The notes under the pieces are model-generated. The model was given only the letters and a program-made list of their open reading frames with translations, was not told the origin of the DNA and did not search any database. 64,000 bases of DNA from Halobaculum sp. MBLA0143 (GTDB lineage: Archaea > Halobacteriota > Halobacteria > Halobacteriales > Haloferacaceae), in assembly GCF_041361465.1 (NCBI RefSeq), contig NZ_JBGKAC010000001.1, forward strand, positions 2,418,001 to 2,482,000. Direction: 5' to 3'. Shown piece after piece: positions 1-64,000 of the stretch (positions within the stretch are counted from its first letter, which is position 1; the number at the start of each line of letters is the position of its first letter). The translations under genes were made by a program, and so were the position numbers.

Positions 1-29
1 GTATCCGCCGGAGTTTCGACAACTGAACC

Positions 30-329
30 ATGGAGATCGCTATCGTCCACGAGGATGAGAACCCGATGTTGCACCGGACGGACGTGAAGTTCGAGGTCGT
101 CCACGACGACGCCACCCCCGAACGACTTCAGGTCCGCGACTCGCTGGCGGCGACGCTGGACAAGGCTGCAGAGGAGGTCGTCGTCCGCGAGCTGGACACG
201 AAGTTCGGCATGCGGAAGACGGTCGGCCACGCGAAGGTGTACGACTCCGCCGCCGACGCGACGGACGTCGAACAGGAGCACATGCTGGAGCGCAACAGCA
301 TCGGCGACGCGGACGCAGAAGAGGCGTAA
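30..329 (+). CDS. rps24e: 30S ribosomal protein S24e
   Basis: This 99-residue acidic protein matches archaeal S24e, a small-subunit ribosomal protein. It starts with the typical S24e opening strand and has the conserved segment near residues 58-72 (TKFGMRKTVGHAKVYDS). The length is normal for the family and the C-terminal acidic tail is typical of haloarchaea. The ATG at 30 lies just after a TGA at 24-26 that may end an upstream gene, so the gene may be translated as part of an operon. The next gene, Kae1-Bud32, follows after only 12 bp and is probably co-transcribed. The small S27ae gene that I recall lying between these two genes in many haloarchaea is not there. Confidence 0.95.
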   Translation: MEIAIVHEDENPMLHRTDVKFEVVHDDATPERLQVRDSLAATLDKAAEEVVVRELDTKFGMRKTVGHAKVYDSAADATDVEQEHMLERNSIGDADAEEA

Positions 330-341
330 CTGCCGCCGCGG

Positions 342-2018
342 ATGCGCGTTCTCGGGATCGAAGGAACGGCCTGGATGGCCAGTGCGGCCGTGTACGACGC
401 GGCGACGGACGCGGAGCCGACGGAGTTTCACGACCGCTACGAACCCGACAGCGGTGGGATTCACCCCCGCGAGGCCGCAGAACACATGGGGTCGGCAATC
501 CCCTCCGTCGTCTCGCAGGCGCTGACACACGCCCGCGACACCGCCGACGGCGACCCCCCGGTAGACGCAGTCGCCTTCTCCCGCGGCCCGGGGCTGGGTC
601 CGTGTCTCCGGATCGTCGCGACCGCCGCGCGGGCGTTGGCCGGCCGGCTGTCCGTCCCGTTGGTCGGCGTCAACCACATGGTCGCGCACCTGGAGATCGG
701 CCGCCACCGCTCCGGCTTCGACGCCCCGGTGTGTCTGAACGCCTCGGGTGCCAACGCTCACCTCCTGGGGTTCCAGGGGGACCGGTACCGCGTGCTCGGG
801 GAGACGCTGGACACCGGCGTCGGCAACGCCATCGACAAGTTCACTAGACACTTGGACTGGAGTCACCCCGGCGGGCCGAAGGTCGAACGACGCGCCGCCG
901 ACGGCGACTACCACGAGCTCCCGTACGTCGTCAAGGGGATGGACTTCTCGTTCGCGGGGATCACCTCCGCCGCGAAGCAGGCCGTCGACGACGGCGTCCC
1001 CGTCGCCGACGTGTGTGCCGGGCTCCAGGAGACGGTGTTCGGGATGCTCACGGAGGTGAGCGAGCGAGCACTCTCCTTGACCGGCGCGGACGAACTCGTG
1101 CTCGGGGGCGGGGTCGGCCAGAACGAACGGCTCCGGGCGATGCTGGGGTCGATGTGTGCGCAACGCGACGCCGACTTCTTCGCGCCGGCGCCGCGGTACC
1201 TCCGAGACAACGCGAGCATGATCGCGGTGTTGGGCGCGCGGATGGCCGCCGCAGGTGACACGGTCCCCGTCGCAGACTCCGCCGTCGACCCGGACTTCCG
1301 GCCGAACCAGGTGCCCGTCACCTGGCGGGAGCCGACGGAGACCGTCACGCGCGTCGGCGACCCCGGGGAGACGGCCGTCCAGGGCGCGGAGGCGACCGTC
1401 GAGGTGGGGGAGACGGTCCGCAAGCGGCGCGTCCCACGGGCGTACCGACACTCGGCGTTGGACGAACGACTCCGGGGCGACCGGACGGTGTCGGAGGCGC
1501 GACTCCTGTCTGCGGCCCGCCGGCAGGGGGTGCCGACGCCGCTCGTCCGCGACGTGGACCTGGAGACGGCGACGCTGGAGCTGTCCCGCGTCGGCGACCG
1601 CGACCTCGCGGACGCGGTCGCGGCGGCCGACGACCCGACGCGACTCGTCGCGGCCGTCGGGGGCCACCTCGCCCGCCTCCACGCCGCCGGCATCGTCCAC
1701 GGGGACCCGACGACCCGCAACGTCCGGGTGGCCGACGACGGCGTCACCGACCCCGGGCCCGGGGAGACCCCGGAGACGTTCCTGATCGACTTCGGGCTGG
1801 GCTACTACGCCGACCACGTCGAGGACCTGGCAGTCGATCTCCACGTGTTCGAGCAGTCGTTGTCCGGGACGGTCCGGGAGTCGGCGCCGCTCGTCGACGC
1901 CGTCGAGGAGCAGTACGCCACGGTCGCCGACCGGACGACGACGACCCGCGAGACCGCCGGCGAGCAGTCCGTGCTCGAACGCCTCCGCGACGTGGAGGGG
2001 CGCGGTCGGTACCAGTAG
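342..2018 (+). CDS. kae1-bud32: Bifunctional KEOPS subunit Kae1-Bud32 (tRNA t6A37 synthesis)
   Basis: This 558-residue fusion joins the Kae1 threonylcarbamoyltransferase (about residues 1-325) to the Bud32 atypical kinase/ATPase (about 355-558). It acts in the cytoplasmic KEOPS complex that installs t6A on ANN-decoding tRNAs. Visible Kae1 features are the metal-ligand pair His112/His116 (NHMVAHLEIG), the glycine-rich loop GGGVGQNERL and the third ligand Asp289 (DNASM). The Bud32 part shows the catalytic HGDPTTRN motif near residue 449 and the metal-binding FLIDFGLG motif near 482. The linker between the domains is acidic and low in complexity. The fusion is the normal archaeal arrangement, and Pcc1, another KEOPS subunit, lies 5.5 kb away on the other strand. 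Confidence 0.96.
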   Translation: MRVLGIEGTAWMASAAVYDAATDAEPTEFHDRYEPDSGGIHPREAAEHMGSAIPSVVSQALTHARDTADGDPPVDAVAFSRGPGLGPCLRIVATAARALAGRLSVPLVGVNHMVAHLEIGRHRSGFDAPVCLNASGANAHLLGFQGDRYRVLGETLDTGVGNAIDKFTRHLDWSHPGGPKVERRAADGDYHELPYVVKGMDFSFAGITSAAKQAVDDGVPVADVCAGLQETVFGMLTEVSERALSLTGADELVLGGGVGQNERLRAMLGSMCAQRDADFFAPAPRYLRDNASMIAVLGARMAAAGDTVPVADSAVDPDFRPNQVPVTWREPTETVTRVGDPGETAVQGAEATVEVGETVRKRRVPRAYRHSALDERLRGDRTVSEARLLSAARRQGVPTPLVRDVDLETATLELSRVGDRDLADAVAAADDPTRLVAAVGGHLARLHAAGIVHGDPTTRNVRVADDGVTDPGPGETPETFLIDFGLGYYADHVEDLAVDLHVFEQSLSGTVRESAPLVDAVEEQYATVADRTTTTRETAGEQSVLERLRDVEGRGRYQ

Positions 2019-2049
2019 CTCCCGAGGCGAACGACTCCGTCGCCGCGGC

Positions 2050-2279
2050 TCACGACTCGACGAGCAGTTTCAGCCCGAAGTACGCCAGCCCGACGAACGC
2101 GACTGCCGTGTAGAACGCCGTCGCTGGAACCGGTGTCCCGACGAGCGTGACCGTCACCGGCTCGACGAACAACAGCGAGTGGACACCGACGGCCGTCATC
2201 AGGGCGTAGAGACAGAACAGGAGTTTCGTCTGCCACCTGGGTGACGCTTCCCCGGTCGTCGTCGCCGATCGTTCGTCAC
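2050..2279 (-). pseudogene. Small two-helix membrane protein, apparently frameshifted near its N-terminus
   Basis: One minus-strand frame ending in TGA at 2050-2052 encodes two clear hydrophobic helices (KLLFCLYALMTAVGVHSLLF and ATAFYTAVAFVGLAYFGL) and ends LVES. That frame is open back to about 2309 but has no ATG, GTG or TTG before the first helix. A GTG at 2279 in a neighbouring frame begins VTNDRRRRPG and lies about 25 bp downstream of a TATA-like ACTTTATACC (2301-2310), the spacing of a leaderless start. Joining the two needs a single-base shift around 2235-2260. I infer a small membrane protein of about 76 residues interrupted by a frameshift, either real or a sequencing error. An internal start at the Met in the first helix is the alternative. 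Confidence 0.5.
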
Positions 2280-2300
2280 GCGGCCAGGTCGACCTCTCGG

Positions 2301-2310
2301 AGGTATAAAG
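2301..2310 (-). promoter_or_regulatory. TATA-like promoter element for the small membrane gene
   Basis: The minus strand reads ACTTTATACC here, one of the clearest archaeal TATA-box matches in the first 3 kb. Its centre is about 26 bp upstream of the GTG at 2279, which fits a leaderless haloarchaeal transcript. This supports the idea that the adjacent, apparently frameshifted small membrane gene is or was expressed. Confidence 0.5.
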
Positions 2311-2343
2311 TCACTCGCCGGTCGTCTCGCGACGGGCCACGGC

Positions 2344-3162
2344 TCACAACAACTGCCGCAGTTCACCCAGTCGTGGGAACGACAGCCGTTCGTCCGCCTC
2401 GGAGTCCCAGACGACCGGGTGGACCGGGTTCGCGGCCGTCACGAACGGGGACTGGAAGTCGGCCCCGCTCATGCCGTTGACGACGACGCCGGCGGGGATG
2501 CGGTTGAACGCCGGCAGCATCAGCGCCGGCGTCCCCTGGATCGCGTCCGGGACGAACAGGTAACACGGGCGGCGCTTGCCCTGGATCTCCACCGTCGGGT
2601 GGTCGTGGCCGACGACGTACAGCCCCGCGCGGTCGGCCTCGGCTGCCGGCGGCGTCTCGTGGCCGTGGCGGACGACGACGGGCCCCGGGACGGTCTCCGG
2701 GAGGAAGTCGTCGGCGGGGCCGTCGGGCGACTCGTCGGACAGTTCGATCTCGTGGCTGTCCGGCGTCGGGCCGTCCCAGACGGACGACAACATCGCGTCG
2801 TGGTTACCGGCGACGAGCACCGGCCGGGCACCGGCGTCCAGACACGCCTCCCGGAGGTCGGACAGCGAGCGGGCGACCGCGTCGGAGGTCCGCGAGAACT
2901 GGTGGAGCACGTCGCCGGCGACGACGACCGTCTCCGGGTCGAACGCCGCGAGCAGCCCCGACAGTCGCTCCCGGAGGTCCGTGGCCTCCCCCAACGGGAA
3001 CTCCACGTCTGCGGCCTCCCCGCGGCCGACGTGGAGGTCCGCGAGCACGAGCGTGTCTCCCCGGGCGAAGTAGACGGCGCGGTCGCGGAAGACGGCGTCT
3101 CGCACGCACGTCACTGCGGGCGGCAGCGGCTTGGCTGTTCGGGTTCGCTCGAACCGAGACAC
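2344..3162 (-). CDS. Calcineurin-like metallophosphoesterase
   Basis: This 272-residue protein carries the complete calcineurin-like phosphoesterase signature in order: ADLHVGRG, VVAGDVLHQF, VAGNHDAML, a VVRHGHE segment and VVGHDHPTVE. These supply the Asp, His and Asn residues that bind the two catalytic metal ions. It resembles the archaeal COG1407-type (MJ0037-like) phosphoesterases, whose substrate is unknown. In bacteria and archaea such genes often neighbour DNA-repair or helicase genes, but no such partner is visible here. The GTG at 3162 is used because the phosphoesterase domain needs the upstream residues; a slightly later start cannot be excluded. Confidence 0.88.
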   Translation of the reverse strand: MSRFERTRTAKPLPPAVTCVRDAVFRDRAVYFARGDTLVLADLHVGRGEAADVEFPLGEATDLRERLSGLLAAFDPETVVVAGDVLHQFSRTSDAVARSLSDLREACLDAGARPVLVAGNHDAMLSSVWDGPTPDSHEIELSDESPDGPADDFLPETVPGPVVVRHGHETPPAAEADRAGLYVVGHDHPTVEIQGKRRPCYLFVPDAIQGTPALMLPAFNRIPAGVVVNGMSGADFQSPFVTAANPVHPVVWDSEADERLSFPRLGELRQLL

Positions 3163-3203
3163 GGCGAGTGGACTTATCCCGGGCGGCGCGCGACGACGGA
3201 CCG

Positions 3204-3881
3204 ATGCCCGGCGAGCGCGACGCGACAGAACACACCGCTACGACCAGACGGCGGGCCCTCCAGACGGCCGCCGTCGCGGCGAGCCTCCCGGTCGTCGGCT
3301 GTCTCGGCGACGACGGTCCCGTGACGGAGACACGCACCGTCGAGGTCGACGAGTTGACGGCGACGCCACGGGAGACGCCGACGGCGTACGGCGAAGACAC
3401 ACTCGCGCGACGGACGCCCGACGCCAGTGTGCTCGATCAGCCGGGGGTCGCCGCCGGGCGTCGACGGGGAGCCGCGACCGACCGGCTCGTGGCCACACGA
3501 GACGGCGAGCGCGTCGCCGTCGCGGACTTCTCGCTCGGGGTCTACGAGGCACCGATCGGCGCGGACCGGGAGGAGTTCAGCTACGATCTCTACTGGCTGT
3601 GGACGGCGGCCCGGACGACCGCGGAGGCGACACGGCTCTCGGAACTCGTCAGTCACGTCCGACTCGGCGGGGAGACCGACCTCACCGTCTACGGCGTGAC
3701 GGACGCCGGCGAGACGGGTGCCGGCGTGTTACGGGAGCAGACCGGCACGGACGACGACGAGTTCGCCCTCCGGTGGCGCGGGGAGACGACCGAGACCGCG
3801 GTCGTGACGGGCCACTGTGTTGGGAAGCGCGCCGGCGACCGACGACCAGTCACCTGGGAACTGTCGCTGACGGTCGGCTGA
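3204..3881 (+). CDS. Tat-exported lipoprotein, unknown function
   Basis: The protein is about 225 residues long. Its N-terminus holds a twin-arginine signal (TTRRRALQTAAVAASLPVVG) followed by a lipobox-type GCLGDD, so it is probably exported folded and lipid-anchored outside the membrane. The remainder is acidic, with no domain I recognise. It has the look of a beta-rich globular protein, with segments such as FSLGVYEAP and DLTVYGVTDAGE. The ATG at 3204 is preferred over an upstream in-frame ATG at 3168, because the latter would add a non-signal extension and a TATA-like CTTATCCC lies near 3172-3179. It is transcribed divergently from the phosphoesterase. Confidence 0.75.
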   Translation: MPGERDATEHTATTRRRALQTAAVAASLPVVGCLGDDGPVTETRTVEVDELTATPRETPTAYGEDTLARRTPDASVLDQPGVAAGRRRGAATDRLVATRDGERVAVADFSLGVYEAPIGADREEFSYDLYWLWTAARTTAEATRLSELVSHVRLGGETDLTVYGVTDAGETGAGVLREQTGTDDDEFALRWRGETTETAVVTGHCVGKRAGDRRPVTWELSLTVG

Positions 3882-3974
3882 CCGGGGTCGCCCCTCACCG
3901 GCCCACGGCCGACTACTGCCCGTCGTCGCGCACAGCCACGGGCAACTATTACCCCCGGCACACCACCGTACAGT

Positions 3975-5390
3975 ATGCACGTCGCAGTGATCGGCGCGTA
4001 CGGGAGCGCCGGTGTCGCAGTCGCGGAACGACTCGCCGACCACACCGGTCCGGGGGAGGTGGTCGACCGGCTGACGATGGTCGACGACGGCAACCCCGGC
4101 GGTGGGCTGTGTATCCTCCGTGGGTGTATGCCCTCCAAAGAGGTGTTGTCGGCGGCACAACACCGGTTCCAGACGCGTCACGACGACCGTCTCGACGGGG
4201 AGCCGCCGGAGATAGACCTGGAACGAGTCGTCGACCGGAAGAACGAGCACACGGCCGACTTCGCGGCACACCGTCGTGCCGCGACCGACCGACTCGCCGA
4301 GAGGGAGGGAGTCGTCTTCCGACACGACACGGCTCGGTTCCGCGGGCCACGAGAGCTCGAACTCGTCGAGAGCGGCGACCGGATCGAGCCGGACTACGTC
4401 GTCGTCGCCACCGGCTCCACGGTGAACGTCCCGGATCTGCCGGGGATCGACGACGTTCCCTACTGGACCAGCGCGGACGTGCTCGACGCGACGACGCTCC
4501 CCGACTCGGGTGTGGTGATGGGGTTCGGCTACGTCGGGATCGAGATGGTGCCGTACCTCGCGGAGGCGGGCGTCGACGTGACTGTTATCGAACACGACAC
4601 GCGGCCGTTGGACGACGCACCGCCCGGGTTCGGCGACGAACTGCTGTCGATCTACCGCGAGGCGTTCGACGTCGATATCGTCACCGAGACGCACGAACGA
4701 CGGGTCGAAGGGGCCGACGGAGGAGTCCGGCTCCACACGGATCACGACGGGGCGTACGGCACCGTCGAGGCCGACGCCCTGTTCTGTTTCACCGGCCGAC
4801 GGCCGAACGTCGACGGGCTGGGGTTGGACGCGACGGCGGTCGAACCGGAACCGGGGTGGGTGGACGCGACGATGCGTGCGACGGCCGACGACAGCGGACG
4901 GACGTACGTCGTCGGCGACGCCAACGGACGTGACCCGGTGCTCCACGTCGCGAAGGAACAGGGGCACGTCGCCGCAGAGAACATCGTCGCGGACGACGCC
5001 GGCGAGTCGCTCACCGAGTACGACCCGACACCACACTACGTGATGTTCGCGGCGGCGGCGACGTACCCGTACGTCCGGGTGGGCCACACCGCACAGACCG
5101 CCCGCGAGGCGGGCCACGAGACGGTGGTCGTCCAACGCCGAGCCGAGGACGACGGCGTGTTCGAGACGAAAGACGCGCCGCGTGGACTCGCACGCCTGAT
5201 CGTCGACCGTGCCGACGGGACGGTGCTCGGCTACCACGGCCTCCACTACCACGCCGACGTGATGGCGAAGACGGCCCAGTTGTTGGTCGAACGTGGCGCG
5301 GACGTTCGCACGGTGCCCGACCGGGCGTACCACCCGACGACGCCGGAGATCATGGACGGGTTGTTCCGCGCGGCGAGCAAGGAGCTGTAG
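3975..5390 (+). CDS. FAD-dependent pyridine nucleotide-disulfide oxidoreductase, dihydrolipoamide dehydrogenase-like
   Basis: This 471-residue flavoprotein belongs to the class I disulfide reductases. The N-terminal FAD-binding strand (VAVIGAYGSAG), a redox-active CILRGC pair followed by MPSKE, a second nucleotide-binding loop (GFGYVGIEM) and the FAD-ribityl segment TYVVGDANG are all present. The C-terminal dimerisation domain ends with a YHPTTPE motif, which normally supplies the catalytic His and Glu. The active-site stretch differs from the usual GGTCLNVGCIPSK form, but both cysteines keep their four-residue spacing. The true substrate (lipoamide, a low-molecular-weight thiol or a metal ion) cannot be read from the sequence. 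A TATA-like CTATTACC about 26 bp upstream of the ATG suggests a leaderless transcript. Confidence 0.85.
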   Translation: MHVAVIGAYGSAGVAVAERLADHTGPGEVVDRLTMVDDGNPGGGLCILRGCMPSKEVLSAAQHRFQTRHDDRLDGEPPEIDLERVVDRKNEHTADFAAHRRAATDRLAEREGVVFRHDTARFRGPRELELVESGDRIEPDYVVVATGSTVNVPDLPGIDDVPYWTSADVLDATTLPDSGVVMGFGYVGIEMVPYLAEAGVDVTVIEHDTRPLDDAPPGFGDELLSIYREAFDVDIVTETHERRVEGADGGVRLHTDHDGAYGTVEADALFCFTGRRPNVDGLGLDATAVEPEPGWVDATMRATADDSGRTYVVGDANGRDPVLHVAKEQGHVAAENIVADDAGESLTEYDPTPHYVMFAAAATYPYVRVGHTAQTAREAGHETVVVQRRAEDDGVFETKDAPRGLARLIVDRADGTVLGYHGLHYHADVMAKTAQLLVERGADVRTVPDRAYHPTTPEIMDGLFRAASKEL

Positions 5391-5406
5391 GTCGGGGCGT
5401 AGCCGG

Positions 5407-5937
5407 CTACCCCGTCTCCTCGCCGTCGGTCTTCAGCAACGCCTCGCGCTGGTCGATCAACATCACGGTCCCGAGCCCGACGAGCAACAGTGCGTACGTC
5501 CCGGCGACAGTGAGCGCCTCCAGCTTCGAGCCGTACACCTCCGTTCGAAAGACGATCACCTTCCGGATGATGGCGATCAGCCCGGTGAAGATGACGAGCC
5601 GGAGGATACGCCGCGGTGACTGGCCCCGGACGTACGCGACGACGGTCTGGTACACCTCGGCGATGATGAACAGGAGTAGTCCACGGTCGACGAACGTGAC
5701 GACAACGGTCGGGTCACTGATCTCTCCCGTCTGGACGGACTCGGCGATCAGCACGACCAGGTCGAACAACCCGATCCCGAACAGGAGCGCGAACACGACG
5801 GCGCCCGCGGTCTCGACGGCGTGCATCAGGAAGTCGCTAGCGTCCACAATCCTGTCGAGATCCGGGAACCTGTCGGCGTCACTCTCCGGGTGTTCCGGGT
5901 CCGGGGGTCGCTGCGTCGACTCCGCCTCGTCTGCCAT
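5407..5937 (-). CDS. PsiE-family (phosphate-starvation-inducible type) membrane protein
   Basis: This 176-residue protein has a 30-residue acidic, proline-rich N-terminus followed by four hydrophobic helices, at about residues 38-62, 78-97, 112-127 and 143-160. The helix-loop pattern, including VVTFVDRGLLLFIIAEVYQT and a conserved Arg-rich loop before LRLVIFTGLIAIIRK, is that of the PsiE family. Its role in archaea is unknown; the bacterial prototype is phosphate-regulated. The ATG at 5937 is chosen because the upstream frame reads as antisense of the neighbouring aldehyde dehydrogenase and is not membrane-like. It converges with the oxidoreductase gene, with only 16 bp between the stop codons. 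Confidence 0.8.
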   Translation of the reverse strand: MADEAESTQRPPDPEHPESDADRFPDLDRIVDASDFLMHAVETAGAVVFALLFGIGLFDLVVLIAESVQTGEISDPTVVVTFVDRGLLLFIIAEVYQTVVAYVRGQSPRRILRLVIFTGLIAIIRKVIVFRTEVYGSKLEALTVAGTYALLLVGLGTVMLIDQREALLKTDGEETG

Positions 5938-5975
5938 GTTCGACCGGAGACGCCGAGGGTACTTCGGCCTGGCGA

Positions 5976-7463
5976 CTACCGTATCGACACGTCGATACTC
6001 TTCGTCCGGGTGAACTCCCGGACGGTCTCGAAGGCGGTCTCGCGGCCGATTCCAGACTGCCCGTAGCCGCCGAACGGCATCCCAGCCGGGAAGTCCTGGT
6101 ACTGGTTCACCCAGACGGTGCCGACTTCGAGGTCCCCGGCCGTCGTGTACGCCTGTGACGCACTCTCGGTCATGACGCCGGCCGCGAGCCCGTAGTCGAC
6201 GTCGTTCGCGAGGTCGATCATCTCGTCGTAGTCGTCCCACCGGAAGACGGTCAACACGGGACCGAAGATCTCCTCTTGTACCGGCGCGCTGTCGTGAGAC
6301 AGCCCCTCGATCACGGTCGGCTCCACGAAGGCGTCGGAGGGGGTGTCGTCCGGGCGCCCGCCGCCGACGAGCACGTTGCCGCCGGCCGCGCGGGCCTGTT
6401 CGACGTAGTCGAGGGTGCGCTCGGCCTGGGCGGTCGACACCTTCGGCCCCATCCGGGTGTCACGCGCCAACGGGTCGCCGATGGCGAGCCCCTCGGCCGT
6501 CTCCACGAGTCGATCCAGGAACTCCTCGGCGACGGCGTCGTGGACGAACAACCGCGAGCCGGCGGTACACGTCTCCCCGGTGTTGTAGAAGATGGCGAGG
6601 ACGGCCGCGCGGACGGCGGCGTCCAGGTCGGCGTCCTCGTGGACGACCAACGGTCCCTTGCCGCCGAGCTCCAGAGTCACGTCGGCGATCCGGTCGGCAG
6701 CGGTCTTCATCACCTCGCGGCCGACGGCAGTCGAGCCGGTGAACGACACCTTCGCCACGTCGTCGTGGGCGGTCAGCGGGGCGCCGGCGGCCTCGCCGAA
6801 CCCGGTGACGACGTTCAGGGCGCCGTCCGGCAACACGTCGTCGACGACGTTGGCGAGCTTGAGCGCCGTCAGCGGCGTCTGTTCGGCCGGCTTCAACACG
6901 ACCGCGTTCCCGGCCGCGAGCGCGGGCGCCACTTTCCAGGAGGTGATCAGCAACGGGAAGTTCCACGGGACGACGGCACCGACGACGCCGTACGGCTCGT
7001 GGACGGTCGAGACGTGTCGCGGGCCGTCGTCGGCCGGCAGCGTCGTCCCTTCGTTCAGTCGGGTGGCGGCCGCGAAGTACCGGAAGTGGTCGATCACGGC
7101 GCTCACGTCGCCGTACGCCTCTCGGGTGGGTTTGCCGTTGTCCAACGCCTCCAGCTTCAGGAACTCCGTCTTCCGTTCCTCGATCCGGTCGGCGATCTCG
7201 TGGAGCAGCTGCTGGCGCTCGCTCGCGCCGGTCGCCCCCCACTCGCCGTCTGCGGCCGCGCTCGCGGCCGCGACGGCGGCGTCGACGTCTTCGGCTCGGC
7301 CCGCCGGTACTTCTGCCAGCGTCTCGCCGGTCGTCGGGTCGGTCGTCTCGAAGGTGCCGCCGTCCGCGGCGTCGACGAACTCGCCGTCGACGTACAGCCC
7401 TCGCTGCTCGGGGAGCACCTCCGCTGCCGTCTCCGCGTGTCGGTCCGTTATCTCGTCGGACAT
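5976..7463 (-). CDS. NAD(P)-dependent aldehyde dehydrogenase
   Basis: This 495-residue enzyme is a standard-length member of the aldehyde dehydrogenase superfamily, oxidising aldehydes to acids with NAD(P)+. Key features are the coenzyme segment VVPWNFPL, the catalytic base Glu265 in VTLELGGKG, the nucleophile Cys299 in NTGETCTAGSR, and the EEIFGPVL motif. The closest named groups are betaine-aldehyde and phenylacetaldehyde/indole-acetaldehyde type dehydrogenases, but the substrate cannot be decided from sequence. Start at the ATG 7463 gives the usual N-terminus (about 30 residues before the LYVDGEFV strand). The downstream PsiE-like gene is on the same strand after 38 bp and may share the transcript. 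Confidence 0.93.
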   Translation of the reverse strand: MSDEITDRHAETAAEVLPEQRGLYVDGEFVDAADGGTFETTDPTTGETLAEVPAGRAEDVDAAVAAASAAADGEWGATGASERQQLLHEIADRIEERKTEFLKLEALDNGKPTREAYGDVSAVIDHFRYFAAATRLNEGTTLPADDGPRHVSTVHEPYGVVGAVVPWNFPLLITSWKVAPALAAGNAVVLKPAEQTPLTALKLANVVDDVLPDGALNVVTGFGEAAGAPLTAHDDVAKVSFTGSTAVGREVMKTAADRIADVTLELGGKGPLVVHEDADLDAAVRAAVLAIFYNTGETCTAGSRLFVHDAVAEEFLDRLVETAEGLAIGDPLARDTRMGPKVSTAQAERTLDYVEQARAAGGNVLVGGGRPDDTPSDAFVEPTVIEGLSHDSAPVQEEIFGPVLTVFRWDDYDEMIDLANDVDYGLAAGVMTESASQAYTTAGDLEVGTVWVNQYQDFPAGMPFGGYGQSGIGRETAFETVREFTRTKSIDVSIR

Positions 7464-7507
7464 CGTCCGGGCGTACTCCGGGTGGGTCCAAAAGTCCGAC
7501 GAGTGGA

Positions 7508-7873
7508 TTACGAAACGGAGTTGTCGCGGGCGGCGCCGACCTGCGACGCCACGTCCAGCAGCCGGGCCCAGGTGTTCAGCCCGGCCCGGAGCGCGGTGTG
7601 ATCGCGTGCTCGGAGTTCGACGGTGACGGTCGCGTCCGCCCGCGAGACGCTGGCCCGCGAGCGGTCGTCGTCGATCGCGCCCGCCTCGACGGCGACGGCC
7701 GCGGCGAGTCGGCGAGCCGCGGGCTCGTCGGTACACGGGAGCGTGAGTGCCGCGGCGTGAGCGTACGCCGTGTCGGCGGCGCCGTCGCCGCGGGTCGAGC
7801 CACCGTCGGTCACGCCGTCGTCGGTGGAACCGTGGTGGGTTACGCCGTCGTCGGTGGAACCGTGGCGGGTCAC
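7508..7873 (-). CDS. pcc1: KEOPS complex subunit Pcc1
   Basis: The C-terminal 85 residues match Pcc1, the small dimerising KEOPS subunit. An alanine-rich strand-helix pattern runs from AYAHAAALTLPC onward and the conserved closing helix is LRAGLNTWARLLDVA. In archaea Pcc1 contacts Kae1 and helps bind tRNA. The gene starts 8 bp after the stop of rpoP and is probably translated from the same mRNA (order L37Ae-RpoP-Pcc1). The N-terminal 25 residues are unusual: they contain a repeated GSTDDGVT module encoded by a 30-bp tandem repeat that also covers the rpoP stop. The functional start may therefore be further downstream than the GTG at 7873. Confidence 0.82.
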   Translation of the reverse strand: MTRHGSTDDGVTHHGSTDDGVTDGGSTRGDGAADTAYAHAAALTLPCTDEPAARRLAAAVAVEAGAIDDDRSRASVSRADATVTVELRARDHTALRAGLNTWARLLDVASQVGAARDNSVS

Positions 7874-7883
7874 GCCGTCGTCA
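7811..7883. repeat. 30-bp tandem repeat across the rpoP stop / pcc1 start
   Basis: Two full 30-bp units (7811-7840, 7841-7870) and a third partial unit (7871-7883) share the core ACGCCGTCGTC. The first two also share TCGGTGGAACCGTGG. The period is exactly 30, so the reading frame of pcc1 is kept and the product has a ten-residue repeat. The third copy contains the rpoP stop codon, so the duplication spans a gene boundary. Confidence 0.85.
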
Positions 7884-8015
7884 GACCACGTCGACCGTCT
7901 TCACGTCGGCGGCACGCTCCTTCAGGAGGACGCGGTGTCCACAGTAGGGACACCGGACGCCGCCGTACTCGTCGAGCTGTACGTCGCGTTTGCACCGGGA
8001 ACACTTGTAGGTCAT
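7881..8015 (-). CDS. rpoP: DNA-directed RNA polymerase subunit P (Rpb12-like)
   Basis: This 44-residue protein is the archaeal homologue of Rpb12, a small zinc-ribbon subunit of RNA polymerase. It begins [12 protein letters not shown] and has a second cysteine pair in [10 protein letters not shown], so all four zinc ligands are present. It ends KTVDVV. The ATG at 8015 is the only sensible start. It lies between L37Ae (55 bp upstream) and Pcc1 (8 bp downstream), an order I recall as common in haloarchaea, which supports co-transcription of translation, transcription and tRNA-modification genes. Confidence 0.93.
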
Positions 8016-8070
8016 CTGTCTGGGTCTGGGTGTGGTGGTCGCGCCGTCGAGAGACTGTCGGCCGAGATCG

Positions 8071-8340
8071 TCACTCGTCGTTCGTCTCCAGCGCCGCGCG
8101 GATCGACCGCTCGACGCCGCGTCCGCCCGGGGTCTCGGGGCGGTACGCGCCGCCGGTGAACGTCTCGCCCGTCTCCTCGTTGACCCAGATGCCCGTACCG
8201 ATGCGCTTGACGGAGTCGCCGTCGACTGTCGCCGAGTTCATCTCTGCCTCGATCTCGGAGACGCGCTTGCGGGCGACTCGCCCGTAGCGCGCGCCGAACC
8301 GCCCGGCACTCCCGGTAGACTGCGCGTTGTCTTCGGCCAT
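8071..8340 (-). CDS. rpl37ae: 50S ribosomal protein L37Ae (eL43), form lacking zinc-binding cysteines
   Basis: This 89-residue protein has the L37Ae hallmarks: the basic [17 protein letters not shown] segment at residues 11-27, the GTGIW strand at 48-52 and the [13 protein letters not shown] motif at 61-73. L37Ae normally has a C4 zinc finger (CxxC ... CxxC) around the GTGIW strand. Here those positions read [20 protein letters not shown] and NEETGET, and the whole protein contains no cysteine. The fold is presumably held without zinc, a cysteine-free variant. The ATG at 8340 gives the standard N-terminus; an upstream in-frame start would add a non-conserved dozen residues. It heads the L37Ae-RpoP-Pcc1 group. 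Confidence 0.9.
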
Positions 8341-8471
8341 AGTACACGCGGGTTCGCCGTTCGTCGGTAAAAACACTGCGAGTCGGACGCGGCGTTCGAC
8401 GCCGAGAGCGACGGAGACAGCGCGCGTGACGCGAGGAAAACGTTATACACGCAAGGTTCGGCAGTAGGAGT

Positions 8472-8903
8472 ATGAGCGTCGAGTTGCCGTTCGCGCCGGT
8501 CGACGAGGTCATTCGGCGCAACGCCGGGAGCCTCCGGGTGAGCGCCGACGCGGCCGAGGAACTGGCACGCCGGGTGCAGTCACACGGAGCGGCGCTGGCG
8601 GTCGACGCCGCCGAGGTGGCGGCCGAAGACGGGCGCAAGACCCTGATGGCCGACGACTTCGGCGTCGGCCAGGTGGTCGGTCGGGAGACGCTGACGCTGC
8701 CGGTGGCACCCGTCGACCGGATCGCACGGCTCGACATCGACGACAGCTACCGGGTGTCGATGGACGCCCGCATCGCGCTTGCGGACGTGTTAGAGGGGTA
8801 CGCCGACAACGTCGCCCGCGGCGCGGTGATCCTCGCACGCCACGCCGACCGCCGGACGGTACAGGCCGAGGACATCGAGACGTACTTCAGGCTGTTCGAG
8901 TGA
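8472..8903 (+). CDS. Archaeal histone, tandem histone-fold doublet
   Basis: The 143-residue protein consists of two histone folds in one chain, about residues 5-70 and 76-143. Each begins LPFAPVD or LPVAPVD and continues as a three-helix fold; the second ends TVQAEDIETYFRLFE. Fused doublets are the usual haloarchaeal form (HpyA/HstA type) and fold as a pseudo-dimer. The surface is very acidic compared with methanogen histones, so its role may be more regulatory than DNA-packaging; that is inference. A TATA-like GTTATAC about 28 bp upstream of the ATG suggests a strong leaderless promoter. The deacetylase-like gene begins 1 bp after its stop codon, making a two-gene operon. Confidence 0.92.
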   Translation: MSVELPFAPVDEVIRRNAGSLRVSADAAEELARRVQSHGAALAVDAAEVAAEDGRKTLMADDFGVGQVVGRETLTLPVAPVDRIARLDIDDSYRVSMDARIALADVLEGYADNVARGAVILARHADRRTVQAEDIETYFRLFE

Positions 8904-8904
8904 G

Positions 8905-9939
8905 ATGCGGTTCGGCTACAGCGACGACTGTCTGGCCCACGACACCGGCCTCCGCCACCCGGAGACGGCAGACCGACTCCGGGCGATCCGGGAGGGGCTG
9001 ACTCGACGCCACGGCGTGGAGTACGTCGCCGCGTCGCCCGCCGACCGGGAGACGATCACCGCCGTCCACGACGCCGACTACGTCGACGAGGTGGCAGCGT
9101 TCGCCGACGGCGGCGGCGGCAACTGGGACCCGGACACGGTCGTCAGCGAGGAGACGTTCGCCGCCGCGTGCCGCTCGGCCGGGCTCGCAGAGTGGGCCGT
9201 CCGCGAGTCACTGACCGGCGAGATCGGCCGCGACACCCCGTTCTCCATCGGCCGGCCGCCGGGGCACCACGCGGTCGGCGACGACGCGATGGGGTTCTGT
9301 TTCTTCAACAACGCCGCCGTCGCGGTCCAGGCAGTGTTGGACGACCCGACGACAGACGCCGAGCGGGCGGCGGTGTTCGACTGGGACGTCCACCACGGCA
9401 ACGGCACCCAGGATCTGTTCTACGACGCCGGCGACGTGTTCTACGCCTCCGTCCACGAGGACGGCATCTACCCCGGGACGGGCGCGGTGACGGAGACCGG
9501 CGAGGCCGACGGCGCCGGCACCACACTCAACGCGCCGCTCGCGGCCGGCGCCGACGACGGGGACTACCGCTACGTCGTGGAGGAGGCCGTCGTCCCGGCG
9601 CTGTCGGCGTTCGAGCCGGATCTGGTCGTCGTGAGCGCGGGGTTCGACGCCCACCGTCACGACCCCATCTCCCGGATGCGGCTGTCGACGGAGGGGTACG
9701 CCGTGTTGGCCGACCGGATGCGGTCGCTGGCCCGACGCCACGACGCCGGGCTCGCGTTCGTCTTGGAGGGAGGGTACGACCTCGACACGCTGTCGGACGG
9801 CGTCGGAGTCGTCCACGAGACGTTCGACGGCCGGCCGGTGACCCCCGGTGACGAGGAACCGACGGCGGCGACGCGCGACACCGTCCGGGAGCTGCGCGAC
9901 CGACTCGACCTCGACGACGCCGACGAGCCGCCCGAGTGA
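8905..9939 (+). CDS. Histone deacetylase / acetoin utilization-family deacetylase
   Basis: The 344-residue protein is a complete member of the zinc-dependent arginase/deacetylase superfamily. It shows the catalytic His pair His121/His122 in RPPGHHAVGDD, the FCFFNNAAVA loop, and the zinc ligands Asp161 and His163 in FDWDVHHGNG with Asp248 in SAGFDAHRHDP. A conserved EGGYD follows near the C-terminus. Members remove acetyl groups from lysines or small amines; the archaeal substrates are not known from sequence. It starts 1 bp after the histone stop, so the two are almost certainly co-transcribed and perhaps translationally coupled, which makes histone or other chromatin protein acetylation an attractive hypothesis. 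Confidence 0.93.
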   Translation: MRFGYSDDCLAHDTGLRHPETADRLRAIREGLTRRHGVEYVAASPADRETITAVHDADYVDEVAAFADGGGGNWDPDTVVSEETFAAACRSAGLAEWAVRESLTGEIGRDTPFSIGRPPGHHAVGDDAMGFCFFNNAAVAVQAVLDDPTTDAERAAVFDWDVHHGNGTQDLFYDAGDVFYASVHEDGIYPGTGAVTETGEADGAGTTLNAPLAAGADDGDYRYVVEEAVVPALSAFEPDLVVVSAGFDAHRHDPISRMRLSTEGYAVLADRMRSLARRHDAGLAFVLEGGYDLDTLSDGVGVVHETFDGRPVTPGDEEPTAATRDTVRELRDRLDLDDADEPPE

Positions 9940-9978
9940 CCCGAAGGGATTTGTCGCCGCCCGCAGACAGTCGGGACG

Positions 9979-10227
9979 ATGCCGACGAAAGCCGCCGGCT
10001 CGCACACCCTGTCTGCGTTGGTCGCGTTGTTCGCCAGTGCCACCCTCTCGAAGTACGTCTGGCAGGTGCTCCCGTCGCTGGGCGAGGTGTCACAGTCGAG
10101 TCTGACGCTGGTCGACCGACTCCCGGTCGTGTCCGTGCCGACGGACGCCGAGGCGGCCGGCGCGCTCCTGGTTATCGTCGTGGTGACGGTCGTGTGGGAG
10201 GTGGCGCACTACGCTCGGGGTGGGTAG
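9979..10227 (+). CDS. Small two-helix membrane protein, unknown
   Basis: The 82-residue protein has two predicted transmembrane segments, SALVALFASATLSKYVWQVL and AAGALLVIVVVTVVWEVAHY, separated by a polar loop. I recognise no family. It starts 39 bp after the deacetylase and could be the last gene of that operon. Codon use and GC content match the neighbours, so it is probably a native gene. Confidence 0.65.
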   Translation: MPTKAAGSHTLSALVALFASATLSKYVWQVLPSLGEVSQSSLTLVDRLPVVSVPTDAEAAGALLVIVVVTVVWEVAHYARGG

Positions 10228-10435
10228 CTCGGAACGGCACAGTCCGGAGCGACGAGGCCGCGAACGACAGTCACAGACTGACAGGGACGAGCCGGTCGGA
10301 TCGGCTGTCACTGGCCACCGAGTCGGGTCGTGTCGCTCGAAGCACGCTCCGAGCGTCTCCAGCCGGTGACCGTCCGACTCGACGCGAACGGTCCCGGGGG
10401 TCGAGAGTTCGTAGTGTCGGTCGGCGCCGAGTGGG

Positions 10436-11680
10436 TCAGTCACTGGGTTCACCTCCGGCCCGACTCTGTGTTCGTTCCACGAACGGCTCGCGAGTCGCGT
10501 GTATCCCGCCCGCAACGAGCAGGACGACGACGCCGACGCCGGCGAACGTGACGAACACCGAGAACCCGTCACCGACGACGCCCCCGAGGACGCGCGCCGG
10601 GACGGTGACGACTCCGAACACCATCGAGACTGCCGAGAGGACCGTCGCACGCCCGACGGACGAGACTCTGTCGTTGATGTACTGTTTACGGAGGGTGCCC
10701 GAGAGCTTGTCGACGAACCGGACGCCCGCGATCGCCGGGAGGGCCGCCAACGGGGAGACAGCTGTCACCAGGAGCGGAACCCCGACCAGCAACGGCGCCA
10801 GCGTGAACCACCCCCGGACTCCGAGCCGTCGTTCGACCGTCCCGGAGAGCCAGCTCGCGACGGCCGACAACCCAGTGATGGCCGCGTACAGCGGCCCCAG
10901 TTGTGCGACCGAGAGCCCGGACGCCAGCGCAGCCGGCTGAATGAACGCACTCACGACCTGGTGTGCGACGTACAGCGCGCCAGTGTACGCGACGAACCAT
11001 CGGAGCTCCCTCCCAGTCAGGTGCCGACGTGCGGTTCGGATCGCCTGGACGAACTCCAGCGTCTCGGCTCCGGTGCCGTCCGTCTCGTCTGACGCCGGGT
11101 GATCGTCGGCCGTCGGGAACGTCCAGAGGACGACCAACCCGAGGCCGGCGAGCGCGGCCGTGCAGACGAACGGGTACAGTGGGTCGATCTCGTACAGTGG
11201 AGCCCCGGCGAGCGACCCGGCGGCAGAGACCCCCAAGACGACGCTCCCGCCGCGACCGCGCACTCTGGCGAACTCGTCCGTACTCAGACGTGCTTCGAGG
11301 GTGTCGTAGAGCCAGGCGCCGAGACTCCCCGACCGGAAGGTGATACCCACGGACCACACGAGGTACACCACGCCGAACCCGACGACGCCGTCGGCGAACC
11401 AGAACCCGAGAATCGCCGCGCCGATCGTCGTCGTCGCGAAGAACAGACTCGTGCGGTGTCCGAACCGGTCGCTCACGTAGCCCGTCGGAACTTCTGCGAG
11501 GGTGAGCCCGACCCAGAACAACGCCTGGACGGCACCGACACCGGCGAGCCCGACGCCCTTCGACTGCATGTACACGACTGTTATTGGAGTGATGAACGCG
11601 TTCGAGAGGGTGGCCATGTACAGGTAGAACTTGACGACGACGGGGTCCGGGAGCCGTCCGCCGAGACCGTCACTCGGCAT
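10436..11680 (-). CDS. Major facilitator superfamily transporter
   Basis: This 414-residue integral membrane protein has about twelve hydrophobic segments. After the first two it shows an MFS loop-2/3 signature, EVPTGYVSDRFGHRTSLFF, which matches the GxxxDRxGRR-type motif. A central acidic hydrophilic loop (ADDHPASDETDGTGAE) separates the two six-helix halves. The substrate is unknown; it is most like drug/efflux-type MFS proteins. Downstream on the same strand, the 208 bp to the next gene (10228-10435) contain a further open frame starting VNPVTDPLG that overlaps the transporter stop, but it runs into antisense of the neighbouring gene and I do not call it. Confidence 0.85.
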   Translation of the reverse strand: MPSDGLGGRLPDPVVVKFYLYMATLSNAFITPITVVYMQSKGVGLAGVGAVQALFWVGLTLAEVPTGYVSDRFGHRTSLFFATTTIGAAILGFWFADGVVGFGVVYLVWSVGITFRSGSLGAWLYDTLEARLSTDEFARVRGRGGSVVLGVSAAGSLAGAPLYEIDPLYPFVCTAALAGLGLVVLWTFPTADDHPASDETDGTGAETLEFVQAIRTARRHLTGRELRWFVAYTGALYVAHQVVSAFIQPAALASGLSVAQLGPLYAAITGLSAVASWLSGTVERRLGVRGWFTLAPLLVGVPLLVTAVSPLAALPAIAGVRFVDKLSGTLRKQYINDRVSSVGRATVLSAVSMVFGVVTVPARVLGGVVGDGFSVFVTFAGVGVVVLLVAGGIHATREPFVERTQSRAGGEPSD

Positions 11681-12248
11681 CGCTACGGGAGATCGGCGTG
11701 TACGTGTCTGCGACGCCGCCCAGCGTCCGGACGGGAGCGTTCGTGCGGTCCGGACGAGACGGCTCCCACAGTCGCTGCGTGTCGGCGAGTCTCACCGGCA
11801 GACAGCCAGTCGCCGACTCGGAACTCTGTCGAGTCTTCCGCAGAGAACGAATCAGTCGCCTCTGTTCACCCGTGTCGGGAGTTGGACGATCGTAGCACGG
11901 TCCGCTCACGGCAGACATTCGGTACAGCACATCCACTCGACGTTCTACTTTGTGTTTACGGTATCAAAGTATATTGTAGAAAGTTGGTGTGGTCTCCGCA
12001 GTGGCCGCGTGGTCCGTCGGAGCGGCCGACGACTGTGACGAGAGCGGACGGGTGCGCACGGATTGGCGAGAGGGGGTGTCTGGCTGGTGGTAGCCAGTGA
12101 CCGAGGCGAACGTACCCCGGGGTCGACCGTGAGGCCTCACGCTCGGAACCGACAGGCGAACACTGCGAGTGTCTCGTGAGCGCACGGGACGCTCCGATTT
12201 TCGGCACACTCCGACACACACACCACTCCGGGGCACCTCCCGTCGCAC
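11681..12248. other. Intergenic region, 568 bp, no convincing gene
   Basis: This region lies between the divergent MFS transporter and TatD-like gene. No frame shows haloarchaeal coding character over a useful length. It contains an AT-rich patch at about 11941-11985 with a 6-bp inverted repeat ACTTTG/CAAAGT (11947-11952 and 11965-11970), directly followed by a TATA-like GTATATTG. This could be an operator and promoter for the transporter or for an unseen small RNA. A 6-bp hairpin CTGGCT/AGCCAG lies further towards the TatD-like gene, near 12077-12094. Confidence 0.4.
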
Positions 12249-13106
12249 ATGAGCGAGCGACTCGACACCCCGGTGTTGGACGACCACCTCCACCTCGACC
12301 CGGAGCGGGGACGTGGGCTGGCGGCCGTCGACGACTTCGCCCGGCTGGGTGGGACACACCTCCTCGTCGTCAACAAGCCCTCGTGGCACCTGTTGGACGA
12401 CCTGCCCGAGACTGCGGCGGAGTTCGAGCCGGTGTTCGAGACGACCGTCGACACCGTCGAGCGGGCGGGCGAGCGGCTGGCCGGTCGCGCGTGGCCGGTG
12501 CTCGGGGTCCACCCGGGACTGGTGTCGCAGTTGGTCGACGCCGGCCACGACCCGGAGACCGCGGGGGAGATCATGCGGGCGGGGCTGTCGCGGGCGGCCG
12601 ACTACGTCGCCGACGGCGTGGCCCTGGCGCTGAAGTCCGGGCGCCCACACTACGACGTGTCCGACGCCGTCTGGGCGGCCTCGAACGAGACGACGCGACA
12701 CGCCTTCGCGCTGGGGGCCGACCACGACTGTGCCGTCCAGCTCCACACGGAGGCGAGTCGGTCACAGCCGGAGGTGGCGGCGTGGGCGGAGGAACGCGGA
12801 CTCGCCCCCCACCGCGTGGTGAAACACTACGCCTACGGGGAGTTGGAGGGCCCGACCCCGAGCGTGATGTGCGAGAAAGAGTACCTCCGGACGGCGGTCG
12901 ACCGCGGGGAGCCGTTCCTGATGGAGACGGACTTCGTCGACGACCCGGACCGGCCGGGAGCGGTGATGGGGCCGAAGACGGTGCCGCGGCGGGTGCGGTG
13001 GCTGTTGGAGGCGGGCCACGACGACGCCGTCCGGCTGGCGCACGTCGAGACCCCGAAGGAGGTGTACGGAATCGACACGGAGGCGACGCTGGACCGGACG
13101 GACTGA
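12249..13106 (+). CDS. TatD-related metal-dependent hydrolase
   Basis: The 285-residue protein is an amidohydrolase-superfamily member of the TatD-related archaeal type. It has an N-terminal DDHLHLDP metal-binding strand, a VLGVHPGL segment, a QLHTEAS strand, VVKHYA, and a late METDFVDDP motif that supplies the last Asp/Glu ligands. These fit a TIM-barrel metal hydrolase. The closest named family is TatD (deoxyribonuclease-like), but this subgroup's substrate is unproven. The gene stands alone between the regulatory gap upstream and a convergent methyltransferase 12 bp downstream. Confidence 0.88.
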   Translation: MSERLDTPVLDDHLHLDPERGRGLAAVDDFARLGGTHLLVVNKPSWHLLDDLPETAAEFEPVFETTVDTVERAGERLAGRAWPVLGVHPGLVSQLVDAGHDPETAGEIMRAGLSRAADYVADGVALALKSGRPHYDVSDAVWAASNETTRHAFALGADHDCAVQLHTEASRSQPEVAAWAEERGLAPHRVVKHYAYGELEGPTPSVMCEKEYLRTAVDRGEPFLMETDFVDDPDRPGAVMGPKTVPRRVRWLLEAGHDDAVRLAHVETPKEVYGIDTEATLDRTD

Positions 13107-13118
13107 CGGCCGGCCGTC

Positions 13119-13862
13119 TCAGGCGGGCGTGGCGACGAACACGGTCCGAGCGCCCCCCTCGGGGCCGAAGCCGTCGTGCGTCTCGACGGCGAGTCCGGTC
13201 TCGCGGAGCGCGGCGATCACCGTCTCGTCGTCGAACGGAGTCATCGGGCGGCTGTTGACGAACGGCGTCCCCTCCGGCGGGACGACGACGCTGTTCCAGT
13301 CGAGCCGGCCGTCGTCGCGGGGCTGCATCTGGACGATCCGGGCGTACTGACCGGTCGGCGCCTCCCCGATGTCGAGGGCCGGGGCGTCGTGACCCGCGGG
13401 TGGGAGGTCGGAGGCGTCGAAGATCAGAACCCCGTCGTCTGTCAGCCGGTCGGCCAGCGCCGCGACCGCCGGCCGGAGCGCCTCGGGTGGGAGGTGGCTG
13501 ACGACTCCGCGGAGCGCGGCGACGACGGGGAACTCGCCGTCGACCGGGAGCTCTGGGAGCCCGCCGACGGCCAGGGCGGCGTCCAGTTCGGGGTACTTCG
13601 CCGTGGCGCGGGCGAGCACCGGGCGGGCGGGGTCGACGCCGGTGACCTCGAACCCAGCGGCGGCGAGCCGTCGGGTGTGTTCGCCCGTGCCGCAGCCGAC
13701 CTCCAAGAGTCGCGGGTCGTCGACGGCACGGCCGTCCACGACCCGGACGGCGTCGTGGCGGTCGGCGGCCGCCAGGAGGAACGACACGTCGCGGTCGTAG
13801 TCCCACGCCGACTGGATCGCGTCGTACAGTGCGGGAAACTCCGCGTACAGACGGTCAGTCAC
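13119..13862 (-). CDS. Class I SAM-dependent methyltransferase
   Basis: The 247-residue protein has a classic Rossmann methyltransferase domain. Motif I is LLEVGCGTGEHTRRL, motif II is the acidic strand end VTGVDPA, and post-motif segments are GVLIFDASDLPP and TVFVATPA. It begins with a YDAIQSAWDYDRDV segment like small-molecule methyltransferases (ubiquinone/UbiE or TehB-like). The substrate is unknown. GTG at 13862 (VTDRLYAEFP) is preferred because the residues upstream of it read as non-conserved linker sequence. Confidence 0.85.
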   Translation of the reverse strand: MTDRLYAEFPALYDAIQSAWDYDRDVSFLLAAADRHDAVRVVDGRAVDDPRLLEVGCGTGEHTRRLAAAGFEVTGVDPARPVLARATAKYPELDAALAVGGLPELPVDGEFPVVAALRGVVSHLPPEALRPAVAALADRLTDDGVLIFDASDLPPAGHDAPALDIGEAPTGQYARIVQMQPRDDGRLDWNSVVVPPEGTPFVNSRPMTPFDDETVIAALRETGLAVETHDGFGPEGGARTVFVATPA

Positions 13863-14007
13863 GCGGTGACACCCGGGCGGCGACGACCAGAGTCTTGTGG
13901 GGTGTCCCACCGGCTGGGACGGCCGGCACCGCCGGCGACACGGCTACACGGGCGCTCAGGCCGGTCGATACGGAGGGCTTATGCCGTCGGCACCGAACCG
14001 TGGGTGT

Positions 14008-14589
14008 ATGAGCGACCCGGACGAGACGTTCTACACCGAAGAGCGGTGGCAGAACTGGTTGGACCGCGTGGCGGACCAGGAGTTGGACCCGGAGGAGGAA
14101 GACTCCGCGCGACTCCTCCTCAACCTCCAAGACGACGCCGCCATCGCCGTGGCGAAGATCGTCCGCGCGTTCGAGGATGGTCGATTAGACGAAGGAGAGG
14201 CGGGCGAGGAGATCGCCAGCGTCCGAGACGTGGTGTTGGCCGAGGTGGACATGGACGACGAGGAGACGGAGATGCTGATCGACGGCGTCCAGACGAGTCT
14301 CGTGCCGGTGTTCTACGCGGTCGAGGAGTACGTCGTCGGCGGCACCCCGGAGGAGGGGACCGTGGCGGAGTACGTCCGCGCGGCCGCAGAGGCGGAAGGC
14401 GAGGAGGACATCGACGCCGCGCTGGGTTACCTGGTCCAGGCGGGGACGCTGGTGGTCGACGGCGAAGAGCTCCCGATAGAGGTCGCCGAGGAGCTGGAGT
14501 ACGGCCTCGTCTCGGAGTGGGTCAACGGGCTAGACTCGCTCCAGACGGCGATGGCAGACCCAGAGGTCGTCGAGGAAGACGAGGACTGA
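14008..14589 (+). CDS. DUF2150-like acidic protein, unknown function
   Basis: The 193-residue protein is very acidic and mostly helical. It begins MSDPDETFYTEERWQNWLDR, has the central DDAAIAVAKIVRAFEDGRLD helix, and ends with a conserved WVNGLDSLQTAMADPEVVEE. It matches my recollection of the haloarchaeal DUF2150 family, whose function is unknown. The ATG at 14008 is preceded by a TATA-like GCTTATGCC about 26 bp upstream, indicating a leaderless start. A longer upstream frame exists but is not protein-like. It is a single gene. Confidence 0.75.
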   Translation: MSDPDETFYTEERWQNWLDRVADQELDPEEEDSARLLLNLQDDAAIAVAKIVRAFEDGRLDEGEAGEEIASVRDVVLAEVDMDDEETEMLIDGVQTSLVPVFYAVEEYVVGGTPEEGTVAEYVRAAAEAEGEEDIDAALGYLVQAGTLVVDGEELPIEVAEELEYGLVSEWVNGLDSLQTAMADPEVVEEDED

Positions 14590-14664
14590 CGGCCGTCTCG
14601 CCGGGTCGTCGGCTCTCCGGGTCGCCCCAGCATCCTTTTCAGTCACCGCCGGGTACGACGTGTC

Positions 14665-17148
14665 ATGTCCTGGGGGGGAGACGACAGAGGCCAGTCCGTC
14701 GTCATCGGCGCCGTCATTCTGTTCGGGTTCCTCGTGATCGCGATGTCGACCTACCAGGCGACCGTCGTCCCCCAGCAGAACAGTCAGGCGGAGTTCACCC
14801 ACGAGCAGACGGTGCGGAACGACCTCGTCGGCGTGCGCGACGCCGTCGTCACGACCGGGACGACCGGCGAGACGATCCCGGCGTCGGTGAAGCTGGGGAC
14901 GCGGTTCCCCGACCGGACGTTGTTCGTCAACCCGCCGCCGGCGGTCGGCCGGCTGGAGACCCGCGACGGCGGGAACGTGACGCTGAACGTCAGTAGGGCG
15001 GACTTCTCCGCCAACGTCCCGGAGCCGAACGAGACGGAGGACGGGTGGCCGACGGCGGCAGCCGAGCGGTTCGGCGAGAACGACACGTTCGGCAACTACA
15101 CCACGAAGACGCTCGTCTACACCCCGCAGTACCGGGCGTACGGCGGCGGGCCGGCCAACATCACCCTGGAGTCGTCACGCGTCCTCGCCCGGTACGACGA
15201 CGGGACGACGGTGAACCTCACGCAGAGTCCGTTGCTCGTCTCCGGCGATCAGGTGACGCTGTTCCTGTTGAAGGGGAACCTGAGTGAGGCCGGGGTCGAC
15301 GACGTGACCCTGGAGCCGACGGCGGTGAGTTCGGTGTCGGACCGCGTGCGAGTCTCGAACTTCGAAGTCACCGTCCCGACGGCGCTGTCGGCCGGGGGGT
15401 TCGAGACCGTACTGACGCGCGGCAACCAGGTCGACGACGACGACGTAGTCGTGACGGAGAACACGACCCGCCGGGCGGTCGACGTGCGGTTCCCCGGTGA
15501 GTACGAGTTGGCCGTCGCGGCGGTGTCGGTCGGCCGCCACGACGAGGAGCGCACGGCGTCGAGTGTCGAGTTCACCGCCGTCGAACGGAACGTCACGGAG
15601 GGGGAGTCGGCACGAGTGGTCGTCAGAGTCCGGGACCAGTACGGTAACGCGATGCCCAGCGCGACCGTCACGGCCAACGCGAGTGCGTTCGACGGCGACG
15701 TCCAGCAGACCGACAGCACCGGACGGACGGCCTTCGAGTTCAACACCAGTGGGGTGAGCAGCGAGGTGAGGGTGAACGTCACCGTGAACGAGAGCGTCGC
15801 GCCGGCGACCGGGACGGGGCCGTTCGACCAGTCGACCGCCGAGAACGCGACCGCGAACGTGACAGTGGTCTCACCCGAGCCGGGGCCGGGGCCTTCGCCG
15901 GGGAACCCAGGCGCGTGGCCACTCAACTGGGACGCGCCGGACGAACTCACGGCCAACTCCGGCGTTGGCTTCTCCGACTGCAGTGACGAGAGTTGTACCG
16001 TCGACGCGTGGAACGTCAGTGAACTCGTCGTCGAAGTCGGGACCGGAGGTGAGACCAACGGTGCGGCGGTGACGTTTGCGACGAACAACTCCACCGTTGC
16101 GACGATCGACCCGACGACGACGACCACCGACACCGACGGGAACGCAACTGGGACGGTCACGCTGCGGAGGAACGGGACGGCTCAGTTGGTCGCAATCAGC
16201 GGAGGGAGGACCGACAACCTCACGCTCCAGGTCACGAATCAGTCGATACGGTACAGACAGGACGCGGTGACGGCCAGGGACGGCGGTGTGCGGTTCAACG
16301 TCACGAACTACGGAGGTGCCGATCGGACAGTCACCGACATCCGGCTGGCCCCGGTGGACGACGCCGTCGCCCGGCTCGACGACCCGAGTGGGAACGAAGG
16401 GGAGTTCGAGAGTGAGTTCTACGTCGAGGTGGGCGGGCGAGCGAGGACAGCCGACTTCGGCGGTGGTAAGTCGCTGCCGACGACGTTCGACCTGAGTGAA
16501 GCCAGTGTACAGGACGACGAGCACACGATCAGAGGCGGCGAGACCGCCGAGTACAGCCTGTACCAGTTCCAAGACAGTGACGGCAACCCGATCGGGATGG
16601 ACGGCCGACGGACCGTCGTGGAGCTGTTCTTCGAAGACGGGGGGAGTAGGGAGTTCGTCATCGTGCCAGAGCCCGGAGCGAGCGGTGATCGGATTCGGTA
16701 CAACCGTGATGCGACGACGGTGGGGGATGGGCCGGGGAACTCGGACAAGTCCGGCGTCGAGTTCAGTGTCGAGAACGTCGGGTCGGAGAGTGCCACTGTG
16801 ACTGACATCCGTATCGAACCGGAAAACAGTGATATCGACGAATTCGGTGACTCGTCCGTCGACGAAGGGAAGTTCGAGAGTGAGTTCTACGTCGAGGTGG
16901 GTGGGCGGACGAACACGACCGACTTCGGTGGCACGGCACCACTACCGGGCGACTTCGACCTGAGTGAGGCGAGTAACCAGGACGAGGAACACCTGATTCG
17001 GGGCGGGGAAACTGCGACGTACACGCTGTACCAGTTCCGAGAGAGTGGTGGTTTCGGGTCCAGTGAAGCGAATATGCAGAACGAGGACGTCACCGTAACA
17101 CTGCGCTTCGCAGACGGGAGTAGCGTCACGTTCACCCTGACCCCGTAG
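14665..17148 (+). CDS. Large pilin-like surface protein with Ig-like and duplicated C-terminal domains
   Basis: The 827-residue protein begins with a short polar head (MSWGGDDRGQS) and a hydrophobic helix (VVIGAVILFGFLVIAMSTYQA), the layout of archaeal type IV pilin/archaellin-like N-termini. It is therefore probably exported and anchored with the bulk outside. The rest is rich in Asn-x-Ser/Thr sites and beta-type sequence. About residues 295-385 and 445-520 look like Ig-like (big_2/invasin-type) domains with a proline-rich linker near 405-420. The C-terminus is a tandem duplication of a roughly 150-residue domain (starting near 530 and 674) sharing GEFESEFYVEVGGR, DFDLSEAS and IRGGETA. It may be an adhesin or cell-surface glycoprotein. 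No partner genes are adjacent. Confidence 0.75.
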   Translation: MSWGGDDRGQSVVIGAVILFGFLVIAMSTYQATVVPQQNSQAEFTHEQTVRNDLVGVRDAVVTTGTTGETIPASVKLGTRFPDRTLFVNPPPAVGRLETRDGGNVTLNVSRADFSANVPEPNETEDGWPTAAAERFGENDTFGNYTTKTLVYTPQYRAYGGGPANITLESSRVLARYDDGTTVNLTQSPLLVSGDQVTLFLLKGNLSEAGVDDVTLEPTAVSSVSDRVRVSNFEVTVPTALSAGGFETVLTRGNQVDDDDVVVTENTTRRAVDVRFPGEYELAVAAVSVGRHDEERTASSVEFTAVERNVTEGESARVVVRVRDQYGNAMPSATVTANASAFDGDVQQTDSTGRTAFEFNTSGVSSEVRVNVTVNESVAPATGTGPFDQSTAENATANVTVVSPEPGPGPSPGNPGAWPLNWDAPDELTANSGVGFSDCSDESCTVDAWNVSELVVEVGTGGETNGAAVTFATNNSTVATIDPTTTTTDTDGNATGTVTLRRNGTAQLVAISGGRTDNLTLQVTNQSIRYRQDAVTARDGGVRFNVTNYGGADRTVTDIRLAPVDDAVARLDDPSGNEGEFESEFYVEVGGRARTADFGGGKSLPTTFDLSEASVQDDEHTIRGGETAEYSLYQFQDSDGNPIGMDGRRTVVELFFEDGGSREFVIVPEPGASGDRIRYNRDATTVGDGPGNSDKSGVEFSVENVGSESATVTDIRIEPENSDIDEFGDSSVDEGKFESEFYVEVGGRTNTTDFGGTAPLPGDFDLSEASNQDEEHLIRGGETATYTLYQFRESGGFGSSEANMQNEDVTVTLRFADGSSVTFTLTP

Positions 17149-17243
17149 TGAGTCGGGGTCGTCGTCTGCCGTCCCGCAGCTATCGACACCCGTCGAACAC
17201 AGTATCGACAGGTCAATAAGACAGTTTCACCAACACCCCGGCT

Positions 17244-18578
17244 ATGACAAGCGTCGGCATCGACGCGGTCGAGATCTGGACCGGGAAGCTGAAGCTGGAC
17301 CTCCCGGAGACGTTCGCGCCGGCACAGGGTGACGACCCGGAGAAGTACACGAAGGGACTGGGACTGGAGGCGTCGTCGTTCCCGGACACGTACGAGGACA
17401 TCGTGACGATGGGCGCGAACGCGGCCAAGCGGCTCATGGATCGGAAGGGGCTCGCGCCCGACGACGTCGGGCGGATCGACGTGGCGACGGAGTCGGCGTT
17501 CGACAACTCCAAGCCGGTGTCGACGTACGTCGCCGGCTGTCTGGAGCAGGTGTACGACGGCGACTTCCACCACGCCAACAAGGGCGAACGAAAGTTCGCG
17601 TGTATCTCCGGGACACAGGCGTTGGACGACGCCTACAACTGGATCGCGGCCGGGCGGAATCGGGGGCGAGCGGCGCTCGTGATCGCCACGGACACGGCGT
17701 TGTACGCCCGCGACTCCAGCGGCGAGGCGACGCAGGGCGCCGGCGCGGTGGCGATGCTGATCGACGAGGACCCGAGCGTGGTCGCCTTGTCCCACGAACA
17801 GGGGTACGGCAGCGCCGACGAGACGGACTTCCTGAAGCCACAACAACAGTTCCCCAGCGTCGACGGGAAGCGGTCGATGCAGGTGTACCTCGCGCGGATG
17901 CGGGAGGCGCTGGAGGACTTCGAGAGCCAGGCGAGCACCCACCCGGAGGACTTCGCGTACGTTCCGTTCCACACCCCGTTCCCGGGGATGGTGCGGAAGG
18001 CCGGGCTCCTGGGCTACCGTCACATCGCCCGGAACACGGATCTGGAGACGGAGATCGCCGAGGAGATCGGTCGCCAGCCCCGCGAAGAGGACTTCGACGA
18101 CCGCGAGGGGTACGAGGAGGCGATCCAGTCGTACATGGACGACCTGAAGCGGACGGAGCAGTACCAGGACTGGTACGACGCCGCCATCGAGCCGACGCTG
18201 TCCATCTCCCGACAGGTCGGCAACTGGTACACCGGCTCCGTCCACATCGCCCGGGTGAGTGCGTTGCTGTCGGCCGCCGAGACCGGTCGTGGGCTGACGG
18301 GCGACCGGCTGCTCGTCGCCTCCTACGGCTCCGGCGCGCAGGCGGAGATTCACGCCGAGACCGTCCGGGAGGGGTGGCGCGAGGAGGTCGAGGCGCTGAC
18401 CGTCGACGAGCAGCTCCGCCGGCGCTACGACCTGACGTTCGAGGAGTACGAGCGCGTCCACGACGCCCACAACCACGACCTCGACACGGAGGTCGAGGAG
18501 TTCACCCAGCCGTCCGGGGAGTTCGTCCACGCCGGCTGGGGTCGGATGAACGAGCGCAAGTACGAGTACGTCGAGTGA
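17244..18578 (+). CDS. hmgB: Hydroxymethylglutaryl-CoA synthase
   Basis: The 444-residue enzyme condenses acetyl-CoA with acetoacetyl-CoA in the mevalonate pathway that supplies archaeal lipid isoprenoids. The thiolase-fold residues are visible: general base Glu83 in ATESAFD, acyl-binding Cys120 in KFACISGTQ, and His243 in YVPFHTPFPG. The sequence also has GAVAMLI and the late SYGSGAQAE segment typical of HMG-CoA synthases. The length is that of haloarchaeal homologues. A TATA-like TCAATAAG lies about 28 bp upstream of the ATG. A thioredoxin-like gene follows after 64 bp and a convergent regulator after that. Confidence 0.95.
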   Translation: MTSVGIDAVEIWTGKLKLDLPETFAPAQGDDPEKYTKGLGLEASSFPDTYEDIVTMGANAAKRLMDRKGLAPDDVGRIDVATESAFDNSKPVSTYVAGCLEQVYDGDFHHANKGERKFACISGTQALDDAYNWIAAGRNRGRAALVIATDTALYARDSSGEATQGAGAVAMLIDEDPSVVALSHEQGYGSADETDFLKPQQQFPSVDGKRSMQVYLARMREALEDFESQASTHPEDFAYVPFHTPFPGMVRKAGLLGYRHIARNTDLETEIAEEIGRQPREEDFDDREGYEEAIQSYMDDLKRTEQYQDWYDAAIEPTLSISRQVGNWYTGSVHIARVSALLSAAETGRGLTGDRLLVASYGSGAQAEIHAETVREGWREEVEALTVDEQLRRRYDLTFEEYERVHDAHNHDLDTEVEEFTQPSGEFVHAGWGRMNERKYEYVE

Positions 18579-18642
18579 GCGGTCTGTCGCGGCTCGCACA
18601 CGGCTCCGACGGGGTGGAGTCACCTCGGGCCGTACCGCGGCC

Positions 18643-18978
18643 GTGACCGACACCCAGCCCAGCCCGCGGTCGATTCCGGCCGCGGAGTTGGCCGAGACGC
18701 TGTCGACGACGGAGACCCTCCTGGTGGTGTTCCAGACGAACGGCTGTTCGATCTGTGCGTCGATGGAGCCGGTGGTGTCGAACGTCGCCCGCGAGACTGG
18801 CGTCGAGACCGTGTTCGTCAATCCGCGTGACCCGCCGGGGCTCGTCACGGACTACGAGATTCGGAGCGTCCCGACGCTCGCGGTGTTCCGTGACGGCCGA
18901 GAGGTCGGCCGGCTCGCGGAGGGGTTCGTCCCCGGCGAGGAGCTGACGGCGTTCGTCCGCGAGCACGCCCCGTCGTGA
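18643..18978 (+). CDS. Thioredoxin-fold protein with CSIC motif
   Basis: The 111-residue protein has the thioredoxin fold: the strand LLVVFQTNGCSICASMEPVV with a CxxC motif (CSIC), ETVFVNPRDPP, and the cis-proline strand SVPTLAVFRDGREVGR. It is likely a cytoplasmic thiol-disulfide reductase. CSIC differs from the classical CGPC, so the redox potential may differ. It starts at a GTG 64 bp after HMG-CoA synthase on the same strand, perhaps in one transcript. It converges tightly with the regulator gene, with 4 bp between stops. Confidence 0.85.
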   Translation: MTDTQPSPRSIPAAELAETLSTTETLLVVFQTNGCSICASMEPVVSNVARETGVETVFVNPRDPPGLVTDYEIRSVPTLAVFRDGREVGRLAEGFVPGEELTAFVREHAPS

Positions 18979-18982
18979 GCCG

Positions 18983-19711
18983 TCAGATCCCGCGGAGTCG
19001 GTCGAGCGCCTCCTCCAACGGCGCCGTCGACACCGCGAGCGCGAAGCCGTCGGCCCGCGCCATCTTCGGGGCGTGTGTCCACAGATCGTCCGGCGAGACG
19101 CCGTGGAGGATCACCGCGTTCGGCGTCGGCGTCACCACCCGGAGCGCGACCAACGGTGACTCCCCGCGTGTCACCTCCGTGAACACCAGCGCGCGGTCCG
19201 TCGACTGGCCGTACAGCCGGTAGAACTCCTCGCTGGACAACGACGTGATCGCCTCGATGCTGTCGATCACCGTGTGGCCGTTCACCGTGTCCTGGCTCCC
19301 CGCCGCCACCTCCGTCGCGTCCAACGCCTCGTACACCCGTCGTGTCGGGCGCGCGGCGGGGTACTCCCGGATGTCCCGGACGATCTCCGAGTCGAACCCC
19401 GCCGAGACGACCCGGGCGTACTGTCTGATCCGGTCGCCTCCGCGTGCCTCGTCGATGTCGAGCAACGCGTCCACCACCCGCGACACCAGCCCGATCCCCG
19501 GCGACGCCCGTCTGCCGCTCTCGTAGTCCGACACTACCGACGACGAGACGTCCATCCGGTCTGCCAGTTCCGTCTGTGACACCCCGAAGTCCGTCCGCCA
19601 CTTCCGGAGCGTCGCGCCCGGGTCGTCCGACAGCGTGATCTCGCCCGCGATCCGCCGCGCGAGCTGTCCCCGCGGCGTGTCGCCGTCCGTCTCCCCAGTC
19701 GGGCTGTTCAT
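18983..19711 (-). CDS. XRE-type helix-turn-helix transcriptional regulator
   Basis: The 242-residue protein has an N-terminal Cro/C1-type HTH, residues about 32-85. The recognition part is SQTELADRMDVSSSVVSDYESGRR. A C-terminal domain with SLSSEEFYRLYGQSTDRALVF and VILHGVSPDDLW is probably for ligand binding or dimerisation. The architecture fits an archaeal-specific HTH regulator family. ATG at 19711 (MNSPTGETDG) is preferred, since a poly-T/A promoter-like stretch near 19735-19752 lies just upstream. It converges with the hmgB-thioredoxin pair and could regulate it, which is inference from position only. Confidence 0.8.
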   Translation of the reverse strand: MNSPTGETDGDTPRGQLARRIAGEITLSDDPGATLRKWRTDFGVSQTELADRMDVSSSVVSDYESGRRASPGIGLVSRVVDALLDIDEARGGDRIRQYARVVSAGFDSEIVRDIREYPAARPTRRVYEALDATEVAAGSQDTVNGHTVIDSIEAITSLSSEEFYRLYGQSTDRALVFTEVTRGESPLVALRVVTPTPNAVILHGVSPDDLWTHAPKMARADGFALAVSTAPLEEALDRLRGI

Positions 19712-20133
19712 ACCCCCGGTCACTGTCCCTCGTCCTAAAAACCGACCTTTTTCACTCCTCGTGGTAGTTTCCTTCCACCCCGTCGGCCGGAGGGAGAACC
19801 TCGAAGCCACTAGATTTCGGAGTGACCTGGCTGTCGGTCCGATCGCTCCGTGGTCCGGTGACGAGAACGGCGCTCGCTCGGTCGCCCGGTTCGCTCGCTC
19901 GCGTACTGCACCCTGGTGTCCTGCTCCAATCGCTCCGCGCTGCTCTGCACCGCACGGGAGTGGCCGCCGGCTCCGCTCTCACCCGAGCCCAGGTGTGCTG
20001 CGTCCGTCACCGCGGGTGGTCCCGTCGGCCTCGCGCGAGGGGGGCCACACGAGGTGACCGCCGCACGCGCCGACAGTCACGGGTGGGTGTCGCTGTCGTC
20101 GCCGTGGTCACGGGGAGTCGTCGTCGCAGTGCG
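19712..20133. other. Intergenic region, 422 bp, no convincing gene
   Basis: The left edge carries a promoter-like patch for the HTH regulator (minus strand AAAAAGG and TTTTTAGG around 19735-19752). The remainder is GC-rich with open frames on both strands, but none has a recognisable protein pattern, signal or start context. No tRNA or rRNA sequence is visible. Confidence 0.4.
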
Positions 20134-20607
20134 TCACCCACTCGCGTCTGTCGTCGTCGCCCCGTCCTCACACCCCGGCGCGTCCTGGCGGAACCACAGC
20201 GACACCTCGCCGTCGGCGGATATTCGGGCCTCCACGCCGTAACACGCCGTCTCCCGCCGTCCGACCCGGAACGTCTCCCAGTCGTCTGCGCCGTCCAGCC
20301 TGACGTGCAGGGTGAACTGCCCGGGTGAGTCACCCCACCCGCCCGCCAGCCGTCTGCTCGCCGTCCCCGTCCCCCCGGCGCCGAGCTCGTGACTCGACCA
20401 GTGGACCACCTCGCCGCCCCGCTCGACCAGGACGTGAACCTCGTGAGCCGTCGCCGCCTCGTTGAGCACGCGCACGGACGACAACACCGATCCGCCGCCG
20501 TCGCCGTCGCCGGTGCCGCCGACGCTCCCGACGCCGGCACACCCCGCGAGTCCCGCGACGCCGCCCGCCGCGACCGTGGCCACCACACGTCGTCGTGTCG
20601 GCTCCAT
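20134..20607 (-). CDS. Tat-exported lipoprotein, unknown function
   Basis: The 157-residue protein starts MEPTRRRVVATVAAGGVAGLAGCAG, a twin-arginine signal ending in a lipobox with Cys23. A Gly/Asp-rich linker follows, then a beta-type domain with SSVRVLNEAATAHEVHVLVE, FTLHVRLDG and ARISADGEVSLWF. This looks like a small beta-sandwich exposed outside the membrane. No named family is recognised, though similar haloarchaeal lipoproteins are common. It is followed on the plus side by nothing coding until the unrelated gene ending at 20662. Confidence 0.75.
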   Translation of the reverse strand: MEPTRRRVVATVAAGGVAGLAGCAGVGSVGGTGDGDGGGSVLSSVRVLNEAATAHEVHVLVERGGEVVHWSSHELGAGGTGTASRRLAGGWGDSPGQFTLHVRLDGADDWETFRVGRRETACYGVEARISADGEVSLWFRQDAPGCEDGATTTDASG

Positions 20608-20661
20608 ACGCGGACGCTGGAGCCACAGCCGGGAAGCCTCTTCCCCACCGTCGGACGCACG

Positions 20662-21402
20662 TCAGACGCCGTCGAGCCACTCGGCTGGCTCCGTCGACAG
20701 CCGGCCCTGGAGCCGCCGGCTCGCCGTGTCGTCGAACCGCAACACCCGTCGCCACCACGGCCCCTCTCCCGAGTCGTTCGACAGTGCCGTCACGAGCGCG
20801 TTCGCGTCTGCGCCCCCGGTCGGGCGCGACAACGGCACCGCACGCGACAACAGCCGGGACTCGTCGCTCCCCCGGACGAACACCTCCGCGTCCACCGTCT
20901 CCCGTCGGACGTGCGCGTTGCTCGCCGTCCACGCCGGGAGTTCCGCGGGGTCGTCGTAGTCGTCCCCGGCCACCACGTCCGCCACGACGAACTCGCCGAC
21001 GACGTACGCCCCCCACTCCGGCGGCCGCCAGTTCACCCGTGGCCCGTTCCAGTCGTCCGGGTCGTGCGTCGACAGGGTCGCGTAGAACAGGAGTCGGTCG
21101 CCGGGCTCCAGCGTCGACAACGGCCGCGCCTTCACTCCGTGTTCGTCGCCGTACGTGTACCGCTCCCGCCCGCGGTAGCCCGCGAACTCCGGGTCGACGT
21201 GGACCCGCCGGTCACCCAACTCCGGGTCCGTCTCGAACGGCAGGTCGTCCAACACCCCCAGGTCGTCGTACGTCGGCACCGGGTCGTCGGTCGGCTCTCG
21301 CTCCGGAATCGGGACGTACAGGAACGACCCGTCCGGAGAGACGGGCGCACGGAAGCCGGGGAGGTTCGTGTTGGCGGCGACGTTGACGGCGACGGTCTGC
21401 AC
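20662..21402 (-). CDS. Conserved protein of unknown function, possibly Nmad3-like
   Basis: The 246-residue protein starts at a GTG with VQTVAVNVAANTNLPGFRAP and continues with PDGSFLYVPIPEREPT, then LGDRRVHVDPEF, RLLFYATLS and VVGEFVVADVV. The opening vaguely recalls the nucleotide-modification-associated Nmad3 family (PDG..., PIPE-type motif), but I cannot confirm this. The middle part, with LEPGDRLLFYATL and WGAYVVGEFVV, resembles modified-base or YTH/EVE-like beta-barrels in general layout. The residues upstream of 21402 read as noise, so the GTG start is favoured. Function is unknown. Confidence 0.65.
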   Translation of the reverse strand: MQTVAVNVAANTNLPGFRAPVSPDGSFLYVPIPEREPTDDPVPTYDDLGVLDDLPFETDPELGDRRVHVDPEFAGYRGRERYTYGDEHGVKARPLSTLEPGDRLLFYATLSTHDPDDWNGPRVNWRPPEWGAYVVGEFVVADVVAGDDYDDPAELPAWTASNAHVRRETVDAEVFVRGSDESRLLSRAVPLSRPTGGADANALVTALSNDSGEGPWWRRVLRFDDTASRRLQGRLSTEPAEWLDGV

Positions 21403-21472
21403 GGGTCGACTCCGTCCGCGGGCGACAAGTCTCCGTCGGCCGTCCCGGGGGGGTCGCCGCCGCCCGCGCCGC

Positions 21473-22021
21473 TCACGGCGGCAACGAGAACCGGGTGACG
21501 AACTCCCGGTACTCCTTGCTCCACAGCCCCAGTTCGTCGACGGTCCATGTGAGTTCCGGCAGTTCGCGCTCCTGGAGCGCAGCGACGGGGTCGTCGCTGC
21601 CCATCGACCCGACGGCCGTCTCCGTGTCCGGCGGGAGGTCCCGCGCGAGCGTGACGTGAGGGGTGTAGTCGTCACCTTCCAAGCCGGGCACGCGGCCGAA
21701 CTCCTCGACGAGCCGGCGGTGGAGCGCCCAGATCCCCGGGCTCTCGACGGAGAGGTAGACGACCGGGGAACTGCCAGCGGGTGGGTTCCAGAACGCCTCG
21801 ACCCCGGTGATTCGGGCGTCGACCGGCTCCGCGCCGGCCAGACAGTCGACCACCCGTTCGCGGAGCCGGTGGTGCGACCGCTCGCCTTCGAACCGCTTGA
21901 GCAACAACGTGTGACGGTCACGAATGTGATCGAACGGCGCCAGCGCCGGCTCCAGCTCCGCCGCGAGCCCGCGGACGCCGTTGGGCACGACCACGTTCAG
22001 CCCGTAGGCCGCGTCAGTCAC
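21473..22021 (-). CDS. 2H phosphoesterase-like protein (2'-5' RNA ligase family)
   Basis: The 182-residue protein is a 2H phosphoesterase-type protein. The second motif is canonical HxT in DYTPHVTLARD. The first is HTLLLKR, whose His is conserved but whose next positions deviate from HxT/S. Internal segments PVVYLSVESPG and LVEEFGRVPGLEGDD match the haloarchaeal subgroup I know. Such proteins hydrolyse or ligate cyclic phosphate ends of RNA; the substrate here is unknown. The start overlaps the LarE stop by 8 bp, so the two are translationally linked. Confidence 0.8.
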   Translation of the reverse strand: MTDAAYGLNVVVPNGVRGLAAELEPALAPFDHIRDRHTLLLKRFEGERSHHRLRERVVDCLAGAEPVDARITGVEAFWNPPAGSSPVVYLSVESPGIWALHRRLVEEFGRVPGLEGDDYTPHVTLARDLPPDTETAVGSMGSDDPVAALQERELPELTWTVDELGLWSKEYREFVTRFSLPP

Positions 22022-22910
22022 TGCCGGGGTACTCCCGTTCGAACACGTCCGCGACGACCGGCTCGTCGTCGTCCGCCGAGGCGTCGTCTCCGTCCTCCTC
22101 TTCGTCCGGGCTCACGCTCCCGGTCTGGTAGCCCGCCAGGTCGAGCGTGACGTGGTCGAACCCCAGGTCCGAGAGGTGTTCGCGGGCCGCGGCGGCGAAC
22201 TCCGGGTCCAGCGCGCGTTCGAGTTCTGCCTCTCCCACCTCGATCCGGGCGAGCCCGTCGTGGTCGCGCACCCGGAACTGCTCGAACCCCCAGGTGCGCA
22301 ACAGTCGTTCGGCACGCTCGATCCGCGAGAGACGTTCTTCGGTCACGTCGAGTCCGGTCGGAATCCGCGAGGAGAGACACGCCATCGACGGCTTGTCCGC
22401 GACCGAGAGCCCGCGGGCGTCGGCGACGGCCCGCACGTCCGCCTTGTCGAGGCCGTGGTCCAACAACGGTGAGTAGACGTCCAGCTCCTCGACGGCCTGG
22501 AGTCCGGGGCGGTGGCCCTCGCCGGGGTCGCCGGCGTTCGTCCCGTCACACACCGTCTCGATCCCCAGTTCCTGGGCGGTCTCGTACATCTTCGACAGCC
22601 GCATGCTCCGACAGTGGTAACACCGGTCGTCGTCGTTGGCGACGAACGCGGGGTCGTCGAGCTCGGAGAAGGCGACGGTCTCGTGTCGGATCCCGATCTC
22701 GTCGGCGACACGCCGGGCGTCGTCCAGTTCCGCGGCCGGCAGCGTCTCGCTGCGGGCGGTACAGGCCACGGCGTCGTCGCCGAGGGCGTCGTGTGCGAGC
22801 GCGGCGACGACTGCGGAGTCGACGCCGCCGGAGAAGGCGACGAGGACGCCGTCGCAGGCCGCGAGCGACTCACGGGCCGCGCCGACGGCCGCCGCGAGTT
22901 CGTCGTCCAT
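22014..22910 (-). CDS. larE: ATP-dependent sacrificial sulfur transferase LarE
   Basis: The 298-residue protein has the PP-loop ATP-pyrophosphatase motif SGGVDS (residues 27-32). A CYHC pair lies at residues 97-100 and Cys178 lies in the signature KPSMACLSSRIPTG. LarE activates a pyridinium dicarboxylate and donates sulfur from its own cysteine to build the nickel-pincer cofactor of lactate racemase-type enzymes. LarB, LarC and LarA are not in the window, so the final user of the cofactor is unknown. The last 30 residues form an acidic extension (SVSPDEEEDGDDASADDDEP). ATG at 22910 gives a normal N-terminus. Confidence 0.9.
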   Translation of the reverse strand: MDDELAAAVGAARESLAACDGVLVAFSGGVDSAVVAALAHDALGDDAVACTARSETLPAAELDDARRVADEIGIRHETVAFSELDDPAFVANDDDRCYHCRSMRLSKMYETAQELGIETVCDGTNAGDPGEGHRPGLQAVEELDVYSPLLDHGLDKADVRAVADARGLSVADKPSMACLSSRIPTGLDVTEERLSRIERAERLLRTWGFEQFRVRDHDGLARIEVGEAELERALDPEFAAAAREHLSDLGFDHVTLDLAGYQTGSVSPDEEEDGDDASADDDEPVVADVFEREYPGSD

Positions 22911-23015
22911 GCTCCCACGACGGAGCCTCGCGGTGAAAAGCGTCGCGTTCGGTCGGGCGAACGGGGAGCTTGACCGAAACAGACAAGATGTGAGCGGCTC
23001 GGGGGACACTCGGAC

Positions 23016-23174
23016 GTGATCCAGACAGTCGCACGGCTGGCGGCCGTCGTCGGCCTGTTCGGGACGATTGTCCTGTTTGCGGTGGGGGAGACGGGCGGAG
23101 CCGTCTTCGGTGCCGTGGGCTGGGGGACCGCGCTGTGGTACCTCCGGCGGGAACGGGCAGACGAGACGGAGTGA
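23016..23174 (+). CDS. Very small membrane protein, 52 residues
   Basis: A GTG at 23016 opens a 52-residue frame beginning VIQTVARLAAVVGLFGTIVL and continuing FAVGETGGAVFGAVGWGTAL before a polar WYLRRERADETE tail. Both halves are hydrophobic, giving two short helices or a hairpin. Codon use is typical of the region. I recognise no family. It is divergent from LarE (105 bp) and upstream of SufS, and too short to be certain. Confidence 0.5.
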   Translation: MIQTVARLAAVVGLFGTIVLFAVGETGGAVFGAVGWGTALWYLRRERADETE

Positions 23175-23299
23175 GGCCGACCGCGGGCCCCCGACTGCCC
23201 GTCTCTGTGCGGGTCGTCCGCCTCCGTGTGGGCCGTCCGCCTCCGCGCGAGGTGCCCGTCCCGAAGCCTGTTTACCCCTGTAGTCCCTCTGTCCGGGTA

Positions 23300-24577
23300 A
23301 TGGGAACGACAGAAACACACCCGCTCGACGTGGAGTCTCTCCGGGCGGACTTCCCGGTCCTGGAGCGCCAGGTCGGCGGTGATCCGACGACGCCCGGCCC
23401 CGACGAGGCGGACGACACGCCGTTGGTGTACCTCGACAACGCGGCGACGAGCCACACGCCGGAGCCGGTCGTGGACGCCATCGCCGACTTCTACCGGACG
23501 TACAACGCGAACGTCCACCGCGGCATCCACCACCTCAGCCAGGAGGCGTCGGTCGCCTACGAGGAGGCCCACGACAGTGTCGCGGAGTTCATCGGCGCGG
23601 ACGGCCGCGAGGAAGTGATCTTCACGAAGAACACGACGGAGTCGGAGAACCTCGTCGCGTACGCCTGGGGACTGACCGAACTCGGCCCCGGGGACAACGT
23701 CGTCATGACGCAGATGGAACACCACGCCTCGCTCGTGACGTGGCAGCAGATCTGCAAGAAGACGGGCGCGGAGGCGCGGTACGTCCGGCTCACGGACGGC
23801 GGCTACCTCGACATGGACCACGCCGCCGAGCTGATCGACGAGGACACACAGATGGTGAGTGCGTTGCACGTCTCCAACACGCTCGGGACGGTCAACCCCG
23901 TCGCCGAGCTGACGGAGATGGCACACGACCACGACGCGTACGCCTTCGTCGACGGCGCGCAGGCCGTCCCACACATGCCGGTGGACGTGAAGGAAATCGG
24001 CTGTGACTTCTACGCCTTCTCCGGCCACAAGATGTGTGGCCCGACCGGGATCGGCGTGCTGTACGGCCGCCAGTCCGTGTTAGAGGAGATGCAGCCGTAC
24101 CTGTACGGCGGGGAGATGATCCGCTCGGTGACGTTCGAAGACTCCGACTGGGAGGACCTCCCCTGGAAGTTCGAGGCCGGCACGCCGGTAATCGCACAGG
24201 GAGTCGGCCTGGGTGCCGCCGTCGACTACCTGGAGGAGATCGGGATGGACCGGATCCACGACCACGAGTCCGAGCTCGCGTCGTACGCCTACGACCGGCT
24301 GACCGAGGAGGACGACGTGACGGTGTACGGCCCGCCGGGCGACGACCGTGCGGGGCTCGTCGCGTTCAACGTGGACGGGGTCCACGCCCACGACCTCTCC
24401 AGTATCGTCAACGACTACGGCGTCGCCATCAGGGCGGGCGACCACTGCACCCAGCCGCTCCACGACGAACTGGGCGCCGCCGCGTCTGCGCGCGCCTCCT
24501 TCTACATCTACAACACCCGCGAGGAGGTGGACGCCCTCGTGGACGCCGTCGACCAGGCGCGTCAGCTGTTCGCCTGA
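23300..24577 (+). CDS. sufS: SufS-type cysteine desulfurase
   Basis: The 425-residue PLP enzyme matches group II (SufS/CsdB) cysteine desulfurases that release sulfur from cysteine for Fe-S cluster assembly. The PLP lysine is Lys244 in FYAFSGHKMCGPTG. The catalytic Cys383 is in AIRAGDHCTQPL and the N-terminal YLDNAATSHTP is present. Length and the C-terminal ARASFYIYNT are typical. Start at the ATG 23300 is preferred over an upstream in-frame GTG, since the latter adds an arginine-rich non-conserved stretch. It is followed after 48 bp by SufU, forming a desulfurase-scaffold pair. Confidence 0.96.
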   Translation: MGTTETHPLDVESLRADFPVLERQVGGDPTTPGPDEADDTPLVYLDNAATSHTPEPVVDAIADFYRTYNANVHRGIHHLSQEASVAYEEAHDSVAEFIGADGREEVIFTKNTTESENLVAYAWGLTELGPGDNVVMTQMEHHASLVTWQQICKKTGAEARYVRLTDGGYLDMDHAAELIDEDTQMVSALHVSNTLGTVNPVAELTEMAHDHDAYAFVDGAQAVPHMPVDVKEIGCDFYAFSGHKMCGPTGIGVLYGRQSVLEEMQPYLYGGEMIRSVTFEDSDWEDLPWKFEAGTPVIAQGVGLGAAVDYLEEIGMDRIHDHESELASYAYDRLTEEDDVTVYGPPGDDRAGLVAFNVDGVHAHDLSSIVNDYGVAIRAGDHCTQPLHDELGAAASARASFYIYNTREEVDALVDAVDQARQLFA

Positions 24578-24625
24578 CCGCCTCCCCGGAATCCTTTTGC
24601 GTCAGACGCGGCAATTACCGATACT

Positions 24626-25054
24626 ATGGGTATCGGTGGCGGCTCCGACATGTACCGGCAACAGATACTCGACCACTACAAGAACCCACGCAACTACGGG
24701 GAGCTGGAGGACCCGGACATCTCACACACGGGCGAGAACCCCTCGTGTGGCGACACGATCACGGTGGACATCCACCTCGCGGACGACGACGAGACGATCG
24801 AACGCGCCGTCTTCTCGGGTGACGGCTGTGCAATCTCGCAGGCCTCGGCGTCGATGCTGTCGGAACGACTCCACGGAATGACCCTCTCCGAGCTCGCGGA
24901 GATGGATCGAGACGACATCACGGAGATGCTCGGGGTGGACATCTCGCCGATGCGGATCAAGTGTGCGGTGCTGGCCCGACAGGTCGCCCAAGACGGCGCG
25001 AAACTGCGGGACGGCAGCCTGGAGGACCTGGATGTGACGCAGATCGAGGAGTAG
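24626..25054 (+). CDS. sufU: Fe-S cluster scaffold/sulfur transfer protein SufU
   Basis: The 142-residue protein has the SufU/NifU-N fold with its three conserved cysteines: Cys41 in ENPSCGDTI (with Asp43), Cys68 in SGDGCAISQAS and Cys113 in RIKCAVLA. It collects persulfide sulfur from SufS or acts as a scaffold. It begins MGIGGGSDMYRQQILDHYKN. The upstream TATA-like TCCTTTTG (24591-24598) about 30 bp before the ATG suggests its own promoter as well as read-through from sufS. The region immediately after its stop becomes AT-rich and marks the edge of an islet. Confidence 0.94.
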   Translation: MGIGGGSDMYRQQILDHYKNPRNYGELEDPDISHTGENPSCGDTITVDIHLADDDETIERAVFSGDGCAISQASASMLSERLHGMTLSELAEMDRDDITEMLGVDISPMRIKCAVLARQVAQDGAKLRDGSLEDLDVTQIEE

Positions 25055-25194
25055 GCTGTAGTTAGCGTTCGTCGTTGTTTCTGTACCCACCGGAGTCGTG
25101 AGTCTCTGCCCGACTATAATTTCTAGTCATTTGAGTTGGGCACATTCTAAATAGAAGGAATTATGTTCTAATAGACTCTACCAAGCAGCTCAGT

Positions 25195-25872
25195 ATGCAA
25201 GACCAAGACAGAAGAAGTGTATTAAGAGCCGTCGGTGCAATCGGCGGTCTCGGAGTCGTTCCGGCTGTCTCGTCGGCAGACACCTCAACCGAGGAGTTCC
25301 AGGTCGAGTCGCTGGAACGGGAGGAACTGGTCAGTGCTGACAGCTACGCCGTCTACCGGTACAGGGTGAACGAGGAGGTCATCTACCTCAAGCAACTGGA
25401 CGAAGAGAAGGGCATGAAGACGCTTCGGCCGGCCGACGTTTCAGAGGCTGAGCGTCAGGACGTGTCGAAGCTGGTCCAGTCAGAGGGGTGGACTGACAAG
25501 GTCACCAAGTACAAGATCGAGACAGGCACACAGCTTGAGAGGTGCTCTGCCATCGACGGGTACGGCCAACACTGGTGGGGAACCGCGACTGTGGAGTTCA
25601 GTGTTCCACTTAAGACTCTTGAGCTCGGGACTATCGCTACAGTCGTCAATGAGCTGTTTAGAGAACTCGGCCTCCCCGAGGTGGGGGACATCGTCGGACC
25701 GATAGTTTCGTTCATAGGAACGAAGCTGACACCGGACGCAACCATCGGAGCCGAAGACACTGACCTGCCGTTCAGCACACCCGGAATCCAGTCGAAGTAC
25801 GGCTTGGGCTGGGACAAGGATATCAGTGAACTCACTGGAGGCCCCACGGCTCCAGGACTTCACCGGCGTTAA
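25195..25872 (+). CDS. Tat-exported protein of unknown function in AT-rich islet
   Basis: The 225-residue protein begins MQDQDRRSVLRAVGAIGGLG, a short twin-arginine signal, with a probable cleavage site around PAVSSADT. The mature part is acidic and contains HWWGTATVEFSV and one internal Cys, with no family I can name. Codon use is more relaxed (frequent AGA, TTA and A/T third positions) than in flanking genes. The upstream 140 bp (25055-25194) are AT-rich, with TATA-like TTCTAAATAG. It sits with one small gene in an islet of lower GC, so recent acquisition is likely. Confidence 0.7.
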   Translation: MQDQDRRSVLRAVGAIGGLGVVPAVSSADTSTEEFQVESLEREELVSADSYAVYRYRVNEEVIYLKQLDEEKGMKTLRPADVSEAERQDVSKLVQSEGWTDKVTKYKIETGTQLERCSAIDGYGQHWWGTATVEFSVPLKTLELGTIATVVNELFRELGLPEVGDIVGPIVSFIGTKLTPDATIGAEDTDLPFSTPGIQSKYGLGWDKDISELTGGPTAPGLHRR

Positions 25873-25915
25873 CCCGTCCAGTGTCCTTTTCCACTCATAT
25901 TTCTCACCTACAATC

Positions 25916-26161
25916 ATGGGTGAATCCCCGAGCAGAAGGCGAAACTATATTATTGGGTTCGCAGGCGTGACAATTTCACTTCTGTTCATACTCGATGATC
26001 CGAACCTATTTACCCGGGCTGCTATTCGGTACCTCGTCGTTGCAATCACGGCAGAGCTTGTGTTCAGAGCAGAGGTAGCAGTCTACGAGATACGGGAGCT
26101 ACAGAACGAAGTAGCGGAGATCAAAGAGAGAGTTTCGGCGTTGAACGAAAGGCTGCGGTGA
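25916..26161 (+). CDS. Small membrane protein with C-terminal coiled coil
   Basis: The 81-residue protein begins MGESPSRRRNYIIGFAGVTI. It has two hydrophobic segments (about residues 12-28 and 36-52), then a charged helix YEIRELQNEVAEIKERVSAL with heptad-type spacing that looks like a coiled coil. It begins 43 bp after the upstream Tat-exported protein, and both share the unusual codon use and AT-rich setting. I infer a functional pair, perhaps a membrane anchor and an exported partner, but have no direct evidence. It converges with RadA (12 bp between stops). Confidence 0.65.
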   Translation: MGESPSRRRNYIIGFAGVTISLLFILDDPNLFTRAAIRYLVVAITAELVFRAEVAVYEIRELQNEVAEIKERVSALNERLR

Positions 26162-26173
26162 CGGCAGCCGGCT

Positions 26174-27205
26174 CTACTCCGGCTTGAGCCCGCCGTCTTC
26201 CACCCGCATCACGGCCTCGCCGTCGGCGAGGTTCGGCGCGTCCACGAGCCGGACGATCCGCTTGTCACCCTTCGACTTCCGGAGGTAGATCCGGAACGTC
26301 GACTTGTGGCCCAGGATGTTGCCGCCGATGGGCTGGGTCGGGTCGCCGAAGTACGAATCCGGGTTGGACGCGACCTGGTTCGTGACGAGCACGGCCGCGT
26401 TGTGGAGGTTCCCCACCTGGTCGAGGTCGTGGAGGTGTTTGTTGAGCTTCTGTTGACGCTCCGCGAGCTCGCCACGACCGACGTACTCCGCGCGGAAGTG
26501 GGCGGTCAGCGAGTCGACACAGAGGATCTTCACCGGGTACTCCGTCCCCTCGGCGTCGGCCGCCAGCTCCTCGGCCTTCTCGGCCAACAGCATCTGGTGG
26601 TTGGCGTTGAACGCCTTGGCGACGTGGATCTTGTCGAGGAAGTCCTCCAGCAGCGCCTGCATCGCCTCCTCCTCGCCGGGTGCGCCCTCAATCTCCCGGC
26701 GCTCCATCTCGGACGCGATCAGGTCGTCGTCCAGCCCGCGGATCATGTCGTCGATCCGCTCCGGCCGGAACGTGTCCTCGGAGTCGACGAACACGGCGCT
26801 GCCGCCCAGCCCGCCGTCCTCCGGCGGGAGTTGGACGTTGACACACATCTGGTGGGTCACCTGCGACTTCCCGGAGCCGAACTCACCGTACACCTCGGTG
26901 ATCGACTGTGTCTCCAACCCGCCGTCCAGGAGGTCGTCCACCTCGTCGATCTGCCAGGAGAGCTTGCCGATCTGTTGGCGGCGCTCCAACACCTGCGAGC
27001 CGGACTCGAACCCACCCACGTCGGCCGCGTCGCGTGCGGCCTGGATGATGTCGCCGGCCGTCGAGTCGCCGATGTCCGCCGTGTTCGCCATGTCGCCCGC
27101 GCTGGCGACCGCGATGCTCTGGTACGTCTCGAACCCCGCGTCGGTCAGCTTGTCTGCCGTCGCCGGTCCGACCCCCGGGAGTGCCTCGAGATCATCGTCT
27201 GCCAT
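26174..27205 (-). CDS. radA: DNA repair and recombination protein RadA
   Basis: The 343-residue recombinase is the archaeal RecA/Rad51 homologue that forms filaments on single-stranded DNA for homologous recombination. It has an N-terminal helix-hairpin-helix domain ([12 protein letters not shown], residues 9-20), the polymerisation linker, Walker [10 protein letters not shown] (107-115) and a Walker B around [11 protein letters not shown]. The [11 protein letters not shown] strand and a C-terminal GGLKPE complete it. No intein is present, and the length is that of normal haloarchaeal RadA. ATG at 27205 is the natural start. It is a single gene, divergent from the protein beginning at 27376. 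Confidence 0.97.
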
Positions 27206-27375
27206 CGTACCTCCACCTTGGCCGCGCCGGTACATAAACCTCCGTTAACAGCACAGTGAAAGTGAAACTGCCGGGCAGCGAGATGTCACCACGGAGACGG
27301 GCCCGAGGTTGAAGTCGGAGGGGGAGACGGCTGGGAGCGACAGCAGTTTGTCCACGCGCCGCCGAGTGGGCGACC

Positions 27376-28101
27376 GTGACCACCGACGCACGTCGCTACC
27401 GCGTCCACACGCGTATCCTCCGGGACGGCGCGCCCGCGCTCGTCCTGTTGGACCTGACGACGGTAGACGACCCGGCAGACGCCTACGAGCCCGTCGTCGC
27501 GCGGGGAGAGGGGTACGACGACGAACTCGCGGAGACGGTCGCCGGCTTGGAGGCCGGGAACGTCGTGACCGCACGCCTCGACTGGACCGGGCCGGACGCT
27601 GTCGCCGCGTTCGAGACCGTCGCCGTCGAGCGCCGGACTCGTTACCGCTTCGCCGCCGACGTGGAGGGGCTGTTCGAGGCCGCCCAGGAGACGTGGCAGG
27701 TCGCACGCGCCGACGGGGAGTCGGTCGGCTCTCGGGTGACACGGGACACGGACGGCGACCCCAACGGGGCGCTGTACGTGTTCGCCGACCCGGCCGGCCG
27801 CGACGTGTACGACGAGTTCCGGAGCGGCCGTCGACCCGTCGACCCGCTCGTCGAACGGGTGAACGAGGCCGGCCCGGACGCCGACGGCGACACTCCGGGC
27901 GACGGCGACGGGTTCGGCAGCCTCGCCTCGCGGCTGGAGTCGGTCGACGGTGACGACGAGGATCACGGCGGCGAGACGGCCAGAGAGGTGTTCGTGTTGT
28001 CGCCCGCGGACGGCGCGTTCGTCGTCGTCTACGTCGTGTTCAGACGGGACGGGCTGTTGGCCGAGACCGTCCGTGACACCTACGAGGAACTGTCGGAGTG
28101 A
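27376..28101 (+). CDS. Conserved haloarchaeal protein, unknown (possibly DUF6663-like)
   Basis: The 241-residue acidic protein begins MTTDARRYRVHTRILRDGAP and has segments LVLLDLTTVDDPAD, ALYVFADPAGRDVYDEFRSG and REVFVLSPADGAFVVVYVVFRRDG. The two-part layout with a Gly/Asp linker (about residues 165-200) suggests two small alpha/beta domains. It vaguely resembles an uncharacterised haloarchaeal family (DUF6663-type), which I cannot verify. Codon use is native. Its stop is followed within 5 bp by a 39-bp-period tandem repeat and a pair of hairpins. Confidence 0.65.
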   Translation: MTTDARRYRVHTRILRDGAPALVLLDLTTVDDPADAYEPVVARGEGYDDELAETVAGLEAGNVVTARLDWTGPDAVAAFETVAVERRTRYRFAADVEGLFEAAQETWQVARADGESVGSRVTRDTDGDPNGALYVFADPAGRDVYDEFRSGRRPVDPLVERVNEAGPDADGDTPGDGDGFGSLASRLESVDGDDEDHGGETAREVFVLSPADGAFVVVYVVFRRDGLLAETVRDTYEELSE

Positions 28102-28105
28102 GGGA

Positions 28106-28177
28106 GGCAGTGGTGTGGGGTGCCAGCCCAACCATGTGTGCTGTGGCAGTGGTGTGGGGTGCCAGCCCGACCATGTG
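28106..28177. repeat. Two-copy direct repeat, 33-nt unit with 39-bp period, just after a stop codon
   Basis: Copy 1 (28106-28138) and copy 2 (28145-28177) begin GGCAGTGGTGTGGGGTGCCA and end CCATGTG, with a single A/G difference inside. They lie immediately downstream of the stop codon at 28101. No coding frame explains them. Confidence 0.85.
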
Positions 28178-28187
28178 CTAGCTGCCC

Positions 28188-28260
28188 GGCGCGTGGCCGG
28201 GGACCGCGCCTCACGGCGCGCAAGCGGGAGTCAGCGGCTTGCGTATAAGTATCTTTTGGG
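28188..28260 (+). terminator. Two tandem perfect hairpins followed by a T-run, possible terminator or structured RNA
   Basis: The first hairpin has arms GGCGCG/CGCGCC (28188-28193 and 28205-28210) and the second has arms CGCAAGC/GCTTGCG (28219-28225 and 28237-28243). Each loop is 11 nt. After the second hairpin comes TATAAGTATCTTTT, which could act as a T-rich termination tract for the plus-strand gene ending at 28101. It is also TATA-like, so a promoter reading is possible. Confidence 0.45.
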
Positions 28261-28288
28261 ACTCCGGTGTTCTGTCCTCGCGCGCCGG

Positions 28289-28480
28289 TCAGTAACGCAC
28301 TTCGCTGACGGCGTCCGGCGGGAACAGCCGACGTAGCTCCGGCACCTCGAGCCAGCCGCTGTCGTGGAGTCGTGCGTCACCGTTGTACTCGGAGAACTCC
28401 GCGTCGGCGGCGAACGTCACCGTCACACCTCGCAACGGTGTCGCGTCCGGCGTCGCGGGTGTGTCCGTCACCGGCGCCAC
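28289..28480 (-). CDS. Small conserved-looking protein, 63 residues
   Basis: The frame begins with a GTG and encodes MAPVTDTPATPDATPLRGVT, then VTFAADAEFSEYNGDARLHD, and ends SGWLEVPELRRLFPPDAVSEVRY. The predicted strand-turn-helix pattern and a start 66 bp downstream of the membrane protein gene on the same strand make it a plausible last gene of that operon. No family is recognised. The N-terminal start is uncertain. Confidence 0.55.
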   Translation of the reverse strand: MAPVTDTPATPDATPLRGVTVTFAADAEFSEYNGDARLHDSGWLEVPELRRLFPPDAVSEVRY

Positions 28481-28546
28481 CCCGTGGTCGGTCCTGTCAC
28501 GGCCGACGAGACGCGCGCCGCCGAGAAAGTCGTTTCGGGCGGGGGT

Positions 28547-28999
28547 TCAGACGATGGAGTTCCAGATTGGCTGGACCAGGAAGAACAACGACTGGAAGCC
28601 GGCGTACAGGAACACGAGCACCGACGCGACGAGCGATCCCTTCGGCTGTTCGACGGTCATGTCGTTCCGGGCCTCGACGCACCGTGCCTCGTACTCGAAG
28701 AAGTCCGTCAGGAACAACCCGAGGACGAGCGCGGACATCACCATCCCGCCGTGGGGGGCGACCACCATGAACGCGAACGCCGACAACAACAGCGCGACGT
28801 TGGTCGCCTCGTGGGGGAGGTACCGCGACAGTTCCTCGTCGCCGTCACCCGCCTCCGCCTGCCGGACGTGGCTCCGGTGGGCGAGGAACCGGGTGACGAG
28901 GTTCGCCACCACGAGCCCCATCACGACGTACGGGAGCGCCCCGGAGACGCTCTCTAGGGCCCCGACGGGGAACGGGAACGCCAGTGGAACCGGTTGCAT
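28547..28999 (-). CDS. Four-helix membrane protein, possibly DUF7313-like
   Basis: The 150-residue protein begins MQPVPLAFPFPVGALESVSG. It has four hydrophobic helices: ALPYVVMGLVVANLVTRFLA, VALLLSAFAFMVVAPHGGMV, SALVLGLFLTDFFEYEA and LVASVLVFLYAGFQSLFFLV. Conserved-looking polar parts are AHRSHVRQAE and RNDMTVEQPK between helices. I recall a haloarchaeal-only family with this layout (DUF7313) but cannot check. ATG at 28999 is favoured since the sequence upstream is not membrane-like. It follows the NAD-kinase-like gene with a 52 bp gap. Confidence 0.7.
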   Translation of the reverse strand: MQPVPLAFPFPVGALESVSGALPYVVMGLVVANLVTRFLAHRSHVRQAEAGDGDEELSRYLPHEATNVALLLSAFAFMVVAPHGGMVMSALVLGLFLTDFFEYEARCVEARNDMTVEQPKGSLVASVLVFLYAGFQSLFFLVQPIWNSIV

Positions 29000-29051
29000 A
29001 CTCCCGTCTCTGTCGAGGACTCGTTTGAAGGTTTCCGTTCGACACCGGCGG

Positions 29052-29801
29052 CTACGCCCGCGTCGGGTGGAGCACTCGAACGGTCGCGTCCGGCACACAC
29101 TCCACCGTCGCCCCGGCGGGCACCTCTCGGACGCGCTCGTCGTCGACGAGCAACGACACGTCACCCTCGTCGCGTTCCACCCGGAGCGCCACCGGACCGG
29201 CCAACACGAGCGGCGAGGCCGCAGTGGCGAACGGCGCGACGGGTGTGACCGCCAGTCCCGTCTCCGGCGCCAACACTGGCCCGCCGGCCGCGCGGCCGTA
29301 GCCGCCCGACCCCAACGGCGTCGACACGACGATTCCGTCCGACCGGACGGTCTCGACCGGCCGGCCGTCGTCTCGCACCGTGTACTCGGAGATCCGGGCC
29401 GGCTCGGTCGTCATCAGGCCGGCGTCCAACACCGCCGTTCCCGCGGGCTCGTCGTCGACGGAGACACGCAGGAGAGTCCGGTCGACCGCCCGGACCGCGT
29501 CGTCGGCCAGCGCCGCGACCGCGGTCGGGGCGTCACGGGCGAGCCCGTCGAGTCGGTGGACGTCGCCGCCGACCCCGCGGGTCGGGGGGCCCGTCGCGTC
29601 GACGACGGGCAGCAACGGCAGCGAGGGCGCTTCCCGGGCGGTGCGGGTGAACGCACGTTCGCCCAAGGTGAGTACGGCGTCGTGACCGGACGCCTCGGCG
29701 GCTGCCGCCGGCGACAGTCGGTCGAGACTCGCGGCACCGACGGCGTCGGCCGTCTGCTCGTCTGCCCGGTCGCCGACGACCGCCAGCCGAGGTCGGCTCA
29801 T
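29052..29801 (-). CDS. Divergent NAD kinase-like protein, probably inactive or altered
   Basis: The 249-residue protein shows the C-terminal half of the NAD+/NADH kinase fold: VRSDGIVVSTPLGSGGYGRAAGGPVL corresponds to the DGxxxSTPTGSTAY-type ligand loop, and AVTPVAPFA to the ITPxxPH strand. The essential N-terminal GGDGT motif is not recognisable; the corresponding region reads AVLTLGERAFTRTARE. It may bind a dinucleotide without phosphorylating it, or use another ligand. It is the first gene of a minus-strand group with the membrane protein and the small protein. A second, canonical NAD kinase is expected elsewhere in the genome. Confidence 0.75.
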   Translation of the reverse strand: MSRPRLAVVGDRADEQTADAVGAASLDRLSPAAAAEASGHDAVLTLGERAFTRTAREAPSLPLLPVVDATGPPTRGVGGDVHRLDGLARDAPTAVAALADDAVRAVDRTLLRVSVDDEPAGTAVLDAGLMTTEPARISEYTVRDDGRPVETVRSDGIVVSTPLGSGGYGRAAGGPVLAPETGLAVTPVAPFATAASPLVLAGPVALRVERDEGDVSLLVDDERVREVPAGATVECVPDATVRVLHPTRA

Positions 29802-29852
29802 CACCGACAGTTCTCCCGGCCCACTCAAAGCCTCCGTGGTTCCGGCGGGATC

Positions 29853-31136
29853 TCAGTCCGACGCCGTCGGCTCGTCGCGGGCGACCGCCTCGACTGCCCC
29901 CGTGAGCACGTCGACGCCGATGTCCAGCGACGCCTCCTCCACGTCGAACGTCCCGGTGTGGTGGCCGCCGGGGTGGCTCGTCCCGACACCGACGTACGTC
30001 GCCAGGCCGCCGTTGTCCTGGACCGCCTGCATCATGAACGTCGCGTCCTCGCTGCCGCCCAGTTCGTCCCGGCGGACGACGGAGTCGACGGCCTCGTTCT
30101 CACCCGCCACGTCCGTCACCACGTCGACCAACGCCTCGTCACTCTCGGCAGACGGCGCCCGTCCGAGCCGTGTCGTCTCCACGTCCACGTCGTGCATGTC
30201 GGCGGCCGACTGGAACACCCGCTCTGCTCTCTCGTCGGTGTACTCCATCAGTTCCGTCGTCTCGCCGCGCACCTCACCCTCGACGAACGCGTCCTCGGGG
30301 ACGATGTTCGTCGCCGTCCCGCCGCCGACGATGCCGGCGTTCACCCGCGTCGCGCCGTCCGCGTGCCGCGGGATCGCGTACAGGTTCTGGATCGCCGTCG
30401 CGGCCGCCTGGACCGCGTTGCGTCCCTGCTCGGGGTGGCCGCCGGCGTGTGACGGCTCCCCGGTGAAGTCACCCCGGAGGTGTGAGACGGCGAGGAACCC
30501 GCCCATCCCGCCGATCACCTCGCCCGTGGGGTGATCCAGTCCGACGTGGGCCGCGAACAGGTACTCCACGTCGTCCAACAGTCCGGACGCGACCATCGGC
30601 TCTGCACCGACGATCCGTTCCTCGCCGGGCTGGAAGAACACCTTCAGCGTCCCGTCGAACTCACCGTCCAGCACTCGGTCGATCACGCCGAGCCCGAACG
30701 TCGCGTGGGCGTCGTGGCCGCAGGCGTGCATGTAGCCCTCGTTGTCCGACCGGAACCCCTCGGCGGCCGGCGCGTGGTCGCCGTCGTCGGACTCCGTGAT
30801 CGGCAGTCCGTCGATGTCCACCCGGAGACCGACGACCGGGCCGTCGCCGCGCTCCACGACGGCGACGGCACCGGTGTACGCGTCGCCGATCTCGTCGATC
30901 ACGTCCGGGTCGGCGCCCGCGTCCAGCGCCCGCTCGCGCCACTCCGTCTGTGTCTCCTCGTTCGGGACGTTCCGCCGGTCGCCGCCGTGGATCGACTCGC
31001 CGACGTGGAGCGCGTCCAGGTCGCGGTCGCGCAGTTCCGTCACGATCCGTGCCGTCGTGTAGAACTCACACCACGCGGGCTCCGGATGACGGTGGAGATC
31101 GCGCCGAAAGTCGACGAGATCCGTCCGTGTACTCAT
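29853..31136 (-). CDS. M20-family metal-dependent amidohydrolase (AbgA/AbgB-like)
   Basis: The 427-residue enzyme is an M20 peptidase-like amidohydrolase with a two-metal centre. Visible ligands are in MHACGHDAHATFG, PGEERIVGA, FAAHVGL and a late HPGGHHTGTFD. The insertion of a dimerisation/lid domain around residues 195-310 (FTGEPSHAGGHPEQGRNA to EVRGETTELM) is normal for the family. It resembles aminobenzoyl-glutamate hydrolases, which act on folate breakdown products, but substrate assignment is uncertain. ATG at 31136 is chosen. Confidence 0.88.
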   Translation of the reverse strand: MSTRTDLVDFRRDLHRHPEPAWCEFYTTARIVTELRDRDLDALHVGESIHGGDRRNVPNEETQTEWRERALDAGADPDVIDEIGDAYTGAVAVVERGDGPVVGLRVDIDGLPITESDDGDHAPAAEGFRSDNEGYMHACGHDAHATFGLGVIDRVLDGEFDGTLKVFFQPGEERIVGAEPMVASGLLDDVEYLFAAHVGLDHPTGEVIGGMGGFLAVSHLRGDFTGEPSHAGGHPEQGRNAVQAAATAIQNLYAIPRHADGATRVNAGIVGGGTATNIVPEDAFVEGEVRGETTELMEYTDERAERVFQSAADMHDVDVETTRLGRAPSAESDEALVDVVTDVAGENEAVDSVVRRDELGGSEDATFMMQAVQDNGGLATYVGVGTSHPGGHHTGTFDVEEASLDIGVDVLTGAVEAVARDEPTASD

Positions 31137-31190
31137 ACTGCACACCTCGCCCGGACGGGGTATAAGTCACACCCATCCGGCCGTTGCCGA

Positions 31191-32690
31191 CTACGGCTCC
31201 GCGACCGTCTCCGGGTCCGGGTCCGTGTGGAACACGAACCGAGCGCCCCCGTCCTGGCTGTCCTCGACCGTGACGCGCCAACCGTGTGCGCGCGTCAGCT
31301 CTGCGACGATAGCCAGCCCCAACCCCGTCCCGTCGTCGAAGCTCGTCCCGTACTCGAACACGTCCTCGCGGTGGGCCGCCGGGATACCCGGCCCGTCGTC
31401 GGCGACGTAGAAGCCCGGCTCGTCGTCCAGCCGACCGATCCGGACCGTCACCGCCGGCCCGCAGTGTTCCGCCGCGTTCCGTAGGAGGTTGTCCAGAATC
31501 CGTTCCAACCGGCCGCGGTCCGCCTGGACCGTCCACTCCGACTCCCCTCCGCCGTCGAACGTGACGTTCGGCCCCTCGCCGGTCGTCGCGTCCGCCAGCC
31601 GCCCGGCCAGCTCCGGCACGACGACCGGCTCCGTCTCGTCCACTCGGGCGCCCTCGCGGGCGAGGGTGAGCGTCTGGTCGACCAGCGTCGACATCCGTTC
31701 GACCGCCGCCTGCACCTCCGCGACGGCGTCGTCGACCGCCTCCGACTCCGTCTCCGCCCTGGCGACCTCCGCGTAGCCGCTCGCGATGCTGAGCGGGTTC
31801 CGGAGGTCGTGGCTCAACACGCTGGCGAACCGGTCGAGACGCTCGTTCTGTCGCTCCAGCTCTCGTTCCCGTTCCCGGAGCGTGCGTTCCTGCTCGACCC
31901 GGTCCATCGCTACCTCCACGTTGGCCGCGAACACCCGCGCCAGCTCCACGTCCGTCTCCGAGATAGCCCTCTCCTGTTCCGTCCCCATCGTGAGCACGCC
32001 GTGGTCGCCGACTGGCGCGACGAGCATACTCCCCGACCCGGTCCGGTCGACGTCGTCGTCGATCACCCGGATGTCCTGGTAGACGAGGAACTCGCCGTCG
32101 TCGAACGCGTCCCACTGGGTCGTCTCTCCGCGCTCGTACGGCGGCCGGGTGCCGGGGGTCGCCGCCTCCGCGGCCGCCGACACCGCCGTCGGGAGGAGCC
32201 GTTCCGTCTCCGGGTCGTACAGCCGGAGCGTCGTCAGCGGGAACCCCAAGACGTTCTCCACCGCGTTGGCCGCGGTCGCCGCGACCGCCTCGCGCGTGTC
32301 CGCGGTGAGCATCCGACGGGTGGTGCCGTGGAGCTCCACGAACCGTTCCCGACCGCGCCCGTCTGCGGCCGGCGGCGTCCAGACCAGATAGCCGACCTCG
32401 CTGTCCCGGGTCGACTCCAACTGCGCGTCGTCGACCGAGAGGAACGTCACCTGGTACTCCCGGTCGCCGTGAGCGGTCGGGAGCGTCGTCGGGCCGGCGC
32501 CGTCGGCCGTCACTGTCTCGTAGGAGCGCTCGACCACGGCCGCCGGCTCCGAGAACGTCTCCCGGAACGCCTCGTTCCGGCGACTGACCGACGGCTCGCC
32601 GCCCACGACCTCCACGACCGCCACCGGCTCCGGAAACGACACCAGAGCACGGGCCGCGGCCGGAAACTCGGTTACGCCGTCCGGCGACAT
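31191..32690 (-). CDS. Sensor histidine kinase with PAS-like and GAF domains
   Basis: The 499-residue soluble kinase has a PAS-like N-terminal domain (residues about 10-105), a GAF domain (about 115-265, with SMLVAPVGDHGVL) and a coiled linker. A HisKA dimerisation helix follows with phospho-acceptor His near residue 292 in FASVLSHDLRNPLS. The HATPase_c domain has N-box DNLLRNAAEH and G-boxes YVADDGPGIP and GTGLGLAIV. No membrane segment is seen, so it senses a cytoplasmic signal. No response regulator is adjacent. It is closely similar in build to the second kinase at 46858-48465, implying paralogues. Confidence 0.92.
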   Translation of the reverse strand: MSPDGVTEFPAAARALVSFPEPVAVVEVVGGEPSVSRRNEAFRETFSEPAAVVERSYETVTADGAGPTTLPTAHGDREYQVTFLSVDDAQLESTRDSEVGYLVWTPPAADGRGRERFVELHGTTRRMLTADTREAVAATAANAVENVLGFPLTTLRLYDPETERLLPTAVSAAAEAATPGTRPPYERGETTQWDAFDDGEFLVYQDIRVIDDDVDRTGSGSMLVAPVGDHGVLTMGTEQERAISETDVELARVFAANVEVAMDRVEQERTLRERERELERQNERLDRFASVLSHDLRNPLSIASGYAEVARAETESEAVDDAVAEVQAAVERMSTLVDQTLTLAREGARVDETEPVVVPELAGRLADATTGEGPNVTFDGGGESEWTVQADRGRLERILDNLLRNAAEHCGPAVTVRIGRLDDEPGFYVADDGPGIPAAHREDVFEYGTSFDDGTGLGLAIVAELTRAHGWRVTVEDSQDGGARFVFHTDPDPETVAEP

Positions 32691-32861
32691 ACTCGACACC
32701 GTCGCTCGAACTGTCGGGCCACCCCGTCGACCACGAGACACTTCGGGTCACACCCGACACCTACCCGTATCGCTGTCATGAGCGGTGTGTACGACTCTCT
32801 CGGCTTATAGCTTCTCTTTCCTATTACCGTGTCACGAGTGTGTAGAATTCTGTCGAACCTC

Positions 32862-34064
32862 TCACCAGTCGTACGCCTCGCGAGGGTCGACCTCGTCACG
32901 CTCCCGGTCGAACACGTGGTTCCCGTCGACCAGGACGTGCTGGCTCCGAGTGTCGACCCGGAAGAACTCCCCGTCCCAGGCGACCAAGTCCGCGTCCGTG
33001 CCGGGCGCGAGCGTGCCGACACGGTCCGTGACGCCGAGGATCTCCGCGGGGTTCGTCGTCACCGTGTCCAGGGCCGCCTCCGTCGGCAGGCCCTCCCGGA
33101 CGGCCAGCCCGACGCACACGTCTAGGTGTTGCTGTGGGAGCACCGGCGCGTCCGTCTGGATGGCGACGGTGACGCCCGCGTCGTGGAGGATACCCGGCGT
33201 CTCGAAGGTGATGTTCCGGAGCTCGTACTTCGTCGCCGACGAGATCGACGGCCCGACCACCGCGGGCACGTCACGTTCGACGAACTCCTCGGCGATCAGG
33301 TGACCCTCCGTCGCGTGCTCGATAGAGAGATCGTCGATGCCGAACTCGTCTGCGATCCGGAACACGGTGGCGATGTCGTCCGCGCGGTGAGCGTGAACCC
33401 GCAGTGGGAGCTCGCCGTCCAACACCCGGACGAGGTTCTCCAGCCCGCGGTCCCGTTCGAACGGCTCGTCGTCGTCGGCCGCGGCGGCCTTCCGGTCGCG
33501 GTAGTCCTCGGCGGCGGTGAACTCCTCGCGGAGCGTCGCCGCCACGCCCGGCCGCGTCGACGGCTGGCGCCCCTCCTGGTCGCCGTGGAAGCGCTTGGGG
33601 TTCTCCCCCATCGCCGCCTTCATGCCGTCCTCGCGGATCAGCATCCTGTCGGCGACTTTTCCGTGCGTCTTCACCGTCACGATGACGCCGCCGATCACGT
33701 TGCCCGACCCCATCCGCGCGGAGACGGTCGTCACGCCGTTCTGGAAGGCGTGTTTCAGCTCCTCGTCGCGGGGGTGGAAGCCGTCCAAGGCGTTGACGTG
33801 CGGCGTCGTCGCCGACGTACCCTCGTTCACGTCGGCGTCCTCGGGCTCGCCCCACTCTGCCATCCCGGCGTGACTGTGGGCGTCGACGAGCCCGGGCGTG
33901 ATCTCCAGCCCGCGGGCGTCGACCTCCGTCGCCCCCGCCGGCGCGTCGACGTCGCCGACGGCCGCGATCTCCGACCCCTCGATCAGTACGTCACCCTCGA
34001 CGACGCCTCGCTCCGTCTGGGTGTGGACGCGACCGCCACGCACGACGACTGTGTCGTCTGTCAC
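32862..34064 (-). CDS. Amidohydrolase family protein (imidazolonepropionase/dihydroorotase-like)
   Basis: The 400-residue enzyme belongs to the amidohydrolase superfamily. The composite beta-sandwich part begins VVVRGGRVHTQTE and the first metal motif is PGLVDAHSHAGMA. Further ligands are in LPLRVHAHRADDI, LSIEHATEGH and IQTDAPVLPQ, the last giving the conserved Asp. A long polar insert lies near residues 170-205. The substrate is unknown; similar haloarchaeal genes are annotated as imidazolonepropionase-like amidohydrolases. A GTG start at 34064 and one four codons upstream (34076) are equally possible. It shares the strand with the downstream histidine kinase (172 bp gap). Confidence 0.87.
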   Translation of the reverse strand: MTDDTVVVRGGRVHTQTERGVVEGDVLIEGSEIAAVGDVDAPAGATEVDARGLEITPGLVDAHSHAGMAEWGEPEDADVNEGTSATTPHVNALDGFHPRDEELKHAFQNGVTTVSARMGSGNVIGGVIVTVKTHGKVADRMLIREDGMKAAMGENPKRFHGDQEGRQPSTRPGVAATLREEFTAAEDYRDRKAAAADDDEPFERDRGLENLVRVLDGELPLRVHAHRADDIATVFRIADEFGIDDLSIEHATEGHLIAEEFVERDVPAVVGPSISSATKYELRNITFETPGILHDAGVTVAIQTDAPVLPQQHLDVCVGLAVREGLPTEAALDTVTTNPAEILGVTDRVGTLAPGTDADLVAWDGEFFRVDTRSQHVLVDGNHVFDRERDEVDPREAYDW

Positions 34065-34124
34065 GCCCGTCCGCACGGCACCGGGGGAGAAAGCTCCTCG
34101 GGCGACCCCGGCGCGTTGCCGCGA

Positions 34125-34475
34125 CTACTCCTCGTACGCCAGGTTCATCAGCCACTGCGTGAACGAGTCGCTGTTCGGGTCCACCTCCTCTTCCCCGATG
34201 AACGGCGACAGCATGTCGCCGGCCATCAGTAGGGAGAAGTCCAGGTCCTTGGCGGTCGGGAGCAGGAGGTAGGTGTTGTGGCCGTCGTACACCGTCTCCT
34301 CGCGTTGGATCAGCTCCCGGTCCAACAGCTTCTCTGCGATCCGGCTCCCCTTCCGGGAGGAGACGTCCAACTCCTTCCAGAAGTCACTCTGGTGGATTCC
34401 GCCCGTCTCGCGGATCAGGTCCAGCGCCTCCTGCTCCACCTCAGAGAGGTCTGACTCCGCGTCGGCGACGCTCAT
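34125..34475 (-). CDS. Winged helix-turn-helix transcriptional regulator
   Basis: The 116-residue protein has a MarR/Lrp-like winged helix: LSEVEQEALDLIRETGGIHQ leads into a recognition part SDFWKELDVSSRKGSRIAEK and a wing LIQREETVYDGHNTYLLLP. It ends with a conserved-looking FTQWLMNLAYEE. The architecture is that of a DNA-binding regulator without a ligand domain. The ATG at 34475 gives a natural N-terminus; an upstream in-frame start reads as noise. It lies between the amidohydrolase and the NRDE gene on the same strand, and may be autonomous. Confidence 0.82.
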   Translation of the reverse strand: MSVADAESDLSEVEQEALDLIRETGGIHQSDFWKELDVSSRKGSRIAEKLLDRELIQREETVYDGHNTYLLLPTAKDLDFSLLMAGDMLSPFIGEEEVDPNSDSFTQWLMNLAYEE

Positions 34476-34500
34476 ACGGTGTAGTCGGCCGGTCCGAGGC

Positions 34501-35238
34501 TTAAATCCTGTCGTCGGCAGGAACGACCCGCTCGAACGCCGTCTCACACGGCGGGCCGTCGGCGAAGTCGTACGTGACGCCGTCGCCGACGGTCACGAGC
34601 GACGCCGACACCGTTCCGTAGCCGTCTGCGTGGACGCACGCCCCGAACTCGTGGTTCGCCAGCGCGGTCGCGGCGCGGTCGCGCCACGCCGCGGCGTCTT
34701 CGCCCGGCTCCGGTCGGAGGTGGTCTCGCAGCCGCCAGACCGCTTCCCCGCGCTCGGCGCCGGCTCCCGGCCGCTCTGGCGGCTCGTAGAACGCCCCGTC
34801 CAAGCCGACGTTGCCCAGGACATGGACACCAGGGTCGAGCGTCTGGACGGAGAGGTGGCCGTCCCACTCCAACAGGATCGCCGCCGTCTCGTCCGCGACG
34901 AGGAGGTTGAACCCGTCGTAGCCCGTCTCCCGGACGGCTCGCTCGACGGCCCGAGCGGCTGCCTCCGCCGAGTCGGCGTCCAGGCAGTCCCGGACCAACA
35001 GCCCGCGGGAGCGGTCGGCCGTCAGCCCGTCGACCCAGCGGTTGGTGAGCCCGACGAACAACCCGTCGTCGGTCGCGCCGATCCAGGTGCCGCCCGCCTC
35101 CGCGTCCCGCGGGGCGAACACGCCCGGCTGGATCTCCGCGGGCGGCTCGGACGGCCGGTCGCGGACCTCGTCGCGGTTCGCGGCCGCGACGACCGGCGCC
35201 CCGTCGAACACCCGCCAGGCCAGCGTGAGTGTACACAC
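34501..35238 (-). CDS. NRDE-family (TANGO2-type) Ntn-hydrolase-like protein
   Basis: The 245-residue protein starts (GTG) VCTLTLAWRV and has the signature AAANRDEVRDRPSEP, GTWIGATDDGLFVGLTNR and GPPCETAFERV. The Cys at position 2 and the NRDE motif are the marks of the TANGO2 family, thought to be an Ntn-hydrolase fold. The family is linked in eukaryotes to heme and lipid handling, but the biochemical role is unproven. The GTG at 35238 exactly positions Cys2 for removal of the initiator. It is divergent from DUF192. Confidence 0.88.
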   Translation of the reverse strand: MCTLTLAWRVFDGAPVVAAANRDEVRDRPSEPPAEIQPGVFAPRDAEAGGTWIGATDDGLFVGLTNRWVDGLTADRSRGLLVRDCLDADSAEAAARAVERAVRETGYDGFNLLVADETAAILLEWDGHLSVQTLDPGVHVLGNVGLDGAFYEPPERPGAGAERGEAVWRLRDHLRPEPGEDAAAWRDRAATALANHEFGACVHADGYGTVSASLVTVGDGVTYDFADGPPCETAFERVVPADDRI

Positions 35239-35322
35239 GCTGTCAGTTTCGTCGCCGGACGGCTTAGGCGTCGCGGTGGGGGAGAGCGGAACGCACAAGT
35301 CGTCGGCTCGTCGTCTCCCGGT

Positions 35323-35676
35323 GTGCGAGTCGTCCACGACCCAGACGGCGCCGGGACGACGCTGGCCAGCGAGGTGGACGTGGCCGAAGGGTTCCTGGCG
35401 CAGGCCTGCGGGCTGATGTTCCGGCGGTCGATCCCCGACGACTACGCGCTCGTGTTCCCGTTCGGCGGTGTCGGCCAGCGGGACACCCACATGGTGTTCG
35501 TCCCGTTCGACATCGACGCCGTCTGGCTCGTCGACGGCGAGGTGACTGCCTGTCGCCGGCTCGCCGCCTGGCGCGGGCTCGCCGTCGAGGAGGCCGACAC
35601 GCTGATCGAACTGCCCGCCGGCGCCGCCGATGGCGTCGCCGTCGGTGATCGGGTTCGGGTCGAAGGGCTGGAGTGA
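35323..35676 (+). CDS. DUF192 family protein
   Basis: The 117-residue protein matches DUF192, a small beta-barrel family. It shows FLAQACGLMFRRSIPDDYALVF, DTHMVFVPFDIDAVWL, and LIELPAGAADGVAVGDRVRV, with the conserved Cys-Gly-Leu-Met-Phe and His-Met segments. Function is unknown. GTG at 35323 (VRVVHDPDG) is the only start fitting the barrel's first strand. It converges with HicA (46 bp between stops), and a short 5-bp hairpin GGCAG/CTGCC lies between them. Confidence 0.85.
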   Translation: MRVVHDPDGAGTTLASEVDVAEGFLAQACGLMFRRSIPDDYALVFPFGGVGQRDTHMVFVPFDIDAVWLVDGEVTACRRLAAWRGLAVEEADTLIELPAGAADGVAVGDRVRVEGLE

Positions 35677-35722
35677 TTAGTCGGGCGCGGACGGCAGTGG
35701 AGAGTCTGCCGACAGTATCGGA

Positions 35723-35986
35723 CTATTGGTGTTCGTCGATCCACGCACACCAAGCGTGGAAGTCGTCTGCGCCACACTGCTCTGCGATCTGCTGGAGCGT
35801 CCCGATTCGGACGCGGTCGTGGAGCGGCACGGTGACAGTTCGCGTCTCCTGCGTCTCCGGGTGTGTGTACTTCAGAATCGCGTGGTCCCCGGTGGTGCGG
35901 TCGTGGCGGTAGCCGGACTTCCGGAGGACGGTGACGATCTCCCGGCCGGAGAAGTCACGCGACGGCACGTTCAGCCGTCGAACCAC
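35723..35986 (-). CDS. hicA: HicA-type mRNA interferase toxin
   Basis: The 87-residue protein has the HicA dsRBD-like fold. A segment RDFSGREIVTVLRKSGYRHD leads to the active His35 in TTGDHAILKYTHP, followed by TVTVPLHDRVRIGTL and QQIAEQCG. HicA toxins cut mRNA and block translation. It overlaps its HicB-like partner by 16 bp, and translational coupling is likely. The reading order is HicB first, then HicA. Confidence 0.9.
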   Translation of the reverse strand: MVRRLNVPSRDFSGREIVTVLRKSGYRHDRTTGDHAILKYTHPETQETRTVTVPLHDRVRIGTLQQIAEQCGADDFHAWCAWIDEHQ

Positions 35987-36174
35987 GGCGCGTCCGGCTC
36001 GGGCGCGTCGCCGTCAGCCGCCTGGGCCGCTCGAGTCGCCTCCAACGCCTCGTCGAGGTTCGCCAGCGCCGCCTCCCGCGTCTCTCCCTGGCTGGCGACG
36101 CCGGTCGCCTCGTCGACTGCCGACCACCAACCGTCGTCTTCCTCGATCAGCCGAACCTCGCGCCGCTCGCTCAT
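35971..36174 (-). CDS. hicB: HicB-type antitoxin
   Basis: The 67-residue protein has the partial RNase H-like HicB fold: REVRLIEEDDGWWSAVDEAT, GVASQGETREAALANLDEAL and a C-terminal helix. It has no separate DNA-binding domain, so autoregulation may involve another protein or be absent. It neutralises HicA encoded immediately downstream with overlapping start. The acidic C-terminus (DGDAPEPDAPWFDG) is a haloarchaeal feature. Confidence 0.88.
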   Translation of the reverse strand: MSERREVRLIEEDDGWWSAVDEATGVASQGETREAALANLDEALEATRAAQAADGDAPEPDAPWFDG

Positions 36175-36265
36175 ACTCCCGAGTTGGCCGTTCTGATTGA
36201 TAAACCTCCGCCCCGCCGCTTCGCCACCAGAACCGCCAAGTGAGTTGGCTCACGGATTGCACACG

Positions 36266-36564
36266 ATGAGCAGCGACAGACGACGTGTCCAGTTCCGTGC
36301 TCCGGAGCGGTCCGTCGACCGGGCGGACGCGCTCGCGGCAGTCACGGGCGTCGGACGGACGTGCTCGCCACGGCGCTGCGCGAGTACCTCCAGAACGCAG
36401 CACACGACGATACGCACACCCGAGAGACCGCCGCGGCGTACTACGACGACGTGATCGACCTCGATCAACTCGCGTCGCTCGTCGGCGCCGAGGAGGCGGC
36501 CAACTTCCGGGTGTCGAAGCGGCAACTCGATCCGGGGTTCGTCGGCGAAGTCGCAGGCTCGTAA
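36266..36564 (+). pseudogene. Frameshifted ribbon-helix-helix (CopG-like) protein
   Basis: The ATG at 36266 opens a frame reading MSSDRRRVQFRAPERSVDRA and ADALAAVTG, the N-terminal strand and first helix of a RHH repressor. After about 36350 the continuation lies in another frame as DVLATALREYLQNAAHDD, AAAYYDDVIDLDQLASLVGA and EEAANFRVSKRQLDPGFV. The total span of 299 bp is not a multiple of three, so a one-base (or four-base) deletion near 36345-36355 (GGCGTCGGACGG) breaks the gene. Its two halves together look like a normal antitoxin-type protein, probably inactivated recently. The upstream neighbour is HicAB and the downstream convergent gene is an HTH regulator. Confidence 0.75.
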
Positions 36565-36578
36565 ACCGCGGTCGCCAC

Positions 36579-37214
36579 TCACTCCGAGAGTTCGTCACGG
36601 AGACTCCCGGCCTCGAACTCCAGATCGGCCGGTTCGAGCGTTTCGTTGCCGTCTGCTGTGCCGGTCAACTCCAGTGTCTCGTAGGTAACTGTCAGGAGAT
36701 CGTACGCGACGCCGACCGAGAGATCGAGCCGCGCAGCAATCTCGCGGGTCGTCACCGCGCCGTCGGCGTGCTCGCGCGCCAGTTCTACGAACGCCGTGAG
36801 CGTCCCTAGCCCGTGTCTGTCGAGTGTGGACGCGATTGCGTCCACGTCGTCGCGTCGTGCCACGATCTCGACGAGTTCCGGCGTCACCGTCGTCGTCTCG
36901 CCGCCGAGTTCGACGGTCAGCCGGAACGGCTCGGCCTCGTACGCGGTCGCCGTGCCGGCCGTGTCGTCCGTCTCCGCGAACAGCCCGGCGCGACGGAGTC
37001 GGTCGACGTAGCTGTACGCCGTCTTCTTCGACACCCCCGTCGCCGTCCGGATCTCCGGCGCCGTCGTCGCCTCGCCGGATCGTACGGCGAGGTACGTCTC
37101 TGCCAGCGCCGGGTTCTCTAACAGTGCCGTGAACGCGCCGATGTCCGCGACGGCGTGGTCCGTCGTGTCTCCGGGGCCACACTGTCTCGTGTGTAGAAGC
37201 TCGAAACTGTTCAC
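36579..37214 (-). CDS. Helix-turn-helix regulator, possibly TA-associated
   Basis: The 211-residue protein has an N-terminal winged helix (TAPEIRTATGVSKKTAYSYVDR, then LRRAGLF) and a C-terminal HTH (TTREIAARLDLSVGVAYDLL), so it may contact DNA with two recognition helices. It begins VNSFELLHTRQCGPG at a GTG, but an earlier in-frame GTG at 37274 and later ones are possible. I recall similar haloarchaeal HTH proteins next to RHH genes. Here it converges with the frameshifted RHH gene (14 bp between stops), so the original pair may no longer work. Confidence 0.7.
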   Translation of the reverse strand: MNSFELLHTRQCGPGDTTDHAVADIGAFTALLENPALAETYLAVRSGEATTAPEIRTATGVSKKTAYSYVDRLRRAGLFAETDDTAGTATAYEAEPFRLTVELGGETTTVTPELVEIVARRDDVDAIASTLDRHGLGTLTAFVELAREHADGAVTTREIAARLDLSVGVAYDLLTVTYETLELTGTADGNETLEPADLEFEAGSLRDELSE

Positions 37215-37475
37215 TCCTGTTCCGTGTACGGTGGACCGCTCGAATCGGAGCAGCCCTCGCCACCCCACCGACACCTACTCGCTCACAGTCGCCACAACCC
37301 TACACACGCTCACCCGCAGCGCTAGACCCCGAACGACCGTCCAGTTCACGGCGTGTGTGCCAACCCAGAGTCGACGGCTGCCGAAGAATCGCCCGCCGGA
37401 GCGGCCACGACGCCGGTCGTCGGCGGGTCCCCGTTCAGAAGGCTTTTCGTCGCCCCACGGGAAGGTCTCGGTAGC

Positions 37476-39257
37476 ATGCCAGCGGACTTCAACTGGGCCA
37501 TCGGCGGCGAGGCCGGCGATGGCATCGCCTCTACCGGGAAGATCTTCGCACAAGCGCTCTCCCGGGCGGGGCGGCACGTCTTCACGTCGAAGGACTTCGC
37601 GTCCAGGATCCGAGGCGGCTACACCGCCTACAAGGTGCGGACGAGCACCGACGAGGTGAAGTCGGTCGTCGACCGGCTCGACGTGTTGATCGCGCTCACA
37701 CCACGGACAATCGAGGAGAACCTGGACGAACTCCACGACGGCTCCGTCATCATCTACGACGGCGAGCGGACGACGATGGCCGACGTGGAGATCCCCGACG
37801 GGATGATCGGACTGGACGTGCCCCTCCAGGCGTTGGCGGAGGAGGCCGGGGGGGCGATCATGGCGAACGTCGTCGCCTTGGGGGCGGCGTGTGAGGCCAC
37901 ACAGTTCCCGATCGAGAACCTGGACTCCGCGCTGAAGAAGCGGTTCGGCGACAAGGGACAGGCGATCGTCGAGAACAACCAACAGGCCGCCCGAGAGGGA
38001 CGGGAGTACGTCCGTGAGGAGTACGCCGACACGGAGTTCGACTACGACCTAGAGGGGACGGACGAGGACTACGTCCTGCTCAACGGGGACCAGGCGATCG
38101 GGATGGGTGCCATCGCGGCCGGCTGTCGCTTCTACGCCGGCTACCCGATCACGCCGGCGACGGACGTGATGGAGTACCTCACGGGTCGAATCGAGCAGTT
38201 CGGCGGTCACGTCGTCCAGGCGGAAGACGAGCTGTCGGCCATCAACCTCGCCTTGGGTGCGGCCCGTGCCGGCGCACGGTCGATGACGGCCACCTCCGGG
38301 CCGGGGATCGACCTGATGTCGGAGACGTTCGGACTCGTCGCCACCTCGGAGACGCCGTTGGTGATCTGTGACGTGATGCGCTCGGGCCCGTCGACGGGGA
38401 TGCCGACGAAACAGGAACAGGGGGACCTGAACATGACCTTGTTCGGCGGCCACGGTGAGGTGCCGCGGTTCGTCGTCGCGCCCACCACCATCTCGGAGTG
38501 TTTCTGGAAGACGGTGGAGGCGTTCAACCTCGCCGAGAAGTACCAGGTGCCGGTGTACCTGGTCGCGGACCTGTCGCTGGCGGTGACGGAACGCACGTTC
38601 GAGCCGGACGCGTTCGACATGGACGACGTCGAGATCGAGCGTGGCAACGTCGTCGACGCCGAGGGGGCCGCAGAGCACGCGACGGAGAAGGGCCAGTTCA
38701 AGCCCCACGAGCTGACCGACGACGGGATCAGCCCCCGAGCGCTCCCCGGGACGACCGGCGGCGCACACATGACGACCGGGTTGGAACACGACGAACTCGG
38801 GCGTCGGACGGAGGAGACGGACATGCGGGTCAAACAGGTGGACAAGCGCGACCGGAAGGTCGAGACTGCACGCGAGCGCGAGGCGTTCGACTACCGGGAG
38901 TTCGGCGATCCGGAGGCGGACACGCTGGTCGTCACCTGGGGCTCGAACGAGGGGGCGCTCGTGGAGGCGTTGGAGATGGTGGACGAGGCCGTCCACGTGA
39001 TCGCGGTGCCGTACATCTTCCCACGGCCGGACCTCACCGAGGAGTTCGCGGCCGCAGACGACGTGATCGTCGTCGAGTGTAACGCCACCGGCCAGTTCGC
39101 GGACGTGCTGGAACACGACACGCTCGAACGGGTCAAGCGCATCAACAAGTACAACGGCGTCCGGTACAAGGCGGACGAACTCGCCGACCGGATCGAACAG
39201 ACGATGGCGGAGCCGGCGCCGACCGCCGGCGACTCCCCGGAGGTGGAGGCAGAATGA
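37476..39257 (+). CDS. korA: 2-oxoacid:ferredoxin oxidoreductase, gamma-alpha fused subunit
   Basis: The 593-residue protein fuses the gamma domain (about 1-185, with WAIGGEAGDGIASTGKIFAQ) to the alpha domain (from about 205, with AGCRFYAGYPITPATDVMEY, VQAEDELSAINLALGAARAG and TSGPGIDLMSE). It partners with the TPP-containing beta subunit to oxidise a 2-oxoacid and reduce ferredoxin in central metabolism. Substrate (2-oxoglutarate versus pyruvate) is not fixed by the sequence; the common haloarchaeal name is KorA. ATG at 37476 is favoured over an upstream in-frame GTG, and a TATA-like CTTTTCG lies about 32 bp before it. The beta subunit overlaps its stop by 4 bp (ATGA). Confidence 0.93.
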   Translation: MPADFNWAIGGEAGDGIASTGKIFAQALSRAGRHVFTSKDFASRIRGGYTAYKVRTSTDEVKSVVDRLDVLIALTPRTIEENLDELHDGSVIIYDGERTTMADVEIPDGMIGLDVPLQALAEEAGGAIMANVVALGAACEATQFPIENLDSALKKRFGDKGQAIVENNQQAAREGREYVREEYADTEFDYDLEGTDEDYVLLNGDQAIGMGAIAAGCRFYAGYPITPATDVMEYLTGRIEQFGGHVVQAEDELSAINLALGAARAGARSMTATSGPGIDLMSETFGLVATSETPLVICDVMRSGPSTGMPTKQEQGDLNMTLFGGHGEVPRFVVAPTTISECFWKTVEAFNLAEKYQVPVYLVADLSLAVTERTFEPDAFDMDDVEIERGNVVDAEGAAEHATEKGQFKPHELTDDGISPRALPGTTGGAHMTTGLEHDELGRRTEETDMRVKQVDKRDRKVETAREREAFDYREFGDPEADTLVVTWGSNEGALVEALEMVDEAVHVIAVPYIFPRPDLTEEFAAADDVIVVECNATGQFADVLEHDTLERVKRINKYNGVRYKADELADRIEQTMAEPAPTAGDSPEVEAE

Positions 39258-40117
39258 GCTCAGACGTTCGATTCACAGACTTCAAATCCGACAAGCAACC
39301 GACCTGGTGTCCCGGCTGCGGCGACTTCGGGACGATGAACGGCATGATGAAGGCGCTGGCGGAGACGGGCAACGACCCGGACAACACCTTCGTCGTCGCC
39401 GGCATCGGTTGTTCCGGCAAGATCGGGACGTACATGCACAGCTACGCGCTCCACGGCGTCCACGGCCGGGCGCTCCCCGTGGGCACGGGCGTGAAGCTCG
39501 CCAACCCGGACCTGGAGGTGATGGTCGCCGGCGGTGACGGCGACGGCTACTCCATCGGTGCCGGCCACTTCGTCCACACCGTCCGCCGCAACGTGGACAT
39601 GAGCTACATCGTGATGGACAACCGGATCTACGGGCTGACGAAGGGCCAGGCGTCTCCGACCAGCCGCGAGGACTTCGAGACGGCGACGACACCCGACGGC
39701 CCGAAGCAACCGCCGGTCAACCCGCTCGCGCTGGCGCTGGCCAGCGGCGCGACGTTCATCGCGCAGTCGTTCTCCTCGGACGCCCTCCGCCACCAGGAGA
39801 TCGTCCAGAAGGCCATCGAACACGACGGGTTCGGCTTCGTCAACGTGTTCTCGCCGTGTGTGACGTTCAACGACGTCGACACCTACGACTACTTCCGCGA
39901 CTCGTTGGTGGACCTGAAGGAGGCGGGCCACGACCCGACCGACCGCGAGGCCGCGAAGGAGAAGGTGCTCGACGCCGACAAGGAGTACATGGGCGTGATC
40001 TGGGAGGACGAAGACAGCGTGCCGTACCACGAGGCGCACGGCGTCGACGAGAACATGGCGGAGATTCCAGACGGCGCTCCGGACGGAGCGACGGACCTGG
40101 TCCGCGAGTTCTACTGA
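39254..40117 (+). CDS. korB: 2-oxoacid:ferredoxin oxidoreductase, beta subunit
   Basis: The 287-residue protein is the thiamine-diphosphate subunit. Cluster-type cysteines Cys19 and Cys22 lie in TWCPGCGDFG, with a third in GIGCSGKIG. The TPP/Mg motif begins VAGGDGDGYSIGAGHFVH, continuing to VMDNRIYGLTKGQ. These make the active site that decarboxylates the oxoacid. Overlap with the alpha subunit stop (ATGA) implies coupled translation and a 1:1 complex. Downstream is a small gene of unknown function 75 bp away. Confidence 0.94.
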   Translation: MSSDVRFTDFKSDKQPTWCPGCGDFGTMNGMMKALAETGNDPDNTFVVAGIGCSGKIGTYMHSYALHGVHGRALPVGTGVKLANPDLEVMVAGGDGDGYSIGAGHFVHTVRRNVDMSYIVMDNRIYGLTKGQASPTSREDFETATTPDGPKQPPVNPLALALASGATFIAQSFSSDALRHQEIVQKAIEHDGFGFVNVFSPCVTFNDVDTYDYFRDSLVDLKEAGHDPTDREAAKEKVLDADKEYMGVIWEDEDSVPYHEAHGVDENMAEIPDGAPDGATDLVREFY

Positions 40118-40191
40118 GACGGTCGCGGAGTGGGCGGTCGTTCGGCCACGCGACCGCAACCCACACCCGTCTCGCGGCGCTCGGGTCGTCC

Positions 40192-40488
40192 GTGTTGGAG
40201 GACACCGGGCCGTTGCGCGAGGAGTACCGCGAACTCACGGAGCGGCGGCTCCCCGCGGCCGCGGACGACGACTGGCCCGTCACGGAAGACCACTGTTTCC
40301 AACGGATCGTCCTGGACACGTTGTTCGAGGACGCGTGGTACGACCACGTGGACGGTCGGCCGGCCGTGCGTTCGCTGACGGCCGACCAACTGCGCGAGGC
40401 GATTCGGATCGCCGAGTCGCTGCTGGAGGACCCGGAACGGGTCGCGGTGCTGAACCGACGGAGTCTGCGGTACCGTGGGGAGCACTGA
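40192..40488 (+). CDS. Conserved small haloarchaeal protein, unknown
   Basis: The 98-residue protein starts at a GTG with VLEDTGPLREEYRELTERRL and has WPVTEDHCFQRIVLDTLFED, AWYDHVDGRPAVRSLTADQL and RVAVLNRRSLRYRGEH. It is mostly helical, with conserved-looking His-Cys and Trp-Tyr-Asp-His residues that could bind metal. I recall similar proteins across haloarchaea with no assigned function. It may share the KorAB transcript. Its C-terminus and stop codon lie inside the first copy of a 34/35-bp tandem repeat. Confidence 0.7.
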   Translation: MLEDTGPLREEYRELTERRLPAAADDDWPVTEDHCFQRIVLDTLFEDAWYDHVDGRPAVRSLTADQLREAIRIAESLLEDPERVAVLNRRSLRYRGEH

Positions 40489-40590
40489 CCTGGCAACGGC
40501 GACGGTACCGCGGGGAGCACTGACCTGGAACGGCGACGGTCCCGCCGGGAGCACTGACCTGGCAACGGCGACGGTCCCGCCGGGGGCGCT
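40469..40590. repeat. 34/35-bp tandem repeat, three full copies plus a partial, spanning a stop codon
   Basis: Copies lie at 40469-40503 (35 bp), 40504-40537 (34) and 40538-40572 (35), with a partial from 40573. The shared core is GAGCACTGACCTGG followed by AACGGCGACGGT. Copy 1 includes the stop codon of the preceding gene; copies 2 and 3 are non-coding. The first two copies carry TACCG and the later ones CCCGCC, so the array has started to diverge. Confidence 0.9.
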
Positions 40591-40693
40591 GGCTCGGTGC
40601 TAACGGAGGGCCTCGGACCCACCTCGGTGGTGCGTCCACGGGGCGGTTCCGCACGGCACAAAGGGTGAAGTGGCCGCACCCGCTTGTAACCTT

Positions 40694-42577
40694 ATGTCGA
40701 ACGAAGAGGGGTCCCTCGACGGACTCCGCGACCACGCCGACCGGCCGATGCTGTACCTCGTCCGGGAGTACGGCCGCGACCACCTCCCGGAACTCGCGGT
40801 CGGCGGGCTGACGACGGTGTTGAGTGCGGCGTTGTTCTCCGTGCCGGCGTTCGTGCTCGGGATCGCACTGGACTCGTTCTTCGTCGAGAGCCGACCGTTC
40901 TCGCTGCCGCTCGTGCCGAGCGCCTGGCTGCCGGGGACACTCCGCGGGCAGTTCGCGCTCGTGATCGGCGTCGTCACCGCCTCGTTCGGACTGGCGGCGC
41001 TGGCGGCGTACGTCCGCGGGTGGACGCTCAACCGCGTCGCCCAGGATGTCCAACACGAGGTGCGAACGGACACGTACGACACGATGCAGGCCCAACGGCT
41101 CGGGTTCTTCGACGACCACAAGACCGGCGAGGTGATGTCCGTGTTGAACAACGACGTGAACCAACTGGAGTCGTTCCTCTCGCAGGACCTCCAGGGCGGG
41201 GTCCGGATCGTCGTGAGCTCGCTCACCATCGCGGCGATCACGCTGTGGCTCAACTGGCGGCTGGCGCTCGTCACGCTGGCGATGGTACCGATGCTGGGGT
41301 ACGTCTCGTACCGTTTCCAACAACAGATCGAGCCACAGTACGGCGACGTTCGGTCGTCCGTCGGGCGGCTGAACGCCCGCCTGGAGAACAACATCGGCGG
41401 GATCACCGTCATCAAGGCGTTCGGGCGGGAGTCGTTCGAGACGGAGCGGGTGGAGGCCGCCTCCGACGACTACCGGTCGGCAAACTGGGGGGCGATCCGC
41501 ACCCGGATCAAGTTCTTCCCGACGCTGACGGCGGTGACGGCGCTCGGCTACGGCACGACGTTCGCGCTCGGGGGTTACGCCTACCTGTTCGGCGGGCCGT
41601 TGGCACTGGGGCTGACCGCCGGGACGCTCGTCACGTTCCTGGCGTACGCCCGGCGGCTGATGTACCCGATGCAGCAGTTCGGTCAGGTGTTGAACAACTA
41701 CCAGTACGCCTACGCCGCGACGGAACGGATCGTCGGACTCCTGCGAGAGCCGGACCAGATCCCGAACCGTGACGACGGAGTCGAACTGGAGCGTGTCGAC
41801 GGCGCCGTCTCCTACGACGACGTGACGTTCTCGTACGAAGACGGCGGCGAGCCGACGGTGTCGGACGTGGACTTGGACGTGGAACCGGGTGAGACGATCG
41901 GCCTCGTCGGACCGACCGGCGCCGGCAAGACGACGCTGACGAAGCTGTTGATGCGGCTGTACGACCCCGACCAGGGGGCGGTGCGGCTGGACGGTCACGA
42001 CGTACGGGACCTGAAGCTGTCGAGTCTCCGCAGCCACCTGGGGTACGTCAGCCAGGAGCCGTTCCTGTTCGGGGGCACCGTCCGCGAGAACGTCGCGTAC
42101 GGGCAGACGGACGTGGCCGACGCGGAGTTGGAAGACGCGCTCCGGCAGGCCGGAGCCTGGGAGTTCGTCGCCGAGATGGACGACGGCGTGGAGACGGTCG
42201 TGGGTGAACGGGGCGTGAAGCTGTCGGGAGGACAGCGGCAACGCCTCGCCATCGCCCGAGCGATCCTCGAGGACCCGTCTTTGCTCGTGTTGGACGAGGC
42301 GACGAGTCACGTCGACAACGAGACGGAGTTGGTCGTCCAACGGAACGTCTCGGAGATGGTCGCGGACCGTACGACGTTCGTCGTCGCACACCGGCTGTCG
42401 ACGGTCCGGGACGCCGACCGGATCGTCGTGTTGGACGACGGCGAGGTGCAGGCGGTCGGCAGCCACGAGGAACTGTTGGCCCGTGACGGGCTGTACGCCG
42501 ACCTCTGGCGCGTCCAAGTGGGGGAACTGGAGGCGCTTCCGGAACGGTTCCTCGACGGACAGCCGGCCGACGACTGA
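40694..42577 (+). CDS. ABC transporter, fused permease-ATPase (exporter type)
   Basis: The 627-residue half-transporter has an N-terminal six-helix transmembrane domain (about residues 25-345) and a C-terminal ATPase (about 370-610). ATPase motifs are Walker A GPTGAGKTT near residue 406, signature LSGGQRQR near 510, Walker B LLVLDEATSHVD, and the H-loop in VVAHRLSTVRDAD. The layout is that of MsbA/MDR-type exporters that work as homodimers; the cargo is unknown. The ATG at 40694 is taken. A lipoprotein gene and DNA ligase follow on the same strand. Confidence 0.93.
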   Translation: MSNEEGSLDGLRDHADRPMLYLVREYGRDHLPELAVGGLTTVLSAALFSVPAFVLGIALDSFFVESRPFSLPLVPSAWLPGTLRGQFALVIGVVTASFGLAALAAYVRGWTLNRVAQDVQHEVRTDTYDTMQAQRLGFFDDHKTGEVMSVLNNDVNQLESFLSQDLQGGVRIVVSSLTIAAITLWLNWRLALVTLAMVPMLGYVSYRFQQQIEPQYGDVRSSVGRLNARLENNIGGITVIKAFGRESFETERVEAASDDYRSANWGAIRTRIKFFPTLTAVTALGYGTTFALGGYAYLFGGPLALGLTAGTLVTFLAYARRLMYPMQQFGQVLNNYQYAYAATERIVGLLREPDQIPNRDDGVELERVDGAVSYDDVTFSYEDGGEPTVSDVDLDVEPGETIGLVGPTGAGKTTLTKLLMRLYDPDQGAVRLDGHDVRDLKLSSLRSHLGYVSQEPFLFGGTVRENVAYGQTDVADAELEDALRQAGAWEFVAEMDDGVETVVGERGVKLSGGQRQRLAIARAILEDPSLLVLDEATSHVDNETELVVQRNVSEMVADRTTFVVAHRLSTVRDADRIVVLDDGEVQAVGSHEELLARDGLYADLWRVQVGELEALPERFLDGQPADD

Positions 42578-42625
42578 TCGACTCGAGGAGGAAGCTACTT
42601 GTCGCTCCGCCGTCACCGGCCGGTC

Positions 42626-43126
42626 GTGCAACGGAGACGGGTCCTCGCGGGCGCCGCGGCGCTCGTGGGGCTGACTGGTTGTCTGGGTGGGTCGCGCCCG
42701 GAGTTGGGAATCCACACCGGTGTCGGACGACTCCACCCCGCAGACGAACGTTACCTCACCGACGGGTTGGAGCCCGGCGGCGTCAGGTCGGAGTACGCCG
42801 CCGCCGTGCCGGACGCTGCGGGCGACGCCGTCGGCTCGGCGGCACCCGACAGCCTGGCCGAACGGCTCGACGGTCGACGAGACGCAGAGCAGTTCCACGT
42901 TCTCACGGAGCTCCGGTCGACACCGACGGAGCCGCTGCGATTCGGCACCGGCCAGGCGGTCGGCTGGGAGAACGGCGCGATCCGATTCACCACGAGCGTC
43001 ACCCCGGTGGAGAGCCTGGAGGGCGAGCTCACCACCGCCGACGAGCTCGTCTACACCGCCGTCTGGACCGTCAGACCCGGGATAGAGGAGCTACCCGACG
43101 AGGTCGAGCTCGTCGTGGAGACCTGA
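42626..43126 (+). CDS. Tat-exported lipoprotein, unknown function
   Basis: The 166-residue protein starts (GTG) VQRRRVLAGAAALVGLTGCL, a twin-arginine signal ending in a lipobox Cys. The mature part, with LGIHTGVGRLHPADERYLTD and VGWENGAIRFTTSVTPVESL, has no recognised family. A TTG nine codons earlier (42599) is an alternative start. It begins 48 bp after the ABC transporter and might be its accessory protein, but only the position suggests this. Confidence 0.68.
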   Translation: MQRRRVLAGAAALVGLTGCLGGSRPELGIHTGVGRLHPADERYLTDGLEPGGVRSEYAAAVPDAAGDAVGSAAPDSLAERLDGRRDAEQFHVLTELRSTPTEPLRFGTGQAVGWENGAIRFTTSVTPVESLEGELTTADELVYTAVWTVRPGIEELPDEVELVVET

Positions 43127-43206
43127 TCGGCGGGTCGCGGCCGGGGCGGCGCGCCGCTCGGTCGGTCACGGTGGTGGTAAGTGACCGGCCGGCGTACCGT
43201 GTGACG

Positions 43207-45027
43207 ATGGAGTACGCAGCGCTCGCGGACTACTGCCGGCAGTTAGAGGAGACGGACGCCGACGAGCGGCTCGTCGCCACGCTCGCGGAGCTGTTCCAGA
43301 CGGCCGACGACGACCACCTCCCCCTGGTCGTGACGATGGTGCGGGGGAAGGTCGCGCCGCGGTGGGAGAGCCTGGAGCTGGGCGTCTCGTCGTCGCTGAC
43401 GCAGGCGGCGGTCGTCCGCGCGACCGGTGTCGACCCGGACGCGCTTGAGGACGCCTGGCGCGACCGAGGTGACCTGGGGGCCGCCGCGGAGTGGGCCGTC
43501 GCCAACAGCCGTCAGACCACGTTGTTCGCGGAGTCGCTGACCGTCGCCGGCGTCCACGAGACGCTACGAGAACTGGCCGGCTACGAGGGAGACGGCTCCC
43601 ACGACCGCAAGGTGGAGACCGTGGCCGGACTCGTGTCGAACGCCGACGCCGCGGCGGCGCGGTACCTCGTTCGGACCGTGCTCGGCTACATGCGCGTCGG
43701 CGTCGGCGACGGCACCGTCCGGGACGCGATCGCGGAGGCGTTCCTCGACGTGCCGGGCGAGCCCGCGCCGGGCACCCCCTCCGCGACCGCTCCGGCCGTC
43801 GCCGCCGTCGAGCGCGCCTTCCAGGTGACGAACGACTACCGGGTCGTCGCCGAGACCGCCCGCGCGGACGGCGCCGACGGCCTGGCGGAGCTCGACGTGG
43901 AGTTGGGCCGACCGGTGGAGTCGATGCTGGCACGCAAAGCAGAGGGTCTGGCGTCCGGGCTGTCGAGCGTCGCGCGCGTCGGAGCGGAAGACGGCGTCGA
44001 GGGTGACGACGGACGGGACCCGGCGGACCTGGGGGGCCCGGCGGGCGAGACGGAGACAGCGGACGCGACGGACGAACCGGACTGGCGCGGGCGTGTCCTC
44101 GCCGAGGTGAAGTACGACGGTATCCGGGCGCAGGCGCACGTCGACGGGGAGACGGTCCGGCTGTTCACCCGACGGCTCGTCGAGGTGACCGAGCAGTTCC
44201 CCGAGGTGGTCGACACCCTCCGCGAGCGCGTGACCGCCGAGACGGCGCTGCTGGACGGCGAGCTCGTCGGCTACGACGGCGAGACGGGCGAGCCCGTCGC
44301 GTTCCAGGAGTTCTCCCGACGGATTCGCCAGGAGGAGAACGTCGCCGGTCTCGCCGAGTCCGTGCCCGCCCGTTTCCACCTGTTCGACTGTCTCTACCAC
44401 GACGGCGAGAGTCTGTTCGAGTCGTCGCTGTCCGACCGTCTGGGCGTGCTCGGCGAGACTGTCGCGTTCGACGACACCGTCTGTCGGGCCGGGTCCACCG
44501 TCCCCGACTCCGTCGCCGACGCCCGCGGCTTCTACCGCGGGGCCGTCGACGACGGCCACGAGGGGGTCGTCCTCAAGAACCGCGCCGCGACGTACCAGCC
44601 CGGCCGGCGTGTCGGCCAGATGCTCAAACACAAACCCGTGATGGAGCCGCTGGATCTGGTCGTCACCCGCGCCCACTACAGCGAGGGCCGCCGCTCCGAG
44701 CTGCTGGGGCGGCTGTACCTGGCGGCGTACGACCCCGACGCCGACGCCTTCCGCGAGGTCGGCCGGCTGTCGACCGGCTACACGGACGAGGAACTGGCCG
44801 CGCTCACCGAGCGACTAGAGGAGTTGGTCGTGGCGCGGGACGGCCGCGATGTCGACCTCCGGCCGGAGATCGTGTTGGAGGTGGAGTACGAGGAGTTACA
44901 GTCCAGCTCCGAGTACGACTCCGGGTTCGCGCTGCGGTTCCCGCGGTTCCTGGGGGTGCGAGAGGACCTCGGGCCGACTGACGCTGATTCTGTCTCTCGG
45001 GTCTCGGAGTTGTACGAGTCGCAGTAG
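43207..45027 (+). CDS. lig: ATP-dependent DNA ligase
   Basis: The 606-residue ligase seals nicks in replication and repair. The nucleotidyl-transfer motif is VKYDGIR with catalytic Lys302, and motif III is LFDCLYHDGE. Motif IV is EGVVLKNR with motif V QMLKHKPV; the DNA-binding domain is the first 200 residues and an OB fold occupies the end. A low-complexity acidic insert of about 35 residues (EDGVEGDDGRDPADLGGPAG and ETETADATDEP) sits just before the catalytic lysine strand, unlike most archaeal ligases. The start ATG 43207 or GTG 43201 are both possible. The gene ends at the edge of a repeat-rich gap. Confidence 0.95.
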   Translation: MEYAALADYCRQLEETDADERLVATLAELFQTADDDHLPLVVTMVRGKVAPRWESLELGVSSSLTQAAVVRATGVDPDALEDAWRDRGDLGAAAEWAVANSRQTTLFAESLTVAGVHETLRELAGYEGDGSHDRKVETVAGLVSNADAAAARYLVRTVLGYMRVGVGDGTVRDAIAEAFLDVPGEPAPGTPSATAPAVAAVERAFQVTNDYRVVAETARADGADGLAELDVELGRPVESMLARKAEGLASGLSSVARVGAEDGVEGDDGRDPADLGGPAGETETADATDEPDWRGRVLAEVKYDGIRAQAHVDGETVRLFTRRLVEVTEQFPEVVDTLRERVTAETALLDGELVGYDGETGEPVAFQEFSRRIRQEENVAGLAESVPARFHLFDCLYHDGESLFESSLSDRLGVLGETVAFDDTVCRAGSTVPDSVADARGFYRGAVDDGHEGVVLKNRAATYQPGRRVGQMLKHKPVMEPLDLVVTRAHYSEGRRSELLGRLYLAAYDPDADAFREVGRLSTGYTDEELAALTERLEELVVARDGRDVDLRPEIVLEVEYEELQSSSEYDSGFALRFPRFLGVREDLGPTDADSVSRVSELYESQ

Positions 45028-45263
45028 ATCTGTGTCGGATGAGGTTCATTCGGTGACTCGTTCGGGCGTGGGACTACGAACAGGCTGGAAGCCCCGGCGG
45101 GGTCCACTCGCGCGGCTCGCTGCGCGCTTCGCCTCGCTCCTTCCAGTCGCTCGGCTCCAGTGCTTGCGGCGCCGTGCTTCGCGGACCGCGCCGCCCCTTC
45201 CAGTCCCACCCAGCACGGCACCGCGGCCACACCCTCCCCAACCGACTCACTCCGCTCGTCTTA

Positions 45264-45397
45264 CGTCGGAGCAAGCTCCGACGAAGTCTCGTTCGCTTCG
45301 CTCACGAGACCCTCGCGCGTGTCGTCGGGCGGCTGTGCCGCCCGACTGCAAGCGGGACCTCCGGTCCCGCTCTGCTCGCGCTCGCAGAACCGCGAGC
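45264..45397. repeat. Array of five perfect hairpins
   Basis: Successive inverted repeats: arms CGTCGGAGC/GCTCCGACG (45264-45283, loop AA); GTCTCGT/ACGAGAC (45286-45310, loop 11); GTCGGGCGGC/GCCGCCCGAC (45324-45346, loop TGT); AGCGGGACC/GGTCCCGCT (45351-45371, loop TCC); GCTCGCG/CGCGAGC (45374-45397, loop 10). All arms are perfectly paired. An earlier one, GCGGCGC/GCGCCGC, lies at 45166-45194. Such density of perfect palindromes within 135 bp is not expected by chance. Confidence 0.8.
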
Positions 45398-45600
45398 GCT
45401 GCGCGCGCCCGAGGGGACTGTTGATTCGAGCGCACGCCCGGTGACAGTCTACAGGACGCGTGCGGCGGCCCACGCGGGCCGCCGTGCGGGGAGGGGTGGG
45501 GATGTACTGGGCCCCGACTGTCCGACACGGCTCGTCGGTCGACAGTCGGGCCAGCGAACGTCCGTAGCAACCGTCCACAGGGTGGGAACGGAAGGGGCGC

Positions 45601-45689
45601 GGGGCTTCCATCCTGTTGGCACACACCGTAGAAACACAGAATCTGACGACTCGTGGGGCTTCCACCCTGTTCGCACACACCGTCCAAAC
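45601..45689 (-). repeat. Two 35-nt CRISPR-like direct repeats with 19-nt spacer
   Basis: Read on the minus strand both copies begin GTTT, share ACGGTGTGTGC and AACAGG, and end TGGAAGCCCC. They differ at 4 of 35 positions. Copies are 45655-45689 and 45601-45635 with a 19-nt spacer (period 54). The GTTT start and the xTGGAAGC end resemble haloarchaeal type I-B CRISPR repeats, but only two copies are seen and there are no cas genes. Confidence 0.6.
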
Positions 45690-45752
45690 GGAAGGAGATT
45701 GTAATCAGCATAGAACCGACCGGCTAAGTAGCCACACGTCCAACAGCCGGCT

Positions 45753-46820
45753 ATGCAACACCGCGAACTCGGAGACTCCGGCGTCGAGGCCAGCGAGGTC
45801 GCCTTCGGTGCGTGGGTCGTCGGCACGGACTGGTGGGGGGACCGCTCGGAGACGGAGGCCGTCGAGATGGTCCAGTACGCCCTAGACCAGGGGGTGAACT
45901 TCTTCGACACGGGCGACGTGTACGGCCACGGCCGCTCGGAGGAACTGATCGGCGAGGCGCTGGGCGAGCACCGCGAGGAGGTGACCGTCGCCACGAAGGT
46001 GGGGTACGACTTCTACAACAACCCACAGGCGGGTCACGGTGAGCTCCCGAAGGAGCTGGACCCGGAGTACATCCGCGAGGCCGTCGAGAAGAGTCTCGAT
46101 CGGTTGGACATGGAGTACGTCGACGTGTTGTACCTCCACAACGCGAACGTCGACGAGGTGACGGACGAACTGTTGGAGACGCTGTACGACATGCGCGAGG
46201 ACGGCTACTTCGACGCGCTCGGCTGGGCACTGGGACCGTCCATCGGTTGGCTGGCCGAGGGTGACCGCGCGGTGGAACTGGACTTCGACGTCGTCCAGAC
46301 CGTGTTCAACATGTTCGAGCAGACGCCGGGCCAGCACTTCGTCGACACTATCCGCGAGGAGGGCGCCGACACGAGTCTGATCGCCCGTGTCCCGCACTCC
46401 TCGGGGCTGCTCAACGAACAGGTCACCCCGGAGACGGAGCTCGGCAAGGGTGACCACCGCGCACACCGTCCGAACGAGTGGTTCGAGACCGGCTGGGAGA
46501 AGCTGGAGGAGGTCCGATTCCTGGAACGCGACGGCGCCCGGACGATGGGGCAGGCGACGATCCAGTGGCTGTTGGGTCACGACGAAGTGGCGTCGGTCAC
46601 GCCGACGTTCCGGGCACGTGCAGACGTCGACGAGTGGGCGGCAGCGCCGGAGACGCCGGCCCTGACGGACGAGGAGATGCGACGGGTCGGACGCCTGTAC
46701 GCCGACAACTTCGGAATCGAGCGCGACGACGGGATGAGCGCGGAACAGTTCCGGTCGTCCGTCGACGGCGCGGACCTGCGCGATGCGGGCGTGCTGCCGG
46801 CCGAGGCCGCGGGGGACTGA
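45753..46820 (+). CDS. Aldo/keto reductase
   Basis: The 355-residue protein is a TIM-barrel aldo/keto reductase using NAD(P)H. The catalytic tetrad is indicated by Asp in FFDTGDVYGHG with Tyr, Lys in VTVATKVGYDF and His in VDVLYLHNANVD. The C-terminal cofactor-binding helix region includes VASVTPTFRARADVDE. It is somewhat longer than the 320-330-residue norm because of an acidic extension at the end. The substrate is unknown. It starts after the repeat-rich gap, presumably from a promoter near 45725. Confidence 0.92.
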   Translation: MQHRELGDSGVEASEVAFGAWVVGTDWWGDRSETEAVEMVQYALDQGVNFFDTGDVYGHGRSEELIGEALGEHREEVTVATKVGYDFYNNPQAGHGELPKELDPEYIREAVEKSLDRLDMEYVDVLYLHNANVDEVTDELLETLYDMREDGYFDALGWALGPSIGWLAEGDRAVELDFDVVQTVFNMFEQTPGQHFVDTIREEGADTSLIARVPHSSGLLNEQVTPETELGKGDHRAHRPNEWFETGWEKLEEVRFLERDGARTMGQATIQWLLGHDEVASVTPTFRARADVDEWAAAPETPALTDEEMRRVGRLYADNFGIERDDGMSAEQFRSSVDGADLRDAGVLPAEAAGD

Positions 46821-46857
46821 ACGCCACCGCGTCGTTTCGACGGGGCGAACCGCTCCG

Positions 46858-48465
46858 TCACCCGCCGCCGAGGCGGGAGGGTGACGCCGTCTCCGGGTCC
46901 GTCAACACCTCGAAGCGCGCCCCACCCCACTCGCTGTCTCCGACCGTCACCCGCCAGCCGTGGGCGGCGGCCACGTCCGCGACGATGGCGAGCCCGTAGC
47001 CCGTCCCCTCCTCTGCGGTGGTGTAGCCCCGCTCGAACACGGTCTCGCGCTCGTCGGGCGCCACGCCGGGGCCGTCGTCGGCGACGTAGAACCCCGGCTC
47101 CGACAGCGGCCCGACGACGACCCGGCTGCCGCCGTGATCGACGGCGTTGCGCAGGAGATTACCGAGCAGTTCACGCAGTCGGGACGGATCCGCAGAGACG
47201 GCCCCGACGCCGTCTCGAACGGTCAGCTCCTCTTCGGTGGTACTGGGCCACTCGGCGCGGGCGACGCCTGCAAGCTCCACCCGTTCCGTCTCGCCGACCG
47301 ACCGGCCGTGACGCGCCAGCGACAGCAGGTCCTCGATCAGCGACTCCATCTGTTCGTGGGCGTCTAACGCCTGGTCCAGCCGGTCGGCGACGGAGTCCGT
47401 GGCGGCGTCTGCGGCCGCGAGCTCCACCTGGCCGGTGGCGACGTTCAACGGGTTCCGGAGGTCGTGGCTGACGACGGAGGCGAACTCCTCCAACCGCTCG
47501 TTCTGGCGTTGGAGCTGTGACTCGCGCCGGCGGAGCCGCGCCTGGCGGTCGGCAGCGTCCAGCGCCGCCTCGACGTTGGCGGCGAACACGCGCGCCAGCG
47601 ACAGGTCCGACTCGTCGAACACGTTCTGCTCCGTCGCCGCGGCGACGAACACGCCGTGGTCGCCGAGCGGCAAGACGAGTTGACTCCGGATGGGGGTGGT
47701 CGCGATCGGCTCGGCGCCGTCACCGCCGCGGGTCGGCTCGCCGGCGGCGTACGCCTGCCACGCGAGACTCTCCGGACCCAGGTCCGGGACGGAGTCGTCG
47801 AAGACGGACCGCGCCTCGGCGGTGACGCCGACCGGGACGAGCCGCTCGGCGTCCGATGCGCGCAGGAACACGGCGTTGACCGTCATCCCGAGCACCTCGT
47901 GGGCGGTGTCCGTCGCAGTCGCCGCCACCGACGCCGTGTCGGTCGCCGTCATCAGCTCGCGGGCCGCCTCGTGGAGGCGGTCGAGCCGACGCTCTCGTTG
48001 GAGCCGGTCGAGGGCGACCGCGGCGTTCGTCCCGAGCAACCGGACCAGTTCGACGCCCGCCTCCTCGACGGTCGTCGCCTCCCGGGTGCCGGCCTGGAGG
48101 ACGCCGTGGCCGCCGACGGGGACGGCGACCCCCGTCTCGACCGACCGGCGCCAGTCGCTCGCCTCTTGTGCCCGGATCGTCTCTTCGTCCGTGTACACGT
48201 CCCACAACGGGTGCGTCTGGCCGTACACCGGGAGGTCGTCGAACCGTTCTTCGACGGCGTCCGTCGTCGCTACGGGGACGAGCCGTCCCTCCTCCGCGAG
48301 GTGGACGCCGACGTGTGGGAGATCCAACACACTCTCGGCAGTGTCCACGACCGCCTCGCACAGCCCCGCACGGGTTCGCGCCGCCATCAGCGCCCGTGTC
48401 GCGGCGTACAGCGACTGGAGACGGTCGGGGTCTGCCGTCGCCGCGCCCGCACTGCCGGAGGTCAC
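46858..48465 (-). CDS. Sensor histidine kinase with two GAF domains
   Basis: The 535-residue soluble kinase has two GAF domains in series (about residues 15-160 and 165-305, each ending in a VxVGGHGVL or VLPLGDHGVF strand). A coiled linker leads to the HisKA domain with phospho-acceptor His near residue 331 in FASVVSHDLRNPLN. The HATPase_c domain shows GNLLRNAVDH, YVADDGPGVAPDE and GTGYGLAIVADV. It lacks transmembrane segments. It is a paralogue of the kinase at 31191-32690, which shares the GAF-to-HATPase half. No partner regulator adjoins; the HalX-like regulator at 50251 is 1.8 kb away on the other strand. Confidence 0.92.
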   Translation of the reverse strand: MTSGSAGAATADPDRLQSLYAATRALMAARTRAGLCEAVVDTAESVLDLPHVGVHLAEEGRLVPVATTDAVEERFDDLPVYGQTHPLWDVYTDEETIRAQEASDWRRSVETGVAVPVGGHGVLQAGTREATTVEEAGVELVRLLGTNAAVALDRLQRERRLDRLHEAARELMTATDTASVAATATDTAHEVLGMTVNAVFLRASDAERLVPVGVTAEARSVFDDSVPDLGPESLAWQAYAAGEPTRGGDGAEPIATTPIRSQLVLPLGDHGVFVAAATEQNVFDESDLSLARVFAANVEAALDAADRQARLRRRESQLQRQNERLEEFASVVSHDLRNPLNVATGQVELAAADAATDSVADRLDQALDAHEQMESLIEDLLSLARHGRSVGETERVELAGVARAEWPSTTEEELTVRDGVGAVSADPSRLRELLGNLLRNAVDHGGSRVVVGPLSEPGFYVADDGPGVAPDERETVFERGYTTAEEGTGYGLAIVADVAAAHGWRVTVGDSEWGGARFEVLTDPETASPSRLGGG

Positions 48466-48533
48466 TGTCGGTGGTAGTGAGTCCCCCTGCTAAAAACTTC
48501 GCACACCGTCACCGGAACCTACACCCCGGTCGG

Positions 48534-50006
48534 TTACGCCAAGAAGACGTGGCGGGGTTGGTCGGCGAGGATCTCGCGGCCCCAGTCGACCGTGTCTCGG
48601 AAGTCGTCAGACCGGAAGAAGTTCATCGCGTCCTCGCGGGCGCGCCACTGGCTGGCGATGAACATGTCGTTCTCGTCTTCGTGGTTGACCAGCAGGTCCG
48701 TCTCGAAGTGACCGTCCATCTCGGCGAGCCGGTCGCCGACCGTGTCGAACCGGTCGACGAAGTCGCCACGGTGCTCCGGCTTCACCGTGTAGAACATCCC
48801 CATCGTGCCGAAGCCGGACTCCTCGCCCGCGCGGGCGACGACCCCCGGCAGGTCCGAGAGGAACCCCGCGGCCGTCTCGGCCGCGCTCGCGGTGTCCCAG
48901 ATCGACACGACCGCAGATCGCGCCGTCTCCGTGCCGGCGTACACTGCCGTCTTGACGTGGGTGCCGTAGTGCTCGAAGTTGCCGCGCAGTCCCTCCACCT
49001 CGTCGAACAGCTCCTGGGTGTCCGCCTCCGAGTACAACACCGTAGCGAACACGTCCTCGCCGTGGGGTTTGCCGGCGTAGATGTCCAGGTCGTCTAACGC
49101 CTCGCGGATGTCGTCGCTGTCTGCGGTGTCGTCGCCGCCGCCGTCGCCGCCGGTGACACCCGGCGGCGGGCCGCCGCCGGTCTCCTCGGTCGCCGTCTCG
49201 TCCGTTTCGGCGTCCGCCTGCTCGTCTGCCGTCGGGACGGGCTCGCCGTCGAGGAACGCCCGCAGGTCACGCGGCGGGAACCGTCGTCCGAGGTAGAACT
49301 CGTCGAACTCGCCGTAGACGGCCGACGCCTCGTCGAACCGCATCTCGTAGACGATGTCTTTGATGTCCGTCGGGTCGTCGCCGAACAGGGTCACCCCCCA
49401 CTCGTGCTCCTCGAAGCCGACGGAGGAGGCGATCACCTGTTGGATCTTCCCGGCGTACTCCCGACCCACGTCGCCGTGGTCGCTCATCAGCTCGGCCCGT
49501 TCCTCGAACGGGAGCTGGTACCAGTTCTGCTCCGGCTGTCGGCGCTTGCTCATCGGGTAGAAGGAGACGTAGCCGTCGTCTGGCACCTCCGGCTCCATCT
49601 TCGACTCGATGTACCGGGCCAGCCCCTCGTCGACCTCCGCGTCGTCGTCGAAGTAGCTGTCGTCGACGTAGCCGGACACCTCCGAGACGGAGACGTACGA
49701 GTCGGCCCGCTCCGTGTACTCGGCGAACGCCGTCTGCTCGAACCGGCGCTCGGCGGTGTTCAGCGCGTCCAGCGTCGGCCGGAAGTGGACGATCAGCAGG
49801 TCCGCCCCGTCACCGAGCACGCTGAACACGCCGGAGTCACCCGCCGGCGCGTCCGTCACCTGTTCGTGGCGTTCGAGGTACGCGACCCCCTCCTCGACCG
49901 CCTGTCCTCGTTCGCGCTCGGGTGCCCGTCGCCAGGCGTCCCAGTCCACGGTGCGGAAGTCGTGGAGGGCGAACCAGCCCTCCTCCGTCGGTGGCGCCTC
50001 GACCAT
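48534..50006 (-). CDS. pitA: PitA-type heme protein: chlorite-dismutase-like domain fused to an ABM-like domain
   Basis: The 490-residue protein starts MVEAPPTEEGWFALHDFRTV. The N-terminal part (residues about 1-250) is a chlorite dismutase/HemQ-like domain; the probable heme ligand is His176 in LMSDHGDVGREYAG. A long acidic Gly/Asp-rich linker (about 270-330) joins it to a C-terminal ferredoxin-like antibiotic-biosynthesis-monooxygenase domain (about 335-490). This fusion is known in Haloferax as PitA. Function is probably coproheme decarboxylation or peroxidase-like chemistry in heme synthesis; which is unproven. The ATG at 50006 is used since the upstream frame contains no protein-like sequence. 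Confidence 0.88.
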   Translation of the reverse strand: MVEAPPTEEGWFALHDFRTVDWDAWRRAPERERGQAVEEGVAYLERHEQVTDAPAGDSGVFSVLGDGADLLIVHFRPTLDALNTAERRFEQTAFAEYTERADSYVSVSEVSGYVDDSYFDDDAEVDEGLARYIESKMEPEVPDDGYVSFYPMSKRRQPEQNWYQLPFEERAELMSDHGDVGREYAGKIQQVIASSVGFEEHEWGVTLFGDDPTDIKDIVYEMRFDEASAVYGEFDEFYLGRRFPPRDLRAFLDGEPVPTADEQADAETDETATEETGGGPPPGVTGGDGGGDDTADSDDIREALDDLDIYAGKPHGEDVFATVLYSEADTQELFDEVEGLRGNFEHYGTHVKTAVYAGTETARSAVVSIWDTASAAETAAGFLSDLPGVVARAGEESGFGTMGMFYTVKPEHRGDFVDRFDTVGDRLAEMDGHFETDLLVNHEDENDMFIASQWRAREDAMNFFRSDDFRDTVDWGREILADQPRHVFLA

Positions 50007-50250
50007 ACGTGCCCGTTGGGTGGTGAACCTCTTTCCCCTTTCCCTTCCGTCGCTGCCGTGTCCACGGTAAGTTCCCCTCGGCTGTCGTTGGAACCGAAAG
50101 CGGTATCTGACAGGCAGTGTAGGTTCCGAACGATGCAAGGAGTGGGTGCTCGGGCTTGGGGGGCCGTCACCGGGAGAACGCTGTCGGTCGAAGGGTATTT
50201 TGATGTAGCCACGAACACGATACACACACGGAACACGGAGTTGTTGGACT

Positions 50251-50859
50251 ATGAGTGAAGACCCCCCGTCTGTGCTGGTCGTCGAGGACGAGGCCGACCT
50301 GGCGGATCTGTACGCGGCGTGGCTCGGCGGCGAGTACGACGTACAGACCGCCTACGGCGGCCACGAGGCCATCGAGCAGCTGAGCGAGGACATCGACGTG
50401 GTCCTGCTCGACCGACGGATGCCCGGCCTCTCGGGCGACGAGGTGTTGGTCGCCGTCCGCGACCGCGGGATCGACGCCCGGGTGGGGATGGTGACTGCGG
50501 TGGAACCGGACTTCGACATCGTCGAGATGGGGTTCGACGACTACCTCGTCAAGCCGGTCACGCGAGAGAACCTGATGGACACGGTCGACTCGTTGCTGCG
50601 TCGGTCGGAGTACGACACCGGTGTCCAGGAGCTGTACGCCGTCGCCTCGAAGAAGGCCGTCTTAGAGTCCGAGAAGGGCCAAGCCGCCCTAGAGGAGTCC
50701 GAGGAGTACACCGAGCTCCAGGCCCGCTACGACGAGCTCCAGGCGGAGTTGGACGAACAGATGGAGGAGTTCTCCGAACACGACGAGTTCGAACAGGCGT
50801 TCCGACAGTTCGACACGGACGACGACGGAGACGGCGACGACTTGGACTTCGGTCTGTAG
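50251..50859 (+). CDS. Response regulator with HalX C-terminal domain
   Basis: The 202-residue protein has a receiver domain (residues about 7-115) with acidic pocket Glu12/Asp13, phospho-acceptor Asp54 in VLLDRRMPGL, Thr82 and Lys101 in DDYLVKPV. The C-terminal region matches the haloarchaeal HalX domain (about 118-180), ending in an acidic tail (DTDDDGDGDDLDFGL). The output is not a known DNA-binding domain, so it may act by protein contact. No kinase adjoins, but the GAF histidine kinase 1.8 kb away is a candidate. It is divergent from the pitA-like gene. Confidence 0.92.
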   Translation: MSEDPPSVLVVEDEADLADLYAAWLGGEYDVQTAYGGHEAIEQLSEDIDVVLLDRRMPGLSGDEVLVAVRDRGIDARVGMVTAVEPDFDIVEMGFDDYLVKPVTRENLMDTVDSLLRRSEYDTGVQELYAVASKKAVLESEKGQAALEESEEYTELQARYDELQAELDEQMEEFSEHDEFEQAFRQFDTDDDGDGDDLDFGL

Positions 50860-50928
50860 CCGACCACACTCACTCTCGCGCCGCTCGGTGGCTGCGCGTT
50901 CGAGAGAGTTCGTTCGAGGGCCGCCCGC

Positions 50929-51975
50929 TCAGTAGTTGCGCGCGATCAGGTACTCCGCCAGGTCGTCCAACAACGCCCGCGGCTCGTTGTCCGGGAGCAC
51001 CTCCAGCCCCGACCGGCCCTGTTCTGCCAGCTCCTGGGCGCGCGAGCGAGCGAACTCGATGCTGCCGACCTCCTCCAACACGCCGACGGCCTCCTCGATG
51101 GCGGTCTCCGTCACCTCCTCGGGCGTGTCCGCGTCCACGAGGTTGTCCACGTCGACGCCCTGTTGACGCGCGTGGAGCGTCACCATCGTCTCTTTCCCCT
51201 CGACGAGGTCGGAGCCGCGTTGTTTGCCGAGCTGTTCGGAGGGGGTGGTGAGGTCCAACAGGTCGTCCTGGATCTGGAACGCACGCCCCACGTCCGTGCC
51301 GTACTGGTGGAGCCCCTCGACGACCTCGTCGTCGGCGCCCATCAGGTTCGCGGGGATCGCCGCGCTGGCGCCGAACAACACCGCCGTCTTCAGTCGTACC
51401 ATCTCCAGATACTCCTCCGGGCCGACGTCCGTCCGGTTCTCGTAGGCCACGTCCAACGACTGGCCCTCACAGATCCGGGTACACGTCGACGCCAGGAGGT
51501 GCATCGCGTCTACCTCGTTCGCCGGGTTCGCCCCCGTGTCCGAGATCATCTCGAACGCCTTCGAGTAGAGGGTGTCGCCCGCCAGGATCGCGGTCTCCGT
51601 GTCGTACTCCACGTGGACCGCCGGGACGCCGCGACGGAGGTCGTCCTGATCCATGATGTCGTCGTGGATCAGCGTGAACGACTGGATTACCTCGACGCTG
51701 ACGGCCGCCCGCAGGAGGTCGAACTCCCAGTCGTCCAACGACGGGAACGACCGGTAGTCGACGCTGAACGGCTCCAGATCCGCGAGCGACTCGGCGACGA
51801 GCAGGGCGATCGTCGGCCTGAGCCGTTTGCCGCCCGCCTCGATGATGTATCGAGTCGCCTCGTAGAGCCGGTCCGGCTCCGCCATCGGGAGGTCCTCGTC
51901 GACGGCCTCGTTGACGAGTTGGCGCCGCTGCCGGACCGCGTCGAGCACCCGCTTCTCCATCGCGTCCTGGCTCAT
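50929..51975 (-). CDS. idsA: Polyprenyl (geranylgeranyl-type) diphosphate synthase
   Basis: The 348-residue enzyme makes the C20 (or longer) isoprenoid diphosphate for archaeal lipids. The first aspartate-rich motif is IHDDIMDQDD (Asp105-Asp112) and the second is QIQDDLLD (Asp237-Asp241), both complete. The GGKRLRP substrate-binding loop at residues 48-54 is present. The residue before the first aspartate motif, which controls chain length, is not decisive. It follows RNase J on the same strand with a 10 bp gap, an order familiar from other haloarchaea, where isoprenoid genes also lie upstream; here they do not. Confidence 0.92.
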   Translation of the reverse strand: MSQDAMEKRVLDAVRQRRQLVNEAVDEDLPMAEPDRLYEATRYIIEAGGKRLRPTIALLVAESLADLEPFSVDYRSFPSLDDWEFDLLRAAVSVEVIQSFTLIHDDIMDQDDLRRGVPAVHVEYDTETAILAGDTLYSKAFEMISDTGANPANEVDAMHLLASTCTRICEGQSLDVAYENRTDVGPEEYLEMVRLKTAVLFGASAAIPANLMGADDEVVEGLHQYGTDVGRAFQIQDDLLDLTTPSEQLGKQRGSDLVEGKETMVTLHARQQGVDVDNLVDADTPEEVTETAIEEAVGVLEEVGSIEFARSRAQELAEQGRSGLEVLPDNEPRALLDDLAEYLIARNY

Positions 51976-51985
51976 CGTCTCGTGG

Positions 51986-53338
51986 TCACTCGACCAGCGT
52001 GATCATATTACCGTTTCGCGTCACGTGCAGGTCTCGCCCCAGGGTGTACCCCTCGTTGCTGGCGAGATCGACGTACGGTGCGAATCCTTCCATGCTCTGG
52101 TGGGCCGGGACGACGTGGCGCGGCTGCAGCGCGTTCAACATCTCGTAGTGGCCCTCCTCGCGGAGGTGGCCGGAGACGTGGATGTCGTCGTAGATCCGGG
52201 CGCCCTGCATCTTCAGGAGGCGCTCGGACTGGTAGCGCTGGCCCTCGTTCGTCGGCTCCGGAATCACCCGTGCCGAGAACATCACCTTGTCCCCGTTGTC
52301 GAACTCGTAGGGCGTCTCGCCGCGACCCATCCGAGTGAGCATCGCGCGTGGCTCACCCTGGTGGCCGGTGACGATCGGGAGGTAGTCCTCCTTCCCCTCC
52401 TTCATGATTCGCTTGAACGTCCGGTCGACGGACTTCCGGTGGCCGTACATCCCGAGGTCGTCCGGGAACTCCACGAAGTCCAGCCGTTCTGCGGTGCCGC
52501 TGTACTTCTCCATCGACCGCCCCAGCAGGACCGGCTGGCGGCCGATGTCGTTGGCGAACTCCACGAGACTCCGCACCCGCGCGATGTGGCTGGAGAACGT
52601 CGTGGCGACGATTCCGCCGTCGTAGTCCTCCACCGAGTGGATCACGTCCTTCAGGTGGCTGCGCGCGACGGACTCGCTGGGTGTGCGTCCCTTCTTCCCC
52701 GCGTTCGTACAGTCCTCGATGTAACAGAGGACGCCCTCACCCTCGCGGCCGATCTCGCGGAACCGCTCCATGTCGATCGGGTCGCCGATCACCGGGTCGT
52801 GGTCCATCCGCTTGTCCAGCCCGTAGACGATCGACCCCTCCGGCGTGTGGACGACGGGGTTGATCGCGTCGATGATCGAGTGGGTGACGTTGACGAACTC
52901 CAGTTCCACCTGCTCGGAGTCGCCGAGCGCCATCGTGCCGCCCGCGCGCATCTTCACCAGGTCGTTGTCGACGTTGAACTTGTTCTCCGACTGGACCCGT
53001 TGTTTCACCAGTTCGATGGTGTACGGCGTGGCGACGATGGGTGCGTCGTAGCGGTGGGCCAGCTTCGAGATGGCGCCGATGTGGTCGAGGTGACCGTGCG
53101 TCGGCACGATGGCCTTCACGTTCCCCTCCAGCTCCGACATCACTCTGTCGTCCGGGATGGCCCCCATGTCGATGAGGTCCAGACTGTGCATCTTCTCGGT
53201 CTCGACGTTGTCGTGGATCAGGACCTGTGAGAGGTTGAGGCCCATGTCGAACACGACCACGTCTTCGCCTGCTCTGACCGCCGTCATCTGTCGACCGACA
53301 GCTTCGTAGCCGCCGATCGTCGCAATTTCGATCTCCAT
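51986..53338 (-). CDS. rnj: Ribonuclease J (archaeal beta-CASP RNase)
   Basis: The 450-residue metallo-beta-lactamase/beta-CASP nuclease degrades RNA 5'-to-3'. The metal motif is [10 protein letters not shown] (His81, His83, Asp85, His86). Further beta-CASP motifs occur in [18 protein letters not shown] and [14 protein letters not shown]. Length and end (NGNMITLVE) are typical. The ATG at 53338 is correct; the longer upstream frame lacks protein character. The 286 bp upstream (53339-53624) contain no other gene, and a TATA-like stretch lies on the minus strand near 53540-53550. IdsA follows 10 bp downstream. Confidence 0.94.
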
Positions 53339-53624
53339 AGTGGTTGCGTTTGCGTCGTTGCGAGCGTCCGAATCCCCGCCGTCGGGGTCTGCTCGTACTG
53401 AAACCGCCCGGGAACACGGGCGACTGGAGACCCCGGCGTCTTGCAGCGCGTCGGCCCCGTCCCCGCTGTACGCGACCGGCCACACTACACCGGCCCGTAG
53501 TGTCCCGCGGGCTGTGTCGTCTCAACCTCTGTCGGCCAGGGTCAAAATACTGCGGGTTCCGTCGCCGATCGGTCACACCCCCTCGGCCACCCGCCTCACC
53601 GTTCGTCCGTGCCGTCGAGGTGGG

Positions 53625-54782
53625 CTACAGCCGGTTCAGCGCCGTCTGTGGCGGCACGATCCACTCCGGTCCCGACTCCGTCACCCGGACCATCTCCTCT
53701 TGCCCGACGTACCCCCACTCCGTCTCGACGCCCAGCTCCAGCGTGTAGATCTCCCCCGCCCGCACCTCGCCACGAGGAGCGTCGCCGTACCGCTCCCACT
53801 CCGGACCCAGCAGCGTCCCGCCGTCGTGAGCGACCCGGCCGACCTGGTGACCGAAGGCGTGTTGGAACGCCGGGTGGCCACGGTCGATCAGCGTCTCGCG
53901 GGCCGCCGCGTCCACCTCGTGGCCGGGGACGCCGGCCGCCAGCCGCTCGTGGCCGGCGTCGATCGCTGCCCGCACGTCCTCGAAGACGGACTCCAGCCCC
54001 GGTGACGGCTCGCCGCGCACCCACAGCCGTTGGAGGTCCGCCGCGTAGCCGTCCTGTCGGACGCCGAAGTCGACGTGAAACAGCTCCCCCTGGCCCAGCG
54101 TGTGGTCGCCCGGCAGCGTGTGCCCCACGTCGCTTTCACCCCCGAGGTGGACCGTCGGGCAGTAGTCCCACGCCCAAGCCGTCCCGAGGTCGCGGGCGCG
54201 GAGTCGGTCGTGGAGGTCGGCGACGATCTCGCGTTCCGTCGTCTCGGGCGTCCACGCCGTCGCGGCCGTCCCGAGCAGATCGACGGTCGTCTCGGCGGCC
54301 GCACGGATCCGGTCGAGCTCCGTCGCCGACTTGAGCCCCCGCACCCGGCGGACGACCTCGCCGGCGGAGACGAACTCTCGCTCGGGGAGCAGGTCCTGGA
54401 GCCGGCGGTACAGCCCCACGGTCAGCCCGTCTGCGGCGCTGTCGTCGCGGTCGTAGTTCACCGCGACCGTCTCCGCACCGATCTCGGCCAGCGTCTCCCG
54501 CAGCGCCGTCTCCATCGACTCGTCGTACGGCCGCACCTCGTGGACGTCCAGCCGCTCGGCGTTCGGAGCGTCGTGACGGCCCAAGACGACCGTCGACTCG
54601 TCCGGGCCGACGACGACCGCCGTCGGCCACACTACGTCGAACCCCAAGACGTACGGCAGCGTCGGCTCGGCCGTCTCGTCCGTCTCCCGACAGAAGACGA
54701 GCCAGGCGTCACAGTCCCCCTCGGCGACGGCCCGTCGAGCCTGCTCGACCTTCTCTCCGATCAGCGCCGTGTCCAGTGTCAC
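53625..54782 (-). CDS. M24-family metallopeptidase (Xaa-Pro aminopeptidase-like)
   Basis: The 385-residue protein has an N-terminal creatinase-like domain (about 1-150) and a pita-bread catalytic domain (about 155-385). Metal ligands appear in FHVDFGVRQDGYAADLQRLW (two Asp), HAFGHQVGRVAHDGG (His), and EIYTLELGVETEWGYVGQEE (two Glu). It is close to Xaa-Pro dipeptidases, likely trimming proline-containing peptides. GTG at 54782 (VTLDTALIGEK) gives the usual N-terminus. It lies 70 bp downstream of the isochorismate synthase on the same strand. Confidence 0.9.
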   Translation of the reverse strand: MTLDTALIGEKVEQARRAVAEGDCDAWLVFCRETDETAEPTLPYVLGFDVVWPTAVVVGPDESTVVLGRHDAPNAERLDVHEVRPYDESMETALRETLAEIGAETVAVNYDRDDSAADGLTVGLYRRLQDLLPEREFVSAGEVVRRVRGLKSATELDRIRAAAETTVDLLGTAATAWTPETTEREIVADLHDRLRARDLGTAWAWDYCPTVHLGGESDVGHTLPGDHTLGQGELFHVDFGVRQDGYAADLQRLWVRGEPSPGLESVFEDVRAAIDAGHERLAAGVPGHEVDAAARETLIDRGHPAFQHAFGHQVGRVAHDGGTLLGPEWERYGDAPRGEVRAGEIYTLELGVETEWGYVGQEEMVRVTESGPEWIVPPQTALNRL

Positions 54783-54852
54783 GCTCGCCGCGACGGCCGG
54801 TGGCGACAAAGGCGTTCGGTCGGTCGTGACCGGGGGCGACGGGACTGTCTGG

Positions 54853-56205
54853 TCACTCGCCGCCGTCGTCCACCAGTTCGTCCAGAATCGGCCGGACCTT
54901 CGGCTGGAGCTCCGCCCACTCGTCGTCCGGGTCGCTGTCGGCGACGATGCCGTTGCCGGCGAACAACGTCGCCGCGGTGCCGTCGGCCAGCCCCGACCGG
55001 ATTCCGACCGCGAACTCCCCGTCGCCGTCGGCGTCGAACCACCCGACCGGGGAGGCATACCACCCGCGGTCGAACGTCTCCGTCTCCCGGATCGTCGCCA
55101 GCGCACGGGCCAACGGGAGCCCGCCGACGGCCGGCGTCGGGTGGAGCGCCTCGACCAACTCCAGAACGTGCGTGTCGCCGTCCAACGTCGCCGTTATCGG
55201 TGTTTGGAGGTGTTGGATATTCGTCAGCTTCCGCACCCCGCGGTCGCCGACGGTCACGTCGCCGTACGCCGACAGCTGGTCGTGGATCGTGTCGGCGACG
55301 AGCCCCTGTTCGTGTCTGATCTTCTCGCTGTCCAACAGGGCCCGGGCGTGGTCGGCGTCCTCCTCGGGCGTCTCCCCGCGGGGCATCGACCCCGCGAGCG
55401 CCTCCGTCCGGACCCGTCTGCCGTGGCGTTCGACGAGTCGCTCCGGCGGCGGACCGAAGAAGGCGCCGCCGTCGGCCGGCTGGACCAGGAACCGGTAGCA
55501 GTCCGGGTAGGTGCGCCGGAGTCGCTCCAACACGGCCGGCACGGACACCCGATCGTCCAACTCCAGCGACAGCGCCGTCGCCAACACGACCTTCAGGAGG
55601 TCGCCGTCGGCGATGCGGTCGGTGGCGTCACGCACCTGCCGTACCCAGTTCTCGCGGTCGGTGAGCCACCGCCGAGCGGCCACGCCCGGCGGGCCACCGC
55701 TGGACTGCATCATCGGCAGCGTCGACAGTCGCCTCTCCGCCTCGTCTAACCGGCGCTCGACGGTCGTCGCCGAGGCGTCCGGGCCGCAGGCGGTGGCAGT
55801 CAGGTGTGTCGTGTCGTCACCGCGCGTCAACTGGACGGCCGGCAGGACGAACCGGGCGGCGGGGAACCCCTCCCACGGCGGCACCGGCTCGTGGTCGCCG
55901 TCGAACGACAGCCCACCGACCGCCCGCGGCCGGGTGACCGCCGGACCCTCGTGGTCGAACTCGTCGAACAGCCGTCGGGCGGCCGCCCGGAGGTCGTCGA
56001 ACCGGTTCGAGCCCGTCGCCGTCAGCGTCGCCGTCGCACCGCTGCCGGCCAGCTCCAGTCCCGTGGGAGAAGCCCAGTGCACCCGTGGCGGCTCGTTGTC
56101 CGCCAGAAACGCCGGGAACGACACGTCCGCCACCGGCCGGCTACGGCTCACGAGTCGGCCCACCTGGGACGACTCCTCTGCCGACTCGCCTTCCGGCGTG
56201 TTCAT
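54853..56205 (-). CDS. menF: Isochorismate synthase
   Basis: The 450-residue enzyme converts chorismate to isochorismate, the first committed step to menaquinone, the respiratory quinone of haloarchaea. It has the chorismate-binding C-terminal domain: AFFGPPPERLVE, TEALAGSMPRGETPEED, LLDSEKIRHEQGLV, LHPTPAVGGLPL and the closing FAGNGIVADSDPDDEW. The N-terminal 180 residues are divergent as usual. ATG at 56205 is chosen. The menD and menB genes expected next are not adjacent, so the pathway genes are dispersed here. Confidence 0.9.
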   Translation of the reverse strand: MNTPEGESAEESSQVGRLVSRSRPVADVSFPAFLADNEPPRVHWASPTGLELAGSGATATLTATGSNRFDDLRAAARRLFDEFDHEGPAVTRPRAVGGLSFDGDHEPVPPWEGFPAARFVLPAVQLTRGDDTTHLTATACGPDASATTVERRLDEAERRLSTLPMMQSSGGPPGVAARRWLTDRENWVRQVRDATDRIADGDLLKVVLATALSLELDDRVSVPAVLERLRRTYPDCYRFLVQPADGGAFFGPPPERLVERHGRRVRTEALAGSMPRGETPEEDADHARALLDSEKIRHEQGLVADTIHDQLSAYGDVTVGDRGVRKLTNIQHLQTPITATLDGDTHVLELVEALHPTPAVGGLPLARALATIRETETFDRGWYASPVGWFDADGDGEFAVGIRSGLADGTAATLFAGNGIVADSDPDDEWAELQPKVRPILDELVDDGGE

Positions 56206-56295
56206 CGAGCGTTCTTGGGGAGGGTCCGTCTTGAGACTGTCCTTCCCGACGAGCAGTCGACAGGACACTTGCCTCTCGGGCGCCTACGGGGGTGC

Positions 56296-56979
56296 GTGGC
56301 AGACGAGACACTCGAACCCGGCGTGGACCTGTCCGGACGCGACCTCCGGGACCGACGGCTGACCGGCGCACCACTACGAGACGCCGACCTCTCGGAGGCC
56401 ACCCTCGCGGACGCGACGCTGGGTGACGCCGACCTCCGGGGCGCCGACCTCTCGGGGGCGGACCTGACCCGTGTCGACTGTGCCGGGTTCCTCGCGGACG
56501 CCGACCTCTCCCGGGCGACGCTCGTCGGCGCCGACCTCCGTGGGGCCGACCTGTCGGACGCCGACCTCGCCGAGGCCGACCTCCGGCGGGCGGACCTCCG
56601 AGAGACGGACCTCTCCCGGGTGAACGCCGCCGGTGCCGACCTCACGGACGCTCGACTCGACGGCGCGACCGGCAGAGAGGCGTCGTTCGCAGACGCCGAC
56701 CTGACGGGCGCGAGCGCCGTCGACGCCGGGCTCGTGTACACCGTGTTCGCGGACGCGACACTCCGAGAGGCGGACCTGTCGGGGGCAGACCTGCTGGCGG
56801 CGACGCTGCCGGGGGCGGACGCGACTCGGGCGTCGTTCGTGGACGCCGACTGCTCGGAGCTTCTGGCCGGCGACGCCGACCTCACACACGCCGACCTGAC
56901 GGACGCCACGCTCACCGGGGTCGACCTCTCGGCCGCGACCACCCGTGGCGCGACGCTCCCGCCCGGCGTCGACGAGTGA
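56296..56979 (+). CDS. Pentapeptide repeat protein
   Basis: The 227-residue protein is almost entirely pentapeptide repeats of A(D/N)LxG type, for example LRDADLSEATLADATLGDAD and LRGADLSGADLTRVDCAG. About 40 repeats would fold as a right-handed quadrilateral beta-helix. Such proteins can mimic DNA or protect gyrase from inhibitors; nothing here decides. It starts at a GTG (VADETLEPGVDLSG) 90 bp from the divergent isochorismate synthase. Only the C-terminal residues are non-repetitive. Confidence 0.9.
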   Translation: MADETLEPGVDLSGRDLRDRRLTGAPLRDADLSEATLADATLGDADLRGADLSGADLTRVDCAGFLADADLSRATLVGADLRGADLSDADLAEADLRRADLRETDLSRVNAAGADLTDARLDGATGREASFADADLTGASAVDAGLVYTVFADATLREADLSGADLLAATLPGADATRASFVDADCSELLAGDADLTHADLTDATLTGVDLSAATTRGATLPPGVDE

Positions 56980-57039
56980 CCCGGGTCGGGTCGCGTCACA
57001 GTCCGAAAGACCGTCGTCACTCCGGTCCGTAGCCCGGGC

Positions 57040-57771
57040 GTGCCACCGACACGACCGACGCCCGGGAGCGACCCCGACCCGGCGCTGTACGACAGTCTCG
57101 ACGGCCAGGTCGCGCTCGTCACGGGCGCGAACCGTGGAATCGGCGCCGAGATCGCCGGCCAACTGCGCGATCTCGGCGCGACCGTGTACGCCGGCGCCCG
57201 GAGCGTCACCGCCGACGTGCCCGACGGCTGTGAGTCCGTCCCGCTCGACGTGACCCAGGAGGGAGACGTCGAGGCGGCGATCACGACCGTCGGCGAGGAG
57301 GCCGGCCGGCTGGACGTGCTCGTCAACAACGCCGGCGTCGGCCAGTTCGACGACCAGCTCCACGAGGAACCGACCCCGACGATCGACCGGACGCTGTCGG
57401 TCAACCTCCGCGGGCCGACGCTGCTGTCGAAGTACGCGCTGCCGCCGTTGCTGGAGCGTGACGGCGGTCGGATCGTCAACGTCTCGTCGGGAATGGGCGC
57501 CATCGGAGAAGACCAGTCCGGCGGCTCACCCAGCTACCGCATCTCGAAGACCGGTCTCAACGGGCTCACGGCGTACCTCCACGGGGAGTACGCGGCCGAC
57601 GGCCTCCTCGCCAACGCCGCCTGTCCGGGCTGGGTCGCCACGGAGATGGGCGGCGAGGACGCCCCGCGAAGCCCCGCAGCGGGCGCCGAGACCCCCGTCT
57701 GGCTGGCGCGGCTCCGGCCGGAGACGGTCGGTGGCGGGCTCTGGCGCGACCGCCAGCCGGTGGAGTGGTGA
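57040..57771 (+). CDS. Short-chain dehydrogenase/reductase
   Basis: The 243-residue NAD(P)-dependent oxidoreductase has a GTG start, the nucleotide motif VTGANRGIG, the NNAG motif in VLVNNAGVG, catalytic Ser in VSSGMGAIG and the YRISK Tyr-Lys pair. The cofactor is likely NADP because of the Arg in GARS after strand 2. The substrate is unknown. It ends with the short acidic-free tail RDRQPVEW typical of a haloarchaeal SDR subgroup. It follows the pentapeptide gene by 60 bp. Confidence 0.92.
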   Translation: MPPTRPTPGSDPDPALYDSLDGQVALVTGANRGIGAEIAGQLRDLGATVYAGARSVTADVPDGCESVPLDVTQEGDVEAAITTVGEEAGRLDVLVNNAGVGQFDDQLHEEPTPTIDRTLSVNLRGPTLLSKYALPPLLERDGGRIVNVSSGMGAIGEDQSGGSPSYRISKTGLNGLTAYLHGEYAADGLLANAACPGWVATEMGGEDAPRSPAAGAETPVWLARLRPETVGGGLWRDRQPVEW

Positions 57772-57833
57772 CTCGTGTCTGATCTAAATACCGACACACT
57801 CATTTTATCATGCGCAATTAGGATTCTAGAGCC

Positions 57834-58394
57834 GTGACCTCCCCCACTGTCCCCCCGGTCCGGCGGTTCTCCGACGACGCGGAGGTGGCCGGCTTCGTCG
57901 TCGTCGGCTACCTCGCGGGTGCCCGAGAGGCGAGCCAGACGTTCGCCGACCGCCTCGAACGCCAGTTGGCGACGGTCGGAATCGAACAGCCGACGGCCGA
58001 CGACTGGTACCCGGCGACGCCGCTCCAGACCGCGATGTTCGAGACCGCAGACGCCGTCGGCGCGGAGACGCTGTCGCGTGCCGGCCGCCAGACGGTCGCG
58101 CTCGTCGACCTCCCGCCGGACGTGCGGAGGCCACGGGACGTGTTGTTCGAGTTGGACGACGTGTACGACCGCGCCCACCGCGGCGACGGGTCGGAACTAG
58201 ACGAGTACGACGTTCCGCACGTCGCCGACGGGGAGGCCGTCGTCGACTGCGTGCAGATGCCGTACCCCGCGTCGCTCGTCTGTGGCGCGCTGTCCGGCGC
58301 CGTCGACCGCGTCAGCTCCGGCGAGACGACCGTCGGTGTCGAGCAGTCGGAGCCCGAGCCGGGCCGACTCCGGTTCGAACTGTCGTGGGACTGA
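57834..58394 (+). CDS. Conserved-looking protein, unknown
   Basis: The 186-residue protein begins MTSPTVPPVRRFSDDAEVAG (GTG) and contains FVVVGYLAGAREASQTFADR, DWYPATPLQTAMFETADAVG and PYPASLVCGALSGAVDRVSS. The segments recall small sensor-type or V4R/heme-binding-like folds only in general layout, and I do not assign it. An AT-rich stretch with TATA-like CTAAATACC (57783-57791) and TTTTATCA precedes it. Start uncertainty is small. Confidence 0.65.
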   Translation: MTSPTVPPVRRFSDDAEVAGFVVVGYLAGAREASQTFADRLERQLATVGIEQPTADDWYPATPLQTAMFETADAVGAETLSRAGRQTVALVDLPPDVRRPRDVLFELDDVYDRAHRGDGSELDEYDVPHVADGEAVVDCVQMPYPASLVCGALSGAVDRVSSGETTVGVEQSEPEPGRLRFELSWD

Positions 58395-58436
58395 TTGTCG
58401 GCCCAGACGGCTCCACAACGCTTAGGCTCGCGGGGG

Positions 58437-58991
58437 GTGGAGACTGTGGGCGTGGACACACTGTTCGTCGCCACCGACGTGTACGCACCCCCGGCGGACG
58501 TGTACGAGTTCCTCCTGGAGTTCCCTCGGTACGACCAGTACACGGAGTACTTAGACGAGGTGACGAGGACGGCCGGCGACGGTGGCCCGGAGAGCCACTA
58601 CTCGCTGGCGTTCTCCTGGTGGAAACTGTCGTACACCGCCCACTCGAAGGTGACCGACACGACGCCGCCGAACCGGATCGACTGGGCCGTCACCGAGGAC
58701 ATCGACGCCGAGGGGTGTTGGCGGATCGAACGGCGAGAGCTCCCGTCGGACGCACCACCCGACGCGGAACACGCCTGTCGCGTGTTCATGGAGGTCCGGT
58801 TCGACCCGAACTCCGCGAGCCCGGACGCCGTGTCGCTCCCGTTGACCGTCTCGTTCAGCTGGGTGTTGGACCGGCTGACGGGGCTCGTCGAAGAGGAGGC
58901 GACGCGGGTCGTCCGGCGGGCCGTGACGGACCTGGAGGGCCGCGAACGCGACGTATCACTGGACGTCGAGGTCGACTCCGAAGCGATCTGA
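58437..58991 (+). CDS. SRPBCC (START-like) family protein
   Basis: The 184-residue protein has a helix-grip fold: VYAPPADVYEFLLEFPRYDQ, then HYSLAFSWWKLSYTAHSKVT and PPNRIDWAVTEDIDAEGCWR, ending with helix VLDRLTGLVEEEATRVVRR. It is probably a coenzyme Q-binding (COQ10)/polyketide-cyclase-like protein that binds a hydrophobic ligand. GTG at 58437 (VETVGVDTLFV) is favoured; GTG 58446 and 58452 are close alternatives. A TATA-like GCTTAGG lies about 18 bp upstream. Confidence 0.8.
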   Translation: METVGVDTLFVATDVYAPPADVYEFLLEFPRYDQYTEYLDEVTRTAGDGGPESHYSLAFSWWKLSYTAHSKVTDTTPPNRIDWAVTEDIDAEGCWRIERRELPSDAPPDAEHACRVFMEVRFDPNSASPDAVSLPLTVSFSWVLDRLTGLVEEEATRVVRRAVTDLEGRERDVSLDVEVDSEAI

Positions 58992-59050
58992 GCCGTGCGG
59001 ACTGTGGGTTTCGAAAGCACTAATCCCTCGCAGAGCCTGGTACGCCTATT

Positions 59051-60037
59051 GTGAGTCACCAGCTGCCCGACGTACAGGCCACACGGCCGGACGTGGCCGT
59101 CGGTCTGAGTCAGGTTGGGGTCACCGACGTGGAGAAGCTCGTGAAGATCGACCGCGAGGACGAGCGCCCGTGGATCTTTATGGCCGAGTTCTCCGTCTTC
59201 GTGGACCTGCCGAGCGGTCGGAAGGGAATCGACATGAGCCGCAACATGGAGGTGATCGACGAGGTGTTGGAGGCTGCCGTCTCCGGCGAGACCGACCGGA
59301 TCGAGGACGTGTGTGGTGACGCCGCGGAGCGGCTGATCGCCAAGCACGACTACACCACCGTCGCGGAAGTGGAGATGACGGCCGACTTCGTCACCCACGA
59401 GGACACCCCTGCGAGCGAACGGCCGACACAGAGCACCGCGACCGTGATCGCCTCCGCCACCGCAACCGAGGAGGGGACCCGCGAGGAGATCGGCGCCGAG
59501 GTCACCGGCATGACCGTCTGTCCGTGCTCACAGGGGATGTCCGAGGCCCGCGCCCGCGAACAGCTCCGCCAGCTCGGTGTCGACGACGACACCGTCGAGG
59601 CGTTCTTGGACGAGGTGCCCCAGCCGGGCCACTCCCAGCGGGGGCACGCCACCCTCACCGTCGAGGACGACGGCTCACCGGAGGTGGACCTGTTCGACGT
59701 GATCGACATCGCCCGGGACTCGATGAGCGCGCGGATCTACAACTACGCCAAACGTCCGGACGAGGACTACATGACGTACAACGCACACGCCGACGCGAAG
59801 TTCGTCGAGGACTGTGTGCGCTCGCTGGCCGAGCAGACTGTCGCGGAGTTCGACCACCTGGGCGACGACGCCGTCGTCCACATGCGCCAGTCCAACGACG
59901 AGTCGATCCACCAACACAACGCCCACGCCGAGCGCGAGGTCCAGATGGGCCGGCTCCGCGAGGAGATGAACGGGGAACACCCGGGCGAGAACCCACAGCG
60001 CAACGCCGCGAGTGACCCGCGAACGAACGGGGAGTAG
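59051..60037 (+). CDS. mptA: GTP cyclohydrolase MptA
   Basis: The 328-residue enzyme converts GTP to 7,8-dihydroneopterin 2',3'-cyclic phosphate, the first step in archaeal pterin (methanopterin-type and folate) synthesis. It belongs to the FolE2/MptA family, with the metal-ligand cysteines in [13 protein letters not shown] (Cys157, Cys159) and the [13 protein letters not shown] segment. The start is a GTG about 30 bp after a TATA-like ACTAATCC. It has an acidic C-terminal tail ([17 protein letters not shown]). It converges with a membrane protein gene. Confidence 0.92.
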
Positions 60038-60049
60038 TCGCCCAGCGTT

Positions 60050-60406
60050 CTACGGGGTCGTGTTGGCTGTCGTCGGGTCGCCGTCCTCAATCCGCTCGGC
60101 TTCGTACAGCGTCAGAAAGTCGCTAACGAGGTACTGAACGTAGTACCGCTGGTGTCGGTGCTTGGCGTCGCGGAACACACGGTACGAGAAGAGACCGACA
60201 GACGTCGCCACTGCCATGATGATCTCTGGAGGGAATCCCGCAGAGCTGATGTACGTCTGGTAGGCGACGGTCTTCTGCGTGACCTCTAACACCCGAAGAA
60301 AGGAGTAGCCGTAGTACAGGCCACCGAGCAGGAGCGAGACGAGCCACATACTTCTGTGAACCGCCTCGGGGTCAAGTGATTCGAGACGCCGGAGGCGTCT
60401 CGTCAT
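60050..60406 (-). CDS. Small membrane protein, unknown
   Basis: The 118-residue protein begins MTRRLRRLESLDPEAVHRSM, then has two hydrophobic helices (WLVSLLLGGLYYGYSFLRVL and IIMAVATSVGLFSYRVF), and ends in an Asp/Thr-rich tail. Two 21-nt perfect hairpins surround the ATG at 60406 (60382-60402 and 60408-60428), so translation initiation could be affected. The internal ATG at 60349 is an alternative start. No family is recognised. The gene sits at the edge of the second AT-richer islet. Confidence 0.6.
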   Translation of the reverse strand: MTRRLRRLESLDPEAVHRSMWLVSLLLGGLYYGYSFLRVLEVTQKTVAYQTYISSAGFPPEIIMAVATSVGLFSYRVFRDAKHRHQRYYVQYLVSDFLTLYEAERIEDGDPTTANTTP

Positions 60407-60428
60407 CCCGGAAATCGGAGATTTCCGG
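60382..60428. repeat. Two 21-nt perfect hairpins with GGA loops
   Basis: Hairpin 1 has arms CGAGACGCC/GGCGTCTCG at 60382-60402, and hairpin 2 has arms CCGGAAATC/GATTTCCGG at 60408-60428. Both have 9-bp perfect arms and a GGA trinucleotide loop (TCC on the other strand). The hairpin at 45351-45371 has the same size and loop. The start codon of the minus-strand gene lies between the two. Confidence 0.75.
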
Positions 60429-60581
60429 AGACCCCGAGGCACTCGCCTTGAGCCTCTGTAGACATCAAACCTCCTGATTCCGCTTCGAATCATCGTCGGC
60501 TAGTGATTATCTCACACTCTTGTATTTTGCTGAATAGCTATTTTCCGGTCAAAAACGTAGCTTTTTATACTGGAGAGGCAA

Positions 60582-60818
60582 ATGGTCACACGAGATGGAG
60601 GGAACCGGTTCGTGACGGGGCTCAAGAACGAGGCGAGCATCGTGCTCGGGAAGACACTCGACTACATGCCGTTCCTCCTGTTGGCTGCGGTCGGTATCGC
60701 CCTGTTCACCGACCAGACAGACAAGGCGGCTACGTTCTGGGTTCTGTTCGCCCCGGCAGTGTTAGCGTTCCTCTTTGCCGTCGTGGTGTACGTTAAGCGA
60801 GAGTTCGTGCAGGAGTAG
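60582..60818 (+). CDS. Small membrane protein in AT-rich setting
   Basis: The 78-residue protein begins MVTRDGGNRFVTGLKNEAS, with two hydrophobic helices (YMPFLLLAAVGIALF and TFWVLFAPAVLAFLFAVVVY). A GGAGAGG Shine-Dalgarno-like sequence lies 4 bp before the ATG, unusual in a region of leaderless genes, and the AT-rich stretch CTTTTTATAC is just upstream of it. It ends 0 bp from the convergent regulator's stop. Function is unknown; it may work with the adjacent membrane protein. Confidence 0.6.
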   Translation: MVTRDGGNRFVTGLKNEASIVLGKTLDYMPFLLLAAVGIALFTDQTDKAATFWVLFAPAVLAFLFAVVVYVKREFVQE

Positions 60819-61631
60819 CTACCCCAGTCCGAAGGAGAACGCCTCCGCCTCCGACCACCGTTCCTCGAACCGTTCGCGCACGTCCGCCGCGAACTCCCTG
60901 TCTTTCAGGTCGATCGTGGCGAAGGTGCTGTTCGTCTCGACGGGGTTGGGCACCTCCAGACAGGTCTCGTCGTCGTCGATCAGGGTGACGGTCCCCTGGA
61001 CCTCCGGGTGGGTCCGCACCTCGAAGCGGTCGTGATCCGCGAGCCCGTCGGCGTAGCGCTGGCCCACCTTCGGCGACAGCTGCGGCGGGACGGAGTCGGC
61101 CAACAACACGGACACCGTCACGCCGCGGTCGGCCGCGGCCGCGAGTTCCTCCGTGATCGCCGTCCCGATGTCACCCAGTTCGAGCCCGGAGGTGGTGGTC
61201 GACGAGATCACGACGATCCGGTCTTCGGCGGCCGACAGCCGTTCCAGGAGGAGCTCCGCCGTCTCCGACGGACCGACGGCCGCGGTCCAGAACTGCTCGT
61301 CTGTCGGCTCGCCCGACTCCAACTCCGTCGCCAGCTCCTCGACGGCCGCCTCGTACTGGCGTTCCCGTTGTTGGAGGTCCCGGCGTTTCTCCTCCAACAG
61401 TCGGTCCAGCGCCGTCTCCGGCTCGACGGCGACGTACTTCTTCGGACGACTGGCCGCCTGGCTCCGAGCGAGCCGGTGTTGCTCCAAGCTATTGAGCACG
61501 TCGTAGATCCGGCCCATCGGGACCCCGCTTTCTTCCGACAGCTCCTTGGCCGTCGTCGGGCCCGACTCCAACAGGCTCCGGTAGGCCCGCGCCTCGTACT
61601 TCGACAGTCCGACGTCGCGCAGGTCGGCCAT
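60819..61631 (-). CDS. TrmB-family transcriptional regulator
   Basis: The 270-residue protein has an N-terminal winged helix (MADLRDVGLSKYEARAYRSL, then PTTAKELSEESGVPMGRIYD) and a coiled linker (EEKRRDLQQRERQYEAAVEE). A C-terminal TrmB-like effector domain has RIVVISSTTTSGLELGDIGT and VSVLLADSVPPQLSP. TrmB regulators bind sugars or other metabolites. ATG at 61631 is chosen since the upstream codons read as noise. It sits inside the second islet, next to an exported protein of unknown function on the same strand. Confidence 0.88.
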   Translation of the reverse strand: MADLRDVGLSKYEARAYRSLLESGPTTAKELSEESGVPMGRIYDVLNSLEQHRLARSQAASRPKKYVAVEPETALDRLLEEKRRDLQQRERQYEAAVEELATELESGEPTDEQFWTAAVGPSETAELLLERLSAAEDRIVVISSTTTSGLELGDIGTAITEELAAAADRGVTVSVLLADSVPPQLSPKVGQRYADGLADHDRFEVRTHPEVQGTVTLIDDDETCLEVPNPVETNSTFATIDLKDREFAADVRERFEERWSEAEAFSFGLG

Positions 61632-61724
61632 ACCCCGAGGGTGTCTGTGCAGGGACAAAAACGAACCGTGTGCGGGCGGGGTTCGTTGATCGACGGGTGT
61701 CTGGTTTGGCCTGATGCCCTCCGA

Positions 61725-62516
61725 TCAAATCGGACCGCAGATGCCTTCGTCTGCCTCGTTGCCTTCGGTAATAGTCGTGTCGAGAACCTCACCGTAGTCT
61801 GTCGGAGCGAAAGACCAGGAGACGGCTCCAGAGCTTTTCACACTGAAGCCCTTGTACTCAAGACCGTTCCAAGTGTGGTGGTAACGGCTCTGGACTGCCC
61901 TCTCTTGACTGGTGTCCAAGAGTTGCATCTTCGTCCCGACCGAATTGCCCGTGATGTCACACCCGTTCAGGCAGGCAGCCTCGTCGTCAAACTTGAAGTC
62001 GACACCAGAGAGGGTGAAAGAGCTGAACGAGATGTTCGGAGCGTTGTCGACATACTGCGTGTCTTCCTCCGTTCGATAGTGGCTGTCATTCCACGACAGT
62101 GTGATTCGGTCCTCCTTGTCGGACCCCACCGTAATAAAGGACGACGGGTCGAGGTCGAACGTGTAGTCGATGTAGGCGTAGCTCTGTCCGTCGTTACAGT
62201 CCAGTTGATACGTTAGCGTTGTATCAATTGTGAGTGCGTCAGCGTAGAATCGCTGCGCTCCTGCCTCGTCAGACGAAGTGTTGGGACTGTATCCGAGTGA
62301 CTCGGAACGAGTCTTCACCGAGGTCGTGTGTCTTCGGAGGTAGTCGACGAACTTCTCACGACTGCTCGTCTTCGAACGGATTCGCCGAGCCTGTGCGTAG
62401 ATCTCGTCGAACGTCCGCTCTGCCGAGCCGAGCACTGCTGTTCCACTGAGGTCGAACGCTGCTGCGCCAGTCTGCAGCAGTCGTCTCCTCCCGTTTGTAT
62501 TTTTCTGCTGTGACAC
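61725..62516 (-). CDS. Tat-exported protein of unknown function
   Basis: The 263-residue protein begins MSQQKNTNGRRRLLQTGAAA, a twin-arginine signal whose hydrophobic stretch (AAAFDLSGTAVLGSA) is interrupted by an Asp, so it is weak. The mature part has four cysteines (in LDCNDG, AACLNGCD and EGICGPI), perhaps two disulfides, and many Ser/Thr-rich beta segments such as NISFSSFTLSGVDFKF. Codon use and GC are lower than normal. It is divergent from the next Tat-exported protein with 90 bp of AT-rich DNA between. No homologues are recognised. Confidence 0.65.
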   Translation of the reverse strand: MSQQKNTNGRRRLLQTGAAAFDLSGTAVLGSAERTFDEIYAQARRIRSKTSSREKFVDYLRRHTTSVKTRSESLGYSPNTSSDEAGAQRFYADALTIDTTLTYQLDCNDGQSYAYIDYTFDLDPSSFITVGSDKEDRITLSWNDSHYRTEEDTQYVDNAPNISFSSFTLSGVDFKFDDEAACLNGCDITGNSVGTKMQLLDTSQERAVQSRYHHTWNGLEYKGFSVKSSGAVSWSFAPTDYGEVLDTTITEGNEADEGICGPI

Positions 62517-62606
62517 AGTGCTCCACTCTTATTTTGTCTATTTTCAACTGTATCGATTCTAGACGACCAAAAGATTAGTACGCTATCAGAAGAAAACCCG
62601 CTCAAC

Positions 62607-63167
62607 ATGGTAACCAGAAGAGAGCTGTTGGCTGGATTGGGACTCAGCGGACTGGGCACCGCGTGGCTCGGGATGAACCACGCCAGCCCCAAGTACGACT
62701 CACGCCACAACGGGAACTACCCGTTCGAGGAGCCTATTCTCGACCTGGAGTTTCCCGCCGTCGAACTCGGGTATCCGAAGTACTACCAACAGGTGCTAGA
62801 GACGAGAGCGGAACTGGACCGGCTGTTCAGACGAGAGTACGTCCGTTCCGAGTTCACCAGCCTTGTCGAGGCGTTCGATGGCTTCGACATGCCGAGCGGA
62901 TTCGTCACCGTCTTCGGGCTCGTGATGCCGCGGACACGGACGCTCACCTTGACGGATCGACACGTCGAGGTCGACTGGCTCGCCGGTCCGGGTGTCCAGA
63001 GTCCGCGGACGCTCACTTTGGAGTACAGAGTAATCGAGAACACCTCTGCGACCGACGACGAGCGTTTCTACACAGTCGTCAGATACTTCGAGACGGACGG
63101 GAGCCGCCCGCCCGACGAACTCGCCGTCGAGATCAGGCGCGGTCAGGTCACCGAAGTGGGCGAGTGA
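62607..63167 (+). CDS. Tat-exported protein of unknown function
   Basis: The 186-residue protein begins MVTRRELLAGLGLSGLGTAW, a twin-arginine signal without a lipobox, so it is probably secreted or processed. The mature part (YPFEEPILDLEFPAVELGYP, then RTRTLTLTDRHVEVDW) appears to be a beta-rich globular domain with no family I can name. It is divergent from the preceding exported protein, sharing the AT-rich promoter region 62517-62606. Its GC content is closer to normal than that of its partner. Confidence 0.65.
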   Translation: MVTRRELLAGLGLSGLGTAWLGMNHASPKYDSRHNGNYPFEEPILDLEFPAVELGYPKYYQQVLETRAELDRLFRREYVRSEFTSLVEAFDGFDMPSGFVTVFGLVMPRTRTLTLTDRHVEVDWLAGPGVQSPRTLTLEYRVIENTSATDDERFYTVVRYFETDGSRPPDELAVEIRRGQVTEVGE

Positions 63168-63204
63168 TCGCCGCCGGCGGTGCGGCGACGTTCCCGCCGC
63201 CCTG

Positions 63205-64000
63205 TCACTCCTCGCCGACCTTCACCAACTGCTTGCCGATGTTGTCGCCGTCGAACAGCCCGAGGAAGGCGTCGGGGGCGTTCGCCAGCCCCTCCGTGAT
63301 CGTCTCGCGGTACTGGAGGTCGCCGGCGGCGACGAGTTCCGCGAGGTGTTCTGTCGCCTCGCGGAACCGTGGCGCGAAGTCGCGGACGAGGAACCCCTCC
63401 ACGGTCGCGCGGCTCTCGATCAACGACGGGAGCTTCCGGGGGCCGGTCGGGACCGCCTCGTCGTTGTACAGTGCGATCTGGCCGCAGACGGCGACCCGGG
63501 CGTCGACGTTCAGTCGGGCGAACACGGCGTCCGTGATCGGGCCGCCGACGTTGTCGAAGTAGACGTCGATCCCGTCGGGCGCGAGTTCGTCCAACCGCTC
63601 CGGCACGGTCTCGTGTTCGTAGTCGATCGCGCCGTCGAAGCCGAGGTCGTCGGTGAGCCAGTTCGTCTTCTCCTGGCTGCCGGCGACACCGATCACGTCG
63701 GCACCCTGGAGCGCGGCCAGTTGGCCGACGACGGAGCCGACGGCCCCGGCCGCGCCGGAGACGACGACCGTGTCGCCGGCGCGGGGCTGTGCCACCTCGC
63801 GGGTACCGAAGTACGCCGTCCGGCCGGGCATTCCGAGCACGGACAGCGCAGCCGAGGTCGGCAGCCCGCCGGTGTCAACCGGGGTGAGATCGTCGCCGGC
63901 GGCGACGGCGTACTCCGCCCACGGGAGGTTGCCGACGACGGTCTGGCCCGGCTCCACGCCGGCACCGCCGGCGACCACCTCGCCGACGACACCGCCGCGC
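63205..64000 (-). CDS. MDR-family NADP-dependent oxidoreductase, N-terminus beyond the window
   Basis: The readable part is the C-terminal 264 residues of a medium-chain dehydrogenase/reductase of the 2-alkenal/leukotriene B4 reductase type. The NADP-binding domain shows VVVSGAAGAVGSVVGQLA, followed by DVYFDNVGGPITDAVF and a late GFLVRDFAPRFREA, ending IGKQLVKVGEE. No zinc-ligand cysteines are seen, fitting the zinc-free group. The frame is open to the last base and continues past 64000, so about 70 N-terminal residues are missing. Confidence 0.88.
   Translation of the reverse strand, partial: RGGVVGEVVAGGAGVEPGQTVVGNLPWAEYAVAAGDDLTPVDTGGLPTSAALSVLGMPGRTAYFGTREVAQPRAGDTVVVSGAAGAVGSVVGQLAALQGADVIGVAGSQEKTNWLTDDLGFDGAIDYEHETVPERLDELAPDGIDVYFDNVGGPITDAVFARLNVDARVAVCGQIALYNDEAVPTGPRKLPSLIESRATVEGFLVRDFAPRFREATEHLAELVAAGDLQYRETITEGLANAPDAFLGLFDGDNIGKQLVKVGEE

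Follow-up and report, generated by a model that had tools for sequence, protein, structure and literature searches.

In the window, the 64-kb stretch of the Halobaculum sp. MBLA0143 genome analysed here, an element of about 0.6 kb lies in the 0.73-kb intergenic interval between a DNA ligase gene and an aldo/keto reductase gene. This element is one copy of a structured repeat family of Halobacteria, and we consider it probable (roughly 60%) that the family is a non-autonomous, propagating mobile hairpin resembling the REPINs of bacteria. The window copy is an inverted pair of hairpin modules, the left one intact and the right one decayed, and a 54-bp tail unit is present twice at its right end (Table 1).

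The window copy and its sisters

The locus had drawn attention through a pair of direct repeats, which we confirmed: each is 35 nt long, 31 of the 35 positions are identical, and their starts are 54 nt apart, leaving 19 nt between them. On the minus strand they read GTTTGGACGGTGTGTGCGAACAGGGTGGAAGCCCC and GTTTCTACGGTGTGTGCCAACAGGATGGAAGCCCC. The inverted relative CGAACAGGCTGGAAGCCCC at 45077-45095, also reported from the sequence-only reading, is equally real, being 95% complementary to 45655-45673 and 94% complementary to 45600-45617 (18 nt), and a second, inner inverted pair beyond that reading was found at 45192-45211 and 45580-45599. The repeats are far from chance: with up to three mismatches, the box GAACAGGNTGGAAGCCCC occurs at three places in the 64 kb (45077-45095 and the two direct repeats), against 0.15 expected, and none of 100 shuffled sequences reached three occurrences. 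The earlier suggestion of a novel element bounded by such ends is supported, as these inverted boxes form the outer arms of a pair of divergent modules belonging to a multicopy family. Together with the 19-nt 'spacer', the two 35-nt repeats represent a 54-bp unit that was duplicated in tandem and has since diverged.

Table 1. Features of the window copy (positions are those of the window)
Feature	Position	Strand	Basis
Intact left hairpin module (foot, P1, variable P2 stem, conserved tip GCCGCAAGCAC...GCGCGCAGCGAG, closing box)	45078..45210	-	Covariance model R1
3' closing box of left module, GGGGCTTCCAGCCTGTTCG on minus strand (the inverted relative of the sequence-only reading)	45077..45095	-	Box ends modules across Halobacteria
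5' foot of left module, GGGTGGGACTGGAAGGGGC on minus strand	45193..45211	-	Class-wide motif
G-rich conserved stretch 5' of foot, GAGTCGGTTGGGGAGGGTGTGGC...GCGGTGC	45218..45248	-	Common to other genera, by-eye comparison
GC-rich palindromic centre between modules	45212..45579	.	Kept in own-genome sister copies
Decayed right module, foot GGGTGGGAACGGAAGGGGC running straight into closing box GGGGCTTCCATCCTG, hairpin lost	45580..45618	+	R1
54-bp tail unit, first copy (one of the direct repeats first noted)	45598..45635	+	Inverted/direct repeat comparison; homologous unit in sister L052
54-bp tail unit, second copy	45652..45689	+	Inverted/direct repeat comparison

The modules were scored with a covariance model, R1, built from 50 modules (see below), none of which comes from the own genome. 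The left module matches it over the full model length with 95.5 bits (45078-45210, minus strand; E 2.2e-19). The right module, in divergent orientation to the left one, reaches 31.7 bits (45581-45672, plus strand; E 2.7e-5) in an alignment whose 3' end is supplied by the second tail copy. The G-rich stretch preceding the left foot was compared by eye with other loci and with the consensus GCGAGGCTGGGGAGGcGTGAGGTGCGG of genome G126. The centre has a GC content of 0.66-0.76, and the segment 45373-45606 matches C1:2569264-2569501 at 82%.

The sequence-only reading had pointed to further copies in the genome as a check on such an element, and the whole 0.6 kb indeed recurs elsewhere. Searching the own genome with the 0.73-kb intergenic sequence returned a sister covering the full length, with 74% over 541 nt (C1:2742275-2742793), additional copies on the same contig at 2569050-2569663, 1552225-1552514, 2611522-2611875, 1521600-1521990 and 2039649-2040036, and shorter pieces; six modules of this genome score above the R1 threshold. 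The sister copies that were examined are intergenic, each beside different genes. In two of them, L052 and L053, both modules are intact (102.5 and 86.7 bits in L052, 99.1 and 84.4 bits in L053, the right module being the lower in each), and hence the own-genome element is a divergent module pair with a GC-rich centre of 0.3-0.4 kb and tail units on the outside. In L052 the 54-bp tail unit forms a perfect tandem array of 4.6 copies, 100% identical with the 'spacer' included (L052:888-1135, C1:2741887-2742134), and this identity suggests a very recent expansion of the minisatellite.

Distribution and genomic setting

The exact 19-mer foot has at least 120 matches in genome contigs, and all 80 among the matches listed are from Halobacteria. 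Among the 24 genomes of the own order, 13 contained the foot pattern (the reversed-pattern control gave 0), and the 124 genomes examined from the rest of the phylum yielded just two hits, each single and with one mismatch. R1 found matches in 26 of 40 relatives, with counts ranging from 0 to at least 84 per genome, the upper value being a lower bound as 87 candidates were scored in each genome. The family spans the class Halobacteria.

The modules are predominantly intergenic: 6 of 89 overlap an ORF under a crude ORF filter. In relation to their neighbouring genes, again by crude ORF calling, 20 lie in tandem on the same strand, 9 in tandem on the opposite strand, 12 between divergent and 7 between convergent genes, with no clear preference. 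An all-against-all comparison of 403 neighbouring ORFs gave neither an enriched transposase nor any linked protein family; the only adjacent families that recur are a zinc-ribbon protein and a putative tRNA-splicing endonuclease gene, both from one orthologous site. At loci L076, L087, L096 and L147, from several named genomes, a module occupies the same intergenic site beside the putative tRNA-splicing endonuclease gene, and its stems differ. A viral carrier was not found either: the exact foot is absent from all 2.9 million viral contigs, and phage records gave no match; four haloarchaeal plasmids give weak partial matches. The own genome has no reverse transcriptase.

Rfam has no hit in the window. 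Eight loci were also searched with E up to 1, and the single match to score above its cut-off there was a tRNA outside the elements. Searches of the open-access literature by sequence and by topic returned no description. This non-coding repeat family is apparently undescribed so far, although a prior description elsewhere is possible.

A covarying hairpin maintained on one strand

Across copies, the core module consists of a conserved foot (GGGTGGGACTGAAAGGGGC), a stem whose sequence varies greatly while its two sides match, a conserved tip and the closing box GGGGCTTTC...TGTTC. Read in order, the foot GGGTGGGACTGRAAGGGGC is followed by the first arm of the stem, a tip similar to GACGYAAGSACCGCA...GAGSRCCGCAGCGAG, the matching arm and the box GGGGCTTTC, in many copies then by ..TGTTC. 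For 108 distinct arm pairs of the stem, 8.96 of 10 positions are paired, compared with 5.90 when the arms are re-dealt among copies. In the alignment of 50 modules there are 32 base pairs, 24 of them with compensatory double changes; 95.6% of the cells are paired, and covariation amounts to 0.552, against 0.147 after shuffling (0 of 500 shuffles as high) and no more than 0.078 with the pairing slid. Since the loci were selected by foot and closing box, the invariance of both boxes and of most of P1 is there by construction, but the choice of the 50 modules involved no selection for structure in the stem, the internal loops or the tip. P1 itself varies: a G-C pair of most genera is C-G in one genus, and an A-T pair is G-C in the window.

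On the strand reading GGGGC...GGGGCTTTC, the stems contain 52 G-U pairs and 4 A-C mismatches, so that the fold of this strand is the one maintained. In ten pairs of orthologous copies (a small sample, six of the pairs representing one locus), the 5' arms show 33 differences, of which 28 are mirrored at the same position of the 3' arm. Most loci carry a single module; inverted pairs with 20-29 nt in between were seen at 7 of the 50 loci, and one more locus has a partial partner. Tail repeats accompany the modules in the genus of G126, with periods of 50-66 nt, mostly 56 nt. Elsewhere their periods are mostly 45-75 nt, with 17 hits in 118 tails versus 6 in four control offsets together.

An alternative reading is a multicopy structured non-coding RNA family, in which the G-rich strand would be transcribed and its RNA fold would serve a cellular role, perhaps with a G-quadruplex formed by GGG-T-GGG...GGGG...GGGG in the potassium-rich cytoplasm. 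The strong polarity of the wobble pairs, the covariation that extends down to the tip, the conserved sequence of the tip itself and TATA-like sequences upstream of some G126 copies all speak for such RNAs. However, the head-to-head pairs 20-29 nt apart leave little space for two divergent promoters, the orientation relative to neighbouring genes shows no clear preference, copy numbers among relatives run from 0 to at least 84, and folded DNA also tolerates G-T pairs. We rate an RNA family as the main rival, albeit a rather unlikely one. Slightly less likely again is its fuller version, namely class-wide archaeal putative RNAs in tens of copies per genome, having a hairpin closed by a GGG/GGG internal loop that adjoins a GGGTGGG foot and might form a G-quadruplex with it, a stem replaced symmetrically with boxes and tip fixed, and a spread that would involve no known transposase or reverse transcriptase.

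Presence and absence at orthologous sites

A G126 copy lies within about 446 nt of extra sequence (~0.45 kb) between convergent genes, and all five congeners (5/5) keep both genes with 10-37 nt between them. Within a 115-kb stretch common to G126 and G157, a 454-nt insertion carrying a module corresponds to 0 nt in G157. At a second G126/G157 site the element is present in both genomes and the hairpin is lost in one; at a third, the two differ by one extra tail unit and in their stems, and the flanks are conserved. One site filled in G120 has other content in G157, and there are several filled/empty pairs among named species. Copies of the family appear and disappear among close relatives in the manner of a small mobile element. 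The junctions of the filled and empty sites compared are too diverged for a target-site duplication to be read. For the window locus itself, the ligase and reductase genes are not neighbours in relatives, and the element does not adjoin the ligase gene at any other locus examined. Part of the absence from the relatives' flanks could be due to loss.

Such mobility might also be that of a classical MITE belonging to a DDE insertion sequence, its terminal inverted repeats lying around GAACAG...GAAAGCCCC. Its inverted outer boxes, its length of about 0.6 kb, its lack of coding capacity and its multiple copies would suit this well enough. We nevertheless find it improbable, given that single-module copies have no matching box at their other end, that copies are not linked to a transposase gene, and that the fold under constraint is that of a single strand and shows wobble polarity, a pattern not expected from simple terminal repeats.

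A probable mobile hairpin with features of REPINs

We therefore return to the REPIN-like mobile hairpin as the preferred reading. The recombining or recognised unit would be a single-strand fold whose parts are the conserved, G-rich foot, the P1 helix of 5 bp, an internal loop (GGG/GGG), a long stem free in sequence and the conserved tip, existing as single modules or inverted pairs. Its spread may proceed by transposition of the folded strand through an enzyme acting in trans, as in REPINs, and the stems would be changed by cassette exchange or by palindrome correction.

REP and REPIN elements of bacteria are moved by TnpA-REP (RAYT) (PMC3116915, PMC8266576). The halobacterial family resembles them in being extragenic, in its many copies with a conserved 5' foot on a hairpin and no gene of its own, in the occurrence of both single modules and inverted doublets with a short spacer, and in its single-strand polarity. 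In contrast to the REP hairpin, whose foot bears the tetranucleotide GTAG (PMC8266576), the halobacterial foot is GGGTGGGACT(G/C)AAAGGGG; its hairpin, at ~125 nt and with a conserved tip, is far larger and more complex, its stem sequence is free to change, and it is distributed class-wide in an archaeal group. In the own-genome pairs the two modules are separated by the 0.3-0.4 kb centre. Moreover, no match to the Y1 transposase (PF01797) was found in the own genome, to which this search was confined. We conclude by analogy and with moderate confidence that the element works like a REPIN, but given the different foot, the larger hairpin and a genome lacking the Y1 transposase, we do not file it as one.

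BOX, RUP and ERIC-type repeats of bacteria are likewise structured, intergenic and interspersed in many copies. As far as their general description allows, these repeats (BOX and RUP are named in PMC3049150) are set apart by sequence, size and host domain. Closer in host, the MITEs, PATEs and SMRs of Haloquadratum are transposase-free mobile repeats, some with near-terminal palindromes (PATEs) or inverted ends (MITEs, SMRs), which, in the part of the account used here, belong to one species and are either tied to insertion sequences or lack target duplications (PMC3119063). The covarying fold of the halobacterial hairpins does not figure in that part of the account (PMC3119063).

An origin-like or other protein-binding inverted-repeat locus specific to the ligase region, suggested by inverted boxes that flank about 0.5 kb, is very improbable, and an origin of replication is rejected by the GC-rich composition of the centre (0.66-0.76), by the neighbouring ligase and aldo/keto reductase genes, and by dispersed copies of the same element that adjoin unrelated genes. 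The decayed CRISPR array considered in the sequence-only reading has next to no probability left and is refuted by the own-genome sister copies, for its resemblance (two near-identical repeats of ~35 nt with a GTTT start and a GGAAGC end) is superficial: the repeats number only two, the 'spacer' falls within a 54-bp tandem unit repeated 4.6 times at 100% identity in a sister and so is not unique, the inner and outer boxes are arms of the hairpin family whose foot is class-wide, and Cas1 (PF01867) was not found in the own genome (97% complete) by a search whose control gave hits in 9 of 14 genomes.

With 32 covarying pairs, an occurrence in most genera sampled, as many as 84 or more copies per genome and no Rfam family, these hairpins constitute a large annotation blind spot in haloarchaea, and they may explain other misleading 'CRISPR-like' or palindrome calls in haloarchaeal genomes. 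They also offer natural tests, one of fast stem turnover with complementarity kept, as in the mirrored differences (28/33), and another of which enzyme moves archaeal hairpin elements.

Several minor observations accompany these results. The centre of the window copy contains several short palindromes (45260-45380), for example GTCGGGCGGC-TGT-GCCGCCCGAC, and similar ones are nested within loops in other copies, which gives the impression of small palindromes inserting into larger ones. At L056 (C1:2610700-2612700), the flanking genes are far apart or on different contigs in three genomes of the same genus, which leaves no empty site to compare, and the element may lie at a rearrangement junction. 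Elsewhere in the window, a weak R1 match at 20047-20174 on the minus strand (13 bits, E 0.37) is probably due to chance, and a 35-bp tandem repeat of 3.6 copies (40468-40591) is located just upstream of an ABC transporter gene.
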